Source of the DNA: Aquabacterium sp. OR-4
Lineage (GTDB): Bacteria > Pseudomonadota > Gammaproteobacteria > Burkholderiales > Burkholderiaceae_C
Direction of reading: 5' to 3'
Assembly (NCBI RefSeq): GCF_025290835.2
Contig: NZ_JAOCQD020000001.1
Coordinates: forward strand, 2,666,001 to 2,730,000
DNA length: 64,000 nucleotides
Part shown: piece by piece, positions 1 to 64,000 of the stretch
Layout: each line of letters begins with the position of its first letter
Position numbering within the stretch: position 1 is the first letter of the stretch
Made by a program: the position numbers and the translations under genes
Notes under the pieces: generated by a model
What the model saw: the letters and a program-made list of their open reading frames with translations, nothing else
Database searches by the model: none
What the model was told of the DNA's origin: nothing

Positions 1-1
1 G

Positions 2-949
2 CTGCCGATGGGCACCGGGCCCTACATGTCGCCCGAGCAGGTGCAGTTCGTGCGCAACGACCCGCGCAGCGACCTGTTTGCGCTGGGCGTGATGCTGTAC
101 CACTTCACCACCGGCGAGCGGCCCTTCGGCGCGCCCGATTCGGTGCGCGGCCTGCGCCGCCGCCTGTACCTGGAGCCGGTGCCGCCGCGCGCCATCCGCC
201 CCGACTGCCCGCCCTGGCTGCAGGAGGTGATCCTGCACTGCCTGGAAGTGCGCGCCGAACGCCGCTACCAGACCGCCGCGCAGCTGGCGCTCGACCTGCA
301 AAGCCCCAGCGAGGTGGCCCTGACCCGCCGCGCCGAGAAGATGGCGCGCAGCGGCACGCTGAAGACGCTCAAGCGCTGGTTCTTCGCGCTCGGGGCCGAG
401 CCGGCACAACCGCCCGCCAAGGTGACCGACCAGATCGAGAAGAGCCCGATCATCATGGCCGCGGTGGACGTCGAGAACGCCGCCGGCCCGCTGCTGGAGC
501 AGCTGCGCGAGACGGTGCGCCGCATCGTCGTCACCGAGCCGGGCGCGCGCCTGGCCTGCGTGAGCGTGATGAAGATCGCCCGCATCGGCATGGACGAGCT
601 GGTCGACACCGAGGGCCGCAGCAAGCATGTCAAGCAGCTGGTGGGCCTGAAGCACTGGGCACGGCCGATCAGCAAGACGCTCAACCTCGAGGAAGGCCGG
701 CTGACCTTCCATGTGCTGGAAGCGCCCGACGCGGCCACCGCGATCCTCGAGTTCGCGCAGCGCAACCAGGTCGATCACATCGTGATGGGCGCGCGGGCCT
801 CGTCCACGCTGCGGCGGCTGCTGGGCAGCGTGTCGTCGCAGGTGGCGGCGCAAAGCGCGTGCAGCGTCACCGTGGTGCGGGTGCCGGTGGCTGCGGCCTC
901 GCCGGCCCTGGCCGACCACCCGCCGCCCGGCGCCTCGCCCACGGCATGA
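2..949 (+). CDS. Ser/Thr protein kinase C-lobe fused to UspA-like domain (5' partial)
   Basis: The reading frame is open to the left edge, so the gene starts outside the window. The visible part begins in the activation segment (GTGPYMSPEQ, the APE-equivalent motif, followed by SDLFALGVMLYHFTTGERPF). That is the C-lobe of a bacterial eukaryotic-like Ser/Thr kinase, ending near visible residue 100. After a linker of about 45 residues comes a universal stress protein fold, with an IIMAAVDVE strand at the start and the nucleotide-binding pattern GARASSTLRRLLGS near the end. The last 15 or so residues are Ala/Pro-rich. Family knowledge: Hanks-type kinases phosphorylate proteins on Ser/Thr, and UspA domains with G-2X-G-9X-G(S/T) often bind ATP. 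The fusion suggests stress-responsive signalling, but no substrate is visible. No transmembrane segment is seen between the two domains. Confidence 0.85.
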   Translation: MPMGTGPYMSPEQVQFVRNDPRSDLFALGVMLYHFTTGERPFGAPDSVRGLRRRLYLEPVPPRAIRPDCPPWLQEVILHCLEVRAERRYQTAAQLALDLQSPSEVALTRRAEKMARSGTLKTLKRWFFALGAEPAQPPAKVTDQIEKSPIIMAAVDVENAAGPLLEQLRETVRRIVVTEPGARLACVSVMKIARIGMDELVDTEGRSKHVKQLVGLKHWARPISKTLNLEEGRLTFHVLEAPDAATAILEFAQRNQVDHIVMGARASSTLRRLLGSVSSQVAAQSACSVTVVRVPVAAASPALADHPPPGASPTA

Positions 950-951
950 GC

Positions 952-1037
952 GCGCCGGGCCGTTCCCCAGCGCGAATCCCGCAGCGCAAGGCGCGAGGGT
1001 TGCTCAGTGCACGCGCCGGGTCATTCCCCAGCGCGAA
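952..1037 (+). repeat. Imperfect 25-bp direct repeat, two copies 61 bp apart
   Basis: Positions 952-976 and 1013-1037 match at about 23 of 25 bases (shared core TTCCCCAGCGCGAA). They lie between the kinase/UspA gene and the YkgJ gene. The function is unknown; it could be a local duplication in a leader. Confidence 0.6.
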
Positions 1038-1093
1038 GATGGCCCAATGAGCCCACCACACCCGATCACCCCCGCCACCTGGCGCAAGCGGCC

Positions 1094-1429
1094 ATGACCG
1101 CGCTGAATCCCTGCATGCGCTGCGGTGCCTGCTGCGCCGGCATGCGCGTCGATTTTTCAAGCAGCGAGCTGCAAAGCCAGGGCGGCACCGTGCCCGATGG
1201 CCTGGCGGTGCCGGTGATCCACCAGCTCTCGCGGCTGCGCGGCACCGACCATGCACGCCCGCGCTGCGCCGCGCTCAGCGGCACCATCGGCCAGCAGGTG
1301 AGCTGCGGCATCCACGAGTGGCGGCCCTCGCCCTGCCGCGAATTCGGCCTGCGCGCGCCGTTCGGCATTGGCGACGAGGCCTGCGCTCGCGCCCGCGCCC
1401 GCCACGGGCTGCCGCCGCTGCCGATGTGA
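1094..1429 (+). CDS. YkgJ-family cysteine-cluster protein
   Basis: A 111-residue protein with an N-terminal CMRCGACC cluster, then single Cys residues at ARPRC, VSCGIHEW and PSPCREFG. This spacing is typical of the YkgJ / putative zinc- or iron-chelating family (CxxCxxCC, then a late C...C pair). The frame continues upstream to a start at 1007, but that extension is low-complexity and Arg/Pro-rich. The ATG at 1094 places the Cys cluster at residues 7-13, as expected for the family. The biochemical role of the family is not established; metal or Fe-S binding is inferred from the cysteines. The gene ends at a convergent junction carrying the 87-bp repeat. Confidence 0.8.
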   Translation: MTALNPCMRCGACCAGMRVDFSSSELQSQGGTVPDGLAVPVIHQLSRLRGTDHARPRCAALSGTIGQQVSCGIHEWRPSPCREFGLRAPFGIGDEACARARARHGLPPLPM

Positions 1430-1530
1430 GCTGGGGCACCCGGCCTCACGCGTACGTGAGGCCACCCGCCGGGCGGGTTGGCGGGCCGGCTTGGGAGCGG
1501 CCCGGCGCTCGGCCCGCTGGGGCACCCGGC
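1430..1530 (-). repeat. Copy of 87-bp intergenic repeat, inverted orientation
   Basis: This is the reverse complement of the repeat unit seen at 11983-12202, covering about one full unit plus the start of a second. It contains the hairpin GGCCTCAC (1442-1449) / GTGAGGCC (1456-1463) with a 6-nt loop, followed by the palindromic ACCCGCCGGGCGGGT. It fills the junction between the convergent YkgJ and response-regulator genes almost exactly, so a bidirectional terminator role is plausible. Confidence 0.8.
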
Positions 1531-1540
1531 CCGGCGAGTT

Positions 1541-2407
1541 TCAGCCGGCTGGGGTGGCGCGCTGGATGATGCGGCTGACCGCCAGCACCGCCTGGGTGCG
1601 CGAGTTGACTTCCAGCGCGCGCAGCACCGCGGCCACATGGTCCTTGACCGTTTCGACCGAGAGGTTCAGCTCGCGCGCGATCAGCTTGTTGGGCAGGCCC
1701 TTGAGCAGCAGCGCCAGCACCTCGGTCTGGCGCGGCGTGAGGCCCAGGGCGTCCAGGCCATCGGGCCGCCGCGGCACCAGCCCCGAGGCCGCCAGCGCGG
1801 CCAGCGCGGTGGTGGGCGTGGCCGGCGCCACGGCGGCGGCGGCAGGCCCTGCCGTGGTGGTGGCGGTGGCGGCAACGGCTGCCACGGCGGTGTGGCCGGC
1901 GGCGCGCCGCGCAGCCTCGGCCGCATCGGCCGCCGCCAGCTGGGCACGCGCGGCGGTGATGGTGGTGTCGCCCAGGTCGCCACGGCCCTGCATGCGGGCG
2001 ATCAGCTCCAGCAGCGCCGGCGGAATGAACACGCCGCCGGCCAGCACCATGGACAAGGCCTCGGACAGTTCGTCCATCGACGAGCGCTTGGGCACGAAGC
2101 CCATCGCGCCCATGTCCACGGCCCGCACCACGTCGGCCAGGCGCTCGGTGGCCGAGACGATGGCCACCGGCAGCTCGGGGTGCGCCTGGCGCAGCTCGGC
2201 CAGCACGTCGAAGCCGTCGACCTCGTCGCCCAGCTTCAGGTCGAGCAGCAGCAGGTCGAAGGGTTGTGCACCGGCCGCGGCCAGCAGGGCCTTGGCCTGC
2301 TCGGGCGTCTCGGCGGCCGCCACCTCGATGCCGGGCTGCTGCGCCTCGAGCATCTGGCGCAGCGCGCTGAGGATCAGCGGATGGTCATCGAGCATCAGCA
2401 CCTTCAT
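1541..2407 (-). CDS. NarL/LuxR-type response regulator with long Ala-rich linker
   Basis: A 288-residue two-component response regulator. The receiver domain (residues 1-120) has the acidic pair D7/D8, phosphoacceptor D56 (LLLLDLKLG), the SATE segment and the conserved Lys in GFVPKRS. The C-terminal LuxR helix-turn-helix (about 225-275) reads LTPRQTEVLALLLKGLPNK and then VETVKDHVAAVLRAL. Between them is an unusually long linker of about 90 residues rich in Ala, Thr and Pro, against 15-30 in typical NarL proteins. Start: the frame extends upstream to 2452, but MKVLMLDDHP at 2407 is the canonical receiver start. No histidine kinase lies next to it in the window. It converges on the YkgJ gene through the 87-bp repeat. 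Confidence 0.9.
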   Translation of the reverse strand: MKVLMLDDHPLILSALRQMLEAQQPGIEVAAAETPEQAKALLAAAGAQPFDLLLLDLKLGDEVDGFDVLAELRQAHPELPVAIVSATERLADVVRAVDMGAMGFVPKRSSMDELSEALSMVLAGGVFIPPALLELIARMQGRGDLGDTTITAARAQLAAADAAEAARRAAGHTAVAAVAATATTTAGPAAAAVAPATPTTALAALAASGLVPRRPDGLDALGLTPRQTEVLALLLKGLPNKLIARELNLSVETVKDHVAAVLRALEVNSRTQAVLAVSRIIQRATPAG

Positions 2408-2455
2408 GTCCCTGCCTCCTTCAGCACGACCACCCCGCGGCGCCGGCGCCATGGC

Positions 2456-2941
2456 TCAGGTGTAGCGCCGCGACACCGCCTCGGCCACGCACACCGGCTT
2501 GTCGCTGCCCTCGCGCTCGATCGTCACGGCCATGGTCAGCTGAGCGCCTCCGGCGATCGGCTCGTAGGCCAGCAGCTGCACCTGGGCGCGCAGCCGGCTG
2601 CCCACCGGCACCGGCGCCGGAAAGCGCACCTTGTTCAGGCCGTAGTTGACGCCCATGCGCACATCGTCGATCAGCAGCGTCTCGCCGGCCAGCAGGGGCA
2701 GCAGCGAGAGCGTGAGAAAGCCGTGCGCGATGGTGGTGCCAAAAGGCCCGGCCGCCGCGCGCACCGGGTCGACATGGATCCACTGGTGGTCGCCGGTGGC
2801 CTGGGCAAACTGGTCGATGCGCGCCTGGTCGATCGTCACCCAGTCGCTGGTGGCCAGGTGCTGGCCCACGCGGCCCTGCAGCGAGGCCAGCGTGGCGATG
2901 TGCACCGGGCCGGGTGGGATGGGGGAAACGGTGGTGTTCAT
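2456..2941 (-). CDS. MaoC-like (R)-hydratase
   Basis: A 161-residue single hot-dog protein of the MaoC / (R)-specific enoyl-CoA hydratase type. The hydratase motif is visible as DQARIDQFAQATGDHQWIHVDP, with the catalytic Asp/His in GDHQWIH, then AAAGPFGTTIAHGFLTLSLLP. Family members hydrate trans-2-enoyl-CoA to (R)-3-hydroxyacyl-CoA, for example for polyhydroxyalkanoate supply, though many have other acyl substrates. The chosen ATG at 2941 overlaps the stop of the upstream ParA-like gene by 4 nt (ATGA), which indicates translational coupling. The longer frame to 3013 would run well inside that gene. The substrate cannot be told from the sequence. Confidence 0.88.
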   Translation of the reverse strand: MNTTVSPIPPGPVHIATLASLQGRVGQHLATSDWVTIDQARIDQFAQATGDHQWIHVDPVRAAAGPFGTTIAHGFLTLSLLPLLAGETLLIDDVRMGVNYGLNKVRFPAPVPVGSRLRAQVQLLAYEPIAGGAQLTMAVTIEREGSDKPVCVAEAVSRRYT

Positions 2942-3558
2942 GCGGCCAGCCAGTCGAGAAGGGGTTGCCATTGCGCCAGGTCGCGCTCGACCCGCCCGGG
3001 CGCCACGTCCCACAGCGTGAGGCCGCGCGCAGCCAGGTGCACATAGTTCTGCGTGTCACGCAGCTGGGCCAGCGGCGGCCGGCCCAGCGCGTCCAGCCAC
3101 TCGTGCAGGTGCTCGGTGGCGTGGGTGTGATCCTTGGCGCGCATCGCCACCAGGCCGATGGCCAGGCGGGCGCTGCGCTTGTGCTCGCCCAGCGTGTGCA
3201 GGAAGGCCTGCGTGGCCGCCATGTCGAAGGGGCTGGGCTGCAGCGGGATCAGCAGCTTGTCGGCCAGCTTCATCACCGCGTCGAGCCGCTTGCCGTGCAG
3301 GCCGGCGGGCGTGTCGATCACCGCGTGCGTGGTGCCCTTGGGCAGGCGCACGGTGTCGCCGCCGTCGATCACCTCCCAGCCGCGGATGGGCGGCAGCGCC
3401 GCGGGGCGCAGGCTCAGCCAGCCGCGCGCGCTGTGCTGGCGATCCAGGTCGCCCAGCATCACCGCATGGCCCTGGCGCGCCAGCCAGCCGGCCACATTGG
3501 TGGCCAGCGTGCTCTTGCCGACGCCACCTTTCGGGTTGGCCACCGCGATCACCGGCAT
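2938..3558 (-). CDS. Orphan ParA/MinD-like P-loop ATPase
   Basis: A 206-residue member of the ParA/MinD superfamily. The deviant Walker A is NPKGGVGKST (residues 8-17) with the signature Lys. Walker A' and switch regions are seen at LGDLDRQHSARGW and HAVIDTPAGLHG. It is shorter than chromosomal ParA and lacks an N-terminal DNA-binding helix-turn-helix. No parB-like gene or parS-like site is nearby, so it is an orphan. Such proteins position cellular cargo or act in plasmid partition; the cargo here is unknown. The downstream maoC-like gene overlaps its 3' end by 4 nt, so the two are probably co-transcribed. Confidence 0.88.
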   Translation of the reverse strand: MPVIAVANPKGGVGKSTLATNVAGWLARQGHAVMLGDLDRQHSARGWLSLRPAALPPIRGWEVIDGGDTVRLPKGTTHAVIDTPAGLHGKRLDAVMKLADKLLIPLQPSPFDMAATQAFLHTLGEHKRSARLAIGLVAMRAKDHTHATEHLHEWLDALGRPPLAQLRDTQNYVHLAARGLTLWDVAPGRVERDLAQWQPLLDWLAA

Positions 3559-3634
3559 ACAAGCTCCAAGACTTCCAACATTGGCTGGTATGTTACGAGA
3601 GCGTCCTCATTGACCGGCCCGCCGCCGCCCCACG

Positions 3635-4303
3635 ATGCCACGAATTCTGGTGATCGCCGCCCACCCGCACCTGGGGGATTCCCGCGTCACGCGCGCGCTG
3701 ATCGACGCGGCCCGCGCGGCCGCCGCCGAGGGTGCCGACATCGCCGTGCGCGAGCTGTACGCGCTGTATCCCGACTACCTGATCGACACCGCCGCCGAGC
3801 AGGCCGCGCTGCGCGAGGCGGCGCTGCTGGTGTGGCTGCACCCGATCCACTGGTACGGCATGCCGCCGCTGATGAAGCTGTGGCTCGACGAGGTGTTCGC
3901 CTTCGGCTGGGCCTATGGCCCGGGCGGCACGGCGCTGGCCGGGCGCGACCTGTGGCTGGTGTGCTCCACCGGCGGCAGTGCCGAGTCGTACCAGCCAGCG
4001 GGCCACAACCGCCACGCGTTCGAGGCCTTCCTGCCGCCCTATGCGCAGGCCGCCGCGCTGGTCGGCCTGCGCTTTCTGCCGCCGCAGGTGCTGCATGGCG
4101 CCCATCAGGCCGATGGCGCGGCCGTCACGGCCTTTGCGCAGGGCTTTGTCGCACGCCTGCGCAGCTGGCCCGAAGCCAGCGCCTGGCCCGAGCTGGCCGG
4201 CCTGCCGCCCTGCCCCGGCTGCACCGTGCCGGGCGGCGAGCGGCCGGCCGAGGCCCCGGGCAGCGTGACGCTGGCCGCCACCACGCGCCGCGTCGAGGCC
4301 TGA
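3635..4303 (+). CDS. kefF: KefF-like NAD(P)H oxidoreductase (flavodoxin fold)
   Basis: A 222-residue flavodoxin-like NAD(P)H:quinone oxidoreductase. Features are RILVIAAHPHLGDSRVTRAL at the N-terminus (FMN phosphate loop), LVWLHPIHWYGMPPLMKLWLDEV (conserved HPxxWYxxP) and CSTGGSAESY. KefF is the soluble activator of the KefC potassium efflux system. Here the kefC-type gene begins 2 nt after its stop, which strongly supports that pairing. By analogy it binds the cytoplasmic face of KefC during electrophile stress; this is inferred. The last 30 residues are divergent and contain a CPGC pair (PPCPGCTVPG). Confidence 0.88.
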   Translation: MPRILVIAAHPHLGDSRVTRALIDAARAAAAEGADIAVRELYALYPDYLIDTAAEQAALREAALLVWLHPIHWYGMPPLMKLWLDEVFAFGWAYGPGGTALAGRDLWLVCSTGGSAESYQPAGHNRHAFEAFLPPYAQAAALVGLRFLPPQVLHGAHQADGAAVTAFAQGFVARLRSWPEASAWPELAGLPPCPGCTVPGGERPAEAPGSVTLAATTRRVEA

Positions 4304-4305
4304 GC

Positions 4306-6150
4306 ATGGAGCACGCCAACTGGCTGAGCACCAGCGCGGTGTACCTGGGCGCGGCGGTGCTGGCCGTGCCCATTGCCCGGCTGCTGGGCCTGGGCGCCAT
4401 CGTCGGCTACCTGGCCGCGGGCATCGCCATCGGGCCCTGGGGCCTGCGCCTGGTGACCGAAACCACCACCATCCTGCATGTGGCCGAGTTCGGCGTGGTG
4501 CTGATGCTGTTTCTGGTGGGCCTGGAGCTCGAGCCGCGCCGGCTGTGGGCGCTGCGCCGGCCGATCTTTGGCGGCGGCAGCCTGCAGCTGCTGGGCTCGG
4601 CGGCGCTGATGCTGGGCGTGGGCGTGGCCGCCGGGCTGCCCTGGCCGGTGGCGCTGGTGGCCGGGCTGGGGCTGGCGATGTCGTCCACCGCCATCGGCCT
4701 GGGCGTGCTGGCCGAGCGCAACCTGGGCGCCACCACCTCGGGCCAGCATGTGCTGAGCGTGGCGCTGCTGCAGGACATTGCCGCGATCCCGGTGCTGGCC
4801 CTGGTGCCGCTGCTGGCCGCGGCACCGCTGGGCGCGGCCCACGAGGGCGGCGGCTGGTGGGGCGCGGCCAAGGCCCTGGGCGTGGTGGCCGGCATCGTGT
4901 TTGGCGGCCGGCTGCTGCTGCGCCCGGCGCTGCGCTGGATCGCCCGCAGCGACACGCCCGAGATCTTCACCGCCGCGGCGCTGCTGCTGGTGGTGGCCAC
5001 GGCCACGCTGATGCAGGCGGTGGGCCTGTCGATGGCGCTTGGCGCCTTTCTGGCCGGCGTGCTGCTGGCCGAAAGCGAATACCGCCGCGCGCTCGAGACC
5101 GACCTCGAGCCCTTCAAGGGCCTGCTGCTGGGCCTGTTCTTCATCGCCGTGGGCATGGGCATCGACTTCGCGGTGATCGCCGCGCACCCGGGGTGGATGG
5201 CCGCGGTGGTGGCCGGCTTCCTGCTGCTCAAGGCCGCGGTGCTGTGGCTGCTGGCCCATCTGGCCCGGCTGCCGCTGGCCGAACGGCCGGTGTTCGTGAT
5301 CCTGCTGGCCCAGGGCGGCGAGTTCGGCTTCGTGGTCTTCCAGGCCGCGCAGCAGGCCGGCGTGATCGATGGCGCCACCAGCTCCTTCCTGGTGGCCGCG
5401 GTGGCCATCTCGATGCTGGCCACACCGCTGCTGCTGCCGCTGGCCGACCGCTGGTGGCTGCCGCGCCTGGCCGCCCGCGCGCCGCGCACCGAGCCGCCGG
5501 CCGAAACCCGCCTGAGCGAGCCGCAGGCCGCGCCGGTGATCATTGCCGGCTTCGGCCGCTTCGGCCAGGTGGTGGGCCGCCTGCTCAACGCCAGCGGCCT
5601 GCAGGCCACCGTGCTGGAGCACGACGCCGAGCAGGTGGAGGCGGTGCGCCGCTTCGGCTGGCCGGTGTTCTATGGCGACGCCAGCCGGCTCGACCTGCTG
5701 CGCATGGCCGGCGCCGCCGAGGCGCGGGTGTTCGTGCTGGCCATCGACGATGTCGAGCAGAGCGTGGCCGTGGCCGCGCTGGTGCGCGAGCATTTTCCGC
5801 AGCTCACCGTGGTGGCACGGGCACGCAACGTCACGCACTACCTGAAGCTGCGCGCGCTGGGCATCACGCTGATCGAGCGCGAGACGCTCGATGCATCGCT
5901 GATGAGCGGCCGCCATGTGCTCGAGCAGCTGGGCTGGCAGCCGCATGCCGCGCGCAACCAGGCCCTGCGCTTTCGGCAGCACACGGTTGCGCTGATCGAG
6001 CAGATGCGCGCCCATGTGGGCGACGAGCAGGAGCTGATCGCCCTGGCCAAGCAGGGCCGCCAACAGCTCGAGGCCATGTGGGCGCAAGAGCGCGCCGAGC
6101 AGGCCGCCGCGCGCCACCGCCGCGGCTGGCACGACGACAGCACGCACTGA
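4306..6150 (+). CDS. kefC: KefB/KefC-type CPA2 cation:proton antiporter with RCK domain
   Basis: A 614-residue membrane protein. Residues 1-390 form about 12 hydrophobic segments of the Na+/H+ exchanger (CPA2) fold. The GLELEPRRLW loop and the ALLQDIAAIPVLALVPLL segment carry the acidic residue expected in the ion path. From about residue 410 a Rossmann TrkA-N/RCK domain follows (IIAGFGRFGQVVGRLL, then EHDAEQVEAVRRFGWPVFYGDA). KefC-type proteins efflux K+ in exchange for H+ and are gated by glutathione adducts through the RCK domain. The ATG at 4306 lies 2 nt after the kefF stop, so the pair is an operon. A long frame reaches upstream to 2914 but only because stops are rare at this GC content. 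Confidence 0.92.
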   Translation: MEHANWLSTSAVYLGAAVLAVPIARLLGLGAIVGYLAAGIAIGPWGLRLVTETTTILHVAEFGVVLMLFLVGLELEPRRLWALRRPIFGGGSLQLLGSAALMLGVGVAAGLPWPVALVAGLGLAMSSTAIGLGVLAERNLGATTSGQHVLSVALLQDIAAIPVLALVPLLAAAPLGAAHEGGGWWGAAKALGVVAGIVFGGRLLLRPALRWIARSDTPEIFTAAALLLVVATATLMQAVGLSMALGAFLAGVLLAESEYRRALETDLEPFKGLLLGLFFIAVGMGIDFAVIAAHPGWMAAVVAGFLLLKAAVLWLLAHLARLPLAERPVFVILLAQGGEFGFVVFQAAQQAGVIDGATSSFLVAAVAISMLATPLLLPLADRWWLPRLAARAPRTEPPAETRLSEPQAAPVIIAGFGRFGQVVGRLLNASGLQATVLEHDAEQVEAVRRFGWPVFYGDASRLDLLRMAGAAEARVFVLAIDDVEQSVAVAALVREHFPQLTVVARARNVTHYLKLRALGITLIERETLDASLMSGRHVLEQLGWQPHAARNQALRFRQHTVALIEQMRAHVGDEQELIALAKQGRQQLEAMWAQERAEQAAARHRRGWHDDSTH

Positions 6151-6198
6151 GCAACCTCGGCCCGCCGCCAGCCGCCGCGCGGCCGCGGCCACAGCGCG

Positions 6199-6951
6199 TC
6201 AGCGCAGCGCGTCCCACACCAGCTTGATGCCGGTGAGCAGCATGCCCAGCGAGAACAGCCGGTAGAACAGCGCCTGCGGAATCACGCGCACGATGCGCAG
6301 GCCCAGCCACACGCCCAGCGGCGCGGCCGGCGCCAGCACCAGGGCCGTGCCCATGTTGGTGAGGTCGATCAGGCCCAGCAGGCCGTAGGGCAGCCACTTG
6401 GCGGCATTGACGGCCGCGAAGAACACCGCCAGCGTGGCCGTGAAGCGGATCGGCGGCAGCTTCAGCGGCAGCATGTAAAAGCCGATCGGCGGCCCGCCGG
6501 CATGCGCCACAAAGCTGGTGAAGCCCGACACCGCCGCAAAGAAGAAACCACTGCCGGCCCCCGGTGCCGGCGCATCGGCACGCGGCGGAAACACCGTGCG
6601 AATGGCCAGGAACACCAGCGTGATCGCGCCCACCAGGCCCGCCACCGCCCGGGCCGGCAGCACGCCAAACAGCAGCCAGCCCAGCACGATGCCGGCCAGC
6701 CCGGCCGGCAGCAGCAGCCTGAGCAGCGCGGCATCGGCCTGGCGCGCCAGCGCCTTGAGGCCCAGACCATCCATGATGGCCAGCAGCGGCAGCATGATGG
6801 CCGCGGCCTGCGGCACCGGCACGGCCAGCGCCATCAGCGGCACGCCCAGGGCGCCGAAGCCGGCGCCGAAGCCGCTCTTGCTGATGCCCACCAGCAGCAC
6901 CGCGGGCACGGCCACCGCATAGAACGCGGGGTCGGTGATGACCGGCAACAC
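6199..6951 (-). CDS. TauE/SafE-family sulfite exporter-like permease
   Basis: A 250-residue hydrophobic protein with about eight membrane segments. The family signature near the N-terminus is VPAVLLVGISKSGFGAGFGA, and the second half repeats it as GFTSFVAHAGGPPIGFYMLP. TauE/SafE (formerly DUF81) proteins are linked to export of sulfite, sulfoacetate or other anions, but most members have no proven substrate. It converges with kefC and is divergent from the DUF1841 gene. No sulfur-metabolism gene is adjacent, so the substrate is left open. Confidence 0.88.
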   Translation of the reverse strand: MLPVITDPAFYAVAVPAVLLVGISKSGFGAGFGALGVPLMALAVPVPQAAAIMLPLLAIMDGLGLKALARQADAALLRLLLPAGLAGIVLGWLLFGVLPARAVAGLVGAITLVFLAIRTVFPPRADAPAPGAGSGFFFAAVSGFTSFVAHAGGPPIGFYMLPLKLPPIRFTATLAVFFAAVNAAKWLPYGLLGLIDLTNMGTALVLAPAAPLGVWLGLRIVRVIPQALFYRLFSLGMLLTGIKLVWDALR

Positions 6952-7050
6952 GGCGGCTCAGTGCCTGCGCTGAGGCAGGGCGGACGGCGGGCGCAGGGGC
7001 ATCGTGCAGGGGCGCCAGGCGCCGGTGGCGAACAACGCGACAATTGTGGG

Positions 7051-7482
7051 ATGTTCCAGCCCTCCCAGCACGACGTCCGCCGATTCTTCTGCGAGACCTT
7101 CCGCAAGCAGCGCGAGGGCGCCCCGCTGACGCCGATGGAAACCCTGGCCGCCGGCTGGATGGCCGAGCACCCCGAGTACCACGCCGACCTGGCCGATCTG
7201 GAGGCCGCGCTGGCCGCGGTGTACAGCGTGGACGACGGCCGCACCAACCCCTTCTTGCACCTGGCCATGCACCTGAGCATCAGCGAGCAGTGCAGCATCG
7301 ACCAGCCCAGCGGCATCCGCCAGGCGGTCGAGCTGCTGGCCGCGCGGCGCAATGCGCTGCACGAGGCCCACCACGAGGTGATGGAGTGCCTGGGCGAGAT
7401 GATCTGGACCAGCCAGCGCAGCGGCCTGCCGCCCGACGGCCACGCCTACCTCGACGCCGTGCGGCGCCGCGCCACACGCTAG
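7051..7482 (+). CDS. DUF1841-family protein
   Basis: A 143-residue soluble protein matching the DUF1841 family. It begins MFQPSQHDVRRFFCETFRK and contains NPFLHLAMHLSISEQCSID and HEVMECLGEMIW near the C-terminus (the H-x3-H-x2-SE-Q core is typical). No enzymatic function is known for the family, which is common in Beta- and Gammaproteobacteria. ATG at 7051 is the family start; the frame continues upstream but reads through the divergent permease promoter region. It converges with the ABC binding-protein gene. Confidence 0.85.
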   Translation: MFQPSQHDVRRFFCETFRKQREGAPLTPMETLAAGWMAEHPEYHADLADLEAALAAVYSVDDGRTNPFLHLAMHLSISEQCSIDQPSGIRQAVELLAARRNALHEAHHEVMECLGEMIWTSQRSGLPPDGHAYLDAVRRRATR

Positions 7483-7490
7483 GCCGGCGG

Positions 7491-7546
7491 GCCAGGTACT
7501 CAGGGCCAGGTACTCAGGGCCAGGTACTCAGGGCCTGTCGCTCAGG
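7491..7546. repeat. Four tandem 14-bp repeats at a convergent junction
   Basis: Three exact copies of GCCAGGTACTCAGG (7491-7504, 7505-7518, 7519-7532) and a diverged fourth (7533-7546). The fourth copy contains the stop codon of the minus-strand ABC binding-protein gene (7542-7544). The array fills the 59-bp junction with the DUF1841 gene. Three identical copies suggest recent slippage or expansion. Confidence 0.9.
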
Positions 7547-9146
7547 GTCTGGCGCGCAGCGTCACCCATTCCACCGCCAGGTAGTTGTCGGCGCGGTGCA
7601 CCGCGTCCACCGGGCTGCGCATGGCCCACGGAATCACCTGGCGGTGCAGCGGCAGGGTGTGGAACTGCTCCTTCCATTCCAGCAGCGCGGCCTTGATCAG
7701 CTGCTCGCGCTTCTTCGGCTCGGCCTCCACGCTGCTTTGCGCGGCCAGTGCGTCGAAGCGCTCGTTGCGCACGTTGCTGAAGTTGTACAGGCCCACACCC
7801 TTGTCGCCGCGGTTGCGCATCAGCGGCGTGAGCGTGGTCTCGGCATCGGTGATCGCACCACCCCAGCCATACATGAACAGGCTCACGTCCATCTTCTCGA
7901 CCTTGGGAAAGTACAGCGCGCGCGGCATGGCGTTGACCTTCACCCTGACCTTCAGCTGCGCCCACATCGCCGCCACGGCCAGGCAGATCTCCTCGTCGTT
8001 GATATAGCGGTTGTTGGGGCAGTCGAGCGTGACCTCGAAGCCCTCGCCATAGCCCGCCTCGGCCATCAGGCGCCGCGCGGCGGCCAGGTCAAAAGGCGTG
8101 CGCGCCTCCAGCACCGGGTCGTGGAAGCTGGCGATGGCCGAGGGCGTCATGCTGCCGGTGGGCGCCGACAGGCCGTTCATCAGCTTGCTGCGCAGGGCCT
8201 CGGTGTCGATGGCCTGGTACAGCGCACGGCGCACGCGCAGGTCCTTGAACGGGTTGCGCTCGCCCGGCACGCGGGCGTGCAGCAGCTTGTCGCGGCCCTG
8301 GTCCATGGCCAGGAAGACGATGCGGTTCTCGGGCCCCTCCACCACCTTGATGCCGGACACGCCGCGCAGGCGGGCAACGTCGCGCGGCGCGGGGTCGTGC
8401 ACCAAGTCGAGCTCGCCCGACACCAGCGCGGCCAGGCGCGTGGCGTCGTTGGCCACCGGCGTGAACACCACCTCCTGCACATTGCCCTCGGCCACCGTGC
8501 CCCAGCCCCACCAGGCCGGGTTGCGGCGGTGCACGGTCTTGATGCCGGGCGCGCGGCTCACCAGCATGAACGGGCCGGTGCCATTGGCGTGCGTGGAGGC
8601 ATGCGTCTCCTCGCGGTTCTTGAAGTCGAGCGGTTTCAGGGTGCGATGCTGTTCGCACCAGGCGCGGCTCATGATGAACAAGGTGTCCAGGTGCTCCAGG
8701 AACACCGGGTTCACCGTCTTGAGGCGGAACTCCACCGTCAGCGCATCCAGCTTCACCGGCTCGCCCAGCGCGGCCACGTAGGTGCTGATCAGCGAGGTGG
8801 GCTCCCGGGCGCGCTGCACCGAGAACAGCACGTCGTCGGCGGTGAACGGCGTGCCGTCGTGAAACTTCACGTGGGGCCGCAGCTTGAAGCGCCACACCAG
8901 CGGCTGCGGCTGGCTCCAGGACAGCGCCAGCGCCGGCACGATGGCCAGATGGCGGTCGCGGCCCACCAGGCGCTCGTAGGTCTGCTGGTTGATGCTGTTG
9001 GTCAGCGCCTCGTTCTGGGCGTGCGGGTCCATGGTCAGCGAGTCGCCCTGGTTGGCCCAGCGCAGCGTCTGGGCCGGGGCCGCCGCCACGGCAGCCAGCA
9101 GGGCCAGCGGCAGCAGCAGCCGCCTGGCGATCACGCGAAACTTCAT
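7542..9146 (-). CDS. ABC transporter substrate-binding protein, peptide type (SBP_bac_5)
   Basis: A 534-residue periplasmic binding protein. The N-terminal signal peptide (two Arg, then LLLPLALLAAVAAAPAQ) should be cut at AAAPAQ/T. The mature part begins TLRWANQGDSLTMDPHAQNE and has the family motif VWRFKLRPHVKFHDGTPFTADDV, typical of DppA/OppA-like cluster C proteins. It would bind peptides or other small solutes and hand them to an ABC permease. No permease or ATPase genes are adjacent, so it is an orphan that probably works with a transporter encoded elsewhere. The exact ligand cannot be inferred. Confidence 0.9.
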   Translation of the reverse strand: MKFRVIARRLLLPLALLAAVAAAPAQTLRWANQGDSLTMDPHAQNEALTNSINQQTYERLVGRDRHLAIVPALALSWSQPQPLVWRFKLRPHVKFHDGTPFTADDVLFSVQRAREPTSLISTYVAALGEPVKLDALTVEFRLKTVNPVFLEHLDTLFIMSRAWCEQHRTLKPLDFKNREETHASTHANGTGPFMLVSRAPGIKTVHRRNPAWWGWGTVAEGNVQEVVFTPVANDATRLAALVSGELDLVHDPAPRDVARLRGVSGIKVVEGPENRIVFLAMDQGRDKLLHARVPGERNPFKDLRVRRALYQAIDTEALRSKLMNGLSAPTGSMTPSAIASFHDPVLEARTPFDLAAARRLMAEAGYGEGFEVTLDCPNNRYINDEEICLAVAAMWAQLKVRVKVNAMPRALYFPKVEKMDVSLFMYGWGGAITDAETTLTPLMRNRGDKGVGLYNFSNVRNERFDALAAQSSVEAEPKKREQLIKAALLEWKEQFHTLPLHRQVIPWAMRSPVDAVHRADNYLAVEWVTLRARP

Positions 9147-9219
9147 GCACCTTCTCCGTCAACATCCCGGTCGGACGGTCGGCAGTGTAGGCAAGGCGGC
9201 GGCCCGGCCAGGGGGGGGC

Positions 9220-9411
9220 TCAGGCCGGCGCGTAACCCTCTTCGGTGAGCGCGGCCACGAACTCGGCCGCCGCCTTGGCCGACTCGATCTGCACCCGGTG
9301 CGCCGGCAGGTCGATCTGCAGGCGCGCGTCGGCATCGATGCGCTGCACGGTCTCGGTGACGGTGCGCACGCAGTGGCCGCAGGTCATGGTGGGCAGGGTG
9401 AGGTCGATCAA
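9220..9411 (-). CDS. copZ: Small heavy-metal-associated copper chaperone (CopZ-like)
   Basis: A 63-residue single HMA domain (ferredoxin-like fold) with the metal site MTCGHC near residue 9 and the C-terminal LTEEGYAPA typical of CopZ/Atx1-like chaperones. CopZ proteins carry Cu(I) to the P-type exporter CopA. The copA gene is divergently transcribed only 66 bp away, which fits this role. The site GHC rather than the more frequent ASC or GGC occurs in proteobacterial chaperones. No clear CueR dyad was recognised in the 66-bp shared promoter region. Confidence 0.88.
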   Translation of the reverse strand: MIDLTLPTMTCGHCVRTVTETVQRIDADARLQIDLPAHRVQIESAKAAAEFVAALTEEGYAPA

Positions 9412-9477
9412 AGTGGGCTCCCGATGTGTGGTGGATGACGACGACGATCAGACTGTGCCACCAACGCAGGGTCTAGC

Positions 9478-11982
9478 ATGGCGCTCATGGAACCGAGTTG
9501 TACCCTCACCCTGCCGGTCGACGGCATGAGCTGTGCCAGCTGCGTGGCGCGTGTCGAAAAGGCGCTGCGCCGCGTGCCCGGTGTGCAGGCCGCCGAGGTC
9601 AATCTGGCCACCGAGCAGGTCAGCCTGACGCTCGACACCGCCAGCGCCGCCGGCACGGTGCTGGCCGCGCGGGCCGCAGTGGCCCAGGCTGGCTACAGCC
9701 TTCCCGACGAACAGCGTGTGCTGCGCGTGGACGGCATGAGCTGCGCCAGCTGCGTCGGCCGGGTCGAGAAGGCGCTGCTGCGCGTGCCCGGCGTGCTGGC
9801 GGCCAGCGTCAACCTGGCCACCGGCAGCGCCCAGGTTCAGCGGCTGGCCGGCGCCGCCGGCGATGCGGCGCTGCGCCAGGCCTTGCAGCGCGCCGGCTAC
9901 GAGGCCGTGCCGCTCGACGACGGCACGGCCGCCGCCGGCCCTGCGCGGCGTGGCGAGCTGCGCGGCTGGCAGGTGGCCGCCGCGGCACTGCTCAGCGCCC
10001 CGCTGGTATGGCCGATGCTGGGCGACCTGATCGGCGCCCACTGGATGCTGCCCGCGCTGTGGCAATGGCTGCTGGCCACGCCGGTGGTGTTCGGCTTCGG
10101 CGGGCGCTTTTTCGTGGCTGGCTGGAAGGCGCTGCGCAACGGCGCCGGCAACATGGACCTGCTGGTGGCCACCGGCACCGCGGCGGCCTACGGCCTGAGC
10201 CTGGCGCTGTGGTGGCGTGAGCCCGAGGGCATGCCGCACCTGTATTTCGAGAGCGCGGCGGTGGTCATCACGCTGGTGCTGTTTGGCAAGTGGCTGGAGG
10301 CACGGGCCAAGCAGCGCACCCTGGGCGCGCTGCAGGCCCTGCGCGCACTGCGGCCCGACACCGCCCTGCTGCGCGGCGCCGACGGCCAGTCGCGCAGCGT
10401 GCCGCTGGCCGAGGTGCAGCCGGGCGACACGGTGCTGGTGCGCCCCGGCGAACGCCTGCCCACCGACGGCCTGGTGCTCGAGGGCCGCAGCCATGTGGAC
10501 GAGTCGCTGCTCACCGGCGAAAGCCTGCCGGTGGCCAAGGCGCCGGGCGACCGCGTGACCGGCGGCGCCATCAACGGCGAGGGCCTGCTGGCGGTGCGCA
10601 CCACCGCGGTGGGCGGCGCCAGCATGCTGTCGCGCATCGTCGCGCTGGTTGAATCAGCCCAGGCCAGAAAGCCGCCGATCCAGCAGACGGTGGACCGCGT
10701 GGCCGCGGTCTTCGTGCCCGCGGTGGGCGCGCTGGCCCTGCTCACGCTGCTGGGCTGGGGCCTGCTGCGCGGCGACTGGGCGCAGGCACTGATCCACGCG
10801 GTGTCGGTGCTGGTCATCGCCTGCCCCTGCGCGCTGGGCCTGGCCACGCCGGCCACGCTGATGGTGGGCACCGGCCTGGCCGCGCGGCGCGGCATTCTTG
10901 TGCGCGACGCGCAGGCGCTGGAGCTGATGCGCCAGGTGGCGGTGGTGGCCTTCGACAAGACCGGCACGCTCACCGAAGGCAAACCGGTGCTGGCCGGCCT
11001 GCAGGCCGCCGCTGGCCTGGCGGGCGGCGAGGCGGCCGTGCTGACCCAGGCCGCGGCGCTGCAGGCCGGCAGCGAGCACCCCCTGGCGCGCGCCGTGCTG
11101 CAGGCCGCGGCCGCGGCCGCAGCACCGCCGCCGGTGGCGGCCATCGACAAGGGCACTGCCACTACGGCCACTACGGCCACCGCCACCGCCACCGCCATCG
11201 CCTGCGAGCTGCGCGCGGTGCCCGGCCGCGGCATCGAGGGCCAGCTGCATGGCCGGCCGCTGGCCCTGGGCAGCAGCGCCTGGATGCACGAGCTGGGCGT
11301 GGCCGATGCCGCGCTGGCCGCGCAGGCGGCGCGTTGGGCCGCCGAGGGCCGCAGCGTCTCGTGGCTGGCCGAGCGCGGCCCGGCACCGCGGGCGCTGGGC
11401 CTGCTGGCCTTTGGCGACGCACCCAAGCCCGGCGCCGCGGCCACCGTGGCGGCCTTGCACGCCGCCGGCCTGCGCGTGGTGCTGCTCAGCGGCGACAACC
11501 GCGGCGCCGCCGAGGCGCTGGCCCGCCAGCTCGGCATCACCGAGCTGCATGCCGAGGTGCTGCCGGCCGACAAGGCGCGCCTGGTGGCCGGCCTGCGCAG
11601 CGGCCTTGCGCCGCAGCAGCGCGTGGCCATGGTGGGCGATGGCGTGAACGACGCCCCGGCCCTGGCCGCCGCCGATGTGGGCCTGGCCATGACCCATGCC
11701 GATGGCGGCGGCACCGACGTGGCCATGCAGACCGCCGGCCTGACCCTGCTGCGCGGCGATCCGGCCCTGGTGCTCGAGGCGCTGGACCTGTCGCGCGCGA
11801 TCAGCCGGCGCATCCGCCAGAACCTGTTCTGGGCCTTCGGCTACAACGTGGTGGGCATTCCGCTGGCCGCACTGGGCCTGCTGAGCCCGATGGTGGCCGG
11901 CGCCGCGATGGCCCTGTCATCGGTCAGCGTGGTGGCCAATGCACTGCTGCTGTCCCGGCACAAGCCGCGCTCGATGCCGTAG
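9478..11982 (+). CDS. copA: Copper-exporting P1B-type ATPase CopA
   Basis: An 834-residue Cu(I)-translocating ATPase. It has two N-terminal HMA domains (GMSCASC sites at residues 19-22 and 89-92), an actuator domain with TGES (346-349), the transmembrane metal site CPC (449-451), the phosphorylation motif DKTGT (D493), the P1B marker HP (534-535) and GDGVNDAP (720-727). The enzyme exports Cu(I) from cytoplasm to periplasm at the cost of ATP. Residues of about 540-576, just after the HP motif, are expanded into an Ala/Thr-rich stretch encoded by ACTACGGCC and ACCGCC repeats. A second ATG at 9487 is an equally possible start. The stop is followed immediately by the 87-bp repeat array. Confidence 0.96.
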
Positions 11983-12202
11983 CCGCCCGGCGGGCGGCCT
12001 CACGTACCCGTGAGGCCGGGTGCCCCCACAGCGGGCCGAGCGCCGGGCCGCCCCAAGCCGGCCCGCAACCCGCCCGGCGGGTGGTCTCACGTACCCGTGA
12101 GGCCGGGTGCCCCCGCAGCGGGCCGAGCGCCGGGCCGCCCCAAGCCGGCCCGCAACCCGCCCGGCGGGTGGCCTCACGTACCCGTGAGGCCGGGTGCCCC
12201 CA
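11983..12202 (+). repeat. 87-bp tandem repeat array, 2.5 copies
   Basis: Units begin at 11983, 12070 and 12157 (period exactly 87 bp), with the last truncated at 12202. Each starts CCGCCCGGCGGG and carries the hairpin GGCCTCAC / GTGAGGCC (first copy 11996-12003 and 12010-12017, loop GTACCC), then a GC-rich tail. Copies are nearly identical. The array begins right after the copA stop and ends right at the HD-GYP stop (12203), so it forms the whole convergent junction. A copy in the other orientation lies at 1430-1530. Confidence 0.93.
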
Positions 12203-13552
12203 CTACTTGGTCTTGTTCAGCACATCGGCCCCGGCCCACATCGCATCCAGGTGCGGGAAGTTCCAGCGTCCGGTCGGCTCGCGGTCGATGATGCGGTCGG
12301 TGCCCGGGCGCGACAGGTCGAGCAGCGTTGGCGTGATCGGCATCTCGCGCCGGGTGTCGAAGAAGACCTTGACGAGGGGCGCGGTCAGCGAGTCGGGGTT
12401 CTGCTCCATCACCACCGCCAGCCGGCCCGACTCCAGCCGCACCAGCGCGCCGTTGGGGTAGATGCCCAGGCTGCGCACGAAGGCGCGGAACACGGCCGGG
12501 TCGAAATGGCCCTTCCACGAGGCCATGCGCGCCACCGACTCGGCCGGGTCCCAACCCGCCTTGTAGGGCCGGTTGGAGGTGATCGCGTCGTACACGTCGC
12601 ACACCGCGCCCATGCGCGCCAGCAGCGACAGCTGCTCGGGCGGCAGCTGGTGCGGGTAGCCGGCACCGTCCATGCGCTCATGGTGGTGCAGGCACACGTC
12701 CATGGCCTGCTCGCTGGCGCCGCGCGCCTCCTGCAGCATCTCGTAGCCGCGCTCGGGATGGGTGCGGATGACGGCGAACTCCGCGTCCGTCAAGCGGGCC
12801 GGCTTGTTCAGCACCTCCAGCGGCATGGCCGCCTTGCCCAGGTCGTGCAGCAGGCCGGCCAGGCCGGCGGCGCGGCAGGTGGCGTCGTCCTGGCCCAGCT
12901 GGCGGCCCAGCGCCACCATCAGCGCGCACACCGCCACCGAGTGCATGTAGGTGTAGTCGTCGGCGGTCTTCAGCCGCATCAGGCTGACCAGCGCGCCGGG
13001 GTTGCGCGCCACCGAGTCGGTGATTTCGTCAACCAGCGGGCCGCAGCCCTCGGCGTCGAGCGCGCGGCCCATGCGCGCCTCGCTGAACAGGCCGCTCATC
13101 ACCTCGCGCGAGCGCTGGTAGGTCTTGGCCGCCTGGGCCAGCTCGGCGGCCAGCTCCTGGCGCGCCGGCGGCGGCGCGGGCAGCGGTGGCGGCTCGGCGC
13201 CGCGGGCCAGCGGCTGCGGCGGCATCGGCAGGCGGATGTGGTCGGCCGCGGCAAAGGCCGCGCGCGGTGTGCGCGCGTTGGCGGCCGCCGATGGCGCGGT
13301 GGCCAGGCGCACGCCGTCAAGGCCGCCGGGTTCGGCCACGTCCAGGCCCAGCGCGGCGTCGATCCAGACCTCGCGCACGGCGCTGGCGCGCAGCTTCTTC
13401 AGATCCTCCTGGTCGCGCAGCACGAAGCGCACCTTCCAGAACGGATGATCGATCCAGTTGCCCTCCAGCGCGTGCAGGTGCATGCCCAGCCGCACCTGAC
13501 TGACCGGAATACGCTTCAGGGACTTGTTGGCCGTTGTCATCGCTACCGACAT
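12203..13552 (-). CDS. HD-GYP domain c-di-GMP phosphodiesterase with DUF3391 N-terminus
   Basis: A 449-residue protein. The N-terminal region ([31 protein letters not shown]) matches DUF3391, which often precedes HD-GYP. The HD-GYP domain has HD at residues 236-237 (LLHDLGK), [13 protein letters not shown] with GYP at 298-300, and [13 protein letters not shown]. All metal ligands seem present, so it should be an active c-di-GMP phosphodiesterase. A Pro/Ala-rich linker of about 60 residues separates the two parts. An alternative ATG at 13540 is possible. A terminator (13604-13635) separates it from the upstream cytochrome gene, suggesting its own promoter. Confidence 0.92.
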
Positions 13553-13603
13553 TTATCGGCCCGAGGCCCCCCTGCTTGAGCCGGCCTGTGCGACGCGACG
13601 AAA

Positions 13604-13635
13604 AAAAACCGCAGGCCCTGCGGGCTGCGGTTTTT
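13604..13635 (-). terminator. Rho-independent terminator after cytochrome c4 gene
   Basis: AAAAACCGCAG (13604-13614) pairs with CTGCGGTTTTT (13625-13635) around a short GC-rich loop. Read on the minus strand the stem ends in a run of eight T, the classic form. It lies 44 bp after the stop of the minus-strand cytochrome gene and before the HD-GYP start. On the plus strand only five T follow, so activity there would be weaker. Confidence 0.88.
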
Positions 13636-13678
13636 CGGGGTGCTGGCGGCGCAGAGGCCGCGGCGTGGATCGGGCGGG

Positions 13679-14383
13679 TCAGCGCAGGCGCGGCTGCGGC
13701 ACCACGTGCAGGTCGCCAGGCAGCGAGGCCAGGTAGCTGCCGATGGCCTTGAGCTCGGCGCTGGTGAAGGTGTGCTTCTTCTGGCCATTGGCCTCTTGCA
13801 CCACCTGGCCACGCATGGTGGCGTTGCCACGGCCCACGTTGGCATTGCCGTCGGTCTGGTAGGCGCGCAGCGTGGCGGCCAGGTAGTCGGCATGCTGGCC
13901 GGCCAGCTTGGGATACGACGGGTCGATCGGCTTGCTGAAGTTGGCGCCATGGCAGGCCACGCAGGCGGCCATGCGGTCTTTCAGGGCATCGGGCACGGGC
14001 CGGGCCAGCGCCTCGGGTGCCGGCGCGCCCACGCCCTTGGCCTGCTGCTCGTAGTAGGCGCCGAGGTCGGCCATGTCCTGCTCGGTGAGCGACGCCGCGA
14101 TGGCGCGCATCGTGGGGTGCTTGCGGTCGCCCTTCTGGTAGGCCTGCAGCGAGGCCACGATGTACTTGGCACCCTGGCCCGAGATCATCGGCACCTTGTA
14201 GACCTCGGGGAAGGTGGCCTGGTAGCCGATGATGCCGTGGCAGCCGATGCACATGGCGGCCTTGCCGACACCCTTGGCGGCATCGCCGCCCTGGGTGCCC
14301 TGCGCCTGTGCGGCAACGCCCATGGCGGCCAGAGCGATGCCCGTGGTGAGCAGGCGGATCATCGAATGGAGCGCTGTTTTCAT
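13679..14383 (-). CDS. Di-haem cytochrome c4-type protein
   Basis: A 234-residue exported cytochrome. A signal peptide ends at AAMGVAAQAQ, followed by two class I haem c domains with CIGCH (about residues 45-49) and CVACH (about 142-146). Axial Met candidates are PTMRAIA and ATMRGQV. Two related halves with this size are typical of cytochrome c4, a periplasmic electron carrier that feeds terminal oxidases such as cbb3. A good terminator follows. It is divergent from the moxR-type gene across a 192-bp region with back-to-back AT-rich motifs. Confidence 0.9.
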   Translation of the reverse strand: MKTALHSMIRLLTTGIALAAMGVAAQAQGTQGGDAAKGVGKAAMCIGCHGIIGYQATFPEVYKVPMISGQGAKYIVASLQAYQKGDRKHPTMRAIAASLTEQDMADLGAYYEQQAKGVGAPAPEALARPVPDALKDRMAACVACHGANFSKPIDPSYPKLAGQHADYLAATLRAYQTDGNANVGRGNATMRGQVVQEANGQKKHTFTSAELKAIGSYLASLPGDLHVVPQPRLR

Positions 14384-14473
14384 CGTCGTGGGCGGGCTGT
14401 CTCGTCGGGGAGGGGGCGGGCTACACCAGTGCGGCTGGCCGGCATTTGATGGCCGTCAACGGCTCTGCGGCGC

Positions 14474-14495
14474 ATTATATGGGGCCACATATACT
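14474..14495. promoter_or_regulatory. Candidate overlapping divergent -10 elements with TATATG/CATATA dyad
   Basis: In the 192-bp region between the cytochrome c4 and moxR-type starts, ATTATA (14474-14479) reads TATAAT on the minus strand and TATACT (14490-14495) lies on the plus strand. TATATG (14476-14481) and CATATA (14488-14493) form a 6-bp dyad. It is the only AT-rich island nearby, but no good -35 hexamers were found at 17 bp, so this is tentative. Confidence 0.35.
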
Positions 14496-14575
14496 GGGCT
14501 GTCGCCCTGGTAGCTGCATGATTCCCCCAGGTTGGCAAGCTTCGGTTTCCTCCCCACACAGCCCGCCCACCACCC

Positions 14576-15418
<843 letters not shown>

Positions 15419-15468
15419 GCCGCCTGTCGCCGCAGCGCCTGGCAGCACCACCGGATGGGCCCGCCGTG

Positions 15469-16065
15469 ATGAAACCTGTGATCTGCACCCCCGTCACGCT
15501 GCACGGCCCGCATGTGCGCCTGGTGCCGCTGGCAACCGAGCATGCCCCGGCGCTGTGCGAAGCCACGCGCGACGGCGAGCTGTGGAAGCTCTGGTACACC
15601 GCCATCCCCTCGCCCGAGGGCATGGCCGCCGAGATCGCCCGCCGGCTGGCACTGCAGGCCGCCGGCAGCATGCTGCCGTTCACGGTGTTCGACGCCGGCG
15701 GCCAGGCCGTGGGCATGAGCACCTTCATGAACGTGGACAACACGCACCAGCGCGTGGAGATCGGCTCGACCTGGTACGCCCATTCGGTGCAGCGCACCTT
15801 GCTCAACACCAATGCCAAGCGCCTGCTGCTGGCGCATGCCTTCGAGACGCTGGACTGCATTGCGGTGGAGTTCCGCACCCATCGCTTCAACCAGCAAAGC
15901 CGCCGCGCCATCGAGCGCCTGGGCGCGCAGCTGGACGGCATCTTGCGCAACCACCAGCGCGCTGCCAACGGCACGCTGCGCGACACGGTGGTGTACAGCA
16001 TCACCGCCGATGAGTGGCCGACGGTGCGCGCGCACCTCGACTTCCAGCTGCAGCGGCCGCGCTGA
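15469..16065 (+). CDS. GNAT-family N-acetyltransferase (RimJ/RimL type)
   Basis: A 198-residue GNAT protein of the RimJ/RimL-like subgroup: LHGPHVRLVPLATEHAPAL at the N-terminus, then VEIGSTWYAHSVQRTLLNTNAKRLLLAHAFE and VEFRTHRFNQQSRRAIERLG, the acetyl-CoA binding and late strand motifs. Members acetylate protein N-termini, amino acids or antibiotics; the substrate cannot be told here. GTG at 15466 directly precedes the ATG at 15469, and either could initiate. It follows the moxR-type gene by 50 bp on the same strand and converges with the GGDEF gene. Confidence 0.87.
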   Translation: MKPVICTPVTLHGPHVRLVPLATEHAPALCEATRDGELWKLWYTAIPSPEGMAAEIARRLALQAAGSMLPFTVFDAGGQAVGMSTFMNVDNTHQRVEIGSTWYAHSVQRTLLNTNAKRLLLAHAFETLDCIAVEFRTHRFNQQSRRAIERLGAQLDGILRNHQRAANGTLRDTVVYSITADEWPTVRAHLDFQLQRPR

Positions 16066-16102
16066 GGCGCATGCCGACGCGGCCTGAGCCCAGGGCGTCT
16101 GG

Positions 16103-17440
16103 CTAGACGGTGTCGGCAAAGTCGGGCCGGCGCGCGCGCGGGCCGGGCAAGGTGCCGGGTGGGGGATCGGCCGGCTTCGCCACTGGCATCTTCACAGGCA
16201 ACGGCACCGCTGGCGGCCGAACCGGTGCCGGCGATGACGGTGCCGCCTCCGCCGGCTGCGCAGCCAGGGTCGCCAGGCCATCCACCACCACGCGGTTGCG
16301 GCCGCCGTGCTTGGCCCGGTACAGCGCGGCGTCGGCACGCTCGATCAGCTGCGCCGGCGCCTCGTCGGCATCCTGCGCCAGGGCCACGCCGATCGACACC
16401 GTGATCTGCAGTGCCTGCTCGCGCCAGCGGGTGGACGACGCGGCCAGCTCGGCGCGCAGGCGTTCGGCCAGGCGCTCGGCGGCCGCGGCGTCGGTGCGCG
16501 GCAGCAGCACGGCAAACTCTTCGCCACCCAGGCGGCTCAGCACATCCAGCGCCCGTGACGAGCCGGTGAGCACCTGCGCCACATTGACCAGCACCGCATC
16601 ACCGGCCGGGTGGCCCCAGCGGTCGTTGACCTGCTTGAAATGGTCGATGTCGATCATCAGCACCGCATAGCCCTCGCCGTGGCGGCTGAGCCAGCGGTGC
16701 TGGGCGCGCAGCTGGCGCAGCCACTCCACGCGGTTGAGCAGGCCGGTCAGCGCGTCGCGCTGCGACAGCTCGCGCAGCTGGCCCACCAGGCGCATCACCA
16801 CCATCGCGGCCATCGAGCCGTGCAGCATCAGCATGGCCACCAGCAGCAGCAGGGCCACGGCCACATGCAGCGGGGCGTCCACATGGATCGGCCGCGCCGG
16901 TGCCACCACCATCGACACCAGGCGCAGCGCCGCCATCAGCAGCGTGAGACCCATCGGCGCCACCAGGGCCAGGGCGCGGCGGCGGTCGAACTCGGCGCAA
17001 AGCGCCTGGTAGCCCGCCACCGTGGCGCGCGCCAGCACCCACAGCAGCGCCAGCGTGGTGCCACCGGCCTGCAGGCGAACGCCGGCCGGCTGCTGCTGAT
17101 GCGGCATGGCCAGCAGCGCACACAGGCACAGCAGGGCCACCACCACCAGGGCCTCGCGGTCGGCCAGCGGCAGACCGAGAAACAGCCGCATGCCGCGCGC
17201 CAGCGCCAGCGCGGTGCCCAGCATCGCCAGGTTGCTGATCGGGATGCCCCAGGGCCCGGGCATGGCATCGCGCAGCAGCACCAGGGCCATGGTGGCCGCG
17301 CACAGCAGGCCCGAGACCAGCCAGTGCCAGGCCGGCCGGCGCGGCAGCTGCATGGCCCAGATGCCCATGCCCCAGGCGCAGGCCACGCCCAGCTGCAGCA
17401 ACAGCACGGTCAGCAGGAGCAGGGCGACGTTTCCCATCAT
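16103..17440 (-). CDS. Membrane-bound GGDEF diguanylate cyclase
   Basis: A 445-residue protein. The N-terminal half has seven or so hydrophobic segments in the pattern of GGDEF-linked 7TM sensor regions. The C-terminal GGDEF domain has the start RDALTGLLNR, the metal/substrate motif MIDIDHFKQVND and the active-site variant GGEEF (residues 305-309), which is catalytically competent in other proteins. An I-site RxxD was not obvious. A Pro/Ala-rich tail of about 60 residues follows. It should make c-di-GMP. The frame runs upstream to 17560 but would then overlap the divergent peptidase gene; ATG at 17440 begins the first membrane helix. Confidence 0.9.
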   Translation of the reverse strand: MMGNVALLLLTVLLLQLGVACAWGMGIWAMQLPRRPAWHWLVSGLLCAATMALVLLRDAMPGPWGIPISNLAMLGTALALARGMRLFLGLPLADREALVVVALLCLCALLAMPHQQQPAGVRLQAGGTTLALLWVLARATVAGYQALCAEFDRRRALALVAPMGLTLLMAALRLVSMVVAPARPIHVDAPLHVAVALLLLVAMLMLHGSMAAMVVMRLVGQLRELSQRDALTGLLNRVEWLRQLRAQHRWLSRHGEGYAVLMIDIDHFKQVNDRWGHPAGDAVLVNVAQVLTGSSRALDVLSRLGGEEFAVLLPRTDAAAAERLAERLRAELAASSTRWREQALQITVSIGVALAQDADEAPAQLIERADAALYRAKHGGRNRVVVDGLATLAAQPAEAAPSSPAPVRPPAVPLPVKMPVAKPADPPPGTLPGPRARRPDFADTV

Positions 17441-17544
17441 CGCCCGCGATATCGGCGCGCCGGCTGCCAACTTGAGCACAGCCCAGGCCCCCGGGCCGGG
17501 CCCCGGCTGTGGGTCACAATCCATCGCATCCACCTGGAGAGTCC

Positions 17545-19728
17545 ATGGCGCGTCGCACACCGATCACGGTTGAACACCTCTGGCAGATGCAGCGCCTGGG
17601 CGCACCGAGCCTGTCGCCCGACGGTGCCCAGGCGGTGGTGGCGCTGGCCTCGTACGCGATGGACGACAACCGTGCCGAAAGCGCGCTGTGGCTGCTGTCC
17701 ACGCTGGGCGGTGCGCCGCGCCGGCTGACCCAGTGCGGCGAGAAGGACGGCCAGCCGCGCTTCTCGCCCGACGGCCACCAGGTGGGCTTCGTGGCGCGGC
17801 GCGAGCAGCAGGGCAAGAAGGACGAGTCGCCGCAGTTCTACCTGATCCCGGTGGACGGCGGCGAGGCCCGGCGCGTGGGCGAGGTGGCCACCGGCGTGGA
17901 GGCCTTTCGCTGGTGCCCCGACGGCAAGCGCATCGTGTTCGTGTCGTGGGTGTGGCCCGACCTCAAGGGCAACAAGGCCCAGGCCCAGGCCATGAAGGCC
18001 CAGCGCGAGCGCAAGGAAACCGGCTACGCCACCGCCGATGCGCTGTACCGGCACTGGGATCATTTCGTGCCTCAGGGCCGCGTGCCGCACCTGCATGTGA
18101 TGGATGTGGCCAGCGGCCGCGTGCGCGACCTGTTCGAGGGCACCGATCTCGAGCTGGGCCGCGCCGAGCCCGGCAGTGACTGCTTCGACATCTCACCCGA
18201 CGGCAAGCGCGTGGTGTTCGCCTACGACCCGGCGCCCGACAAGCGCCAGGACGGCCGCTTTGCGCTGGCCGAGCTCGAGATCGCCAGCGGCCGCGTGGCC
18301 ACCGTGGCGCAAGACCTGGCCTGGGACCTGAGCTCGCCGCGTTATGCGCCCGATGGCGAGCAGCTGGCCTTCATCGCCAGCCACCAGGCCCTGACCCACA
18401 CCGCGCCGGGCCAGCTGGCGATCTGCCGGCGCGGTGAGGCCTTCGAGGTGGTGAGCGGCGCCTGGGATCACGCCGTGCAGGCCCCGCTGCTGTGGGAAGA
18501 CGATGCCGGCGCGCTGCTGCTGGGCGCCGAGGAGCGTGGCCGCCGCCACCTGTGGCGCTTCAGCCTGGCCGACCGGCGCGCCGAGCGCGTGGTGTCGGGC
18601 GGCTGGGTGCAGGCCTTCGACAAGACCGCCGGCACCCTGGTGACCGTGGCCGATGCGGCCGACCACCCGGCCCGGGCCACGGCGCATCTGCCCGGCCAGC
18701 CGCCGCGCCGCATCGAGCACTTCAACGACGCACTGATGGCCCAGCTGGCGCTTGGCCGGCACGAGGAGATCAGCGTCACCGGCGCGCAGGGCGATGCGGT
18801 GCAGGTGTGGCTGTTCTACCCGCCCGACTTCGATGCCAGCAAGCAGTACCCGCTGCTGCAGGTCATCCACGGCGGCCCGCACACGGCGGTGGGCGACGGC
18901 TTTCACTACCGCTGGAACAACCCGGTGTTCGCCGCTGCCGGCCATGTGGTGGCGGTGGTCAACTACCACGGCTCCAGCAGCTTCGGCCATGCCTTCCTCG
19001 ACAGCATCACCCACCGCTGGGGCGAGCTCGAGCTGCAGGACATCGAGGCCGCCACCACCGAGCTGCTCAAGCGCCCCTACATCGACCCGCGGCGCGTGTA
19101 CGCCACCGGCGGCAGCTATGGCGGCTTCATGGTGGCCTGGATGAACGCGCACGTGCCGGCCGGACGTTATGCCGCCTACGTGTGCCATGCCGGCTGCTTT
19201 GACTGGGTGGGCATGTTTGCCGACGATGCCTGGGCCTGGCATGCCAAGGAGCTGGGCGGCTGGTACTGGGACGACATGGCCCGCGTGCACGCCCAGAGCC
19301 CGCACGCCCATGCCGGCAGCATGGCCACACCCACGCTGGTGATCCATGGCGCGCTCGACTACCGCGTGCCCGATGCCCAGGGCCTGGCCTACTACAACAC
19401 GCTCAAGGCCCTGGGCGTGCCGGCCCGGCTGCTGTGGTACCCCGACGAAAACCACTGGATCCTCAAGCCGCACAACAGCCGCCAGTGGTACCGCGAATTT
19501 TTTGCCTGGCTGGGCGTGCACCGCCTGCCCGATGGCAACGGCCGCACCCGCCGCGCCGCCGATGCACCGGCCAAGGCCGCCGGGGCGGCTGCCAGGCCGG
19601 CCCCGAAGCTCGCCGGCAGGCCTGCATCCAAGACCGCATCCAAAGCCGCATCCAAAGCCGCATCCAGGCCCGAGATTAAGCCCGAAACCAAGCCGGCGCT
19701 CCGGGCCACGCGCAAGGCGCGCGCCTGA
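17545..19728 (+). CDS. S9-family prolyl oligopeptidase / acylaminoacyl peptidase
   Basis: A 727-residue serine peptidase. An N-terminal beta-propeller (residues 15-410, with repeated LSPDG, FSPDG and ISPDG motifs) is followed by an alpha/beta hydrolase domain with the triad Ser524 (GGSYGG), Asp605 (HGALDYRVP) and His637 (DENHWILK). S9 enzymes cut short peptides, commonly after Pro or at blocked N-termini. No signal peptide is seen, so it is likely cytoplasmic. Start: ATG at 17545 with a GGAGAG site 6 nt upstream. Oddity: a C-terminal extension of about 55 residues rich in Ala, Lys and Pro, partly encoded by four 12-bp repeats (19624-19671). Confidence 0.93.
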   Translation: MARRTPITVEHLWQMQRLGAPSLSPDGAQAVVALASYAMDDNRAESALWLLSTLGGAPRRLTQCGEKDGQPRFSPDGHQVGFVARREQQGKKDESPQFYLIPVDGGEARRVGEVATGVEAFRWCPDGKRIVFVSWVWPDLKGNKAQAQAMKAQRERKETGYATADALYRHWDHFVPQGRVPHLHVMDVASGRVRDLFEGTDLELGRAEPGSDCFDISPDGKRVVFAYDPAPDKRQDGRFALAELEIASGRVATVAQDLAWDLSSPRYAPDGEQLAFIASHQALTHTAPGQLAICRRGEAFEVVSGAWDHAVQAPLLWEDDAGALLLGAEERGRRHLWRFSLADRRAERVVSGGWVQAFDKTAGTLVTVADAADHPARATAHLPGQPPRRIEHFNDALMAQLALGRHEEISVTGAQGDAVQVWLFYPPDFDASKQYPLLQVIHGGPHTAVGDGFHYRWNNPVFAAAGHVVAVVNYHGSSSFGHAFLDSITHRWGELELQDIEAATTELLKRPYIDPRRVYATGGSYGGFMVAWMNAHVPAGRYAAYVCHAGCFDWVGMFADDAWAWHAKELGGWYWDDMARVHAQSPHAHAGSMATPTLVIHGALDYRVPDAQGLAYYNTLKALGVPARLLWYPDENHWILKPHNSRQWYREFFAWLGVHRLPDGNGRTRRAADAPAKAAGAAARPAPKLAGRPASKTASKAASKAASRPEIKPETKPALRATRKARA
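19624..19671 (+). repeat. Four 12-bp tandem repeats in the peptidase tail
   Basis: GCATCCAAAGCC-type units at 19624, 19636, 19648 and 19660 encode a Lys/Ala/Ser-rich stretch. They are in frame (12 bp), so copy-number change would lengthen or shorten the tail without disrupting the gene. The second and third copies are identical. Confidence 0.85.
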
Positions 19729-19780
19729 GCGGCCACCCCGCCCCGGCCGGCCCTGCGCCAAGCGCCCTGCATCCGCTGCC

Positions 19781-20602
19781 ATGACCCCACCCACCGAGCC
19801 CACCGACGCGCTGCCGCCCGCGGCCTACACCGTGCTGTCGCCGCGCCTGGTGCGCGCCAGCGCCCTGACCCGCGGCCCCTGGGACCCGCAGCACCAGCAT
19901 GCCGGCCCGCCGATCGCCATGGTCTGCCGCGCCATCGAGGCGGTGGCGCAAGAGCATGGGCTGGGCCACATCGCGCGGCTCACCGCCAACCTGCTGCGGC
20001 CGGTGCCCATCACCGAGCTGGAGATCGAGGTCAGCACCGACTACGCCGGGCGCAACGCCGCGCACTACTCGGCCCGGCTGTGGGGCGCCGGCAAGGAGCT
20101 GGCGCGCTTTACCGCGCTGGCCCAGCGCGAGAGCGAGACCCCGCTGCCGGCCGCGCTGGACGGCCACCCGCTGCCGCAGGCGCCGCTGCCGCCGGCCGAC
20201 AGCGCGCCCATCCGCATGCCCTTCAACCAGCGCATCGGCTATGCCGATCTGGTGGAGAACCGCGTGGCCAGCGGCCACTTCTTTGGCGGCCGCTGTGCCG
20301 CCTGGTTCAGGCTGCGCCACCCGCTGGTGGCCGGTGAAGCGGCCAGCGGCTACCAGCGCGTGGCGGTGGCCGCCGATTCGGGCAACGGCATCTCGGCGGT
20401 GCTGGATTTTGCGCAGTACAGCTTCGTCAACTCAGACCTCAGCATCCACCTGCTGCGCCGACCGGTGGGCGAGTGGGTCTGCGTGGATGCGCGCACCCTG
20501 CTGGCGCCCAACGGCTGCGGCCTGGCCGAATCACAGCTGTTCGACGAGCTCGGCCTGATCGGCCGTGCCGCGCAAAGCCTGGCGGTGCGCGCGCGCGGCT
20601 GA
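19781..20602 (+). CDS. TesB-like acyl-CoA thioesterase family protein
   Basis: A 273-residue protein with a double hot-dog organisation. The first half has GPWDPQHQHAGPPIAMVCRAIE, with the GxxxGxxPxx pattern usual for TesB-like thioesterases. The second half has WFRLRHPLVAGE, then DFAQYSFVNSDLSIHLLRRPVGEW, which is the conserved D...N-D..H.....G.W region. Members hydrolyse acyl-CoA esters; chain length cannot be judged. ATG at 19781 gives the normal family length; the frame also extends upstream within the peptidase gene. Expressed in the same direction as, and 52 bp after, the peptidase gene. Confidence 0.85.
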   Translation: MTPPTEPTDALPPAAYTVLSPRLVRASALTRGPWDPQHQHAGPPIAMVCRAIEAVAQEHGLGHIARLTANLLRPVPITELEIEVSTDYAGRNAAHYSARLWGAGKELARFTALAQRESETPLPAALDGHPLPQAPLPPADSAPIRMPFNQRIGYADLVENRVASGHFFGGRCAAWFRLRHPLVAGEAASGYQRVAVAADSGNGISAVLDFAQYSFVNSDLSIHLLRRPVGEWVCVDARTLLAPNGCGLAESQLFDELGLIGRAAQSLAVRARG

Positions 20603-20701
20603 GCGCCGCGCCGGTGTAGCGCAGCGGACGCGCTGCCAGGGGCGATTGTTGGATACTGGCCGCTGGCATCGGCCACCCCACCCCGGCCTGAAGGACACAC
20701 C

Positions 20702-21874
20702 GTGCTGATCAGCTTCTTCTACACCCTGCGCGCGGCCAAGCTGCCGGTCTCGGTCAAGGAGTTCCTGACGCTGCTCGAGGCGGTGAAGGCCGGCGTCATC
20801 GACCCCTCGGTCGACCAGTTCTACTACCTGGCGCGCACCGCGCTGGTGAAGGACGAGGTGCACTTCGACAAGTTCGACCGCGCCTTCGGTGCCTACTTCA
20901 AGGGCGTGGAGATGGTGGCCGACTTCACCCAGGAAGTGCCGCTCGAATGGCTGCGCAAGAACCTCGAACTCGAGCTCAGCCCCGAGGACAAGGCCAAGAT
21001 CGAGAAGATGGGCTGGGACGAGCTGATGGAGACGCTGAAGAAGCGCTTCGAAGAGCAGAAAGAGCGCCACGAGGGCGGCAGCAAGTGGATCGGCACCGGT
21101 GGCACCAGCCCGTTCGGGGCCTACGGTGTCAACCCGCAGGGCATCCGCATCGGCCAGGACAAGGGCCGCAACAAGAGTGCCGTGAAGGTGTGGGATCAGC
21201 GCGCCTACAAGGACTACGACGACTCGCTCGAGCTCGGCACGCGCAACATCAAGGTGGCCCTGCGCCGGCTGCGCCGCTTTGCGCGCGAAGGCAACGAACT
21301 CGAGCTGGCGCTCGACGACACCATCCAGGCCACCGCAGCCAACGCCGGCATGCTCGACATCAAGATGATTCCCGAGCGGCACAACAAGGTGAAGGTGCTG
21401 CTGCTGATGGACGTGGGCGGCACGATGGACGAGCACATCCACCGCGTCGAAGAGCTTTTCTCGGCCACCAAGAGCGAGTTCAAGCACCTGGAGTTCTACT
21501 ACTTCCACAACTGCGTCTATGACTTCATGTGGAAGAACAACCGCCGGCGCTTCAGCGAGAAGACCCCCACCTGGGACATCATCCGCAAGTACAACAAGGA
21601 CTACAAGCTGATCTTCGTGGGCGACGCGACGATGAGCCCCTACGAGATCCTGCAGCCCGGCGGCAGCGTCGAATACAACAACGAGGAGCCGGGTGCCGAA
21701 TGGATCCAGCGCCTCACGCAGGCCTTTCCCAAGTACGCGTGGATCAACCCCGAGCCCCAGGGCGTCTGGCAGTACCGCCAGAGCATTGCCATCATGCAGC
21801 AGCTGACCCAGCAGCGCATGTTTCCGCTCAGCCTGGCGGGCCTGGAAGGGGCCATGCGCTTGCTCAGCAAGTGA
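20702..21874 (+). CDS. VWA-domain protein, CoxE-like partner of MoxR
   Basis: A 390-residue protein starting at GTG (AAGGA site 5-10 nt upstream). The N-terminal half is charged (SPEDKAKIEKMGWDELMETL). The VWA domain begins near residue 230 at VLLLMDVGGTMDEHIHRVEE. The metal-ion-dependent adhesion site reads DVGGT, in place of the canonical DxSxS, as is common in this subfamily. Partner proteins of MoxR ATPases of this type help assemble or activate complexes. The gene overlaps the tamA start by 4 nt (GTGA), so expression is likely coupled to the tam genes. Confidence 0.9.
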   Translation: MLISFFYTLRAAKLPVSVKEFLTLLEAVKAGVIDPSVDQFYYLARTALVKDEVHFDKFDRAFGAYFKGVEMVADFTQEVPLEWLRKNLELELSPEDKAKIEKMGWDELMETLKKRFEEQKERHEGGSKWIGTGGTSPFGAYGVNPQGIRIGQDKGRNKSAVKVWDQRAYKDYDDSLELGTRNIKVALRRLRRFAREGNELELALDDTIQATAANAGMLDIKMIPERHNKVKVLLLMDVGGTMDEHIHRVEELFSATKSEFKHLEFYYFHNCVYDFMWKNNRRRFSEKTPTWDIIRKYNKDYKLIFVGDATMSPYEILQPGGSVEYNNEEPGAEWIQRLTQAFPKYAWINPEPQGVWQYRQSIAIMQQLTQQRMFPLSLAGLEGAMRLLSK

Positions 21875-23766
21875 GCCTGCTGCGCCGCGCCGCCTCGGCG
21901 CTGCCGGCCTTGGCGGTGCTGTCGGCCCTGTCAGCGCTGGGCGGCTGCGCCCTGCTGGCGCCGGCCACCGCACCGGCGCCCGCAGTGACGCCCGCGCCCG
22001 CAGCGGCGCTTGCCCCCGCGCCTGACACCGCCGCCGCGCGCGCGGCGGCGGCGCCGGCGGCCAGCGCGCGGGTGCTGATCGACGCGCCGTCGGCCTTGCG
22101 GCCGCTGCTCGAGCGCCACCTCGACATCGTGCGCCTGCAAGAGCTGCCCGATGACGAGACCCTGGGCGCCACCGAGTGGGCGCGGCTGATCGCCGCCACC
22201 CCGGCCCAGGTGCGCGAGCTGCTGCAGACCGAGGGCTACTTCGACCCGCGGGTCACGGTGCAGCGCCTCGATGGCACGCCGGCCCATGTGCAGGTGTCGG
22301 TGCAGCCGGGCACGCGGGTGCGCATCGGCAGCCTGCGCCTGGATTTCGAGGGCGAGCTGAGCCAGCGCCTGGACGCCGGCGATGCCGATGCGCTGGCGCT
22401 GCGCGCCGCGCTCGAGGCCCTGGGCCGGCCGGTGGCCGATGCGCCCTTTCGCAACCCGGCCTGGGCCGACACCAAGCAGGCCCTGGTGGGCCGCTTGCGC
22501 GCGGCCGGTTATGCCGGTGCCCTGCTCAATGGCAGCAATGCCGACATCGATCTGGCCACGCAGCGTGCGGCGCTGTTCGTGGTGCTCGACAGCGGCCCGC
22601 TGTTTCGCGCCGGCGAGGTGCAGGTGCGCGGCCTGGCGGCGCACGATGCGCAGACGGTGCGCCACCTGGCCGGTTTCAGCGCCGGCGCGCCGCTCACCGA
22701 GGTGCGTCTGCTCGAGTACCAGGAGCGCCTGCTGCAGACCGGCCTGTTCGATGCGGTGAGCGTGGGCTTCGACCCCGCGGCCAGCGGTGCCGCGGCAGCC
22801 CCGGTGCTGGTGCGCGTGACCGAGAAGCCGCTGCGGCAGGCCACCGTGGGCCTGGGCTACAGCGCCAACACCGGGCCGCGCGCCACGCTCGAGCACCACC
22901 ACCGCCGCCTGCTGGGCCGCCCGCTCACGGCCTACAACAAGCTCGAATGGGGCCGCGACAGCCAGACCTGGAGCGGCGATCTGCTGACCCATCCGGCGCA
23001 AGGCTTCTACCGAAACCTGCTGGGCGTGCAGATCGAGCGCGTGAAGAGCGACACCGACATCGTGCTCTCGCAGCGCCTGCGCCTGGGCCGGACGCAGGAC
23101 ACGCCGCAGTTCGAGCGCCTGCTGTTCGCCGAGCTGCTGCGCTCGCGCCAGAGCGACGCCGCCGGCGTGTCCACCGCCGAGGCGCTGTCGGCCAACCTGC
23201 ACCTGGTGTGGCGCCAGCTCGACAGCCAGACCCTGCCCACGCGCGGCTACAGCCTGTCGGTGCAAAGCGGCGCCGGCCAGGCCCGGGCGGGCAGCGGCCA
23301 CGGCCCGTTCGGCCGGCTCTACGGCCGCTTCACCGGCTACCTGCCGCTGGGTGCGCAGTGGTACGGCCAGGCGCGCCTGGAAGCCGGCCAGGTGATCAAG
23401 CGCGAGCAGCAGGTGGTGCCCGACGCACTGGGCTTTCGCGCCGGTGGCGACGACTCGGTGCGCGGCTACGGCTACCGCGAACTGGCGCCGGTGGACGCCA
23501 GCGGCAACACCATCAGCGGCTCGCTGCTGCTGACCAGCAGCCTGGAGCTGGCGCGTCCGGTGTCGCCCGCGCTGCCGGCGGTGTGGGGCGCGGTGTTTGT
23601 CGATGCCGGGCGCGCGGTCGACCGCTGGACCGACTACAGCGCCGCCTGGGGCTACGGCGTGGGCGTGCGCTGGCGCAGCCCGATCGGCCCGCTGCGCGCC
23701 GACCTGGCCTATGGCCAGGAGCTGCGCCGCCTGCGCCTGCACATGTCGGTCGGCATCGCCTTCTGA
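21871..23766 (+). CDS. tamA: TamA, BamA-family outer-membrane assembly protein
   Basis: A 631-residue protein. GTG at 21871 overlaps the upstream stop. The N-terminal signal has a lipoprotein-like lipobox (LSALGGC, about residue 26), followed by a Pro/Ala-rich linker. POTRA-like repeats come next (QVRELLQTEGYFDPRVTV and LRAAGYAGALLNGSNADID), then a C-terminal 16-strand beta-barrel with GDDSVRGYGYRE (VRGY motif of the Omp85 family) and VGIAF as the C-terminal strand ending in Phe. With TamB it inserts outer-membrane proteins such as autotransporters. The lipobox is unusual for a barrel protein and needs proof. tamB starts 15 bp downstream. Confidence 0.92.
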   Translation: MSLLRRAASALPALAVLSALSALGGCALLAPATAPAPAVTPAPAAALAPAPDTAAARAAAAPAASARVLIDAPSALRPLLERHLDIVRLQELPDDETLGATEWARLIAATPAQVRELLQTEGYFDPRVTVQRLDGTPAHVQVSVQPGTRVRIGSLRLDFEGELSQRLDAGDADALALRAALEALGRPVADAPFRNPAWADTKQALVGRLRAAGYAGALLNGSNADIDLATQRAALFVVLDSGPLFRAGEVQVRGLAAHDAQTVRHLAGFSAGAPLTEVRLLEYQERLLQTGLFDAVSVGFDPAASGAAAAPVLVRVTEKPLRQATVGLGYSANTGPRATLEHHHRRLLGRPLTAYNKLEWGRDSQTWSGDLLTHPAQGFYRNLLGVQIERVKSDTDIVLSQRLRLGRTQDTPQFERLLFAELLRSRQSDAAGVSTAEALSANLHLVWRQLDSQTLPTRGYSLSVQSGAGQARAGSGHGPFGRLYGRFTGYLPLGAQWYGQARLEAGQVIKREQQVVPDALGFRAGGDDSVRGYGYRELAPVDASGNTISGSLLLTSSLELARPVSPALPAVWGAVFVDAGRAVDRWTDYSAAWGYGVGVRWRSPIGPLRADLAYGQELRRLRLHMSVGIAF

Positions 23767-23781
23767 GCGCGCCCGCAGGCC

Positions 23782-26700
23782 ATGAACACGCCCCCCGATC
23801 CCGCCGCCAGCGCGGCCGCGCCGGTGCTGCCGCCCACGGTGCCTGCACCTGCACCTGCACCTGCACCTGAAGCGGCCACGGCCCAGGCCCCGGCACCACG
23901 CCGGCGCTGGCTGGCCATCACGCTGGCCAGCCTGGCCGTGCTGCTGGCCGGCCTGGTGGGCAGCGGTGCCTGGTGGTGGCAGCGCCCGGCCAGCCTGCCC
24001 TGGCTGCTGGCCCAGGTGCCGGGCCTGCAGGTGCAGGGTGTGCATGGCACACCGGGCACCGCCACCTGGCGCATCGACCGGCTCGACTGGACCCTGCCCG
24101 GCCAGGCCGGCACGCTGCACATCCAGCAGCTGGTGCTGCGGCGCGACACCCTCACCTGGCAGCCGCACGCCGGCGCCTGGGTGGGCCTGCGCCTGGGCGA
24201 GGTGTCGGCCGCGCAACTGCACTACCGCAGCGGCCCGCCGTCCACCACGCCCATCACCGCGCCCACCCAGCTGGCACTGCCGCTGGTGCTGCAGATCGAC
24301 CGGCTGCAGATCGGCAGCCTGCAGATCGATGCCCAGCCGCCACTGCAGCAGGTGCAGGCCCGGCTGCACCTGGGCGCCGGCGCCGGGGCGCGGCACCGCC
24401 TCGAGCTGCAGTCCGCCACGCTGGAGCAGCTGCACCTGAGCGGCCAGGCGCAGATCGACAGCGCCGCGCCGCTCAACACCCGGCTGCAGCTCGCCGCACA
24501 GGGCGCCACACGCGGCCCAGGTGGCCACAACCTGCCCTGGCAGGCGCGTGCCGAGGCCACCGGCCCGCTGGCCCGGCTGGCCCTCACGCTGCAGCTGCAG
24601 GGTGCGGCCACCGAACCCGCCACCGCGGCGGCCCAGGCGGCGCACCCGCCGCCGCGGCTGCAGGCCCGCGCCACCGTCACGCCCTTTGCGGCCTGGCCCT
24701 TGGCAGCGCTGCAGTTCGAGACCCAGGCGCTCGATCTGGCCGCGCTGTCGCCGCGCCTGCCCGGCACCCACCTGAACGGCCAGGCCACGGTGGCCAGCGA
24801 CGGCCTCGACCGCCCGGCGCGGCTGCAGCTGCGGCTGGACAACCAGCGCCCCGCCGCCTGGCACCTGGGCGGCTTGCCGCTGCGCAGCCTGCAGGCCGAG
24901 GCCAGCGCCACGCCGCGCCAGCCCGACCGTCTGGCGCTCAGCCGGTTCACGCTGCAGCTGGCCGACGCCCAGGGCGCGGCCGGGCAGCTCAGCGGCCAGG
25001 GCCACTGGCAAGGCGCACAGGCACACCTTGACCTGCAGCTCGACGACGTGGCGCCCGCGCGCCTGGACCAGCGCGCCGCACCGATGCGCCTGAGCGGCCC
25101 GCTGTCGCTCACGCTCAGCGGCCTGGGCCAGGCTGGTGCCACGCCCAGCGTCAGCTTCGACACCCGCCTCACCGGCCGGCTGCAGGCAGGCCGCCTGCCC
25201 GCCGGCACAGCGACGGCCGAGGTGCAGCTGCGTGCGGTGGGCGAAGCCAGCGCCAGCCACCTGCTGCTGCGCGAGGCCGCCCTGCGCTCGGGCCCGACCA
25301 GCGCCCAGGCCACGCTGAACCTGCGCAGCGAGCCGCGCGGCTGGCGCGTGCAGGGCAGCGGCCGCTTAGATGGCTTTGACCCGCTGCCCTGGTGGCCGGG
25401 CACACCCGGCTCGGTGTGGCAGCGCGGCCCGCACCGCCTGGCCGGCCGGCTCGAGGCCGACCTGCTGTGGCCGACCAGCACTGCCGCCGCCACCGGCACC
25501 ACCACCCGCGCCACCCCCCAGGCCGCACGCAGCGGCGCCGCGCCCTCGGCCGCCTCGGGCACGCCCCCGGCCGAGTTGCTGGCCCGCCTGCCGGCGCTGC
25601 AGGGCCGTGCCGCGCTGACCCTGGCCGACAGCCTGCTGGCCGGCGTGCCGCTGGCCGGGCAGCTCACGCTCGATGGCAACACCGCCCGGCCGCAGCTCGA
25701 CGCCAGCCTCACCGCCGCCGGCAACCGGCTGGCGCTGCGCTGGCAAAGCGGCGCCACGCCCACCGACGATCAGGCCCGGCTCGATTGGCAAGGCCCGCAG
25801 CTGGCCGCACTGGCGCCCTGGGGCGCCTGGCTGGCCGAGGCCTGGCCGGCCAGCGCCGGCCTGTGGCCACGCGCCGGCAGCCTGCACGGCAGCCTGCAGC
25901 TGCGCGGCCGCTGGCCGGCGCTGCAGGCCACCGAGGGCCAGTGGCAGGCCGACGCCCTGGCCACGCGCGCGGCCACCTTGCAGTCGGGCCAGCTGAGCTG
26001 GCGCAGCGGCGCCGATATCGACGCCCCCTTGCAGCTGCAGCTGCAACTGCGCCAGCTGGCCGCGGGTGCGCAACGCCTGGAGCGCCTGGAGGCGCGCGCC
26101 GACGGCAGCCTGCGCGAGCACACGCTCAGGCTGCAGGCCGACAGCCCGGTGCGGCCTCCGGCCTGGACCGAGCCGCTGATCGGCAGCCCCGGCACCGGCA
26201 CCCGCATCGAGCTCGAATCGCGCGGCCGCTGGCTGCCCGAGGCCGATGGCGGCGTCCGCTGGCAGGCCCAGGCGGTGCGCCTGCGCGGCGCCGCACGCCC
26301 GGCCCATGCCGCCCCTGGCAGCGCCAGCGCGGCCACCGCCACCGCCAACAGCGCGGCCGGCGCCCGCACCTGGCTCGACGCCCAATGGCCGCTGGCCGAG
26401 CTGCGGCTCGACCGCGGGCTGCGGCCGCTGGCCTTCGATGCCGGGCCCGGCCGGGTGCAGCTGGCCAGCACCGGCCTGCAGTGGCAGCAGCTGCGCTGGC
26501 AGGCCGCGGGTGCCGGCACACGCCATCCCGAGGGGCTGTGGGAGCTGCGCGGCACGCTCGACACCATCGACGTGGCCAGCCTGCTGCAGAAGCTGCAGCC
26601 CGAGATCGGCTGGAGCGGCCAGCTCACGCTGGGCGGCCGGGTGGAGATCCGCCTGGCCGAGCAGCTGGATGCCGACATCGTGCTCGAGCGCGGCGGCGGC

Positions 26701-28251
26701 GATCTGACCATCACCGACGAGCTGGGCCAGAGCCAGAGCCTGGGCCTCAGCGAGCTGCGCCTGGCGCTCAGCGCCCACGACGGCCTGTGGCAGTTTGCCC
26801 AGGGCCTGGCCGGCCGCAGCATCGGCGCCATGGCCGGTGCCCAGGTGCTGCGCACCGACCCGCGCCTGCGCTGGCCCGGCCGCGACGCCACGCTGCAGGG
26901 CGTGCTCGAGGCGCAGGTGGCCAACCTGGGCGCCTGGGGCACCTGGGTGCCACCGGGCTGGCGCCTGGCCGGGCAGCTGCACACCAGCGCCAGCTTTGGC
27001 GGCACGCTGGGCGCGCCACAGGTCAATGGCCGCATGAGCGGCAGCGGCATCGCGGTGCGCCACCTGCTGCAGGGCATCCAGCTGCAGGACGGCGAGCTGG
27101 CCATCACGCTGGATGGCGACAAGGCGCGCATCGAACGCCTGCAGTTCAAGGGCGGCGAAGGCGGCACGCTGGCGCTCAGCGGCCAGGCCACGCTGGGTGC
27201 CACGCCGGCGGCCACGCTGGACCTGGTGGCCGAGCGCTTTCGCCTGATCGGCCGGGTGGATCGCCGCCTGCTCACCAGCGGCCGCGCCCAGGCCCGGCTC
27301 GACGCCGAGCAACTGGCGGTGGAGGGCGACTTCCGCATCGACGAGGGCCTGTTCGACATCAGCCGCGGCGAAGCGCCCGCGCTCGACGACGACGTGCGCG
27401 TGCACCGCGGCGGCGACACGGTGGCGGCCCCGACCAGCGCATCCACCAGCGCATCCACCGGCGCCCCCACCAGCGCCCCCACCACCGCCACCGCCCCTGA
27501 GGCCGCCACGGCTGGCAGCAGGGCCGCCGCCGTGCCGGCATCGTTGCGCCAGACCCGCCTGGCGCTGCGCGTGGATCTGGGCGAGCGCCTGCGCCTGCGC
27601 GGGCGCGGCATCGACACCGGCCTGCGCGGCAAGCTGCAGATCTCCAGCCCGGGCGGCCGGCTGGCGCTCAACGGCACCGTGCGCGCCGAGGGCGGCCAGT
27701 ACGCGGCCTATGGCCAGAAGCTCGACATCCGCCGCGGCGAGGTGCGCTTCTCGGGCGCGCTCGACAACCCGGCGATCGATGTGCAGGCCATCCGCCCCAA
27801 CCTGGATGTGCTGGTGGGCGTCTCGCTGACCGGCACCGCGCAGGCGCCCCGCATCCGCCTGTTCAGCGAGCCCGACCTGAGCGACTACGAAAAACTCTCC
27901 TGGCTGGTGCTGGGCCGCAGCTCCGACGGCCTGGGCCGCACCGACACCGCGCTGCTGCAGCGCGCTGCGCTGGCGCTGCTGTCGGGCGACGGCCAGGCGC
28001 CCACCGACACCCTGCTCGACACGCTGGGCCTGACCGACTTCTCGGTGCGCCAGACCGAGGGCGACGTGCGCGACACCGTCATCAGCCTGGGCAAGCAGCT
28101 GTCGCGGCGCTGGTACCTGGGCTACGAGCGCAGCGTCAACAGCACGGCCGGCACCTGGCAGCTGATCTACCGCATCGCCCAGCGCTTCACGCTGCGCGCG
28201 CAATCGGGCAGCGAGAACGCGGTCGACCTGATCTGGTCCTGGCGCTGGTGA
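23782..28251 (+). CDS. tamB: TamB, inner-membrane-anchored assembly protein
   Basis: A 1489-residue protein. A Pro/Ala-rich cytoplasmic N-terminus, with PAPAPAP encoded by a CCTGCA hexamer run at about 23843-23868, is followed by one membrane helix (WLAITLASLAVLLAGLVGSGAW). A very long beta-helical periplasmic part follows. The C-terminal TamB domain (DUF490) begins near residue 1140 and contains LNGTVRAEGGQYAAYGQKLDI, NPAIDVQAIRPN and LSWLVLGRSSDGL. It ends WSWRW. TamB works with TamA and has also been linked to phospholipid transport to the outer membrane. Residues of about 1205-1250 are a Ser/Thr/Ala-rich repeat insert. Opposite-strand open frames of about 1,000 codons here are GC artefacts. 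Confidence 0.95.
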   Translation: MNTPPDPAASAAAPVLPPTVPAPAPAPAPEAATAQAPAPRRRWLAITLASLAVLLAGLVGSGAWWWQRPASLPWLLAQVPGLQVQGVHGTPGTATWRIDRLDWTLPGQAGTLHIQQLVLRRDTLTWQPHAGAWVGLRLGEVSAAQLHYRSGPPSTTPITAPTQLALPLVLQIDRLQIGSLQIDAQPPLQQVQARLHLGAGAGARHRLELQSATLEQLHLSGQAQIDSAAPLNTRLQLAAQGATRGPGGHNLPWQARAEATGPLARLALTLQLQGAATEPATAAAQAAHPPPRLQARATVTPFAAWPLAALQFETQALDLAALSPRLPGTHLNGQATVASDGLDRPARLQLRLDNQRPAAWHLGGLPLRSLQAEASATPRQPDRLALSRFTLQLADAQGAAGQLSGQGHWQGAQAHLDLQLDDVAPARLDQRAAPMRLSGPLSLTLSGLGQAGATPSVSFDTRLTGRLQAGRLPAGTATAEVQLRAVGEASASHLLLREAALRSGPTSAQATLNLRSEPRGWRVQGSGRLDGFDPLPWWPGTPGSVWQRGPHRLAGRLEADLLWPTSTAAATGTTTRATPQAARSGAAPSAASGTPPAELLARLPALQGRAALTLADSLLAGVPLAGQLTLDGNTARPQLDASLTAAGNRLALRWQSGATPTDDQARLDWQGPQLAALAPWGAWLAEAWPASAGLWPRAGSLHGSLQLRGRWPALQATEGQWQADALATRAATLQSGQLSWRSGADIDAPLQLQLQLRQLAAGAQRLERLEARADGSLREHTLRLQADSPVRPPAWTEPLIGSPGTGTRIELESRGRWLPEADGGVRWQAQAVRLRGAARPAHAAPGSASAATATANSAAGARTWLDAQWPLAELRLDRGLRPLAFDAGPGRVQLASTGLQWQQLRWQAAGAGTRHPEGLWELRGTLDTIDVASLLQKLQPEIGWSGQLTLGGRVEIRLAEQLDADIVLERGGGDLTITDELGQSQSLGLSELRLALSAHDGLWQFAQGLAGRSIGAMAGAQVLRTDPRLRWPGRDATLQGVLEAQVANLGAWGTWVPPGWRLAGQLHTSASFGGTLGAPQVNGRMSGSGIAVRHLLQGIQLQDGELAITLDGDKARIERLQFKGGEGGTLALSGQATLGATPAATLDLVAERFRLIGRVDRRLLTSGRAQARLDAEQLAVEGDFRIDEGLFDISRGEAPALDDDVRVHRGGDTVAAPTSASTSASTGAPTSAPTTATAPEAATAGSRAAAVPASLRQTRLALRVDLGERLRLRGRGIDTGLRGKLQISSPGGRLALNGTVRAEGGQYAAYGQKLDIRRGEVRFSGALDNPAIDVQAIRPNLDVLVGVSLTGTAQAPRIRLFSEPDLSDYEKLSWLVLGRSSDGLGRTDTALLQRAALALLSGDGQAPTDTLLDTLGLTDFSVRQTEGDVRDTVISLGKQLSRRWYLGYERSVNSTAGTWQLIYRIAQRFTLRAQSGSENAVDLIWSWRW

Positions 28252-28309
28252 GCGCCGGCCGCGGCGGCCTGGCACAGGCAGCGCCCATGCGAGAATCCGC
28301 GCCGCGTGT

Positions 28310-28384
28310 GCCGCCGTAGTTCAATGGATAGAACGAGCGCCTCCTAAGCGCTAGATGTGGGTTCGATTCCCGCCGGAGGCACCA
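28310..28384 (+). tRNA. tRNA-Arg (anticodon CCU)
   Basis: A 75-nt cloverleaf. Acceptor GCCGCCG (28310-28316) faces CGGAGGC (28374-28380). The D-stem is GTTC/GAAC and the anticodon arm AGCGC-CTCCTAA-GCGCT has anticodon CCT at 28343-28345. The T-arm is GTGGG-TTCGATT-CCCGC, the discriminator is A, and CCA is encoded (28382-28384). It decodes AGG. Pairing 4:69 is G-A, the only mismatch in the acceptor stem. No integration scar was seen at its 3' end. Confidence 0.95.
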
Positions 28385-28485
28385 TGGCCCGCCCCAGCCC
28401 GCCGCCACCGGGCGCGCACGGCTTGACCGGGCCACCCCGCTGCGCCACAGTGGCGCCCTCGATCCACCCACCGAAGGAGACTGCC

Positions 28486-28554
28486 ATGGAAACGACCCCT
28501 GACCTTGCCTTCGCGTGGGCTTGCCTGCCGGCCCTGCCGCGCCGCCGCGCCTGA
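28486..28554 (+). CDS. Candidate 22-residue leader peptide upstream of rsgA
   Basis: A short ORF (ATG 28486, TGA 28552-28554) with a strong ribosome-binding site (GAAGGAGA ending 6 nt before ATG). The peptide starts METTPDLAFAWACL and ends in PRRRA. It is followed 6 bp later by a perfect 8-bp-stem hairpin (28561-28580). The strong RBS and the hairpin suggest a translated regulatory leader, as in attenuation, but no amino-acid codon run gives an obvious effector. It could also be an independent small protein. I do not recognise a homologue. Confidence 0.45.
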   Translation: METTPDLAFAWACLPALPRRRA

Positions 28555-28560
28555 CCCAGC

Positions 28561-28580
28561 GGCGGGTCGACTGACCCGCC
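28561..28580 (+). promoter_or_regulatory. Perfect 8-bp hairpin after the leader ORF
   Basis: GGCGGGTC (28561-28568) pairs with GACCCGCC (28573-28580) around the loop GACT. It begins 6 bp after the small ORF stop. No T-run follows, so it would not be a classic intrinsic terminator. Confidence 0.6.
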
Positions 28581-28589
28581 ACCCCGTCC

Positions 28590-28711
28590 CGTGATGGGTA
28601 TTGGCCGTCGCCACGACGGCCTGCTGCGCGAGCCCCACGCCCGCTCTCCACCCCTTGTTCCGTGCCCCTCGGGCACGCGGGTGGCGTGCGCCTGCGCGCC
28701 GCCCCATCACG
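28590..28711 (+). promoter_or_regulatory. Candidate structured 5' leader of rsgA (three-way junction)
   Basis: A 9-bp perfect long-range stem, CGTGATGGG (28590-28598) with CCCATCACG (28703-28711), encloses two 7-bp hairpins: GGCCGTC/GACGGCC (28603-28609, 28615-28621) and CGTGCCC/GGGCACG (28661-28667, 28671-28677). The closing arm ends 8 nt before the rsgA ATG at 28720, where a ribosome-binding site should lie, so pairing could block initiation. It does not match a riboswitch class known to me. High GC content makes chance stems common. Confidence 0.4.
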
Positions 28712-28719
28712 AGCACGAC

Positions 28720-29922
28720 ATGATCGATTCAGACTCCCTGGCCCGACTGCGCCGCATCGGGCTCACCCAGGTGTTGCTGCAACAGCTGGCCGCCTGGCAA
28801 GCCGACGGCGCGCCCGCCGACGCGCTGACCACACCGGCAACGGCCGGCCCAGGCCCCGGCCCCGCCGCCGACCCCGGCGCCGCCGCACCACCGCCGGCCG
28901 CCGGCCCATCGCCCGACGCCTCACCGTGCCCCGCACTGCATCTGCGCCGCGTGGTCGAGGTGCAGCGCGAGCACGTGCTGCTGCACGACGGCGAAGCCAC
29001 CACCACCGCACGGCCGCTGCCGCGGCTGATCGTCGCGCTGCAGCAGCAGGCCGACGCATTGGCCGTGGGCGACTGGGTGCTGGCCCAGCCCGACGCCTGG
29101 CAGCACTGGTGGGTGCATGCCCGCGTGCCGCCCAGCAACCAGATCACCCGCCGCCTGCACGACGGGCGCGACAAGCTGGCGCGCCTGGTCATCGTCAGCA
29201 ACGTCGACACCGCGCTGCTGACCATGGGCCTCGACCACGACTTCAGCCTGCGCCGGCTGGAGCGCTATGTGACCCTGGTGCGCCTGGCCGGCGTGGACGC
29301 GGTGGTGGTGCTGACCAAGGCCGACCTGTGCCCCGACGTCGACAGCCGGCTGGCCGCCGTGCGCGCCATGCTGCCGCGCGACACCGAGGCCCTGGCGGTG
29401 GACGGCCAGCAGGCCGCCGCGGCGCAGGCGCTGGCGCCCTGGCTGGGGGCCGGCCGCACGCTGGTGCTGCTGGGCTCCAGCGGCGCGGGCAAGAGCACGC
29501 TCACCAACACGCTGTGCGGCGCCGCGCTGCAGGACACCGGCGCCACACGCCAGGGCGACGGCCGCGGGCGCCACACCACCACGGCGCGCAGCCTGCACCT
29601 CACCGGCTGTGGCGCCTGCATCATCGACACACCGGGGCTGCGCACGCTGCGCCTGGACACCGACGAGGCGGCGCTGGGCGAGGTGTTCGGCGATGTGGCG
29701 GCGCTGGCCACACAGTGCCGGTTCCGCGACTGCCAGCACGAGAACGAGCCGGGCTGCGCGGTGCGTGCCGGCCTGCCGGCCGAGCGCCTGCGCAGCTTCC
29801 ACAAACTGCGCCGCGAGGCCCAGCGCGACACCCTCAGCGCGCTGGAGCGCAAGCGCCAGCTGTCGGAGTGGAAGGCGCGTGGCCGCGCCGGTCAGGCCCG
29901 CGCCAAAGAAAAGCGCGCATGA
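28720..29922 (+). CDS. rsgA: Ribosome small-subunit-dependent GTPase RsgA
   Basis: A 400-residue circularly permuted GTPase. G4 (VVLTKADLC) precedes G1 (GSSGAGKST), followed by G3 (DTPGLR), which is diagnostic for RsgA/YjeQ. An N-terminal OB-fold region and a C-terminal zinc cluster (CRFRDCQHENEPGC) complete it. RsgA acts in late 30S subunit maturation. Residues of about 35-75 are a Pro/Ala/Gly-rich insert before the OB fold, making it longer than E. coli RsgA (350). ATG at 28720 was chosen; longer frames upstream lack family similarity. No good Shine-Dalgarno is visible ahead of it. Confidence 0.95.
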   Translation: MIDSDSLARLRRIGLTQVLLQQLAAWQADGAPADALTTPATAGPGPGPAADPGAAAPPPAAGPSPDASPCPALHLRRVVEVQREHVLLHDGEATTTARPLPRLIVALQQQADALAVGDWVLAQPDAWQHWWVHARVPPSNQITRRLHDGRDKLARLVIVSNVDTALLTMGLDHDFSLRRLERYVTLVRLAGVDAVVVLTKADLCPDVDSRLAAVRAMLPRDTEALAVDGQQAAAAQALAPWLGAGRTLVLLGSSGAGKSTLTNTLCGAALQDTGATRQGDGRGRHTTTARSLHLTGCGACIIDTPGLRTLRLDTDEAALGEVFGDVAALATQCRFRDCQHENEPGCAVRAGLPAERLRSFHKLRREAQRDTLSALERKRQLSEWKARGRAGQARAKEKRA

Positions 29923-30205
29923 GTCGCCCGTGCCCCCCGGCCTGCCGCAGCGGCCTGGGCACCCGCGACGGCAACGCGGGGCCGCTGCATCCGGTGCGCG
30001 CCGTCGCGCGTATCCGCCGGCATGTCCAAGCGATCGCCCGCCCCACCGTCAGCCTGCCGCGCCACGGCCCCAGGCGGCAGGATGTCATCGCCTGGCCACG
30101 GGGCCGCGGGCACAATCGGCCGCACCGTGTTCCAGCACCCCGTCATCCCCTGCGCCATGCACCGCGTGGCCCACCGGCCGCTTGTGGCCTGAGCCTCGGC
30201 ACGCC
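29923..30205. other. Intergenic stretch, nothing recognised
   Basis: This 283-bp region lies between rsgA and the His-rich protein gene. I looked for a B12 box and for AT-rich Fur/Zur/NikR-like dyads and found none. GC is as high as in the genes. Confidence 0.5.
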
Positions 30206-30868
30206 ATGCGCCGCCCTGCCCGCCAGCAGCCCATGCCGCCGCGCCCCGCCCTGGCCGGGCATCGCGCACGGGCCAGCCATCCCGCGCTGCTGTGCCTGCT
30301 GGTCGCCGCACTGTGGGTGTACGCCTGCTCGGCGGCCACGCTGCGCGTCGTGGGCCCGGCGCACTGGCATGCACCGGCCGCGCAAGGCGCCGGCGTGTGG
30401 CAGTCGGGTGCCCAGGCGCTGGCACCGGCGTTCAGCTCATTGCAGGGCTGGCTGGGCCAGATCCGCGCGCTGAGTGACCGCGCCCACGACAGCGCGCATG
30501 CGCTGGGCCTGGCGGTGCAGGGCCATGGCCATGCGCACGGCAAAACGCCTGCCCAGGCCACCAGCACCAACGCCAGCGCCAGCGCCAGCGCGCCAACGCA
30601 CGCACATGCCGGCGTGCTGCGCCACTGGCACGAGGCCGACGACCGCAGCGTGCGCGCCGTCGGCCCCTCGCCCAGCCCGGCCGCGGCGACAACGCTGGCC
30701 GATCTGGAGGCCGCCGCCGCCATCGGTGCCGCCACGCTGTTGCCGGCGCTCGGCCCCTGCTGCCTGTGGCCGCCCGGGTCGCTGGCCAACGGCCGCTGGC
30801 CCGCAAGCCAGGCCGCGCCCTGGCGCAGCGCCCTGCCCTTGCCGCCCATCGACCCGCCAATCGCCTGA
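30206..30868 (+). CDS. His-rich single-span hypothetical protein, probable metal-related
   Basis: A 220-residue protein not assigned to a named family with confidence. After a basic N-terminus (with a second possible ATG at 30233) there is one hydrophobic segment (LLCLLVAALWVYACSAATL). Two His clusters follow, HGHAHGK near residue 110 and THAHAGVLRHWHEADD near 135, then a Cys pair (GPCCLWPPG). The C-terminus is Pro-rich. The His pattern resembles DUF2946-like proteins found next to metal receptors. It is 282 bp upstream of a TonB-dependent receptor, with two HupE-like genes beyond. A periplasmic metal-binding role is an inference from the His residues and context. Confidence 0.6.
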   Translation: MRRPARQQPMPPRPALAGHRARASHPALLCLLVAALWVYACSAATLRVVGPAHWHAPAAQGAGVWQSGAQALAPAFSSLQGWLGQIRALSDRAHDSAHALGLAVQGHGHAHGKTPAQATSTNASASASAPTHAHAGVLRHWHEADDRSVRAVGPSPSPAAATTLADLEAAAAIGAATLLPALGPCCLWPPGSLANGRWPASQAAPWRSALPLPPIDPPIA

Positions 30869-31150
30869 TTGGGTGCTGTGCGCCTGGCGGCCAGGGCCCT
30901 GACCCCGGCGCCGGCGCATGCCGGCCGCTGCGCGCACCGCGTGGCGGCCCACAACCCGGCTTGCCCACCGCCCGCCCCGCGTGGCGGCGGCTTGGCCTGG
31001 GGCTCCACACAACACGACGCTCGCATCGAGCGGGCCGAGGCCGCACAACGCCTCGGCCACGGCCTGCCTGCGCGCGGCCGCGCCACCTGCCACCGGCAGC
31101 GGTGCGGGCCGCCGCCGCTGCAGGCACCGTCGAACCACACGAAACCGACC
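30869..31150. other. Intergenic stretch ahead of the TonB receptor gene
   Basis: 282 bp of GC-rich sequence. No B12 riboswitch motif and no recognisable Fur/Zur box was seen. It may carry the receptor promoter or be a leader within the operon. Confidence 0.4.
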
Positions 31151-33409
31151 ATGACTTGCCAGACCTTGCACCGCGCGCTGCGGCGCCACCCCCGGCCCAG
31201 CCGGGCATTGACCGCAACCCGCGCCCAACCCGGCCCCCGGCACACCCGCCACGCCCGCCATGCCCGCCACTTGGCCTGCTGCATCGCGCTGGGCCTGCTG
31301 CCGGCCTGGGCGACCGCGCAAACCGCCACGGGAACCACAGGCACCACGGGCACCATGAGCGCCACGGGCGCCACGGCCACCGACGTCATCACCACGGCCG
31401 CCAGCGCCAAGCCCCAGCAGGTGCAGATCGTTGGCCAGCACTACGACAACGCGGTGGGCAGCAGCGACGCGGCCTCGCAAGGCACCATCCGCGCCGAGCT
31501 GCTGAAAAGCCGGCCGGCCCTGCGGCCGGGCGAGGTGCTCGAGTTCGTGCCGGGCGTCATCGTCACCCAGCACTCGGGCGACGGCAAGGCCAACCAGTAC
31601 TTCCTGCGCGGCTTCAACCTCGACCACGGCACCGATTTCGCCACCAGCGTCAACGGCATGCCGGTCAACATGCCCAGCCACGGCCATGGCCAGGGCTACA
31701 CCGACCTGAACTTCCTGCTGCCCGAGCTGGTGGATCGCATTGCCTACCGCAAGGGCCCTTACTTCGCCAAGGGCGGCGACTTCTCGGCCGCCGGCGCGGC
31801 CGACATCGCCTACCGCACCCGGCTGGATGCACCGTGGGTACAGCTTTCGCTCGGCCAGCGCGGCTACCAGCGCGCCGTGGCCGCCGGCTCCACCGAGCTG
31901 CAGCCCGGCATCACCGCGTTGGCCGCCCTCGAGTGGATGGGCAATGACGGCCCCTGGACAGTGCCCGAGGGCCTGAAGCGCCGCAACGGCGTGTTCACGC
32001 TCAGTGGCGGCACGCCCGCGCAGGGCTGGCAGGCCAGCGCCATGGCCTATTCGGCGCGCTGGACGGCCACTGACCAGGTGCCCGAGAACCTGATCGGCGG
32101 CAGCCTGGATGGCCGGCCGTTCGGGCGCTTTGACGCGGTTGATGCCAGCGATGGCGGCGACACCTCGCGTTACAGCCTGTCGGGTGAGTGGCACCGGCAA
32201 AGCGCCGCCGGCACCACCCGCGTGTCGGCCTACGCCATGCGCTATGCGCTGCAGCTGTGGTCGAACTTCAGCTTTGCACTGGAGCGGCCCGACACCGGCG
32301 ACCAGTTCGAGCAGCGCGACCGGCGCAGCGTCTACGGCCTGGGCGCCAGCCATGCCTTCGGCCATGCGCTGGGCGGCCTGAACGCACGCAGCGAGTTCGG
32401 CGCCCAGCTGCGCCATGACCGCATCCGCGTGGGCCTGTACGACACCCAGGCCCGCCAGGTGCTTGGCACCACGCGCGACGACCGCATCCGCGAAAGCCTG
32501 GCCGGGCTGTACGGCCAGACGTCGCTGGAGTTCGCGCCCTGGCTGCGCGGCGTGTTCGGCCTGCGTGCCGACCGCGTCGAGGCCCGCGTGCACAGCCTGA
32601 GCCTGGCCGACAACTCGGGCAGCGCCGCCGCCACGCAATGGTCACCCCGCGGCTCGCTGGTGCTGGGGCCGTTTGCACCGCTGGGCAAGACCGAGTTCTT
32701 CGTCAACGCCGGCCGCGGCATGCACAGCAACGACGCGCGTGGCACCACCATCCGCACCGATCCCAGAACCGGTGACGCCACCGACCCGGTGCCGCCGCTG
32801 GCCGCCAGCCGCGGCTGGGAGCTGGGCCTGCGCACCGAGGCCTTGCCGGGGCTGCAGAGCTCGCTGGCGCTGTGGCGGCTGAACGCCGACTCCGAGCTGG
32901 TCTACGTTGGCGATGCCGGTGCCACCGAGGCCGCCGGCGCCAGCCGGCGCCACGGCGTCGAATTCAACAATCGCTGGCAGCCGCTGCCCTGGCTGCTGCT
33001 CGACGCCGACCTGGCCTGGACCCACGCCCGCTTTGCCAATGGCGACCGCATTCCCAATGCGGTGGACCGCGTGGCCTCGCTGGCCGCCACGCTGCGCAAG
33101 CTGGGCCCGTGGAACGCCAGCCTGAACTGGCGCTACCTGGGCTCGGGTGCGCTGGTCGAGGACAACAGCGTACGCAGCGACTCGGCCATCACCACCAACC
33201 TGCGCTTCAACTACAGTCTGCCGGCCCATTGGGGGCTGGGGCGCAGCAGCGAGCTGACGCTGGACGTGTTCAACCTGTTCAACCGCAAGGTCTATGACAT
33301 CCAGTACCACTACGAATCCCAGCTGCCGGGCCAGGACGCCTGGACCGGCCGCCACGTGCATCCGGCCGAACCGCGCACGCTGCGCCTGACCATGAAGCTG
33401 GGGTTCTGA
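31151..33409 (+). CDS. TonB-dependent outer-membrane receptor, probable metal uptake
   Basis: A 752-residue receptor. ATG at 31151 starts a basic region with a hydrophobic stretch ending ATAQ (signal peptide with an unusually long Arg/His-rich n-region). A Thr/Gly-rich spacer precedes the plug domain: LRPGEVLEFVPGVIVTQHSGDGKANQYFLRGFNLDHGTDF, then GPYFAKGGDFSAAGAADI. The beta-barrel ends FNLFNRKVYDIQYHYES and RTLRLTMKLGF with C-terminal Phe. Substrate cannot be told from sequence alone. Cotranscription with HupE-type genes and the upstream His-rich protein suggests a metal such as nickel, cobalt or copper. The hupE ATG follows the TGA directly. Confidence 0.9.
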   Translation: MTCQTLHRALRRHPRPSRALTATRAQPGPRHTRHARHARHLACCIALGLLPAWATAQTATGTTGTTGTMSATGATATDVITTAASAKPQQVQIVGQHYDNAVGSSDAASQGTIRAELLKSRPALRPGEVLEFVPGVIVTQHSGDGKANQYFLRGFNLDHGTDFATSVNGMPVNMPSHGHGQGYTDLNFLLPELVDRIAYRKGPYFAKGGDFSAAGAADIAYRTRLDAPWVQLSLGQRGYQRAVAAGSTELQPGITALAALEWMGNDGPWTVPEGLKRRNGVFTLSGGTPAQGWQASAMAYSARWTATDQVPENLIGGSLDGRPFGRFDAVDASDGGDTSRYSLSGEWHRQSAAGTTRVSAYAMRYALQLWSNFSFALERPDTGDQFEQRDRRSVYGLGASHAFGHALGGLNARSEFGAQLRHDRIRVGLYDTQARQVLGTTRDDRIRESLAGLYGQTSLEFAPWLRGVFGLRADRVEARVHSLSLADNSGSAAATQWSPRGSLVLGPFAPLGKTEFFVNAGRGMHSNDARGTTIRTDPRTGDATDPVPPLAASRGWELGLRTEALPGLQSSLALWRLNADSELVYVGDAGATEAAGASRRHGVEFNNRWQPLPWLLLDADLAWTHARFANGDRIPNAVDRVASLAATLRKLGPWNASLNWRYLGSGALVEDNSVRSDSAITTNLRFNYSLPAHWGLGRSSELTLDVFNLFNRKVYDIQYHYESQLPGQDAWTGRHVHPAEPRTLRLTMKLGF

Positions 33410-34009
33410 ATGCAGCGCCATCGCGTGGGCATGCCCACCTGGCTGGCGCTCGGCCTGGGCACCTTGCCCTTGCTGGCCCAGGCGCACAGCGAAGACGCCG
33501 CCGGCATCGGCGGTGGCCTGCTGGCCGGCATGCTGCATCCGCTGCTGGGCCTCGATCACCTGGTGGCCATGGTGGCCGTGGGCCTGTGGGGCGCCTTCCT
33601 GGGCCCGCGCGCCGTGTGGCTGCTGCCGGTGGTGTTTCCGCTGGTGATGGCGGTGGGCGGCGTGCTCGGCATGGCGCAGGTGCCGCTGCCTTCGGTGGAG
33701 GTGGGCATCGCCGTCTCGGGCATCGTGCTGGGCCTGATGGTGGCGCTGGCGGCGCGCCCGCCGCTGCCGGTGGCCGCGCTGATCGTGGGGGCCTTTGCCA
33801 TCTTCCACGGCCACGCCCATGGCGCCGAGCTGCCGGCGGCCGCCAACGCACTGGCCTACAGCATCGGCTTCGTGGTCAGCACCGGCCTGCTGCATGTGGC
33901 CGGCATCGGCCTGGGCCTGCTGGTGCGCTGGCCGGCCGGCCGCTGGGCGGTGCGCGGCACCGGCCTGCTGATCGCCCTGGTGGGCCTGGCCTTCCTGGTG
34001 GGACGATGA
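33410..34009 (+). CDS. hupE: HupE/UreJ-family metal transporter
   Basis: A 199-residue membrane protein. After a signal-like hydrophobic N-terminus ending QAHSED it has the HupE signature HPLLGLDHLVAMVAVGLWGA and FHGHAHGAELP, and about six membrane helices. HupE/UreJ proteins are secondary permeases for Ni(II) or Co(II). The start ATG is directly after the receptor stop (TGAATG), so translation is probably coupled. The downstream gene overlaps by 4 nt. Confidence 0.92.
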   Translation: MQRHRVGMPTWLALGLGTLPLLAQAHSEDAAGIGGGLLAGMLHPLLGLDHLVAMVAVGLWGAFLGPRAVWLLPVVFPLVMAVGGVLGMAQVPLPSVEVGIAVSGIVLGLMVALAARPPLPVAALIVGAFAIFHGHAHGAELPAAANALAYSIGFVVSTGLLHVAGIGLGLLVRWPAGRWAVRGTGLLIALVGLAFLVGR

Positions 34010-34770
34010 GCGCTCAGGCCTGCGTGAAGCGGTCAGGGCGGCCGGCCGGCCCGGACGCCTGGGCACCATCGCGCCTGGCCGGTCTGACACGCTTGACCGG
34101 CCTGGCCTGGCTGGCCTGGCTGGTGCCCGACACCGCACTGGCGCATGGCTCGACCCAAGGCCTGGGCGCGTTCTGGAACGGCGTCATCCATGCCTGGACC
34201 GAGCCCTCGCAACTGCTGGCCCTGCTGGCCCTGGGCCTGTGGCTGGCCACACTGAGCCTGCAGCGCACCGACGAACTGCGCAGCCTGCTGGCCGGTGCCG
34301 GCTGCTTCGGCTTGGCGATGCTGGCAGCGCTGCTGTCGGGCCAGGGCCTGCCCATTGCCGACAGCGGCCTGCCCGAGCGCCTGTTGCAGGGCCTGGGCCT
34401 GCTGATGGCCCTGGCCACCGTGACCGACCTGGCCACGCCGCGGCCCGCCACGGCCCGGCTGGCGCCGCTGGCCTGCGGCCTGACCCTGCTGGGCGCCGCC
34501 CTGGCCAGCCCGGCGGGCACGCTGCGCGGCCTGGACGCGCTGGGCTGGACGGCCGGCGTGGCCCTGGGCGTGTCGCTGACCATCACCTACACCGCCATTG
34601 GCGCACGCTGGGTCCGCCAACGGCTGCGCATCGGCCCGGTGGTGCCGCGGGTGCTGGCCTCGTGGCTGGCGGCCAGCCTGCTGCTGGTGATGGTGCTGCC
34701 GTGGGTCTCGGCACCGCGGCCTGGCGCTGCAATCGCGAAGCCGGTGCCGGCCAGCGCGCCGCAGCGCTGA
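34006..34770 (+). CDS. Second HupE-like membrane protein
   Basis: A 254-residue protein with about seven hydrophobic segments. It begins after a basic N-terminus with LAHGSTQGLGAFWNGVIHAWTEPSQLLALLALGLWL, whose HGS...H pattern recalls the first half of HupE proteins, but it lacks the second HGHAHG motif. It overlaps the hupE stop (ATGA). Being translationally coupled to HupE, it may form part of the same transport complex. The family cannot be named with certainty. Confidence 0.72.
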   Translation: MSAQACVKRSGRPAGPDAWAPSRLAGLTRLTGLAWLAWLVPDTALAHGSTQGLGAFWNGVIHAWTEPSQLLALLALGLWLATLSLQRTDELRSLLAGAGCFGLAMLAALLSGQGLPIADSGLPERLLQGLGLLMALATVTDLATPRPATARLAPLACGLTLLGAALASPAGTLRGLDALGWTAGVALGVSLTITYTAIGARWVRQRLRIGPVVPRVLASWLAASLLLVMVLPWVSAPRPGAAIAKPVPASAPQR

Positions 34771-34877
34771 GCTTGTCCAGTCGCTGCGGGCTGCGTGCCC
34801 CGCGCAGCGCTCAGCGCGTGACGCGTGACGGTCTTGAAGGTGTCGCTTGAGGCGCCTGAACGCAGACGCCAGAAGGC

Positions 34878-35687
34878 TCAGGTGAGCAGGTCCGAGGCCT
34901 GGAAATCAGACGCCGGCGGCACGCGCTGGGCGCTGTCGGCCTGATCGTCCAGCGTGCGCTGCACCTGCGCCTGCTTGGCCAGCATGCGGCTGAGCACACC
35001 GGCTTCTTCGGTCAGCGACATGAAACCCGGGTACAGCGACCGCTCGGTGGCCAGACGCTCGGGCTGGCCCGAGAGTGCGCCGATCTGCTCCATCACGTAC
35101 GAAAACTCGACGCCCAGCAGAACCGCCGGTGCGTTCACCGAGCGGTTCATGCGCTCGCTGGCCAGCACGCGGAAACCGAGCATGCGCTCGTAGTAGCGCA
35201 CATGCCGCGGGTTGACCTCGATCAGCAGCATGTCGAAGCCGCGGATGCGGTGCGCCACGATGTGGGCCACATGGAACAGCGTGGCCAGAACGCGCTTGGT
35301 GCCCACCGTGGGATCGACGGCCAGCTTGGTGAACTCGCAGATGCGGCGGCCCTGGGCGCGCAGTGCGTTCACCTCGGGCACGAAGGCGTCGTCGACGCTC
35401 AGGCGGTTGTCGCCGCCGTCCATGACCACGGTGATGGTGCCGATGGTGTTGTCGTCTTCCACCGCCACCAGCGTGAAGCGGTGCACCGACTGGTCGGTGG
35501 GCAGGCGCACTTCCTTGTAGCCGCGCCAGCCGTAGCGGTTTTTCAGCAGGCTGTCGACCAGGCCGCGACGGCCCTGGGTGTCGGCCGCCTTGATCTTGAA
35601 ATGCCTCGGCCCAGCCGAACCATCCGGCAACAGGTCGATGCGGGGGCTCTGGACCAGCATGCTGCCGGACTGGGGCCGCCAGCGCAT
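34878..35687 (-). CDS. FeeM-like long-chain N-acyl amino acid synthase domain protein
   Basis: A 269-residue protein resembling the N-acyl amino acid synthase (FeeM) GNAT-like family. Core motifs are HRFTLVAVEDDNTIGTITVV, RRICEFTKLAVDP, LFHVAHIVAHRIRGFDMLLI and EVNPRHVRYYERMLGF, the last being typical of the fold. FeeM enzymes join an acyl chain from acyl-ACP to an amino acid. Start is uncertain: ATG 35687 was chosen, with GTG 35717 and ATG 35660 as alternatives, none with a clear ribosome-binding site. It has a separate promoter region and no acyl carrier or exosortase gene beside it, so the substrate is unknown. Confidence 0.72.
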   Translation of the reverse strand: MRWRPQSGSMLVQSPRIDLLPDGSAGPRHFKIKAADTQGRRGLVDSLLKNRYGWRGYKEVRLPTDQSVHRFTLVAVEDDNTIGTITVVMDGGDNRLSVDDAFVPEVNALRAQGRRICEFTKLAVDPTVGTKRVLATLFHVAHIVAHRIRGFDMLLIEVNPRHVRYYERMLGFRVLASERMNRSVNAPAVLLGVEFSYVMEQIGALSGQPERLATERSLYPGFMSLTEEAGVLSRMLAKQAQVQRTLDDQADSAQRVPPASDFQASDLLT

Positions 35688-35853
35688 GGACGCGGCAAAT
35701 AGCGTGCTGGATTTCACGAAGTGAGGCCTGTGCAGGAATCCGTCACGATCAAACGATTGAGGTCGATGATAGCCGCCTTGACATGCTGCACTCAACCCGC
35801 CTACCCCTAGCGTGGCCAGCGCCGCGTGAAATGCCACGCGCTTGTCACGATTG

Positions 35854-37689
35854 TCACCCGCATCCCGGGGATGGGGTACCACCCGGTTCAAGCAGTGCCA
35901 GCAGGGCCGGCAGGGCGTCGGCCTCGTGCAGGGGCTTGTCGGGCCGCAGGCGCAGCATGCGCGGAAAGCGCAGCGCGATGCCGCTCTTGTGCCGCGGGCT
36001 GCGCTGCAGGCCCTCGAAGCCCAGTTCCAGCACCAGGCTGGGGCGCACGCTGCGCACCGGGCCAAACTTTTCGAGTGTGTGGGCGCGGATCACGCGGTCG
36101 ACGGCCGCGAACTCGGCGTCGCTGAGCCCCGAATAGGCCTTGGTGAAGGGCACCAGCTGCAGCGCGCCGGGCTCGGCGGGCTCGCGCCGGGCGATGGCCT
36201 CGACCACCGCTGCGGCCTCGGCGGCATCACGCGGCGGGCGGTTCCACACGGCGAAGGTGTAGTCGGTGTAGAGCCCGGCGCGGCGGCCATGACCGGCCTG
36301 GGCGTAGATCAGCACGCCGTCCACCGTGAACGGCGCCACCTTCCACTTCCACCAGCCGCCAGCCACCAGACCGGCGGCCTTGGTGCGGCCGCTGCCATAG
36401 GGCGCGTCGCGGTGCTTGAGCATCAGGCCTTCGACGCCGCGCTCGCGGCTGCCGGCGCGCTGGGCGGCCCAGGTGGCCCAGGTGTCCGGCAGCGGATGAC
36501 CATCGCCACCGGCAGGCGCCACCGGCAGCAGCGGCGACAGGCGCAGCACGGCGGTATGCACGGCGGCGGCGGAAGCGCCATCGGCCGCACGGGCGTGCCA
36601 GGCCGCCAGCTCGGCTTCGAGCCGGGCACGGCGCTGGTGCTGGGGCCAGCCGCGCAGGTCGGTGCCATCGGCCTCGAGTTGGTCGTAGGCCACGAAGACC
36701 ACCGGCGTATCGGCCAGCAGCCGGCGGGTGAGGGTCTTGCGCTGGATGCGGGTTTGCAGACGCTGGAACGGCGCCGGTCGCGCGTCGCCGGCCGGCCAGA
36801 CCAGCAACTCGCCGTCGAGCACGGTGCCGGCCGGCAGTGTGGCGGCGGCCTGTTCCACCTCGGGGAAGCGGCCGGCCATCAGCTCTTCGCCGCGCGACCA
36901 CAGCCACACGCCGGCCGCGGGGCCGCTGCCGCGGCGCACCAGCTGCGCGCGGATGCCGTCGTACTTCCACTCGGCCAGCCATTGCGCGGCGGCGCCCAGG
37001 CGCGTGGTCAGGGCCTCGGGCGTGTCGGCGGCCGGCTCCAGCGCATGGGCCAGGTAGAACGGATAGGGCTGGCCCAGATCGCGCTGCCCCGGGGCATCGG
37101 CGGCGGCCAGCAGGGCCAGCAGCGCGTCGGCGTCGGGCTGGGCGCGGGCGTCGGCATAGCCCATCATGCGTTGCGCCACCAGGGCGGCGGGCAGGCCGGC
37201 GTGGCGCGCCAGTGCACGCTGCACCAATAGCTTGCTGACGCCCACGCGAAAGCCCCCGCCAATCAGCTTGATCAGCACGAAGCGCTCGGCCGGCGTCAGC
37301 TCGTGCCACCAGGCGCGCAACTGGGCGGCCTGCGCCTCGGGCGCCGCGCCGCGCAGCGGCAGCAGGCGCTGCGTCAACCAGTCGGCCAGGCCCAGCGCGC
37401 TGGCGTGCCCGGGCGGTGGCAGCAGATGGGCGATGGTTTCGGCCAGATCGCCGACGGCCTGGTAGCTGGCCTCGAACAACCACTCGGGGATGCCGGCGGC
37501 GGCCCGGGCTTCGCTGCGCAGCAGCGCGGTGGGCACGGTCTGCCGCGGCCGGCCGCCGGCCAGGAAAAACACCGCCCAGGCCGCATCGGCCGCCGGTGCC
37601 TCGGCCAGGTAGGCCACCATCGCGGCCACCTTGGCCTCGGTGCTGGTGCTGGCATCGAGCGCGGCGTACAGGGCGGCGAAGCGGCGCAT
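35854..37689 (-). CDS. ATP-dependent DNA ligase
   Basis: A 611-residue ATP-dependent DNA ligase. The N-terminal DNA-binding domain covers about residues 1-200. The adenylation motif EWKYDGIRAQL has the nucleophile Lys, then VLDGELLVW, RGVEGLMLKHRDAPYGSGRTK and WWKWK, motifs III to V of the covalent nucleotidyltransferase family, and a C-terminal OB domain. It is larger than the minimal LigC/LigE forms and fits the Pseudomonas-type ligase found next to a metallo-beta-lactamase exonuclease. The ATG overlaps the upstream stop by one base (TGATG). The usual helicase and phosphoesterase partners are not in the window. The frame extends far upstream, inside the exonuclease gene. Confidence 0.93.
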   Translation of the reverse strand: MRRFAALYAALDASTSTEAKVAAMVAYLAEAPAADAAWAVFFLAGGRPRQTVPTALLRSEARAAAGIPEWLFEASYQAVGDLAETIAHLLPPPGHASALGLADWLTQRLLPLRGAAPEAQAAQLRAWWHELTPAERFVLIKLIGGGFRVGVSKLLVQRALARHAGLPAALVAQRMMGYADARAQPDADALLALLAAADAPGQRDLGQPYPFYLAHALEPAADTPEALTTRLGAAAQWLAEWKYDGIRAQLVRRGSGPAAGVWLWSRGEELMAGRFPEVEQAAATLPAGTVLDGELLVWPAGDARPAPFQRLQTRIQRKTLTRRLLADTPVVFVAYDQLEADGTDLRGWPQHQRRARLEAELAAWHARAADGASAAAVHTAVLRLSPLLPVAPAGGDGHPLPDTWATWAAQRAGSRERGVEGLMLKHRDAPYGSGRTKAAGLVAGGWWKWKVAPFTVDGVLIYAQAGHGRRAGLYTDYTFAVWNRPPRDAAEAAAVVEAIARREPAEPGALQLVPFTKAYSGLSDAEFAAVDRVIRAHTLEKFGPVRSVRPSLVLELGFEGLQRSPRHKSGIALRFPRMLRLRPDKPLHEADALPALLALLEPGGTPSPGCG

Positions 37690-38864
37690 CAGCGGCGGCC
37701 GGGGTCGGGGTTGGGGTTGGCGCGCGCGGGGTGATCCGGCAGATCCGCGGCAGGCGCTGGTGGCGCCGGTGGCTCTGGTGGCGCTGACGGCGCCGTGGCG
37801 GCCGGCGGGCCGTCTTCGTGGCCGAACTCGGTGCGAAACGAGCCGGCGTCCAGCCCCTGCTCGCGCAGCCAGCGCACCATCACCGCTTCTTCGCCGTGGG
37901 TGACGATCACGCGCTCGGCGCCGGTGGCGCGGATGGCGCGCTGCAGGCCGGGCCAGTCGGCATGGTCGCTCAGCACGAAGCCGCGGTCGACGCCCTGGCG
38001 CCGGCGGGCGCCGCGCAGCTGCATCCAGCCGCTGGCAAAGGCGTCGCTGAACTCGCCCAGCCGGCGCGCCCAGGCACTGCCCTGCACGGCCGGTGGGGCC
38101 AGCACCAGCGCACCGGCCAGCGCCGGCAAGGCCGGTGCGGCATGGGCCGCGGCCCGCCGTGCGGCGGTGGTGCCGGCCAGGGCGTCGAGGGTGTGGGTGG
38201 GCGGCAGCGGCACGCCGGCGTCGCGGTAGGCCTGGTTGAGCGGGGCCATGGCGCCATGGACGACGATCGGGCCGATGCTGGCGTCCACCCCGGCCAGCAG
38301 GCGCTGGGCCTTGCCCAGGCTGTAGGCCATCAACAGGCTGGGCCGGCCGGCGGCGGCATTGCTGCGCCACCAGGCGTTGATCTCGGCCAACACGCTGGCC
38401 TGCGGCGCCCAGCGGTAGACCGGCAGGCCGAAGGTGCTTTCGGTGATGAAGCAGTGGCAGCGCACCGGCTCGAAGGGCGCGCAGGTGGGGTTGTGCTCGT
38501 CGTGCGCGCTGAGGAAGTAGTCGCCCGAGGCCACCCACACCCGGCCCCCATGGGCCAGCCGCACCTGGGCCGAGCCCAGCACATGGCCGGCCGGGTGCAG
38601 GCTGATGGCCACGCCCTTGTGGGTGACGGTCTCGCCATAGGCCAGGCCCTGGAAGTTGAGCCCGGCGCCCAGGCGGCTGCGCAGCAGGCCTTCGCTGATG
38701 GCGCTGGCCAGCACCTGGCCATGGCCGGCGCGGGCATGGTCGGCATGGGCATGGGTGATCACGGCGCGCGCCACCGGCCGCCAGGGGTCGATGTAGAAGT
38801 CGCCGGGCGGGCAGTACAGGCCCTGTGGACGCTCGACCACCAGGTCACCGGCCATCGGGCTCAT
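37689..38864 (-). CDS. Ligase-associated DNA exonuclease (metallo-beta-lactamase fold)
   Basis: A 391-residue metallo-beta-lactamase / beta-CASP protein. Motif 2, HAHADHAR (about residues 38-45), is followed by HPAGHVLGSAQ, GDYFLSAHDEHNP, ESTFGLPVYRW and a late HGEE segment (VIVTHGEEAVMV). This composition matches the exonuclease encoded beside bacterial ATP-dependent ligases, believed to trim DNA ends in repair. The last 45 residues are Pro/Ala-rich. It overlaps the downstream ligase start by one base. A second ATG at 38855 is possible. The MITE-like element lies just upstream. Confidence 0.92.
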   Translation of the reverse strand: MSPMAGDLVVERPQGLYCPPGDFYIDPWRPVARAVITHAHADHARAGHGQVLASAISEGLLRSRLGAGLNFQGLAYGETVTHKGVAISLHPAGHVLGSAQVRLAHGGRVWVASGDYFLSAHDEHNPTCAPFEPVRCHCFITESTFGLPVYRWAPQASVLAEINAWWRSNAAAGRPSLLMAYSLGKAQRLLAGVDASIGPIVVHGAMAPLNQAYRDAGVPLPPTHTLDALAGTTAARRAAAHAAPALPALAGALVLAPPAVQGSAWARRLGEFSDAFASGWMQLRGARRRQGVDRGFVLSDHADWPGLQRAIRATGAERVIVTHGEEAVMVRWLREQGLDAGSFRTEFGHEDGPPAATAPSAPPEPPAPPAPAADLPDHPARANPNPDPGRR

Positions 38865-38950
38865 CGCTGGCGACCCCGCTCAGGCAACGGATGGCGGCAC
38901 ACCGCGCCCGCCCGGCACCCGACGCAGCCGCTGCCTCGCCGCCTGGCCAT

Positions 38951-39222
38951 CTAGTCCAGTGAAACGGAGAAATCGGATGTGCGCAGGGGTTTGGCAGGGC
39001 AGGCGACAAGGCGCGGCCCGCAGCCCAGGCTGAACGCCTGGGCAAGGGTTGCAACACCGGCGCATGCCCTGCCAGACCCCTGCCCGCAGGGTGGGCACCT
39101 GTCAGGGGAGCCCTCGTCGTTGCCGGTGCTCGCCGGGTGTCCAACCCGGCTGCGCCCGGCGCCTAGATGGCGCCCCTGACAGGTACCCACGCACATCCGA
39201 TTTCTCCGTTTCACTGGACTAG
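38951..39222. mobile_element. 272-bp MITE-like element with perfect 33-bp terminal inverted repeats
   Basis: The left end (38951-38983, starting CTAGTCCAGTGAAACGGAGA) and the right end (39190-39222, ending TTTCACTGGACTAG) are exact reverse complements over 33 bp. Inside are two further inverted-repeat stems: 38984-39001 with 39065-39082 (17 of 18) and 39093-39112 with 39169-39188 (18 of 20). Each encloses a perfect small hairpin: GCCCAGGC/GCCTGGGC (39023-39030, 39036-39043) and GCCGGGT/ACCCGGC (39132-39138, 39144-39150). No transposase is encoded, so it would need an enzyme elsewhere. CTAG at both tips may be part of the repeat or a 4-bp target duplication. The right tip holds the clsB stop codon (39219-39221). 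Confidence 0.9.
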
Positions 39223-40529
39223 TAGCGCCCGCTCATGCCGGCCAGGCGCAGGAACCAGTGCGCCGTCCAGGCCACGAAGCTGCGGCGCAGCATGGCCCAG
39301 CCGCCGGTGCCGGCCGGCGGCCGCAGCACCTCGCGCGAGACCTGCACCGCGGCCTCGAAACGCAGCGCCAGCTCGCCGGCAAAGCCGGCGTCGTGCACCA
39401 CCACATTGGCCTCGAGGTTGAGCAGCAGGCTCAGCGGATCGATGTTGGAGCTGCCCACCGTGGCCCAGTCGTCGTCGATCACCGCCACCTTGGCATGCAG
39501 GAAGGCCGGGGTGTACTCGTAGACCTGCACGCCCACGGCCAGCAGCTCGTCGTAGAGCACCTGGGCGGCCAGCGCGGCAAAGCGGTAATCGGCCTTGCCC
39601 TGCAGCAGCAGGCGCACGCGCACACCGCGCTGCGCGGCCTGGCGCAGCACGCGGCGAAAGCGCTGGCCGGGATAGAAGTAGGGGCAGACGATGTCGACAC
39701 GGCTGGCCGCGCCGCGGATGGCGTCGATGTAGGCCAGCTCGATGGCGCGGCGCTGGCGCAGGTTGTCGCGCACCAGCAGCAGCGCGCGCATCGGTGGCAG
39801 CGCGGCCTGGGTGCGGGCCTGGGCCTGATCGGCGGCATGGCGTTCGGCCCGCGGCAGGCGCAGCCGGCCGGCAATGCGGCGCGCCCGGGCCAGCGGCTCG
39901 GCGCTGCGCAGCAGCTGCTGCACCTCGTCGCGCCAGTCGGCGCCGAGCGCGGCGCGGGTCCACAGCGCGCGCGCGGTCTGCTCGACCTGGGCCACCACCG
40001 GGCCGTGCAGCATCACGGCAAAGTCGAGCCGCGGGCGGTCGGACCAGCCGTGGTTGAGGTCGTGGCGGTCGTCGATGACATTGATGCCGCCAACGAAGCC
40101 GACCTCGCCGTCCACCACGCACAGCTTGTGGTGCAGGCGGCGCAACTGGCCCGGCTGCAGCAGCCGCCACCAGCGGTCGACCGGGCGGAACACGGCCAGG
40201 TTCACGCCGTCGTCGTGCAGCCAGCGCCGCAGCGTGGGCAGGCTGGCCTTGCTGCCGAAGCCGTCGACCACCACGCCCACCCACACGCCGCGCCGCGCGG
40301 CGTCGGCCAGGGCCTGGGCCACGGCCTGTGCGGCCGGGTCGTCGTGGAAGATGTAGGTGGCCAGCCAGACTTGGCGCCGCGCGCCGGCAATGGCCTGCAG
40401 CATGGCCGGAAACAGCTCGTCGCCGCCGGCCTGCAGCGCCACCTGGTTGCCGCCGGTCAGGCGCGCGTGCAGCGCGGCGCCGGCGCCATCGGAGGTCGGG
40501 TTGGGGGGCGGCACGAGCACCAGCGACAA
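39219..40529 (-). CDS. clsB: Cardiolipin synthase B-type phospholipase D family protein
   Basis: A 436-residue protein with two phospholipase D HKD motifs: HHKLCVVDGEVGFVGG (about residue 130) and HAKVAVIDDDWATVGSSNID (about residue 350), typical of ClsB. The enzyme makes cardiolipin or related lipids by phosphatidyl transfer. It probably starts at TTG 40529, with AGGGGA 8 nt upstream; the first in-frame GTG would remove only three residues. Its TAG stop lies inside the terminal repeat of the MITE-like element, so the last residues (SGRY) may be changed by the insertion. EEP and nudB precede it in the same direction. Confidence 0.92.
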   Translation of the reverse strand: MSLVLVPPPNPTSDGAGAALHARLTGGNQVALQAGGDELFPAMLQAIAGARRQVWLATYIFHDDPAAQAVAQALADAARRGVWVGVVVDGFGSKASLPTLRRWLHDDGVNLAVFRPVDRWWRLLQPGQLRRLHHKLCVVDGEVGFVGGINVIDDRHDLNHGWSDRPRLDFAVMLHGPVVAQVEQTARALWTRAALGADWRDEVQQLLRSAEPLARARRIAGRLRLPRAERHAADQAQARTQAALPPMRALLLVRDNLRQRRAIELAYIDAIRGAASRVDIVCPYFYPGQRFRRVLRQAAQRGVRVRLLLQGKADYRFAALAAQVLYDELLAVGVQVYEYTPAFLHAKVAVIDDDWATVGSSNIDPLSLLLNLEANVVVHDAGFAGELALRFEAAVQVSREVLRPPAGTGGWAMLRRSFVAWTAHWFLRLAGMSGRY

Positions 40530-40544
40530 ACCGGCTTCCCCTGC

Positions 40545-41354
40545 TCAGTCGAGCCGCAGTTCCACCAGCAGCGGCAGGTGGTCGGACATGCGCGCCCAGC
40601 CGGCGCCGCGCGGCACGGTGGCCGATTCGCAGTGCAGGCCGCGGGTGTAGACGCGGTCGAGCGCAAACACCGGCACACGGCTCGGGAAGGTGCGCTGCGC
40701 GCGCTCGTGGCCGGCGCGCGCGCGGGTCAGACCGGCCTGGGCGAACGGCGCATCGAGCTTCTCGCCCCAGTCGTTGAAATCGCCCGCCACCAGCAGCGGG
40801 GCACCGGGCGGCACCGCGGCGGCGATGAACTCGGCCAGGCGCTCGACCTGGCGCACGCGGCTTGAATGGATCAGCCCGAAATGCACCACCACGGCGTGCA
40901 CCTCCACGCCCTGCCAGACCACCGGCACATGCAGCAGGCCGCGCTGCTCGAAGCGGTGATCGCTGACATCGTGGTGGCCCACATCGCCGATCGGCCAGCG
41001 CGAGAGCAGCGCATTGCCGTGCTCGCCGTGGCGCGTGGTGGCATTGGTGCGGTAGGCCACCTCGTAGCCCTCGGGCGCCAGAAACTCGGCCTGCCCCTGC
41101 TCGGGCCAGCCCAGGTGGGTGCGGGCAAAACGCCGCGCCTCGGCGTGGTGAAACAGCCGCACCTCCTGCAGGCACACCAGGTCGGCGTCCAGCGCCTCGA
41201 TGCCCAGGCCCAGGTTGTGGATCTCGAGCCGCTTGCGCAGGCCCAGGCCGCGCACTCCCTTGTGGATGTTGTAGGTGGCCACGCGCAGCAACTGGCTGCT
41301 GTGGCCGCTGAGGCGGCTGTGGTGGCGCGACGAGGCAAAGCTGGCAGGCAACAT
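40545..41354 (-). CDS. Endonuclease/exonuclease/phosphatase (EEP) family protein
   Basis: A 269-residue EEP-fold protein with the family signatures LRVATYNIHKGV (N-terminal), ADLVCLQEVRL (Glu metal ligand), VVHFGLIHSSR and LVAGDFNDWGE, then RMSDHLPLLVELRL at the C-terminus (catalytic His in SDHLP). Such proteins cleave nucleic acid or phosphoester bonds; the substrate is unknown. It lies 15 bp upstream of clsB and 6 bp downstream of nudB, forming an operon that is also found in other Betaproteobacteria. Confidence 0.9.
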   Translation of the reverse strand: MLPASFASSRHHSRLSGHSSQLLRVATYNIHKGVRGLGLRKRLEIHNLGLGIEALDADLVCLQEVRLFHHAEARRFARTHLGWPEQGQAEFLAPEGYEVAYRTNATTRHGEHGNALLSRWPIGDVGHHDVSDHRFEQRGLLHVPVVWQGVEVHAVVVHFGLIHSSRVRQVERLAEFIAAAVPPGAPLLVAGDFNDWGEKLDAPFAQAGLTRARAGHERAQRTFPSRVPVFALDRVYTRGLHCESATVPRGAGWARMSDHLPLLVELRLD

Positions 41355-41360
41355 GCCGGG

Positions 41361-41837
41361 TCAGCCGCCGCGCTCGCCCAGCCAGCGCGGCAGGTGCAGG
41401 ATGGCCTCGGCATTGCTGGGCGAGAAGCAGCGGTCGGCCGCCTCGCGCCAGGGCAGCCACTGGTGCTGCAGGTGCTCGCGCGGGCTCAGCACCACCGGCG
41501 TGCCGCTTGGCACCGTGAGGCCGAAGACATGTTCGGTGTTGTGCGTGACGCCCGGCGCATAGCGGTGGCGCCACACCGGGTAGATCTCGTAGACGTTGGC
41601 CAGTTGCCAGTCGCGCAGGGCAGCCAGTGGCACGGTGGCGCTGCCGACGGTGATGCCGGTCTCCTCGGCCACCTCGCGCATGCAGGTAGTGAGCAGCGGC
41701 TCGTCGGTGGCGTCCTTGCTGCCGGTCACGCTTTGCCAGTAGCCGGGGCGGTCGGCGCGCTCGATCAGCAGCACCTCCAGCGCCGGGGTGTGGATGACCA
41801 CCAGCACGCTCTCGGGAATCTTCGGCGGGCGGCTCAT
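41361..41837 (-). CDS. nudB: Dihydroneopterin triphosphate diphosphatase NudB (Nudix)
   Basis: A 158-residue Nudix hydrolase. The Nudix box GSKDATDEPLLTTCMREVAEETGI follows VTGS, and FGLTVPSGTPVVLSPREHLQHQWLPWREA is characteristic of NudB. The enzyme removes pyrophosphate from dihydroneopterin triphosphate in folate synthesis. In Betaproteobacteria nudB typically lies directly downstream of aspS; here aroG and a toxin-antitoxin pair lie between. It follows aroG by 9 bp. Confidence 0.9.
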   Translation of the reverse strand: MSRPPKIPESVLVVIHTPALEVLLIERADRPGYWQSVTGSKDATDEPLLTTCMREVAEETGITVGSATVPLAALRDWQLANVYEIYPVWRHRYAPGVTHNTEHVFGLTVPSGTPVVLSPREHLQHQWLPWREAADRCFSPSNAEAILHLPRWLGERGG

Positions 41838-41846
41838 GCCGGCGAC

Positions 41847-42977
41847 TCAGCCCTTGGCGCGCCGCGCGCGCACGGCCTCGGCCAGGCCGCGCAGCAGCGG
41901 CACGGTGTCGTCCCAGCCGATGCAGGCATCGGTGATCGACACGCCGGGCGTCGGCGCGCTGCCGGCCTTCAGATCCTGCCGGCCCTCGTGCAGATGGCTT
42001 TCGACCATCACGCCCATGATGCGGCGCTCGCCGCCGGCGATCTGCGTGCCGATGTCGGCGGCCACGTCGATCTGGCGGCGGTGCTGCTTGGCCGAGTTGG
42101 CATGCGAGCAGTCGACCATCACGCGCTCGGCCAGGCCGGCCTTGCGCAGCACGGCGCAGGCCGCCTCGATGGCCGCGGCGTCGTAGTTGGGCGCCTTGCT
42201 GCCGCCGCGCAGGATGATGTGGCCATCGGCATTGCCGCGCGTCTCGAAGATGGCCGCCACGCCCATCTTGGTCATGCCCATGAAGCTGTGCGGCGCGCCT
42301 GCCGACACCACCGCGTCGGCGGCCACCTGCACGCCGCCGTCGGTGCCGTTCTTGAAGCCCACCGGGCAGCTCAGGCCCGAGGCCAGCTGGCGGTGGCTCT
42401 GGCTCTCGGTGGTGCGCGCGCCGATGGCGCCCCAGGCGATCAGGTCGCTCATGTACTGCGGCGTCAGCAGATCCAGGAACTCGGTGCCGGCCGGCAGGCC
42501 CAACGCACTGATCTCGAGCAGGATCTCGCGCGCCAGGCGCAGGCCCTCGTTGATGCGGAAGCTGCCGTCGAGCCGCGGGTCGTTGATCAGGCCCTTCCAG
42601 CCCACCGTGGTGCGCGGCTTCTCGAAATACACGCGCATCACGATCAGCAGATCGTCGGCCAGTTCGGCCGCCAGGCGCTCGAGCAGGCGGGCGTAGTGCA
42701 AGGCCTCGGCGCGGTCATGGATGGAGCACGGGCCCACCACGGCCACCAGGCGGTCGTCGCGCCCGTGCAGCACGGCGCCAATGGCCTGGCGGGTGCGCTC
42801 GACCAGGGCCTCGATGCCCGGCGTGACCGGCAGCTCCTCCAGCAGCACGGCCGGCGAGACCAACGCGCGCACCGCGGCGATGCGGGTGTCGTCGATGCGC
42901 GTGGTGTCGTGGGTGGCGACGGGTGTCGCGGGCGCGATGGCCGGGACGTCGACGTCGGGGCGCTGGGGCGTGGTCAT
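41847..42977 (-). CDS. aroG: Class I DAHP synthase (3-deoxy-7-phosphoheptulonate synthase)
   Basis: A 376-residue AroF/G/H-type enzyme, first step of the shikimate pathway: PEP plus erythrose-4-phosphate give DAHP. Signatures are VVGPCSIHD, MRVYFEKPRTTVGWKGL (family hallmark), GAIGARTTESQSHRQLASGL, VGFKNGTDG and MVDCSHANS. The regulatory amino acid (Phe, Tyr or Trp) cannot be assigned by eye. The N-terminal 40 residues are longer and more divergent than in E. coli. ATG at 42977 was chosen; the frame continues upstream into the doc gene. Located between doc (28 bp) and nudB (9 bp). Confidence 0.93.
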   Translation of the reverse strand: MTTPQRPDVDVPAIAPATPVATHDTTRIDDTRIAAVRALVSPAVLLEELPVTPGIEALVERTRQAIGAVLHGRDDRLVAVVGPCSIHDRAEALHYARLLERLAAELADDLLIVMRVYFEKPRTTVGWKGLINDPRLDGSFRINEGLRLAREILLEISALGLPAGTEFLDLLTPQYMSDLIAWGAIGARTTESQSHRQLASGLSCPVGFKNGTDGGVQVAADAVVSAGAPHSFMGMTKMGVAAIFETRGNADGHIILRGGSKAPNYDAAAIEAACAVLRKAGLAERVMVDCSHANSAKQHRRQIDVAADIGTQIAGGERRIMGVMVESHLHEGRQDLKAGSAPTPGVSITDACIGWDDTVPLLRGLAEAVRARRAKG

Positions 42978-43005
42978 GGCGGTTCCGATAAGCAAAGTCA
43001 GTGGA

Positions 43006-43404
43006 TCAGCGCGGCGCAATGTGCTCACGCAGCCAGGCGGCGAAGGTGGGTTCGTCCCACTCACCGCCGGCCAGGCCGAACATGGCAACGGTGGCCTCGG
43101 CCTGGGACGCAGTCAATCGGTGGCCGTTCAGGCCGAGGAACAAACCAACCGACAGGAAGGCCGCGCGCTTGTTGCCATCGACGAAGGGATGGTTCTTGGC
43201 CAGACCATACGCATAACAGGCGGTCAGCGCGGCCAGATCCGGTGGCGGATCGCCATAGGTGGCCAGATTGGCGGGCCGGGCCAGGGCCGAGTCGAGCAAG
43301 CCCTCATCGCGCAGGCCCGAGGCGCCGCCGTGCATGGCCAGACTCTCGTCGTGCAGCAGCGCCAGCAGGCGGCGGTCAATCCAGCGCCGGGACGTGGTCG
43401 TCAC
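43006..43404 (-). CDS. doc: Doc-like toxin (Fic fold), death-on-curing family
   Basis: A 132-residue protein with the Fic/Doc motif NHPFVDGNKRAAF (H72). The protein starts RRWIDRRLLALLHDESLAMHGG, as in chromosomal Doc homologues. In phage P1 Doc phosphorylates EF-Tu; the same activity is inferred here. GTG at 43404 is 7 nt after the antitoxin stop; an ATG further upstream (43467) would lie inside the antitoxin gene. Cognate antitoxin is the AbrB-type protein rather than Phd. The motif is intact, so the toxin should be active. Confidence 0.88.
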   Translation of the reverse strand: MTTTSRRWIDRRLLALLHDESLAMHGGASGLRDEGLLDSALARPANLATYGDPPPDLAALTACYAYGLAKNHPFVDGNKRAAFLSVGLFLGLNGHRLTASQAEATVAMFGLAGGEWDEPTFAAWLREHIAPR

Positions 43405-43411
43405 GCCCGCC

Positions 43412-43636
43412 TCACTTGGCCAGGGCGCGGAAGGTGTCGCGGTACTCGCGCATGAACTCTCGGCCAAGCTCCAGCTGCTGCTCGAAGCTGGGGTCCAGCG
43501 GCGTCAGCGCAAAGCCATCGGGCGTCTCGGTGACATACACCGTGTCCCCCTTCTCCAGCTTCAATCGCGCCAGCACCTCCTTGGGCAGGATGACGCCGAC
43601 CGAGTTGCCGATCTGGGTGAGCTTGAGGGCGTGCAT
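43412..43636 (-). CDS. AbrB/MazE/SpoVT-type antitoxin
   Basis: A 74-residue swapped-hairpin AbrB DNA-binding protein: LTQIGNSVGVILPKEVLARLKLEKGDTVYVTETPDGFAL. The C-terminal tail (ELGREFMREYRDTFRALAK) is the likely toxin-neutralising part. ATG at 43636 is chosen since it gives the standard family start; an upstream ATG at 43675 would include the operator. It is the first gene of a two-gene operon with doc. It probably binds the dyad at 43653-43671 and represses its own promoter. Confidence 0.9.
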   Translation of the reverse strand: MHALKLTQIGNSVGVILPKEVLARLKLEKGDTVYVTETPDGFALTPLDPSFEQQLELGREFMREYRDTFRALAK

Positions 43637-43652
43637 GGCGGGCTCCGGGATT

Positions 43653-43671
43653 GTTATAACGGATGTTATAC
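43653..43671 (-). promoter_or_regulatory. Candidate operator/promoter of the abrB-doc operon
   Basis: An AT-rich island in GC-rich DNA, 17 bp upstream of the antitoxin ATG. Two half-sites, GTTATAAC (43653-43660, itself a palindrome) and GTTATAC (43665-43671), are separated by 4 bp. Read on the minus strand it contains a TATAAC -10 with TTGCCG 16 bp upstream. Autoregulation by the antitoxin is inferred. Confidence 0.55.
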
Positions 43672-43696
43672 GCAACCCCGGAGCTGCGGCAAGCCG

Positions 43697-45487
43697 TCAG
43701 GCCGCCGCTTGCGAGTTCCTGAGCCGGATGTGCAGCTCGCGCAGCTGCTTCTCGTCGACCATGCTCGGCGCGCCGGTCAGCAGGCACTGGGCGCGCTGGG
43801 TCTTCGGGAACGCGATCACATCGCGGATGCTTTCGGCGCCGGTCATCAGCGTGGCAATGCGGTCCAGGCCGAAGGCCAGGCCGCCGTGCGGCGGGGCACC
43901 GTACTGCAGGGCATCCAGCAGGAAGCCGAACTTGACGCGCTGCTCTTCCGGCGAGATCTTCAGGGCATCGAAGACCTTGGCCTGCACATCGGCACGGTGG
44001 ATACGCACCGAGCCGCCGCCGATCTCCCAGCCGTTGAGCACCATGTCGTAGGCCTTGGCCACGCACTTGCCCGGGTCGGTGGTCATGAAGTCCTCATGGC
44101 CGTCCTTGGGCGCGGTGAACGGATGGTGCACGGCCACCCAGCGGTCGTTTTCCTCGTCGTGCTCGAACATCGGGAAGTCCACCACCCACAGCGGCGCCCA
44201 CTTGTCCTCGAACAGGCCATGGTTGCGGCCGAACTCGCTGTGGCCGATCTTGATGCGCAGCGCGCCGATGGCGTCATTCACCACCTTGGCCTTGTCGGCG
44301 CCAAAGAAGATCAGGTCGCCATTGCGGGCACCGGTGCGTGCCAGCGTCTGCTCGAGCGCGCCGTCGGACAGGTTCTTGACGATCGGGCTCTGCAGGCCGT
44401 CGCGGCCCTTGGCCATGTCGTTGACCTTGACCCAGGCCAGGCCCTTGGCGCCGTAGATCTTGACGAACTCGGTGTAGGCGTCGATCTCGCCGCGGCTCAT
44501 CTCGCTGCCGCCCGGCACGCGCAGCGCCACCACGCGGCCGGTGCCGCTGTTGGCCGGGGTGCTGAAGACCTTGAACTCCACGTCCTTCATCACGTCGGTC
44601 AGCTCGGTGAACTCGAGCTTGACGCGCAGGTCGGGCTTGTCGGAGCCGTACTTGAACATCGCCTCGGCATAGGTCATTTCGACGTACACCGGCAGCTCCA
44701 GGCCCATGGTCTTGCGGAACACGGTGCGGATCATGGCCTCGGTGATCGCGCGGATCTCCTCCTCGCCCAGGAACGAGGTTTCCAGGTCGATCTGCGTGAA
44801 CTCGGGCTGGCGGTCGGCGCGCAGGTCCTCGTCGCGGAAGCACTTGGTGATCTGGTAGTAGCGGTCGAAGCCGGCCACCATCAGCAGCTGCTTGAACAGC
44901 TGGGGCGATTGCGGCAGCGCGAAGAACGCGCCGTCGTGCACGCGGCTGGGCACCAGGTAGTCGCGCGCGCCCTCGGGCGTGCTCTTGGTGAGCATCGGCG
45001 TCTCGATGTCGATGAAGCCCTGCTCGTCGAGGAACTTGCGCACCTCGATGGCCACGCGGTAGCGCAGCATCAGGTTCTTCTGCATCGCCGGGCGGCGCAG
45101 GTCGAGCACGCGGTGGGTCAGGCGCGTGGTTTCGCTGAGGTTCTCGTCGTCCAGCGGGAACGGCGGCGTGACGCTGGCGTTGAGCACCTCCAGCTCATGG
45201 CACAGCACCTCGATCTTGCCGCTCACCAGGTTGGTGTTGTGCGTGCCCTCGGGCCGCGCGCGCACCACGCCCACCACCTTCAGGCAGAACTCGTTGCGCA
45301 CGCCTTCGGAGGTCTTGAACATCTCGGCGCGGTCGGGGTCGCAGACGATCTGCACCAGGCCTTCGCGGTCGCGCAGGTCGATGAAGATCACGCCGCCATG
45401 GTCGCGGCGGCGGTGGGCCCAACCCATCAGGGTGACGGTCTGGCCCATCAGGGCTTCGCTGACCAGGCCGCAGTAGGTGGTTCTCAT
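43697..45487 (-). CDS. aspS: Aspartyl-tRNA synthetase
   Basis: A 596-residue class IIb synthetase. N-terminal OB anticodon domain ([32 protein letters not shown]), motif 2 in [27 protein letters not shown], a bacterial GAD insert domain, and motif 3 ([17 protein letters not shown]). It charges tRNA-Asp. Whether it is discriminating or also charges tRNA-Asn cannot be settled by eye. Downstream on the same strand are the toxin-antitoxin genes. Confidence 0.97.
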
Positions 45488-45645
45488 GAGGTTGTTGCTC
45501 CAGGCAGATTCGGATGGCGGGGCGGCGCTTGGCGCGCGGCCCCGGTGCAGAGGCAGGATTCGTGTCGGGGTGGAACCGAGGCGTCAGTGCGCGGCCGGCA
45601 GTGGGCCGTCAGGACCGGGGGCAGAGCCTTCCGCGCCCGGCCCCG

Positions 45646-46296
45646 TCAATTTCGAGCGGCCACCGGCAGGGCCGGCGGTGCGGGCGGCGGCGGTGCCACC
45701 ACACCCATCGAGATGATGTACTTGAGCGCCTCGTCCACGCTCATGTGCAGCGGCCGGATGGCACTGCGCGGCATGATCAGGAAGAAGCCCGAGGTCGGGT
45801 TGGGCGTGGTCGGCACGTACAGGCCGATGTGCTCGCCATCGAGATGGGCCGCCACCTCGCTGGCCGGCCGGCCGGTGACGAAGGCGATGGTCCACGAGCC
45901 CTGGTGCGGGTACTGCACCAGCACGGCCTCGCGAAAAGCGTTGCCGCTGCTGGAAAACAGCGTGTCGGAAACCTGCTTGACCGAGCTGTAGATCGACTTG
46001 ACCAGCGGGATGCGGTTCATCACGCGATCCCACTGCCGCACCCACCACTGGCCGAAGATGTTGGTGGCGAAGACACCGGTGACCAGCAGCAGCGCCAGCA
46101 TCACCACGGCGCCCAGGAAGCGCGTGTCGCGCAGGCGCTCGATGGTGGCATCGGCGCTCACCGGCAGCACGGCCTTGCCCACCGACAGCAGCGACGAGAA
46201 CACGCCGTCCATCAGGCCCAGCAGCCACAGCATCACCCACACGGTGATGGCCAGCGGCAGCCAGACGAGCAGGCCGGCGACGAGGTACTTTTTCAC
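45646..46296 (-). CDS. DUF502-family membrane protein
   Basis: A 216-residue protein with two membrane helices (YLVAGLLVWLPLAITVWVML and FLGAVVMLALLLVTGVFA) followed by the DUF502 core IPLVKSIYSSVKQVSDTL. The function is unknown; it is widely conserved next to fmdB and aspS in Betaproteobacteria. GTG at 46296 gives the family start KKYLVAGLLVWLPL and has an AGGA site 6 nt upstream; the longer frame (46350) would overlap the fmdB gene. It ends in a Pro/Ala-rich tail. Confidence 0.9.
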   Translation of the reverse strand: MKKYLVAGLLVWLPLAITVWVMLWLLGLMDGVFSSLLSVGKAVLPVSADATIERLRDTRFLGAVVMLALLLVTGVFATNIFGQWWVRQWDRVMNRIPLVKSIYSSVKQVSDTLFSSSGNAFREAVLVQYPHQGSWTIAFVTGRPASEVAAHLDGEHIGLYVPTTPNPTSGFFLIMPRSAIRPLHMSVDEALKYIISMGVVAPPPPAPPALPVAARN

Positions 46297-46324
46297 GTTG
46301 ATCCTGGCAGGTGCAGCGGTCGGT

Positions 46325-46657
46325 TCAGTGGCAGGCGCAAGAGCCGGCACAGCCGCCGGCGGCCGGTGCCGAGCTGCTGGCCGCCTCGGCCTTGGGCTCG
46401 GCAGCCTTGGTCTCGCTGCTGCCCGGTGCGGCCGCTGCCGCGGTGCCGGTTGCGGCGGCAGCCGGCGCGCTGCCGCTGCTCTTGAAATCGGTGGCGTACC
46501 AGCCCGAACCCTTGAGCTGGAAACCGGCGGCCGTCAGCTGCTTGCTGAAGGCTTCGGCACCACAGGCGGGACAGGTGCTCAGCACCGGGTCCGACATCTT
46601 CTGCAGCACGTCCTTCGCATGGCCGCAGGCGGTGCAGCGATAGGCGTAGATCGGCAT
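46325..46657 (-). CDS. FmdB-family zinc-ribbon protein
   Basis: A 110-residue protein with an N-terminal zinc ribbon (YAYRCTACGHAKD...CPACGAEAF), typical of the FmdB family, and KGSGWYATDFKSS. A Ser/Ala-rich linker leads to a C-terminal Cys-rich end (GGCAGSCACH) that is usual for the betaproteobacterial form. The molecular role is unknown; regulatory functions have been suggested. It is upstream of DUF502 with a 28-bp gap. A TATAAT-like -10 is seen 28-33 bp upstream of its ATG. Confidence 0.9.
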   Translation of the reverse strand: MPIYAYRCTACGHAKDVLQKMSDPVLSTCPACGAEAFSKQLTAAGFQLKGSGWYATDFKSSGSAPAAAATGTAAAAAPGSSETKAAEPKAEAASSSAPAAGGCAGSCACH

Positions 46658-46684
46658 GGCTAAACCCTTGACGCAAAACGTTAA

Positions 46685-46690
46685 ATTATA
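46685..46690 (-). promoter_or_regulatory. Candidate -10 element for the fmdB operon
   Basis: On the minus strand it reads TATAAT exactly, in an AT-rich island ending 27 bp before the fmdB ATG (46657). No good -35 was found at 16-18 bp; the nearest match is poor. Confidence 0.4.
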
Positions 46691-46799
46691 GGGGCCGAGC
46701 AAGATGCCTGGGTCAGGCCCAGCAACCGCCGCGAGCCGGCTCTGCCGGTTCGCTGGCGGCGCCCCCATCAGGCCCGCGCGAAGCGCGCAGGGGATGGAC

Positions 46800-48260
46800 C
46801 TAATTCAAGCCCTTGACGTGGTGATCGGCGTCGTGGCGGTTGCGCAGCCACTGCGGCGCCAGCGAGCCCAGCACCATGCCGGCGGCCGCCGCCAGCAGGC
46901 CGGCCAGCTGGCCCGGAAACTGCTCACCCAGGCCGCTGATCTGCGGAAAGAACAGCACCCACACCGCAATGCCGGCCACCACCGAGACGATGGCGCCCTG
47001 CGTGGTGGCGCGCTGCCAGTACAGGCCGAAGACCAGCGGCACGAAGGCGCCGACCAGCGTGACCTGGTAGGCCGAGGACACCAGGTCGTAGATCGGCGTG
47101 CCCTTCATCGCGATGGCATAGGCCAGCACGATGGCCGCAAAGGCCACGATCGACACGCGCATCGCACGCAGCTGCTGGCGGTCGCCCATGTGCGGGCGCA
47201 GGTTCTTCAGAATGTTCTCGACGAAGCTGGTGCTGGGCGCCAGCAGCGTGGCCGACGAGGTGCTCTTGATCGCCGACAGCAGCGCGCCGAAGAACAGGAT
47301 CTGCATCACCAGCGGCATCTTGCTCATCACGAAGGTGGGCAGCAGGCGCTGGTAGTCCTCCTTGGCGATGGTCATGGCCTCGTCGCCCATCACCACCACC
47401 GCGCTGGCCACCACGAACATCGGCACAAAGGCGAACAGGATGTAGCTGACGCCGCCGATCACCGCGCCGTTGCGGGCCGTGGTGGCGTCCTTGGCCGACA
47501 TCACGCGCTGGTACACGTCCTGCTGCGGAATGCTGCCCAGCATCATGGTCACCGCCGCGGCGATGAAAAACGCCACGTCGTTGAAGCTCGGCTCGGGCAG
47601 AAAGCGCCACAGGTCCTGCGAGCCGATCTTGTCGAACACCACGCCGGCGCCGCCGGCCAGATCGGCCGAGAACACCGCGATGATGCTCATGCCCACCACC
47701 AGCACGATCATCTGGATGAAGTCGGTCCAGGCCACGGCCAGGAAGCCGCCCACCACCACGTAGATCAGCACCGCCAGCGTGCCCACCACCATGCCGGCGG
47801 TCTCGCTCATGGCGCCGTTGGTCAGCACGCTGAACACCAGGCCCAGCGCGGTGATCTGCGCCGCCACCCAGCCCAGGTAGCTGAGGATGATGGCGCCTGA
47901 GCAGAACACCTCGATGCCCTTGCCGTAGCGCTGGCGGTAGAAGTCGCCAATGGTCAGCAGGTTCATGCGGTAGAGCCGGGCCGCGAAGAACAGGCCCACC
48001 AGGATCAGGCAGGTGCCGGCGCCGAAGGGGTCTTCGACGATGGCATTGAGCCCGCCCTGCACGAACTTGGCCGGGATGCCCATCACCGTCTCGGCCCCGA
48101 ACCAGGTGGCGAAGGTGGTGGTGATCACCATGATCAGCGGCAGGCTGCGCCCGGCGATGGCGAAATCGGTGGTGTTCTTGATGCGCGTGCCGGCCCACAT
48201 GCCGAGTGCCAGGGTGCCCAGCAGGTAGAGCACGACGAAGACGATCAGGGTGGTGTTCAT
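46800..48260 (-). CDS. Sodium:solute symporter family (SSS) transporter
   Basis: A 486-residue membrane protein with about 13 hydrophobic segments. SSS hallmarks are the start VFVVLYLLGTLALGMWAGTRIK, TDFAIAGRSLPL, YVVVGGFLAVAWTDFIQMIVL (the Na+ site region) and SIPQQDVYQRVMSAKDATTA. These transporters couple Na+ to uptake of solutes such as proline, acetate or sugars; the solute here is unknown. It lies between ubiB and fmdB, which are usually close neighbours in Betaproteobacteria. Confidence 0.93.
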   Translation of the reverse strand: MNTTLIVFVVLYLLGTLALGMWAGTRIKNTTDFAIAGRSLPLIMVITTTFATWFGAETVMGIPAKFVQGGLNAIVEDPFGAGTCLILVGLFFAARLYRMNLLTIGDFYRQRYGKGIEVFCSGAIILSYLGWVAAQITALGLVFSVLTNGAMSETAGMVVGTLAVLIYVVVGGFLAVAWTDFIQMIVLVVGMSIIAVFSADLAGGAGVVFDKIGSQDLWRFLPEPSFNDVAFFIAAAVTMMLGSIPQQDVYQRVMSAKDATTARNGAVIGGVSYILFAFVPMFVVASAVVVMGDEAMTIAKEDYQRLLPTFVMSKMPLVMQILFFGALLSAIKSTSSATLLAPSTSFVENILKNLRPHMGDRQQLRAMRVSIVAFAAIVLAYAIAMKGTPIYDLVSSAYQVTLVGAFVPLVFGLYWQRATTQGAIVSVVAGIAVWVLFFPQISGLGEQFPGQLAGLLAAAAGMVLGSLAPQWLRNRHDADHHVKGLN

Positions 48261-48360
48261 GCGGATCGGGCGAACAACGGTGACAGGCCAGTGAAACGCG
48301 CCGGATTATCGATGCGGCCGCCCGTTGCTGGCCGCCGGGTGGCCGGCCACCTCAGCAGAA

Positions 48361-49926
48361 TCAGTGCCAGCGCAGCAGCACCTGGGCCGCCAGCGCACCC
48401 GCCACGAAGCCGATGGCCCCGTACAGCAGCGCCTGCAGCAGCCGGTTGGTGCGCCGCTGCTCGGCCACCAGGGCCAGCAGCGCGGGATCGGGCTCGCGGC
48501 CACGCTGCAGCGCCTGGTGCATCAGGCGCGGCAGCTCGGGCAGCAGCTGGGCGTAGCGCGGCGCCTCGTTCTTGACCCGCTCCACCAGGGCCGGCCAGCC
48601 CACCTGGCGCTGCATCCAGGTTTCCAGGAAGGGCTTGGCGGTGTTCCACAGGTCGAGTTCGGGGTCGAGCTGGCGGCCCAGGCCCTCGATGTTGAGCAGG
48701 GTCTTCTGCAGCAGCACCAGCTGCGGCTGGATCTCGACGTTGAAGCGGCGCGAGGTCTGGAACAGGCGCATCAGCACCTGGCCCAGCGAGATGTCCTTCA
48801 GCGGCCGGTCGAAATGCGGCTCGCACACCGCACGGATGGCGCTTTCCAGCGCATCCACCCGGGTGTTGGGCGGCACCCAGCCGCTTTCCACATGCAGTTC
48901 GGCCACGCGCTTGTAGTCGCGGCGGAAGAAGGCCAGGAAGTTCTGCGCCAGGTATTCCTTGTCCCAGTCAGTCAGCGTGCCGACGATGCCGAAGTCGAGC
49001 GCGATGTAGCGCCCGAAGCTCTTCGGATCGATGCTGACCTGGATGTTGCCCGGGTGCATGTCGGCATGGAAGAAGCCGTCGCGGAAGACCTGGGTGAAGA
49101 AGATCGTGACGCCATCGCGCGCCAGCTTGCGGATGTCGACACCGGCCTCGCGCAGGCGGGCGATCTGGCTGATCTGCACGCCGTCCATGCGCTGCATCAC
49201 CATCACGGTGGGGGTGCAGAAGTCCCACACCATCTCGGGCACCAGCACCAGGTCCAGGCCCTGCATGTTGCGGCGCAGCTGCGCGGCATTGGCGGCCTCG
49301 CGCACCAGGTCGAGCTCGTCGTGCAGGTAGGTGTCGAACTCGGCCACCACCTCCTTGGGCTTGAGCCGCTTGCCATCGGCCCAGACCCGCTCGACCACGC
49401 GGGCCAGCGAGTACAGCAGGCCGAGATCGTGCTCGATGACATCAAGCATGCCCGGGCGCAGCACCTTCACCGCCACCTCGCGGCCGGGCGAGCCGTCGGC
49501 ATTGCGCAGCGTGGCGAAATGCACCTGGGCGATCGAGGCACTGGCCACCGGCGTGGTGTCGAACTGCGCAAACACCTCGTCGAGCCGGCGACCGAAGGCC
49601 TTCTCGATCAGCGCCACAGCCTGCGTGCCGGGAAACGGCGGCACCCTGTCCTGCAGCAGCGCCAGCTCGTCGGCGATGTCGGGCGGCATCAGGTCGCGCC
49701 GGGTGCTGAGCACCTGGCCGAACTTCACGAAGATCGGCCCCAGCCGCTCGAGCGCCATGCGCAGGCGCGCGCCACGCGGTGCATCGAGCCGGCGGCGGCG
49801 GCCGATGGTGGCCACCCGCACCAGCGCGCGCACCCAGCCCTGGCGAAAGCCCGACAGCGCCACCTGGTCCAGACCGAAGCGCAGCACGGTCAGGCCGATG
49901 TACGCCAGGCGAAAAAAATGCCCCAT
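48361..49926 (-). CDS. ubiB: UbiB, atypical kinase for ubiquinone biosynthesis
   Basis: A 521-residue UbiB/ADCK protein: [35 protein letters not shown] carries the KxGQ motif; [15 protein letters not shown] is the Ala-rich loop; [11 protein letters not shown] and ALDFGIVG are the catalytic and metal-binding segments. Two C-terminal membrane helices end at [22 protein letters not shown]. UbiB is an ATPase that supports coenzyme Q synthesis at the inner membrane. It lies 62 bp from the end of ubiJ and is probably cotranscribed. Confidence 0.95.
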
Positions 49927-49988
49927 GAAACTGCGCTTTCAGCGACCCGCCGTCAGGCCGGCATCCGGGCGACGGCCAAGCGCGGCCG

Positions 49989-50507
49989 TCAACGCGACCG
50001 CATGCGGCCAGCCACCACGGCCGCGCCCTGCAGCGCGGCCTGCAGGCCACGCGCCAGCAGCGAGCCCAGGCGGTGAATCTCCTGCGCCGCCACCGGGCCG
50101 AACAGGCGCTGCAGATCGTCGGCGACATCCCAGCGCAGGTTCTTCAGCAGCCAGTCGACATCGGTGGCCAGCTGCGCATCGCCGTCGATGTCCAGCGCCG
50201 GCATGTTGCCGCCCACCACCTGCAGCGCCAGGGCGGCCGGGTTGGCGGCATCCAGGCGCACGCGCAGATCGGCGTCGACCGGCTCGCGACACCACTCCAC
50301 CAGGCCGGCGGGCGTGATGCAAAAGGCCAGCGTGGGCGCCGGCTGCAGCAGGCGCGGCAGGTTCTCGAGCTCCAGCCGCAGCACCCGTCCCTGGTGGGCC
50401 AGCAGGCGCGCCAGGGCCTGGGGTTCGCGCGACAGGACATGGTTGACCACCAGGACCAGGCGCTCCATCAAGGCCGGTGCCAACAGGGCGTTGAGGTTGT
50501 GCAGCAT
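49989..50507 (-). CDS. ubiJ: UbiJ, SCP2-domain accessory factor for ubiquinone biosynthesis
   Basis: A 172-residue SCP2-like protein. It starts LHNLNALLAPALMERLVLVVNHVL and has DADLRVRLDAANPAALALQVV, DIDGDAQLATDVDWLLKNLRWDVADDLQRLFGPVAA. UbiJ binds lipids and organises the soluble Ubi complex. ATG at 50507 was chosen; the frame extends to 50768 but that part crosses the divergent promoter region. Usual upstream neighbour ubiE is not seen; instead the exopolysaccharide cluster begins on the other strand. Confidence 0.9.
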   Translation of the reverse strand: MLHNLNALLAPALMERLVLVVNHVLSREPQALARLLAHQGRVLRLELENLPRLLQPAPTLAFCITPAGLVEWCREPVDADLRVRLDAANPAALALQVVGGNMPALDIDGDAQLATDVDWLLKNLRWDVADDLQRLFGPVAAQEIHRLGSLLARGLQAALQGAAVVAGRMRSR

Positions 50508-50679
50508 TAGGGAGATTGTAGGCAAAGCACCGCCCACCTCAGGGACTGGCACCGGAACAGTCACGAATATCGACCAAAATGATCGGTTTAGGTCGCTGCA
50601 CAATGCTGTGGCGGTCACCCACACAATAAAAGCAGGCGACCGACGCTCATTGGCAGACCGTCGCCCGAAAACTCCTCGG
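50508..50679. promoter_or_regulatory. Divergent region ubiJ / glycosyltransferase gene
   Basis: 172 bp, distinctly AT-richer than the surroundings. It holds CGACC (50573-50577) and GGTCG (50592-50596) as an inverted pair around AAAATGATCGGTTTA. No sigma-54 or clear -35/-10 pair was recognised. It should hold promoters for the exopolysaccharide operon and for ubiJ-ubiB. Confidence 0.4.
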
Positions 50680-52071
50680 ATGTTCGACTCAAGAAGCAAT
50701 CGCAGTTTCAGTACCGCCCCGCCGTCGGTCACCAGCCTGATCGCCACCTTGCTCGAGCCGGCGATCACGGTGCTGGTCTACCTGGCGGCCATGGCCTGGG
50801 AGGGCGAGGAAGTTGGCCGCGCCGACCTGACGCTGTGCTTCCTGGTGATCGCCCTCACCTGGCCGGGCATCAACCGCTTCGGCGACCGGCTGTCGAATGC
50901 CGCGGTGGGCGTGCTCAGTTCGTGGATCACGCTGCTGGCCATCCTGGCGGCCTTTGGCTACGGCACGCGCAGCCTCGACTTCTTCGATCAGAACGTGCTG
51001 ATGTTCTGGGCCGTGGTGACGCCGGTGCTGCAACTGCTGGCCGTGCGCAGCGGCTACCTGCTGCTGCGCCAGCAGTCGGCCCTGCCGCACAACCGGCGCC
51101 AGGCGGTGGTGATCGGCGCCGGCGCACTGGGCGTGAAGGTCGCGCGCTCGGTGCAATCGGCCGCGGTGCAGGGCATCGACGTGGTCGGCTTCTTCGATGA
51201 CCGCACCCATGAGCGGGTGCATGCCGAGGTGGGCGAGCGCCGCGTCGGCTGCCTGAAGGACGCCGCCCCCTTCATCCGCGCCAACGGCGTGAAGGACGTC
51301 TACATCACGCTGCCGCTGGGCTCGCAGCCGCGCATCATCGAGCTGCTGCAGGAGCTGCAGGGCACCACGGCCTCGATCTATTTCGTGCCCGACGTGTTTG
51401 GCATCAGCATCATCCAGGGCCGGCTGCAGGACATCGGCGGCGTGCCGATGGTGGGCCTCACCGAGACCCCGTTCACCGGCACCAACCGGCTGATCAAGCG
51501 CATCAGCGACATCGTGCTGGCCTTGCTCATCCTGGTGCTGATCTCGCCGCTGATGGCCGCGGTGGCCATCGGCGTGAAGCTCAGCTCGCCCGGGCCGGCC
51601 GTGTTCAAGCAGCGCCGCAACGGCCTCGATGGCGAGGAGATCATCGTCTACAAGTTCCGCTCGATGCGGGCCATGGACAACGGCACCGTGGTCAAGCAGG
51701 CCACCAAGGGCGACCCGCGCATCACGCCCTTCGGCGCCTTCATCCGCCGCACCTCGCTGGACGAACTGCCGCAGTTCATCAACGTGCTGCAGGGGCGCAT
51801 GAGCATCGTCGGCCCGCGCCCGCATGCGGTGGCCCACAACGAGATGTACCGCCAGCTGATCAAGGCCTACATGGTGCGCCACAAGGTCAAGCCGGGCATC
51901 ACCGGCTGGGCACAGATCAACGGCCACCGCGGCGAGACCGACACGATCGAGAAGATGCAGGCGCGGGTCGAATACGACCTCGAGTACCTGCGCAACTGGT
52001 CGCTGGGCCTCGACCTGGTGATCATCCTGCGAACCATCAAGACCATCCGCGGCGAGAGCAATGCCTACTGA
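50680..52071 (+). CDS. Undecaprenyl-phosphate glucose phosphotransferase (WcaJ/EpsB type)
   Basis: A 463-residue polyprenyl-phosphate hexose-1-phosphate transferase. Four or five N-terminal helices, a Rossmann-like middle domain (RRQAVVIGAGALGVKVA) and a C-terminal sugar-transferase domain: KRISDIVLALLILVLISP, SPGPAVFKQRRNGLDGEE, FRSM, DELPQFINVLQGRMSIVGPRP and KPGITGWAQINGHRGET. The enzyme links a hexose-1-phosphate to undecaprenyl phosphate and starts exopolysaccharide repeat units. ATG at 50680. It heads a same-strand cluster of sugar-nucleotide genes. Confidence 0.93.
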   Translation: MFDSRSNRSFSTAPPSVTSLIATLLEPAITVLVYLAAMAWEGEEVGRADLTLCFLVIALTWPGINRFGDRLSNAAVGVLSSWITLLAILAAFGYGTRSLDFFDQNVLMFWAVVTPVLQLLAVRSGYLLLRQQSALPHNRRQAVVIGAGALGVKVARSVQSAAVQGIDVVGFFDDRTHERVHAEVGERRVGCLKDAAPFIRANGVKDVYITLPLGSQPRIIELLQELQGTTASIYFVPDVFGISIIQGRLQDIGGVPMVGLTETPFTGTNRLIKRISDIVLALLILVLISPLMAAVAIGVKLSSPGPAVFKQRRNGLDGEEIIVYKFRSMRAMDNGTVVKQATKGDPRITPFGAFIRRTSLDELPQFINVLQGRMSIVGPRPHAVAHNEMYRQLIKAYMVRHKVKPGITGWAQINGHRGETDTIEKMQARVEYDLEYLRNWSLGLDLVIILRTIKTIRGESNAY

Positions 52072-52115
52072 GCACCGCCAGGGCTGGACCAGGCCCAGCC
52101 CGCCCCCCGAGGGGG

Positions 52116-52150
52116 TCAAGAAAACTTGGGGCTGCCCGGCGTTTTCTTGA
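52116..52150. repeat. 10-bp perfect inverted repeat after the glycosyltransferase gene
   Basis: TCAAGAAAAC (52116-52125) and GTTTTCTTGA (52141-52150) with a 15-nt loop, preceded by CCCCC/GGGGG. There is no T-run, so it would be a partial terminator, a processing site or an mRNA-stability element in the cluster. Confidence 0.75.
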
Positions 52151-52190
52151 GCGCCCGCCACGCACGCGCCAACCCACCGGAATACCCCAC

Positions 52191-53450
52191 ATGAACCAAG
52201 CCAAAGCGGGCCCGCGTGCCCTGACCACGCTGGCGGCCCTGCTGCTGGCCGCCTTTGCCGGCAGCGCCGGGGCCGAGACCAGCCCCTGGTACCTGGGCGC
52301 CTCGCAGTCCTTCACGCACGACTCCAACCTGCTGCGCCGCAATGGCGCGGCCGACGTGCCGGCCGGCTACTCGATGGCCGACACCATTGCCAGCAGCGCG
52401 CTGCTGGGCGGGCTCGACCAGCGCTGGGGCCGCCAGCAGCTCAATGCCAGCGCCACGGTGCGCGCCAACCGCTTCCAGAACAACAGCGTCTACAACAACA
52501 CCAGCTACAGCCTCAACGGCACGCTGGCCTGGGAGACGGTGAACCGGCTGTCGGGCACGCTGAAACTGGCCTCCAGCCAGAACCTGGCCAGCTTTGCCGA
52601 CAGCAATGCGCAGGCGGTGCGCAATGTCGAGCGCGCCAACCAGATCGATGCGCTGGCGCGCCTGGGCAGCAGCACCCGCGCCACGCTGGAGGCCGGCTTG
52701 GGCTGGAAGAGCCGCGACTACAGCGCCGCGGCCTACGACGTGTACGAGCTGCGCCAGACCTACGGCAGCCTGGGCGTCAAGTGGCGCTCGAGCGATCTGC
52801 TGCAGCTCGGTGCCGCGCTGCGCCTGACGCAGGGCCGCTACCCGCACTTTCCGTCGGCCACGGTCAGCGGCGCCTACGACCCCGACGCCTTCCGCCGCCA
52901 GGACATCGACTTCACCGCGCTGTGGAAGCCCAGCGGCGCCAGCTCGCTGTCGGCGCGCATCAGCCCCACCCGCACCCGCTATGACCGCGAGACCTCGCGC
53001 GACTTCAGCAGCCTGACCGGCCAGATGCGCTGGGACTGGGCGGCCACCGGCAAGCTGCGGGTCAACAGCCGCCTGTGGCGCGACAACGGCCAGAGCGCCG
53101 ACGTCTCGGGCCTCACGCTGATCGACAGCGGCCGCACCTCCAACAGCCTGTCGATGGGCGCCGACTACGCCTTCAGCGCCAAGCTGGGCTTCAACGCGTC
53201 GATCGAGCACACCCGGCGCGAGCTGACCCGCACCCGCTCGATCCCGGCGCTCGGCATCAACGACGGCGGCCTCAGCGTTGACGATCGCACGACCAGCCTC
53301 GCCCTCGGTGCACGCTGGTCACCCCTGCGCGCCATGATGCTGGGCTGCGATCTGGGCCGCGAGCAGCGCTCGGGGCCGGCCAACACCGGCCTCACCCGGC
53401 CCTACAGCGCCAACACGGTCAGCTGCTACGGCCAGTTCACCCTCCAGTAA
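52191..53450 (+). CDS. EpsL-like outer-membrane beta-barrel for exopolysaccharide export
   Basis: A 419-residue protein. A signal peptide ends at AGSAGAE. The rest alternates aromatic and polar residues in beta-strand pairs typical of a barrel: LGASQSFTHDSNLLRR, LNASATVRANRFQNNS, and it ends VSCYGQFTLQ. This matches the outer-membrane protein of exosortase/EpsL-type polysaccharide loci. It probably helps secrete the polymer, but no biochemical detail can be read. It is placed 119 bp after the glycosyltransferase gene and 20 bp before galE. Confidence 0.75.
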   Translation: MNQAKAGPRALTTLAALLLAAFAGSAGAETSPWYLGASQSFTHDSNLLRRNGAADVPAGYSMADTIASSALLGGLDQRWGRQQLNASATVRANRFQNNSVYNNTSYSLNGTLAWETVNRLSGTLKLASSQNLASFADSNAQAVRNVERANQIDALARLGSSTRATLEAGLGWKSRDYSAAAYDVYELRQTYGSLGVKWRSSDLLQLGAALRLTQGRYPHFPSATVSGAYDPDAFRRQDIDFTALWKPSGASSLSARISPTRTRYDRETSRDFSSLTGQMRWDWAATGKLRVNSRLWRDNGQSADVSGLTLIDSGRTSNSLSMGADYAFSAKLGFNASIEHTRRELTRTRSIPALGINDGGLSVDDRTTSLALGARWSPLRAMMLGCDLGREQRSGPANTGLTRPYSANTVSCYGQFTLQ

Positions 53451-53470
53451 CAAACGCCCAGGCCCACCGC

Positions 53471-54490
53471 ATGCCCCGCATCCTGCTCACCGGCGCCACC
53501 GGCTACATCGCCAGCCACACCTGGCTGGCGCTGCAAGCCGCCGGCTTCGAGGTCATTGGCGTCGACGATTTCTCCAACAGCTCGCCCGAGGTGCTGCCCC
53601 GGCTGCAGGCCCTGTCGGGCCAGGCACCGCAGTTCGAGCGCGCCAGCGTCTGCGACGCCGCGGCGATGGCGGCGATCTTTGACCGCCACCGGCCCGATGC
53701 GGTGGTGCACTTCGCGGCCTACAAGGCGGTGGGCGAATCCACCGCCAAGCCGCTCGAGTACTACGACAACAACCTCGGCGGCCTGGTCACCACCTGTCAG
53801 GCCATGCGCGCCCATGGCTGCCGGCGCCTGGTGTTCTCGAGCAGCGCCACGGTGTATGGCGATCCGGCCAGCCTGCCGATCCGCGAAGACTTTCCGCTGT
53901 CGGCCACCAGCCCCTACGGTCAGACCAAGCTGATCGGCGAGACCATCCTGCGCGACCTGGGCGCAGCGCAAGCCGATTGGCAGACCGCCTGCCTGCGCTA
54001 CTTCAACCCGGTGGGCGCGCATGAGTCGGGCCAGATCGGCGAAGACCCGCGCGGCACGCCCAACAACCTGATGCCCTATGTGGCCCAGGTGGCCGTGGGC
54101 CGCCGCGCCCGGCTCAGCGTGTTCGGCAACGACTACGCCACGCCCGACGGCACCGGCGTGCGCGACTACATCCATGTGGTCGATCTGGCCGAAGGCCATG
54201 TGGCGGCGCTGCAGCGCCTGTTGGCCCAGCCCGGCTCGATCACCGTGAACCTGGGCACCGGCCGCGGCTACAGCGTGCTGGAGCTGGTGGCGGCCTATGC
54301 CAAGGCCAGCGGCCGCGAGATCGGCTACGACATCGTGGCGCGCCGCCCGGGCGATGTGGCCGCCTGCTACGCCGACCCGTCGCTGGCACGGCAGCTGCTG
54401 GGCTGGCAGGCCCGCCACGACCTGGACCGCATGTGCGCCGACAGCTGGCGCTGGCAGACGATGAACCCCCAAGGCTACGCAAAAGCATGA
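53471..54490 (+). CDS. galE: UDP-glucose 4-epimerase
   Basis: A 339-residue SDR epimerase. TGATGYIASHTWLAL (NAD site), VVHFAAYKAVGES, VFSSSATVYGDP (catalytic Ser) and SPYGQTK (YxxxK) are present; RYFNPVGAHESGQIGEDPRGTPNNLMPYVAQVA is the GalE signature. It interconverts UDP-glucose and UDP-galactose (or their N-acetyl forms). The position is inside the exopolysaccharide cluster. It overlaps the manC start by 4 nt (ATGA). Confidence 0.95.
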   Translation: MPRILLTGATGYIASHTWLALQAAGFEVIGVDDFSNSSPEVLPRLQALSGQAPQFERASVCDAAAMAAIFDRHRPDAVVHFAAYKAVGESTAKPLEYYDNNLGGLVTTCQAMRAHGCRRLVFSSSATVYGDPASLPIREDFPLSATSPYGQTKLIGETILRDLGAAQADWQTACLRYFNPVGAHESGQIGEDPRGTPNNLMPYVAQVAVGRRARLSVFGNDYATPDGTGVRDYIHVVDLAEGHVAALQRLLAQPGSITVNLGTGRGYSVLELVAAYAKASGREIGYDIVARRPGDVAACYADPSLARQLLGWQARHDLDRMCADSWRWQTMNPQGYAKA

Positions 54491-55938
54491 GCATTCAAGT
54501 TCAACCCGTGATCATGGCCGGCGGCTCCGGCACCCGGCTGTGGCCGCTGTCGCGCGCCGGCTTTCCCAAGCAGTTTCTGGTGCTCTCGGGCGATCCCGAG
54601 GACCGCATGAGCCTGTTCCAGCACGCCGCGCAGCGGCTGCAGGGCCTGGCCACCGAGGGCATGGCCGTGGCGCCCACGCTGGTGGTGGGCAATGACGAGC
54701 ACCGCTTCCTGGTGCTGGACCAGCTGCGCGAGCTCAAGGCCGAGCCCAGCGCCGTGCTGCTCGAGCCGGTGGGCCGCAACACCGCGCCGGCCGTCACGCT
54801 GGCCGCGCTGCAGGCGGCCCAGGGCGGTGCCGACCCGGTGCTGGTGATCACCTCGGCCGACCAGACCATTGCCGACACCGCCGCCTTCACCGCGGCCGTG
54901 CGCAAGGCGGTGACGGCCGCCGACCAGGGCGCCATCGTCATCCTGGGCATCACGCCCGACAAGCCCGAGACCGGCTACGGCTACATCCAGGCCGAGGCCG
55001 GCACCAGCGCCGTGGCGGTGGTGCAGCGCTTCGTCGAGAAGCCCGATCTGGCCACGGCCGAGCGCTACCTGGCCGAGGGCGGCTACTACTGGAACGCCGG
55101 CATGTTCGTGCTGAAGGCCTCGGTGTGGCTGAAGGCGCTGACCCAGTTCCGCCCCGACATCGCCAGCGCCACGCAGGCCGCCTGGGACGCGCGCAGCACC
55201 GATGCCAGGTTCGTGCGCCCCGGCAAGAGCGAGTTCGCCGCCGTGCCCAGCGAATCGGTCGACTACGCGGTGATGGAGCAGTGCCCCGGCAGTGCCTACG
55301 ACATCCGCATGGTGGCGCTCGACGCCGGCTGGAACGACCTCGGCGCCTGGGAGGCCGTGTGGCAGGTGGCCCCCAAGGACGCCCATGGCAATGCCAGCGT
55401 GGGTGACGCGATCGTCAAGGATTCGAAGAACACGCTGGTGCATGCCACCAGCCGCCTGGTCAGCGCCGTGGGCCTGCAGGACGTGATCGTGGTCGAGACG
55501 CCCGACGCCGTCCTGGTGGCCGACCGCTCGCGCAGCCAGGAGGTCAAGCAGATCGTCAACCAGCTGGGCGCCGAGCAGCGCGGCGAGCAGGTGCTGCACC
55601 GCAAGGTGCACCGCCCCTGGGGCTGGTACGACAGCATCGACAACGGCCCGCGCCACCAGGTCAAGCGCATCATGGTCAAGCCAGGCGCGAGCTTGAGCCT
55701 GCAGATGCACCACCACCGCGCCGAGCACTGGATCGTGGTCAACGGCACGGCCGAGATCACCAATGGCGACAAGGTGCTGCTGCTGACCGAGAACCAGAGC
55801 ACCTACATCCCGCTCGGCCAGACCCACCGCCTGGCCAACCCCGGCAAGGTGCCGCTCGAGATCATCGAGGTGCAGTCGGGCAGCTACCTGGGCGAGGACG
55901 ACATCGTGCGTTTCGAAGACACCTACGGCCGAAGCTGA
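54487..55938 (+). CDS. manC: Bifunctional mannose-1-P guanylyltransferase / mannose-6-P isomerase
   Basis: A 483-residue ManC/AlgA-type protein. The N-terminal nucleotidyltransferase domain begins [20 protein letters not shown] with the FVEKPD segment; a C-terminal cupin (RPWGWYDSI, LQMHHHRAEHWIVVNGTAEI) holds the type II phosphomannose isomerase metal site. It makes GDP-mannose from mannose-6-phosphate or mannose-1-phosphate. Starts at ATG 54487, overlapping galE by 4 nt, so the two are translationally coupled. Confidence 0.95.
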   Translation: MSIQVQPVIMAGGSGTRLWPLSRAGFPKQFLVLSGDPEDRMSLFQHAAQRLQGLATEGMAVAPTLVVGNDEHRFLVLDQLRELKAEPSAVLLEPVGRNTAPAVTLAALQAAQGGADPVLVITSADQTIADTAAFTAAVRKAVTAADQGAIVILGITPDKPETGYGYIQAEAGTSAVAVVQRFVEKPDLATAERYLAEGGYYWNAGMFVLKASVWLKALTQFRPDIASATQAAWDARSTDARFVRPGKSEFAAVPSESVDYAVMEQCPGSAYDIRMVALDAGWNDLGAWEAVWQVAPKDAHGNASVGDAIVKDSKNTLVHATSRLVSAVGLQDVIVVETPDAVLVADRSRSQEVKQIVNQLGAEQRGEQVLHRKVHRPWGWYDSIDNGPRHQVKRIMVKPGASLSLQMHHHRAEHWIVVNGTAEITNGDKVLLLTENQSTYIPLGQTHRLANPGKVPLEIIEVQSGSYLGEDDIVRFEDTYGRS

Positions 55939-55948
55939 CCCACCCCCG

Positions 55949-55979
55949 AAGCGCCTGCGGCGCTTGCCCCGCAAGGGGC
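55949..55979 (+). repeat. Two adjacent perfect hairpins between manC and rfbB
   Basis: AAGCGCC/GGCGCTT (55949-55955, 55959-55965; loop TGC) is followed directly by GCCCC/GGGGC (55966-55970, 55975-55979; loop GCAA, a stable tetraloop). They lie 10 bp after the manC stop. There is no T-run. They may tune expression within the operon. Confidence 0.7.
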
Positions 55980-56073
55980 GCCGCCAGTGGCCGGGCCAAG
56001 CCCGCTCCGCGGCGGCTGCCGGGTTGGCAGCGGCTCACCCACTGCTCACAGATTTCGTTTTGCGGAGTTCAGC

Positions 56074-57141
56074 ATGACCATCCTCGTCACCGGCGGCGCC
56101 GGCTTCATCGGCAGCAACTTCGTGCTCGACTGGCTGGCCGATGCCAGCGCCGAGCCGGTCGTCAACCTCGACGCCCTCACCTACGCCGGCAACCGCGCCA
56201 ACCTGGCCCCGCTGGCCGGCGATGCGCGCCATGTCTTCGTGCATGGCGACATCGGCGACCGCGCACTGATCGACCAGCTGCTGGCCACGCACCAGCCGCG
56301 CGCTGTTCTGCACTTCGCGGCCGAGAGCCATGTCGACCGCAGCATCCACGGCCCCGGCGCGTTCATGAAGACCAATGTGGATGGCACCTTCACGCTGCTG
56401 GAAGCCGCACGCGCCCACTGGGGCGCACTGCCGGCCGAGGCCAAGGCCGCGTTCCGCTTCCACCATGTGTCGACCGACGAGGTCTACGGCAGCCTGAAGC
56501 CCACCGACCCGCCGTTCACCGAAACCAACCCCTACGAGCCCAACAGCCCCTACAGCGCCAGCAAGGCCGCCAGCGACCACCTGGTGCGTGCCTGGCACCA
56601 CACCTACGGCCTGCCGGTGCTCACCACCAACTGCAGCAACAACTACGGGCCGCTGCATTTTCCCGAGAAGCTGATCCCGCTGATGATCGTCAACGCGCTG
56701 GCGGGCAAGCCGCTGCCGGTGTATGGCGACGGCCAGCAGATCCGCGACTGGCTGTACGTCAAGGACCACTGCTCGGGCATTCGCGCCGTGCTGGCCGGCG
56801 GCCGCCTGGGCGAGACCTACAACATCGGCGGCTGGAACGAGATGGCCAACATCGACATCGTGAAGACGGTGTGCGCCCTGCTCGACGAAATGAAGCCCGA
56901 CCCCGCCGGCCAGTACGAGCGCCTGATCACCTACGTGACCGACCGCCCCGGCCACGACCGCCGCTACGCCATCGACGCCCGCAAGATCGAGCGCGAACTG
57001 GGCTGGCGCCCGGCCGAGACCTTTGCCACCGGCATCCGCAAGACGGTGCAGTGGTACCTCGACAACGCCGACTGGGTGCACGGCGTGCAGAGCGGCAGCT
57101 ACCGCGACTGGGTGTCGCAGCAGTACGGCGCGACACGCTGA
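56074..57141 (+). CDS. rfbB: dTDP-glucose 4,6-dehydratase
   Basis: A 355-residue SDR enzyme. [16 protein letters not shown] (NAD site), [35 protein letters not shown] (Thr-Asp-Glu catalytic motif), [13 protein letters not shown] (YxxxK) and [20 protein letters not shown] are characteristic. The product is dTDP-4-keto-6-deoxyglucose. ATG at 56074 has GGAG about 5-10 nt upstream. No rmlC or rmlD was found within the window, so the end product is not necessarily dTDP-rhamnose. Confidence 0.96.
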
Positions 57142-57172
57142 GATTCGACACAACGCACAGGGAGTACCGACC

Positions 57173-58054
57173 ATGCAACGCAAGGGCATCATCCTGGCCG
57201 GAGGCTCCGGCACCCGGCTGCATCCGGCCACGCTGGCCATCAGCAAGCAGCTGCTGCCGGTGTACGACAAGCCGATGGTCTACTACCCGCTGAGCACGCT
57301 GATGCTGGCGGGCATCCGCGACATCCTGATCATCAGCACGCCGCAGGACACGCCGCGCTTCGAGGCCCTGCTGGGCGACGGCAGCCGCTGGGGCCTGAAC
57401 CTCAGCTACTGCGTGCAGCCCAGCCCCGATGGCCTGGCACAGGCCTTCATCCTGGGCAAGCAGTTCGTCAACGGCCAGCCCAGCGCGCTGGTGCTGGGCG
57501 ACAACATCTTCTACGGCCACGATTTCCAGAGCCTGCTGCAGCGCGCCAACCAGCGCAGCACCGGTGCCAGCGTGTTTGCCTACCATGTCACCGACCCTGA
57601 GCGTTATGGCGTGGTCGAGTTCGATGCCGACAAGCATGCGCTGAGCATCGAAGAAAAGCCCAAGGCACCCAAGAGCAACTACGCCGTCACCGGCCTGTAC
57701 TTCTACGACGCCCAGGTGTGCGACATCGCCGCGTCGATCCAGCCCAGCGCGCGTGGCGAGCTCGAGATCACCACGGTCAACGCCACCTACCTGCAGCAAA
57801 GCCAGCTCGAGGTCGAGATCATGGGCCGCGGCTATGCCTGGCTCGATACCGGCACGCACGACAGCCTGCTGGAGGCCGGCCAGTTCATCGCCACGCTCGA
57901 GAAGCGCCAGGGCCTGAAGGTGGCCTGCCCCGAGGAGATCGCCTACCGCTCGGGCTGGATCACCGCCGAGCAGCTCGAGAAGCTGGCCGCGCCGCTGGCC
58001 AAGAACGGCTACGGCCAGTACCTGCAGGGCCTGCTGCGCGACAAGGCCTTCTGA
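57173..58054 (+). CDS. rfbA: Glucose-1-phosphate thymidylyltransferase
   Basis: A 293-residue RmlA-type nucleotidyltransferase: [77 protein letters not shown] and [17 protein letters not shown]. It makes dTDP-glucose for RfbB. ATG at 57173 with GGGAG upstream; the frame extends into rfbB. The length equals the family standard. Confidence 0.96.
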
Positions 58055-58082
58055 ATCGCCCGCCGCCGCCGATAAGCAGACC

Positions 58083-59204
58083 ATGACCGCCGCCACCCGC
58101 CGCCCCTGCGTCCACCTCGTTGCGGGCGCGCGCCCCAATTTCATGAAGATCGCGCCGATGGTGCGCGCGCTGCAGGCCGATGGCCGGCTGGCCTGGAAGA
58201 TCGTGCACACCGGCCAGCACTTCGACCGCAACATGAGCGACGTGTTCTTCGAGGAGCTGGGCATTCCGGTGCCCGATGTGCACTTCAACTGCGGCGGCGG
58301 CACGCATGCCTCGCAAACAGCGCGCATCATGGAAGCCTTCGAGAAGCACTGCGCGGAAGACCGCCCCGATGCCGTGGTGGTGGTGGGCGACGTCAATTCG
58401 ACGCTGGCCTGCGCCATCGTGGCCAAGAAGGCCGGCATCCCGGTGGCCCATGTGGAAGCCGGCCTGCGCAGCGGCGACATGGCCATGCCCGAAGAGATCA
58501 ACCGCCTGGTCACCGATTCGATCAGCGACTGGTTCTTCGTCACCGAGCCCAGTGGCGTGGCCCACCTGCAGCGTGAAGGCCAGCCCGACGCGCGCATCTT
58601 CCACGTCGGCCATGTGATGGTCGACAACGTGATGTACCAGGCGCGCCAGATCGAGGGCCTGGACCGCAGCGGCTACGAAACCCAGGCCATCAAGCAGCAG
58701 CTGGGCGGGCGCTACGGCGTGGTCACCCTGCACCGGCCGTCGAATGTGGACGACCTGGCCGTGCTGGGCCCGATTGCCGGCGCGCTCAAGGCCGTGTCGC
58801 AGCAGCTGCCGCTGGTGTTTCCGGTGCACCCGCGCACCCGCGGCAACCTCGAGAAGCTGGGCTTCGACCTGGGGCCCCACATCCACCTGATGGCGCCGCA
58901 GCCCTACATGAGCTTTCTGAACCTGTGGAAGGACGCCACGGTGGTGCTCACCGATTCCGGCGGCCTGCAGGAAGAAACCACCGCGCTGGGCGTGCCCTGC
59001 ATCACCCTGCGCGAGAACACCGAGCGCCCGGTGACGGTGGACGAAGGCACCAATGTGCTGGTGGGCATCTCGCCCGAGAAGATCGTGGCCGCTGCCACCG
59101 AGGTCATCCAGGGCCGCGGCAAGCAGGGTCGGCGACCGCACCTGTGGGACGGCGACGCCGCCGTGCGCATCGCCAGTGATCTGGCGCGGCTGCTGGGGGC
59201 CTGA
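58083..59204 (+). CDS. wecB: UDP-N-acetylglucosamine 2-epimerase (non-hydrolysing)
   Basis: A 373-residue WecB-type enzyme. GARPNFMKIAPMVRAL, HTGQHFDRNMSDVFFEELGI, HVEAGLRSGDMAMPEEINR, VTLHRPSNVD and DSGGLQEETTALGVPCITLRENTERPVTV are the diagnostic motifs. It converts UDP-GlcNAc to UDP-ManNAc. WecC (the dehydrogenase) is not in the window. It is the last gene of the same-strand exopolysaccharide run and converges with cysQ. Confidence 0.95.
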   Translation: MTAATRRPCVHLVAGARPNFMKIAPMVRALQADGRLAWKIVHTGQHFDRNMSDVFFEELGIPVPDVHFNCGGGTHASQTARIMEAFEKHCAEDRPDAVVVVGDVNSTLACAIVAKKAGIPVAHVEAGLRSGDMAMPEEINRLVTDSISDWFFVTEPSGVAHLQREGQPDARIFHVGHVMVDNVMYQARQIEGLDRSGYETQAIKQQLGGRYGVVTLHRPSNVDDLAVLGPIAGALKAVSQQLPLVFPVHPRTRGNLEKLGFDLGPHIHLMAPQPYMSFLNLWKDATVVLTDSGGLQEETTALGVPCITLRENTERPVTVDEGTNVLVGISPEKIVAAATEVIQGRGKQGRRPHLWDGDAAVRIASDLARLLGA

Positions 59205-59223
59205 GCGCCCCCAGGGCGGGCGC

Positions 59224-60009
59224 TCAGCCCAGCCCCTGCGCCACGAAGTGCGGGTTCTCGAAGCCCGGCTTGCCGTAGGCCAGCGCGGGGCCGTCGAGCG
59301 TGCACACGCGTCCGCCGGCAGCAGCCAGCACCGCATGGCCGGCGGCGATGTCCCATTCCATCGTGCGGCCAAAGCGCGGGTAGAGATCGGCCCGGCCTTC
59401 GGCGATCAGGCACAGCTTGAGCGACGAGCCGGCCTCGACCACCTCGGCCACCGGCCGGCCGGCCAGGAAGGCCTGCAGCGCCGCAGCGTCGCCGTGCGAG
59501 CGGCTGCCCAGCACGCTGAGGCCTGCGCCCGGCACGCCGCGGCAGCCGATGGCGCGGCGGCCCTGCGCGTCGTCCACCCAGGCGCCCTGCCCCTGCACGC
59601 CGCTCCACAGCCGGCCGCGCCCCGCATCGAGCGCCGGTGCCAGCACCACGCCCAGCACAGGCCGGCCCTGCTCGATCAGCGCGATGTTCACCGTGAACTC
59701 GCCATTGCGTGCCACGAACTCGCGCGTGCCGTCGAGCGGATCCACCAGCCAGAAGCGCCCGCCGCCGGCCGCCAGATCGGGCACATCGCCGGCGGCCACG
59801 GCCTCCTCGGCCACGATGGGGATCGCTGGCGCCAAGGCACGCAGGCCCTGCACGATCACCGCCTCGGCCTGCTGATCGGCCAGCGTCACCGGTGAATCGT
59901 CGGCCTTGCCGTGCACCGCAAACGGTGTGGCGTAGATGGCCATCACCACCCGGCCAGCCTCCCGGGCCAGGGCTTCCAGCGGGGCGAGCATCGTGTGCGG
60001 TTCCATCAT
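59224..60009 (-). CDS. cysQ: 3'(2'),5'-bisphosphate nucleotidase CysQ
   Basis: A 261-residue inositol-monophosphatase-fold protein. PIVAEEA (metal-binding Glu), WLVDPLDGTREF (DPLDGT motif) and MEWDIAAGHAVLAAAGG (WDxAA motif) support CysQ. It hydrolyses PAP, a by-product of sulfation and sulfate assimilation. ATG 60009, or the adjacent 60006, was chosen; the frame extends upstream to 60129 across the nsrR promoter. It converges with wecB and is divergent from nsrR. A link to sulfated polysaccharide is only speculation. Confidence 0.92.
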   Translation of the reverse strand: MMEPHTMLAPLEALAREAGRVVMAIYATPFAVHGKADDSPVTLADQQAEAVIVQGLRALAPAIPIVAEEAVAAGDVPDLAAGGGRFWLVDPLDGTREFVARNGEFTVNIALIEQGRPVLGVVLAPALDAGRGRLWSGVQGQGAWVDDAQGRRAIGCRGVPGAGLSVLGSRSHGDAAALQAFLAGRPVAEVVEAGSSLKLCLIAEGRADLYPRFGRTMEWDIAAGHAVLAAAGGRVCTLDGPALAYGKPGFENPHFVAQGLG

Positions 60010-60107
60010 CGGCCCATGGTATCGGGACTGGCCGTTCGTTGGCACCGGCCCCGTCAGGCCGGCCTCGCGCACCGCGGTCAGCGCCGCCAGAAGGTTCATT
60101 TGAAATA

Positions 60108-60136
60108 TTGCTTTAGATGCGTTGTGCACCTAACAT
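60108..60136 (+). promoter_or_regulatory. nsrR promoter
   Basis: TTGCTT (60108-60113) and TAACAT (60131-60136) are separated by exactly 17 bp. The first regulatory dyad fills the spacer. It is a plausible sigma-70 promoter in an AT-richer island. Confidence 0.6.
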
Positions 60137-60156
60137 AGGTGCATTCACGATGCACC
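60114..60156 (+). promoter_or_regulatory. Two NsrR-type operator dyads in the nsrR promoter
   Basis: Dyad 1 is TAGATGC-N5-GCACCTA (60114-60132, 6 of 7 pairs). Dyad 2 is GGTGCAT-N5-ATGCACC (60138-60156, 7 of 7 pairs). Both have 7-5-7 geometry, with centres 24 bp apart. They resemble the ATGCA-containing half-sites known for NsrR. Dyad 2 overlaps the ATG at 60150, which argues for the 60165 start. Autoregulation is inferred. Confidence 0.65.
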
Positions 60157-60164
60157 TTATCGAC

Positions 60165-60596
60165 ATGCGCCTGACCAGCTTCACCGACTACAGCCTGCGC
60201 GTGCTGATCTACCTGGCTGCGCAGCCCGAACGGCGCGCCACCATTGCCGAGATTGCCGCGGCCTACGCCATCAGCGAGAACCACCTGACCAAGGTGGTGC
60301 ACTTCCTGGGCCGGCAGGGCTGGGTGGCCACGGTGCGCGGCAAGGGTGGCGGCATGGGCCTGGCCGTGCCGGCCGCGCAGATTGGCGTGGGCGCGGTGGT
60401 GCGTGCGGCCGAGGGCGACGACCTGCCGGCCGAGTGCTTCGACCGCGAAAACAACACCTGCACCATCGTGCGCGTGTGCCGCCTGCAGCGTGTGCTGCGC
60501 GACGCCACGCAGGCCTTTCACCGCGTGCTCGATGGCTTCACGCTGGCCGATCTGGTGGCCCAGCCCAAGGCCCTGACCGCCCTGCTGTACCGCTGA
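60165..60596 (+). CDS. nsrR: Rrf2-family nitric-oxide-sensing repressor NsrR
   Basis: A 143-residue Rrf2 regulator starting MRLTSFTDYSLRVLIYLA, the NsrR hallmark. The winged helix includes SENHLTKVVHFLGRQGWV and RGKGGGMGLA. Three cysteines C91, C99 and C105 (CFDRENNTC...VC) are the expected [Fe-S] ligands. NsrR releases DNA when its cluster reacts with NO. The downstream nnrS gene, a known NsrR-regulated function, supports this. ATG at 60165 is preferred over 60150 and 60117 because the latter overlap the dyads. Confidence 0.94.
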   Translation: MRLTSFTDYSLRVLIYLAAQPERRATIAEIAAAYAISENHLTKVVHFLGRQGWVATVRGKGGGMGLAVPAAQIGVGAVVRAAEGDDLPAECFDRENNTCTIVRVCRLQRVLRDATQAFHRVLDGFTLADLVAQPKALTALLYR

Positions 60597-60636
60597 CGCG
60601 CGCCCACTCCCCCTTGCCCCTGGAGGCCCCATCCCC

Positions 60637-61920
60637 ATGGCCACGCTGATCCCCCTTGCCGAGCCCGTGCTGCACGCCCCCCGCCGCCCACCCGGCGACC
60701 TGCCCGGCAGCCCATCCGGCAGTGCCCCCGGGGCCCCGGCCGGCTTTGCCCTGTGGGCGCTGGGCTTTCGCCCGTTCTACCTGGCCGCGGCGCTGCTGGC
60801 CGCCATCAGCGTGCCGCTGTGGGCCCTGCAGGTGACCGGCTGGCTGGGCGGCGCCTACCTGCGCGGGCCGGTGTGGCATGCGCACGAGATGCTGTTCGGC
60901 TTTGCGCTGGCGGTGGTCACCGGTTTTCTGTTCACGGCCGGCCAGAACTGGAGCGGCCAGCCCACACCCAGGGGGCGCCAGCTGATGGCCCTGGCCGCGC
61001 TGTGGCTGGCCGCCCGCGTGCTGGTGCTGACGCCCTGGGCACTGGCCGCGGCGCTGGCCAACGTGGCCTTTCCGCTGGCGGCGGCCTGGGGCCTGGGCCG
61101 CGCGCTGTGGGCCGGCGGCAACCGGCGCAACTACTTCTTCGTGGCGCTGCTGGCGCTGTTCAGCGTGGCGGCCGGCCTGGTGCATGCGGTGCAGCTGGGC
61201 TGGCTGGCGGCACCGGGCGCGGCCTGGCAGCACACCGGCCTGCAGGCCGGGCTGGATGTGATGCTGCTGATCATGGCCGTGATGGCCGGCCGCGTGGTGC
61301 CGATGTTCACCAACAACGGCGTGCCCGGTGCCCATGCGCGGCGCGTGCCCTGGGTCGAGCAGGCGGCCATCGCCACGCCGCTGCTGCTGCTGGCGCTGGA
61401 ACTGGGCCTGGCCCTGCTGCCGGCCGGCGCGCCGGCCCTGCGTGCGCTGCTGGGCATGGCGGCACTGGCCGCTGCCCTGGTGCATGCGCAGCGCCTGTGG
61501 CTGTGGCAGCCCTGGGCCGCGCGGGCCAACCCGCTGGTGTGGGTGCTGCACGCGGCCTATGCCTTCATCCCGCTGCACCTGCTGCTGCGCGCGCTGGCGG
61601 CGGCCGGCTGGCTGGCGCCGGGCGCGGCCACGCATGCGCTGACGGTGGGCGCCATCGGCACGCTGTGCCTGGGCATGATGACCCGCACCGCCCGCGGCCA
61701 CACCGGCCGCCCGCTGCGCGCCGACCGCGCCGACCTGGCCTGCTACGCGCTGGTCATCGGCGCGGCACTGCTGCGCGTGCTGCTGCCGCTGGCCTGGCCC
61801 GCCGCCTACGGCGCGGCCATGCTGGCCTCGGCCCTGCTGTGGAGCGCGGCGTTCGGCCTGTATGCCCTGCACTACGGCCCCTGGCTGTGCCGCAGCCGCG
61901 CCGACGGGCGCCCGGGCTGA
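60637..61920 (+). CDS. nnrS: NnrS family membrane protein
   Basis: A 427-residue polytopic membrane protein with about 12 helices. The family motifs are LWALGFRPFYLAAALLAAISVPLWALQVTGWL, VWHAHEMLFGFALAVVTGFLFTA and AVMAGRVVPMFTNNGVPG; conserved His and Tyr residues are expected to bind haem and copper. NnrS helps cells withstand nitrosative stress. It lies 40 bp after nsrR on the same strand and is its probable target. Confidence 0.94.
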   Translation: MATLIPLAEPVLHAPRRPPGDLPGSPSGSAPGAPAGFALWALGFRPFYLAAALLAAISVPLWALQVTGWLGGAYLRGPVWHAHEMLFGFALAVVTGFLFTAGQNWSGQPTPRGRQLMALAALWLAARVLVLTPWALAAALANVAFPLAAAWGLGRALWAGGNRRNYFFVALLALFSVAAGLVHAVQLGWLAAPGAAWQHTGLQAGLDVMLLIMAVMAGRVVPMFTNNGVPGAHARRVPWVEQAAIATPLLLLALELGLALLPAGAPALRALLGMAALAAALVHAQRLWLWQPWAARANPLVWVLHAAYAFIPLHLLLRALAAAGWLAPGAATHALTVGAIGTLCLGMMTRTARGHTGRPLRADRADLACYALVIGAALLRVLLPLAWPAAYGAAMLASALLWSAAFGLYALHYGPWLCRSRADGRPG

Positions 61921-61960
61921 TGGCCGCCCGCGCCACGCCTCATCCGCCACGCAGGCTCGC

Positions 61961-63403
61961 ATGACGCCCAAGCCGATCCCGATCCATCCGCTGCCCGTGC
62001 CCGCCCCGGCGGCAGCCGAGCCTGCGCTGGTGTCGATGTACGAGGCCCAGGCCAGGATCTACCCGCGCGCCGTCACCGGCTGGTTCAACCGCTGGCGCTG
62101 GGCGCTGGTGTGGCTGACGCAGATCGTCTTCTACGGCCTGCCCTGGGCGCGCTGGAACGGCCGGCCGCTGATGCTGTTCGATCTGGAAGCGCGGCGCTTC
62201 GATGTGCTGGGCCTGGTGCTGCACCCGCAGGATTTCATCTACCTCACCGCCCTGCTGGTGATCAGCGCACTGGCGCTGTTCTTCTTCACCGCGGTGGCCG
62301 GGCGGCTGTGGTGCGGCTACGCCTGCCCGCAGACGGTGTACACCGAGATCTTCATGTGGGTGGAGCATCGCATCGAGGGCGACCGCCTGGCCCGCATGCG
62401 GCTGGACAAGCAGCCCTGGAACCTGCACAAGATCGGCCGCAAGGGCGCCAAACACGCAGTGTGGGCGGCCATCGGTCTGTACACCGGCTTCAGCTTCGTG
62501 GGCTACTTCGTGCCGATCCGCACGCTGGCGCTCGAGCTGGCCACGTTCAGCATCTCGCCGTGGTCGCTGTTCTGGGTGCTGTTCTACGGTGCGGCCACCT
62601 ATGGCAACGCCGGCTTCATGCGCGAGCAGATCTGCAAGTACATGTGCCCCTATGCGCGGTTTCAGAGCGCGATGATCGACGCCGACTCGATGATCATCAC
62701 CTACGACAGCGCCCGCGGCGATCCACGCGGCTCGCGCAAGCGCCACACCAATGCCCGCGCGCAGGGCCTGGGCGACTGCGTGGACTGCACCCTGTGCGTG
62801 CAGGTGTGCCCCACCGGCATCGACATCCGCCACGGCCTGCAGAACGAATGCATCGGCTGCGCCGCCTGCATCGACGTGTGCAACCAGGTGATGGACAAGA
62901 TGGGCAGCCCGCATGGCCTGATCCGCTACGCCACCGAGAACGGCGTGGCGCAACAGCTCAGCCGCGGCCAGATGCTGCGCCGCACGCTGCGCCCGCGCGT
63001 GCTGGTGTACGGCGCCATCCTGCTGGTGGTGGCCGGCGCCTTTGTGGCCAGTCTGGCGCTGCGCAGCCCGTTCCGGGTGGAGGTGCTGAAAGACCGCAGC
63101 ACCCTGGCCCGCCTGGTGGACGAAGGCGCAGTGGAGAACACCTACCGCCTGAGCATCAGCAACGGCAGCCACCAGCCGCAGCGCTACCGGCTGGCGGCCA
63201 GCGGCCTGACCGGCCTGGTGCTGAGCCCGGCCGGCACGCTGGAGGTGCCGGCCGGGCAGACCCAGGCCCTCACCGTGCACCTCACGCTGCCGCAGGCGGC
63301 CACCACCGGGCTGCGCGGCCAGAGCCACCCGATCCGCTTCGACATCCAGGATGCCGGCGGCGCGCAGGTGCACGAGCGCTCGGTGTTCTTCGTGCCGCGC
63401 TGA
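61961..63403 (+). CDS. ccoG: CcoG (FixG/RdxA), cbb3 oxidase assembly ferredoxin
   Basis: A 480-residue membrane Fe-S protein. Several helices; CGYACPQTVYTEIFMWVEHRIEG (the CcoG signature), two [4Fe-4S] sites CVDCTLCVQVCPTGIDI and CIGCAACIDVC, and a C-terminal immunoglobulin-like domain. CcoG reduces Cu(II) to Cu(I) for cbb3-type oxidase maturation. ATG at 61961. It follows nnrS by 40 bp. The ccoN/O/P genes were not seen within the window. Confidence 0.95.
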   Translation: MTPKPIPIHPLPVPAPAAAEPALVSMYEAQARIYPRAVTGWFNRWRWALVWLTQIVFYGLPWARWNGRPLMLFDLEARRFDVLGLVLHPQDFIYLTALLVISALALFFFTAVAGRLWCGYACPQTVYTEIFMWVEHRIEGDRLARMRLDKQPWNLHKIGRKGAKHAVWAAIGLYTGFSFVGYFVPIRTLALELATFSISPWSLFWVLFYGAATYGNAGFMREQICKYMCPYARFQSAMIDADSMIITYDSARGDPRGSRKRHTNARAQGLGDCVDCTLCVQVCPTGIDIRHGLQNECIGCAACIDVCNQVMDKMGSPHGLIRYATENGVAQQLSRGQMLRRTLRPRVLVYGAILLVVAGAFVASLALRSPFRVEVLKDRSTLARLVDEGAVENTYRLSISNGSHQPQRYRLAASGLTGLVLSPAGTLEVPAGQTQALTVHLTLPQAATTGLRGQSHPIRFDIQDAGGAQVHERSVFFVPR

Positions 63404-63790
63404 CCCCGCGCGCCGCGCCGCTCGCCCGCCCTGGCGATGCGGGCGTGTGAAGCGCGCGACACCGCCGGCCGCCCGCGCCGCGGCCTGGCGCTGCGGTGCA
63501 CGCCGGCCCAGCAACACTTGCGCGCGCCGCGGCGTGCAGAAGTCACGCGCCGGGCCCCGCCACTGGCATGGTGCTTGACGCCGGCGGCGGCCCGCCTGGC
63601 CGCACGGCTGGCGTGGTAACGCACCGACACAGGCCCCGCCCTCAGGCCCGCGCCCGCGCTGCCGAAAACCCGGGCAGTCCCCGGCTGCCGGGCGCCGCGT
63701 GCGCCTGCGCCGGGCCTGGTTCGGCCTGCGCCGGCCCGCCTGGGTGCGCGGCCGCTCACCGAGCCGCCACCCGCCCTACGCGCCACCGCC
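63404..63790. other. 387-bp intergenic stretch, nothing recognised
   Basis: Extremely GC-rich. No terminator with T-run, no plausible promoter pair, and no tRNA. Open frames on the opposite strand here look like GC artefacts. It should contain the promoter of the partial lipoprotein gene. Confidence 0.5.
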
Positions 63791-64000
63791 ATGTTTTCAC
63801 CCCTCATCGAGCAGCGGCCCCTGGCCGCCATGACGGCACTGACGCTGGCGCTCGCCGGTTGCGGCGGCGGCGGCGGGGGTGGCGATGCCGGCAGCACCAG
63901 CGCGCCGGTGGCCGCCGCACCGGCCAGCGCGGCCACCACCACCACCACCACCACCACGCCGCCCGCGGCCGACAGCAACACCAGCACCAGCACCACCGAG
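63791..64000 (+). CDS. Putative lipoprotein, Thr/Ser-rich (3' partial)
   Basis: An ATG at 63791 opens 70 codons that run off the window without a stop. The N-terminus (PLAAMTALTLALAGC) has a lipobox LAGC, with Cys at about residue 24, followed by a seven-Gly stretch (GGGGGGG) and an Ala/Thr/Ser-rich region with eight consecutive Thr codons. Gly-runs after the lipid Cys are frequent in betaproteobacterial exported lipoproteins. The rest of the gene is outside the window, so the function is not assigned. Confidence 0.7.
   Translation, partial: MFSPLIEQRPLAAMTALTLALAGCGGGGGGGDAGSTSAPVAAAPASAATTTTTTTTPPAADSNTSTSTTE

Follow-up and report, generated by a model that had tools for sequence, protein, structure and literature searches.

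MITEs are usually regarded as decayed insertion sequences (ISs) and are recognised by their sequence. Passages of two articles (PMC10969869, PMC3733652) describe the bacterial representatives as shorter than 500 bp, bounded by terminal inverted repeats (TIRs) and short target duplications, lacking a transposase, capable of a stable fold and mobilised in trans by an IS. REPINs, according to parts of PMC3116915 and PMC3733652, consist of two REPs in inverted orientation, are mobilised by RAYT and are dispersed. Mitochondrial double-hairpin elements, or repetitive hairpin-forming elements, are presented in parts of PMC2800124 as potentially mobile pairs of hairpins, and for those of Allomyces the missing flanking duplications are taken there to argue against DNA transposition.

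The element described here lies in a 64,000-nucleotide stretch of DNA from Aquabacterium sp. OR-4 (the window), where it is placed between clsB and the gene for a ligase-associated DNA exonuclease. One unit makes up both arms, as two inverted copies that have diverged. In the following list of features, bit scores refer to R1, a covariance model of the arm built from 32 arms.

38951..39222, no strand: complete element with its two arms, 272 bp counting the CTAG at either end
38951..38983, + strand: left TIR, 33 bp including CTAG, which corresponds to the outer stem of the family
39190..39222, − strand: right TIR, perfect complement of the left TIR
38952..38953, no strand: probable target duplication TA, left copy, inside CTAG
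39220..39221, no strand: probable target duplication TA, right copy; TA is also found in sister families
38983..39083, + strand: arm 1, forward unit (R1 match of 90.2 bits; this arm is among those used to build R1)
39009..39055, + strand: conserved head of arm 1, AGGCGC..GCAG..AG..GCAAC
39083..39091, no strand: mini-hairpin CCCGCAGGG separating the arms, from folding
39091..39190, − strand: arm 2, inverted unit (R1 match of 93.1 bits; this arm was also used to build R1)
39119..39164, − strand: conserved head of arm 2, from sequence comparison
39219..40529, − strand: clsB, cardiolipin synthase ClsB (NF008427), with its TAG stop at 39219-39221 in the right tip of the element
37689..38864, − strand: ligase-associated DNA exonuclease gene (TIGR04122), downstream of clsB and co-directional with it

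The initial annotation, made from the sequence of the window, had described perfect 33-bp TIRs enclosing two near-perfect inner stems with apical hairpins, and this layout is confirmed. Positions 38951-38983 are the perfect reverse complement of 39190-39222, and the inner stems pair at 86% (38978-39005 with 39061-39088) and 88% (39091-39115 with 39166-39190) of positions, each with an apical hairpin and with internal loops in both arms. The branched fold that had been proposed for single-stranded DNA or RNA is likewise supported on both strands. As RNA, the element reaches −215.3 kcal/mol (z −17.5) and its opposite strand −212.7 kcal/mol (z −16.6); as DNA, the element reaches −120.7 kcal/mol (z −16.6). 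In each case none of 200 shuffled sequences folds as well. A transposase frame is absent from the 272 bp, whose open reading frames (ORFs) of 66-99 aa overlap on both strands.

A search of the OR-4 genome, which had been suggested as a check against the element being a single copy at a fixed site, found five full copies that are 98.5-100% identical to the window copy and are dispersed, in either orientation, at different sites on four contigs. Relative to the window copy, the three others of 272 bp have zero, two and four substitutions, and a 271-bp copy is 98.9% identical, with one gap and about three substitutions. All five copies have CTAG at both ends; the target duplication is probably TA, with the 4-bp CTAG as the alternative. 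Two of the four substitutions in one copy (L004) form a single compensatory pair (16 G>C with 257 C>G). Near-identical copies in the G027 and G025 groups likewise show compensatory double changes, which were not seen among those of the G032 groups; such changes fit either selection or template-switch correction. Two remnants are present as well: a palindrome at C1:2222260-2222317 (L007), in which two TIRs stand head to head with the interior missing and which probably arose from the window's element by internal deletion, and an isolated TIR at C1:206602. The MITE-like character assigned in the initial annotation is thus upheld by five near-identical dispersed copies, by perfect TIRs and CTAG ends, by the lack of a transposase frame and, in a related subfamily, by a TIR in common with an IS5-family IS. 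R1 matches 15 places in this genome, namely both arms of the five copies, two arms at C1:1631113-1631319 and three weaker single places. The element at C1:1631113-1631319 (G000; L006, L058, L060) is a second member of the superfamily, with an unrelated TIR (GAGGGTGTCCCC..), TCA at both ends and one arm flipped.

Relatives are widespread. A DNA search of 60 genomes, including that of OR-4, gave matches in 11, those in relatives mostly to the element interior at 69-88% identity, with other sequences at the ends. With bounds set by hand, 26 of the 29 elements at these loci have lengths of 268-276 bp despite differing TIRs and stems, and the remaining three measure 171-192 bp. An equivalent of the mini-hairpin, CCCnnnGGG, is visible in most aligned elements. 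At an E value of 0.001, R1 has matches in 162 of the 399 genomes that represent the order, where 81 of 159 genera are hit, and in 89 of 369 sampled from the class, the latter sample including the OR-4 genome and a few members of the order. Scanning named genomes with a degenerate head motif yielded at least 119 stretches, 29 of them near a stretch end and 90 with enough flank. An outer stem is present in 71 of these 90 (45 elements of 258-275 bp, 17 longer and nine shorter) and absent in 19. Of the 119 motif loci, 106 entered the model searches; the 13 left out comprise L213 and L215, thought to be chance matches, L317, thought to be a repeated locus, and others cut near stretch ends. Among the matches listed, carriers of the outer stem include Thioalkalivibrio, Wenzhouxiangella, Halomonas, Pseudomonas, Stutzerimonas, Acidovorax, Delftia, Lautropia and Nitrosospira, as well as MAGs labelled Novosphingobium, Hyphomicrobiales and Desulfuromonadales, labels that may reflect contamination.

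Some relatives are found on extrachromosomal or viral DNA. The window element has no match in plasmid or phage DNA and the Delftia relative none in plasmids; the Stutzerimonas relative matches five plasmid records and no phage record. An unannotated relative of the Stutzerimonas element is located on the Pseudomonas aeruginosa plasmid NZ_CP017294.1 (L349, 3001-3269), where it lies 5 bp past the stop codon that ends an acyl-CoA dehydrogenase gene, between two co-directional genes. In the viral collection (viral_contigs), three of 21 stretches (L331, L335 and L339) hold outer-stem elements of 269-275 bp, which may travel on phages unless the contigs are host DNA; three viral loci lacking the outer stem gave no model match. 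A second type of arm head, GTTACTCGTCG..CTCCTCGCGCCTTGC or close to it, was recognised by eye in arm 2 of L222, L249, L261, L218 and L306, that is, in elements of Halomonas, Pseudomonas and Stutzerimonas, in the Novosphingobium-labelled MAG (L218) and at locus L306.

Structurally, the relatives share one plan, in which a 30-bp outer stem encloses an arm of about 100 nt, the mini-hairpin, an inverted arm of about 100 nt and the other side of the stem. In 83 of 85 elements, at least 22 of the 30 positions lying outside an inward arm pair are complementary (median 28), compared with none of 81 controls taken 400 bp away (median 11, maximum 17). This count is based on the arms alone, TIRs having played no part in the choice of elements, and the loci are distinct in sequence without having been thinned for relatedness. 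Across 84 elements, complementarity is still 0.94 at position 30 and then falls to 0.62, 0.45 and 0.33 at positions 31-33. TIR identity between these elements has a median of 0.30. Among 91 neighbouring arm pairs, 87 face inward, four are in tandem and none faces outward. The length of the stem and the arrangement are therefore kept, and the sequence is not.

Within the arms, AGGC and GCAAC are invariant in the aligned units and the arm stems covary. In the R1 alignment, 92.1% of the cells at paired positions are paired, compared with 60.7% in shuffled alignments, and the covariation score is 0.773 compared with 0.210, neither value being reached in any of 500 shuffles. Shifting the pairing partner by one to three columns lowers pairing to 33-44%. 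Double changes occur at 29 of 33 pairs, which three of 500 shuffles also reach, and the number of pair types is reached by 107 of 500; these are the two weak measures among the five compared with shuffles. The inner stems, whose lack of conservation between copies would have counted against the initial annotation, are thus conserved between subfamilies as structure and not as sequence, and its suggestion of a functional non-coding element gains weight from this conservation of the fold.

The mismatches in the arms are of a type that one strand in particular would tolerate. Read in the orientation of the head, the outer stem of 186 arms contains 226 G.T or T.G mismatches versus 67 A.C or C.A mismatches, an asymmetry with p 3e-21 if arms were independent, which related sequences are not. 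This count covers 186 of the 204 non-redundant arms (out of 272 arms overall) and the per-position count 162. The size of the asymmetry may be inflated because R1, the model used to fit alignments A2 and A3, is itself richer in G.T than in A.C; strand bias in mutation is another possible source of the asymmetry. T.G at the three positions that lie 6-8 bp away from the internal loop makes up much of the excess, and positions 9-22 sum by hand to 80 G.T and 48 A.C. Purine-purine mismatches are frequent at positions 2-4. At positions 12 and 13, where all four pair types occur, 161 and 159 of 162 arms, respectively, have a Watson-Crick pair. The outermost column, 23, is reversed (42 A.C and one T.G) and is taken as the boundary of the arm. 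By comparison, positions 1-30 of the TIR stem show no bias (58 G.T and 57 A.C, summed by hand). An excess of G.T over A.C on one strand of the arms speaks for selection acting on a single strand in its folded form, which could be RNA or single-stranded DNA.

With regard to movement, genome G213 carries a related subfamily whose TIR, TAGAACCCATTTCATAAATA or a close variant, forms 22 facing pairs spaced as in an element; among the matches listed, R1 has one inside 21 of these pairs. The same TIR forms 12 facing pairs 859 bp apart. The five 859-bp units that were read contain two overlapping frames, and the frames of one unit match PF13340, PF01609 and NF033580 (transpos_IS5_3, IS5 family transposase). 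One end of this IS is identical to that of the element over 21 bases including the TA, the opposite end departs from it at one or two of the 20 matched bases (TAGAATTC or TAGAACTC), and no arm lies within this IS among the R1 matches listed. With one end common to the element and an IS5-type IS of the same genome, mobilisation in trans may fairly be inferred there. Element copies and the 859-bp IS occur within a few kb of each other on G213:C1 at 2571792-2574730 and 3285903-3288359.

The initial annotation had proposed to look for a full-length transposon with matching ends. An IS sharing the TIR is present for the related subfamily in G213, and none was found in the OR-4 genome. In the latter, a 16-base TIR pattern allowing three mismatches hits 20 places, 13 of which (at most one mismatch) belong to the five copies and the two remnants, and none marks an autonomous partner. 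Long TIR pairs are likewise absent, with one pattern each, from G192, G027, G032, G168, G025, G042, G412 and G060; G412 and G060 have 96 and 39 TIR matches, none facing another at an IS-like distance. Thus, one of ten genomes searched with TIR patterns has a helper with a matching TIR, a figure that reflects one pattern per genome where genomes can carry several TIR types, and the other nine would need a helper that is lost, transient, differently ended or unsearched. Another TIR pattern gave facing pairs at most 310 bp apart in six genomes (30 loci examined). PF13340 occurs in three of ten carrier genomes searched. None of its 11 loci has ends matching the resident TIRs when compared by eye, and no recognisable matching TIR was found at the single copy in the OR-4 genome. 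TA is present at both ends of 75 of the 120 family elements with enough flank, and other subfamilies show, by eye and with exceptions, TNA-like triplets.

The insertion site in the window can be compared with that in relatives. The TAG of clsB, the complement of 39219-39221, does lie in the right tip of the element, as first noted. The further proposal that insertion had reset the 3′ end of the gene is not supported, since all 18 full-length clsB orthologues found in 20 other genomes of the genus end at that codon. Seventeen use TGA and one (L369) uses TAG in the same CGC TAC TAG context, and none, L369 included, has an element in the approximately 90 bases following clsB. A match to the ligase-associated exonuclease is present on the same stretch in 12 of the 18, one match being short. 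Because the end of clsB is at the same codon throughout, its position was preserved; the element entered a stop codon that already existed and kept it. The insertion lengthened the gap between clsB and the next co-directional gene.

It is near certain that the window element is a mobile DNA element without genes, and the grouping of its relatives into one fold-conserved superfamily is strongly supported. The window element is classed as a MITE of this superfamily, which is apparently undescribed. Our preferred reading, which we consider probable, is a non-autonomous transposon (MITE) whose defining and selected feature is its folded shape rather than its sequence. IS5-type transposases would bind the TIR and move the element in trans. 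Over time, the element would change its ends and thus its helpers while keeping the outer stem, the inward arms and the mini-hairpin. The inward layout offers transcripts entering from the left and from the right an arm of one and the same orientation, and this holds equally for the two transposon ends when each is read towards the interior. Covariation and the strand asymmetry support arms that act as a folded strand, the molecule and mechanism being putative: they might work as RNA in read-through transcripts or, alternatively, during transposition, as hairpins formed by single-stranded or cruciform DNA. In the window, the element entered the CTAG containing the clsB stop, inside an operon-like gene pair, with the stop preserved. 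Counting against this reading are the helper seen in one genome of ten, the occurrence of PF13340 in three of ten carriers, the four pairs with a flipped arm among 91, the reversed bias of column 23, the two weak shuffle measures, the second type of arm head and, in a small sample, the lack of orientation bias among one-armed elements. Template-switch correction could also produce part of the perfection of the stems.

The best surviving rival emphasises RNA. The element would then be a structured module at gene 3′ ends whose folding in read-through transcripts alters mRNA stability, processing or termination, its symmetry supplying a correctly oriented arm for either direction of insertion. 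The prevalence of G.T over A.C accords with this explanation, as does placement in or near stop codons. In 34 of 75 TA-flanked elements the target TA is part of a stop codon, as at clsB in the window, versus 14.0 expected from other TA sites in the same context, where ORFs of at least 100 codons were called in the joined empty site; this excess counts for the preferred reading too. Since these ORFs are uncurated and long antisense ORFs are common in GC-rich genomes, the result is to be read as an enrichment and not as a count of genes. The 75 elements yield 54 natural ORF ends, six interruptions and eight unclear sides, and the copy on the P. aeruginosa plasmid, 5 bp past a stop codon and between co-directional genes, is a further case. 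However, the bias toward gene ends may reflect just TA targets and selection, and one-armed elements show no orientation bias relative to the neighbouring gene end (eight sense versus six antisense, a small sample; six more have gene ends on both sides and four have none). In addition, no Rfam family scores above the gathering threshold for the window region or 13 loci, and folded DNA also tolerates G.T and G.A mismatches. We regard an RNA module as possible, with the balance tilted somewhat against it.

Rather more doubtful is a module that acts as DNA structure, in which the arms are extruded as hairpins from single-stranded or cruciform DNA and bound at each transposon end by a transposase or a host protein. 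The inward arms, the nearly invariable 30-bp outer stem and the TIR stem without wobble bias all accord with such a module, yet arms are flipped in four of 91 pairs and one-armed elements share TIRs with two-armed ones (L032). Known IS5-type transposition also uses double-stranded ends. An ordinary MITE, that is, a decayed IS5-type derivative mobilised through its TIRs and carrying arms as passive filler kept perfect by recombination or template switching, is unlikely: although the TIR common to element and IS in G213, the compensatory changes between near-identical copies and the unbiased TIR stems all suit it, the same arm heads, inward layout and mostly the same length stand behind unrelated TIRs across the class, the mismatch tolerance of the arms is strand-specific, and the arm is not seen in the 859-bp IS among the matches listed.

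The reading of a MITE selected for its folded shape can be extended to a selfish lineage across the Proteobacteria whose identity is its fold, which swaps TIRs between IS transposases and rewrites its paired stems, and which carries a conserved module of folded single-stranded RNA or DNA that is advantageous independently of the helper. We place this extension just below an even chance. A class-wide family with unrelated ends and stems but constant stem length, arm orientation and arm heads would escape sequence-based repeat searches and would imply selection on a folded strand. Such a family allows a direct test of whether a fold inside a transposon promotes its movement or makes insertions at the ends of genes easier to tolerate, and of how non-autonomous elements switch helpers.

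Several known systems resemble the family in part. Integron attC sites are defined by paired RYYYAAC/GTTRRRY boxes; attC was rejected by eye, with the AAC of GCAAC facing the AGGCG strand and not GTT in the consensus structure. Sub-threshold Rfam microRNA matches (four in the window region and one across the 13 loci) were rejected as generic long hairpins. Titles and abstract beginnings of open-licence PMC literature contain nothing recognisable as this family, which closed literature or ISfinder may describe, and parts of a prokaryotic MITE review (PMC10969869) and of a REP survey (PMC3733652) describe no such family. Mitochondrial hairpin elements belong to organelle genomes, and a link to TIRs or ISs is not described for them in parts of PMC2800124. 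REPs and REPINs likewise present an inverted pair of hairpin units and are dispersed, but REPs are 20-40 bp long with a GTAG or CGTC tag, in contrast to units of about 100 nt inside TIRs of about 30 bp with TA or TNA-like duplications. With size and ends differing and the outer sequence of the arms variable, the REP-like assignment also offered in the initial annotation finds no support.

The IS5-family IS of G213 encodes a transposase and the element does not. To our knowledge, bacterial MITE families are defined by sequence and named per genus or species. The window element is under 500 bp and has TIRs, a duplication at both ends and dispersed copies; a TIR shared with an autonomous element is seen in G213 and, with one pattern each, not in the OR-4 genome or eight others. 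Correia/NEMIS, ERIC, RUP, Chunjie and QMITE fall in the same size class and also have TIRs, short duplications and dispersed copies. Unlike those MITEs, the elements described here have TIRs and stems that are unrelated between subfamilies, whereas the stem lengths, the arm heads and, for the most part, the overall length are fixed across families.
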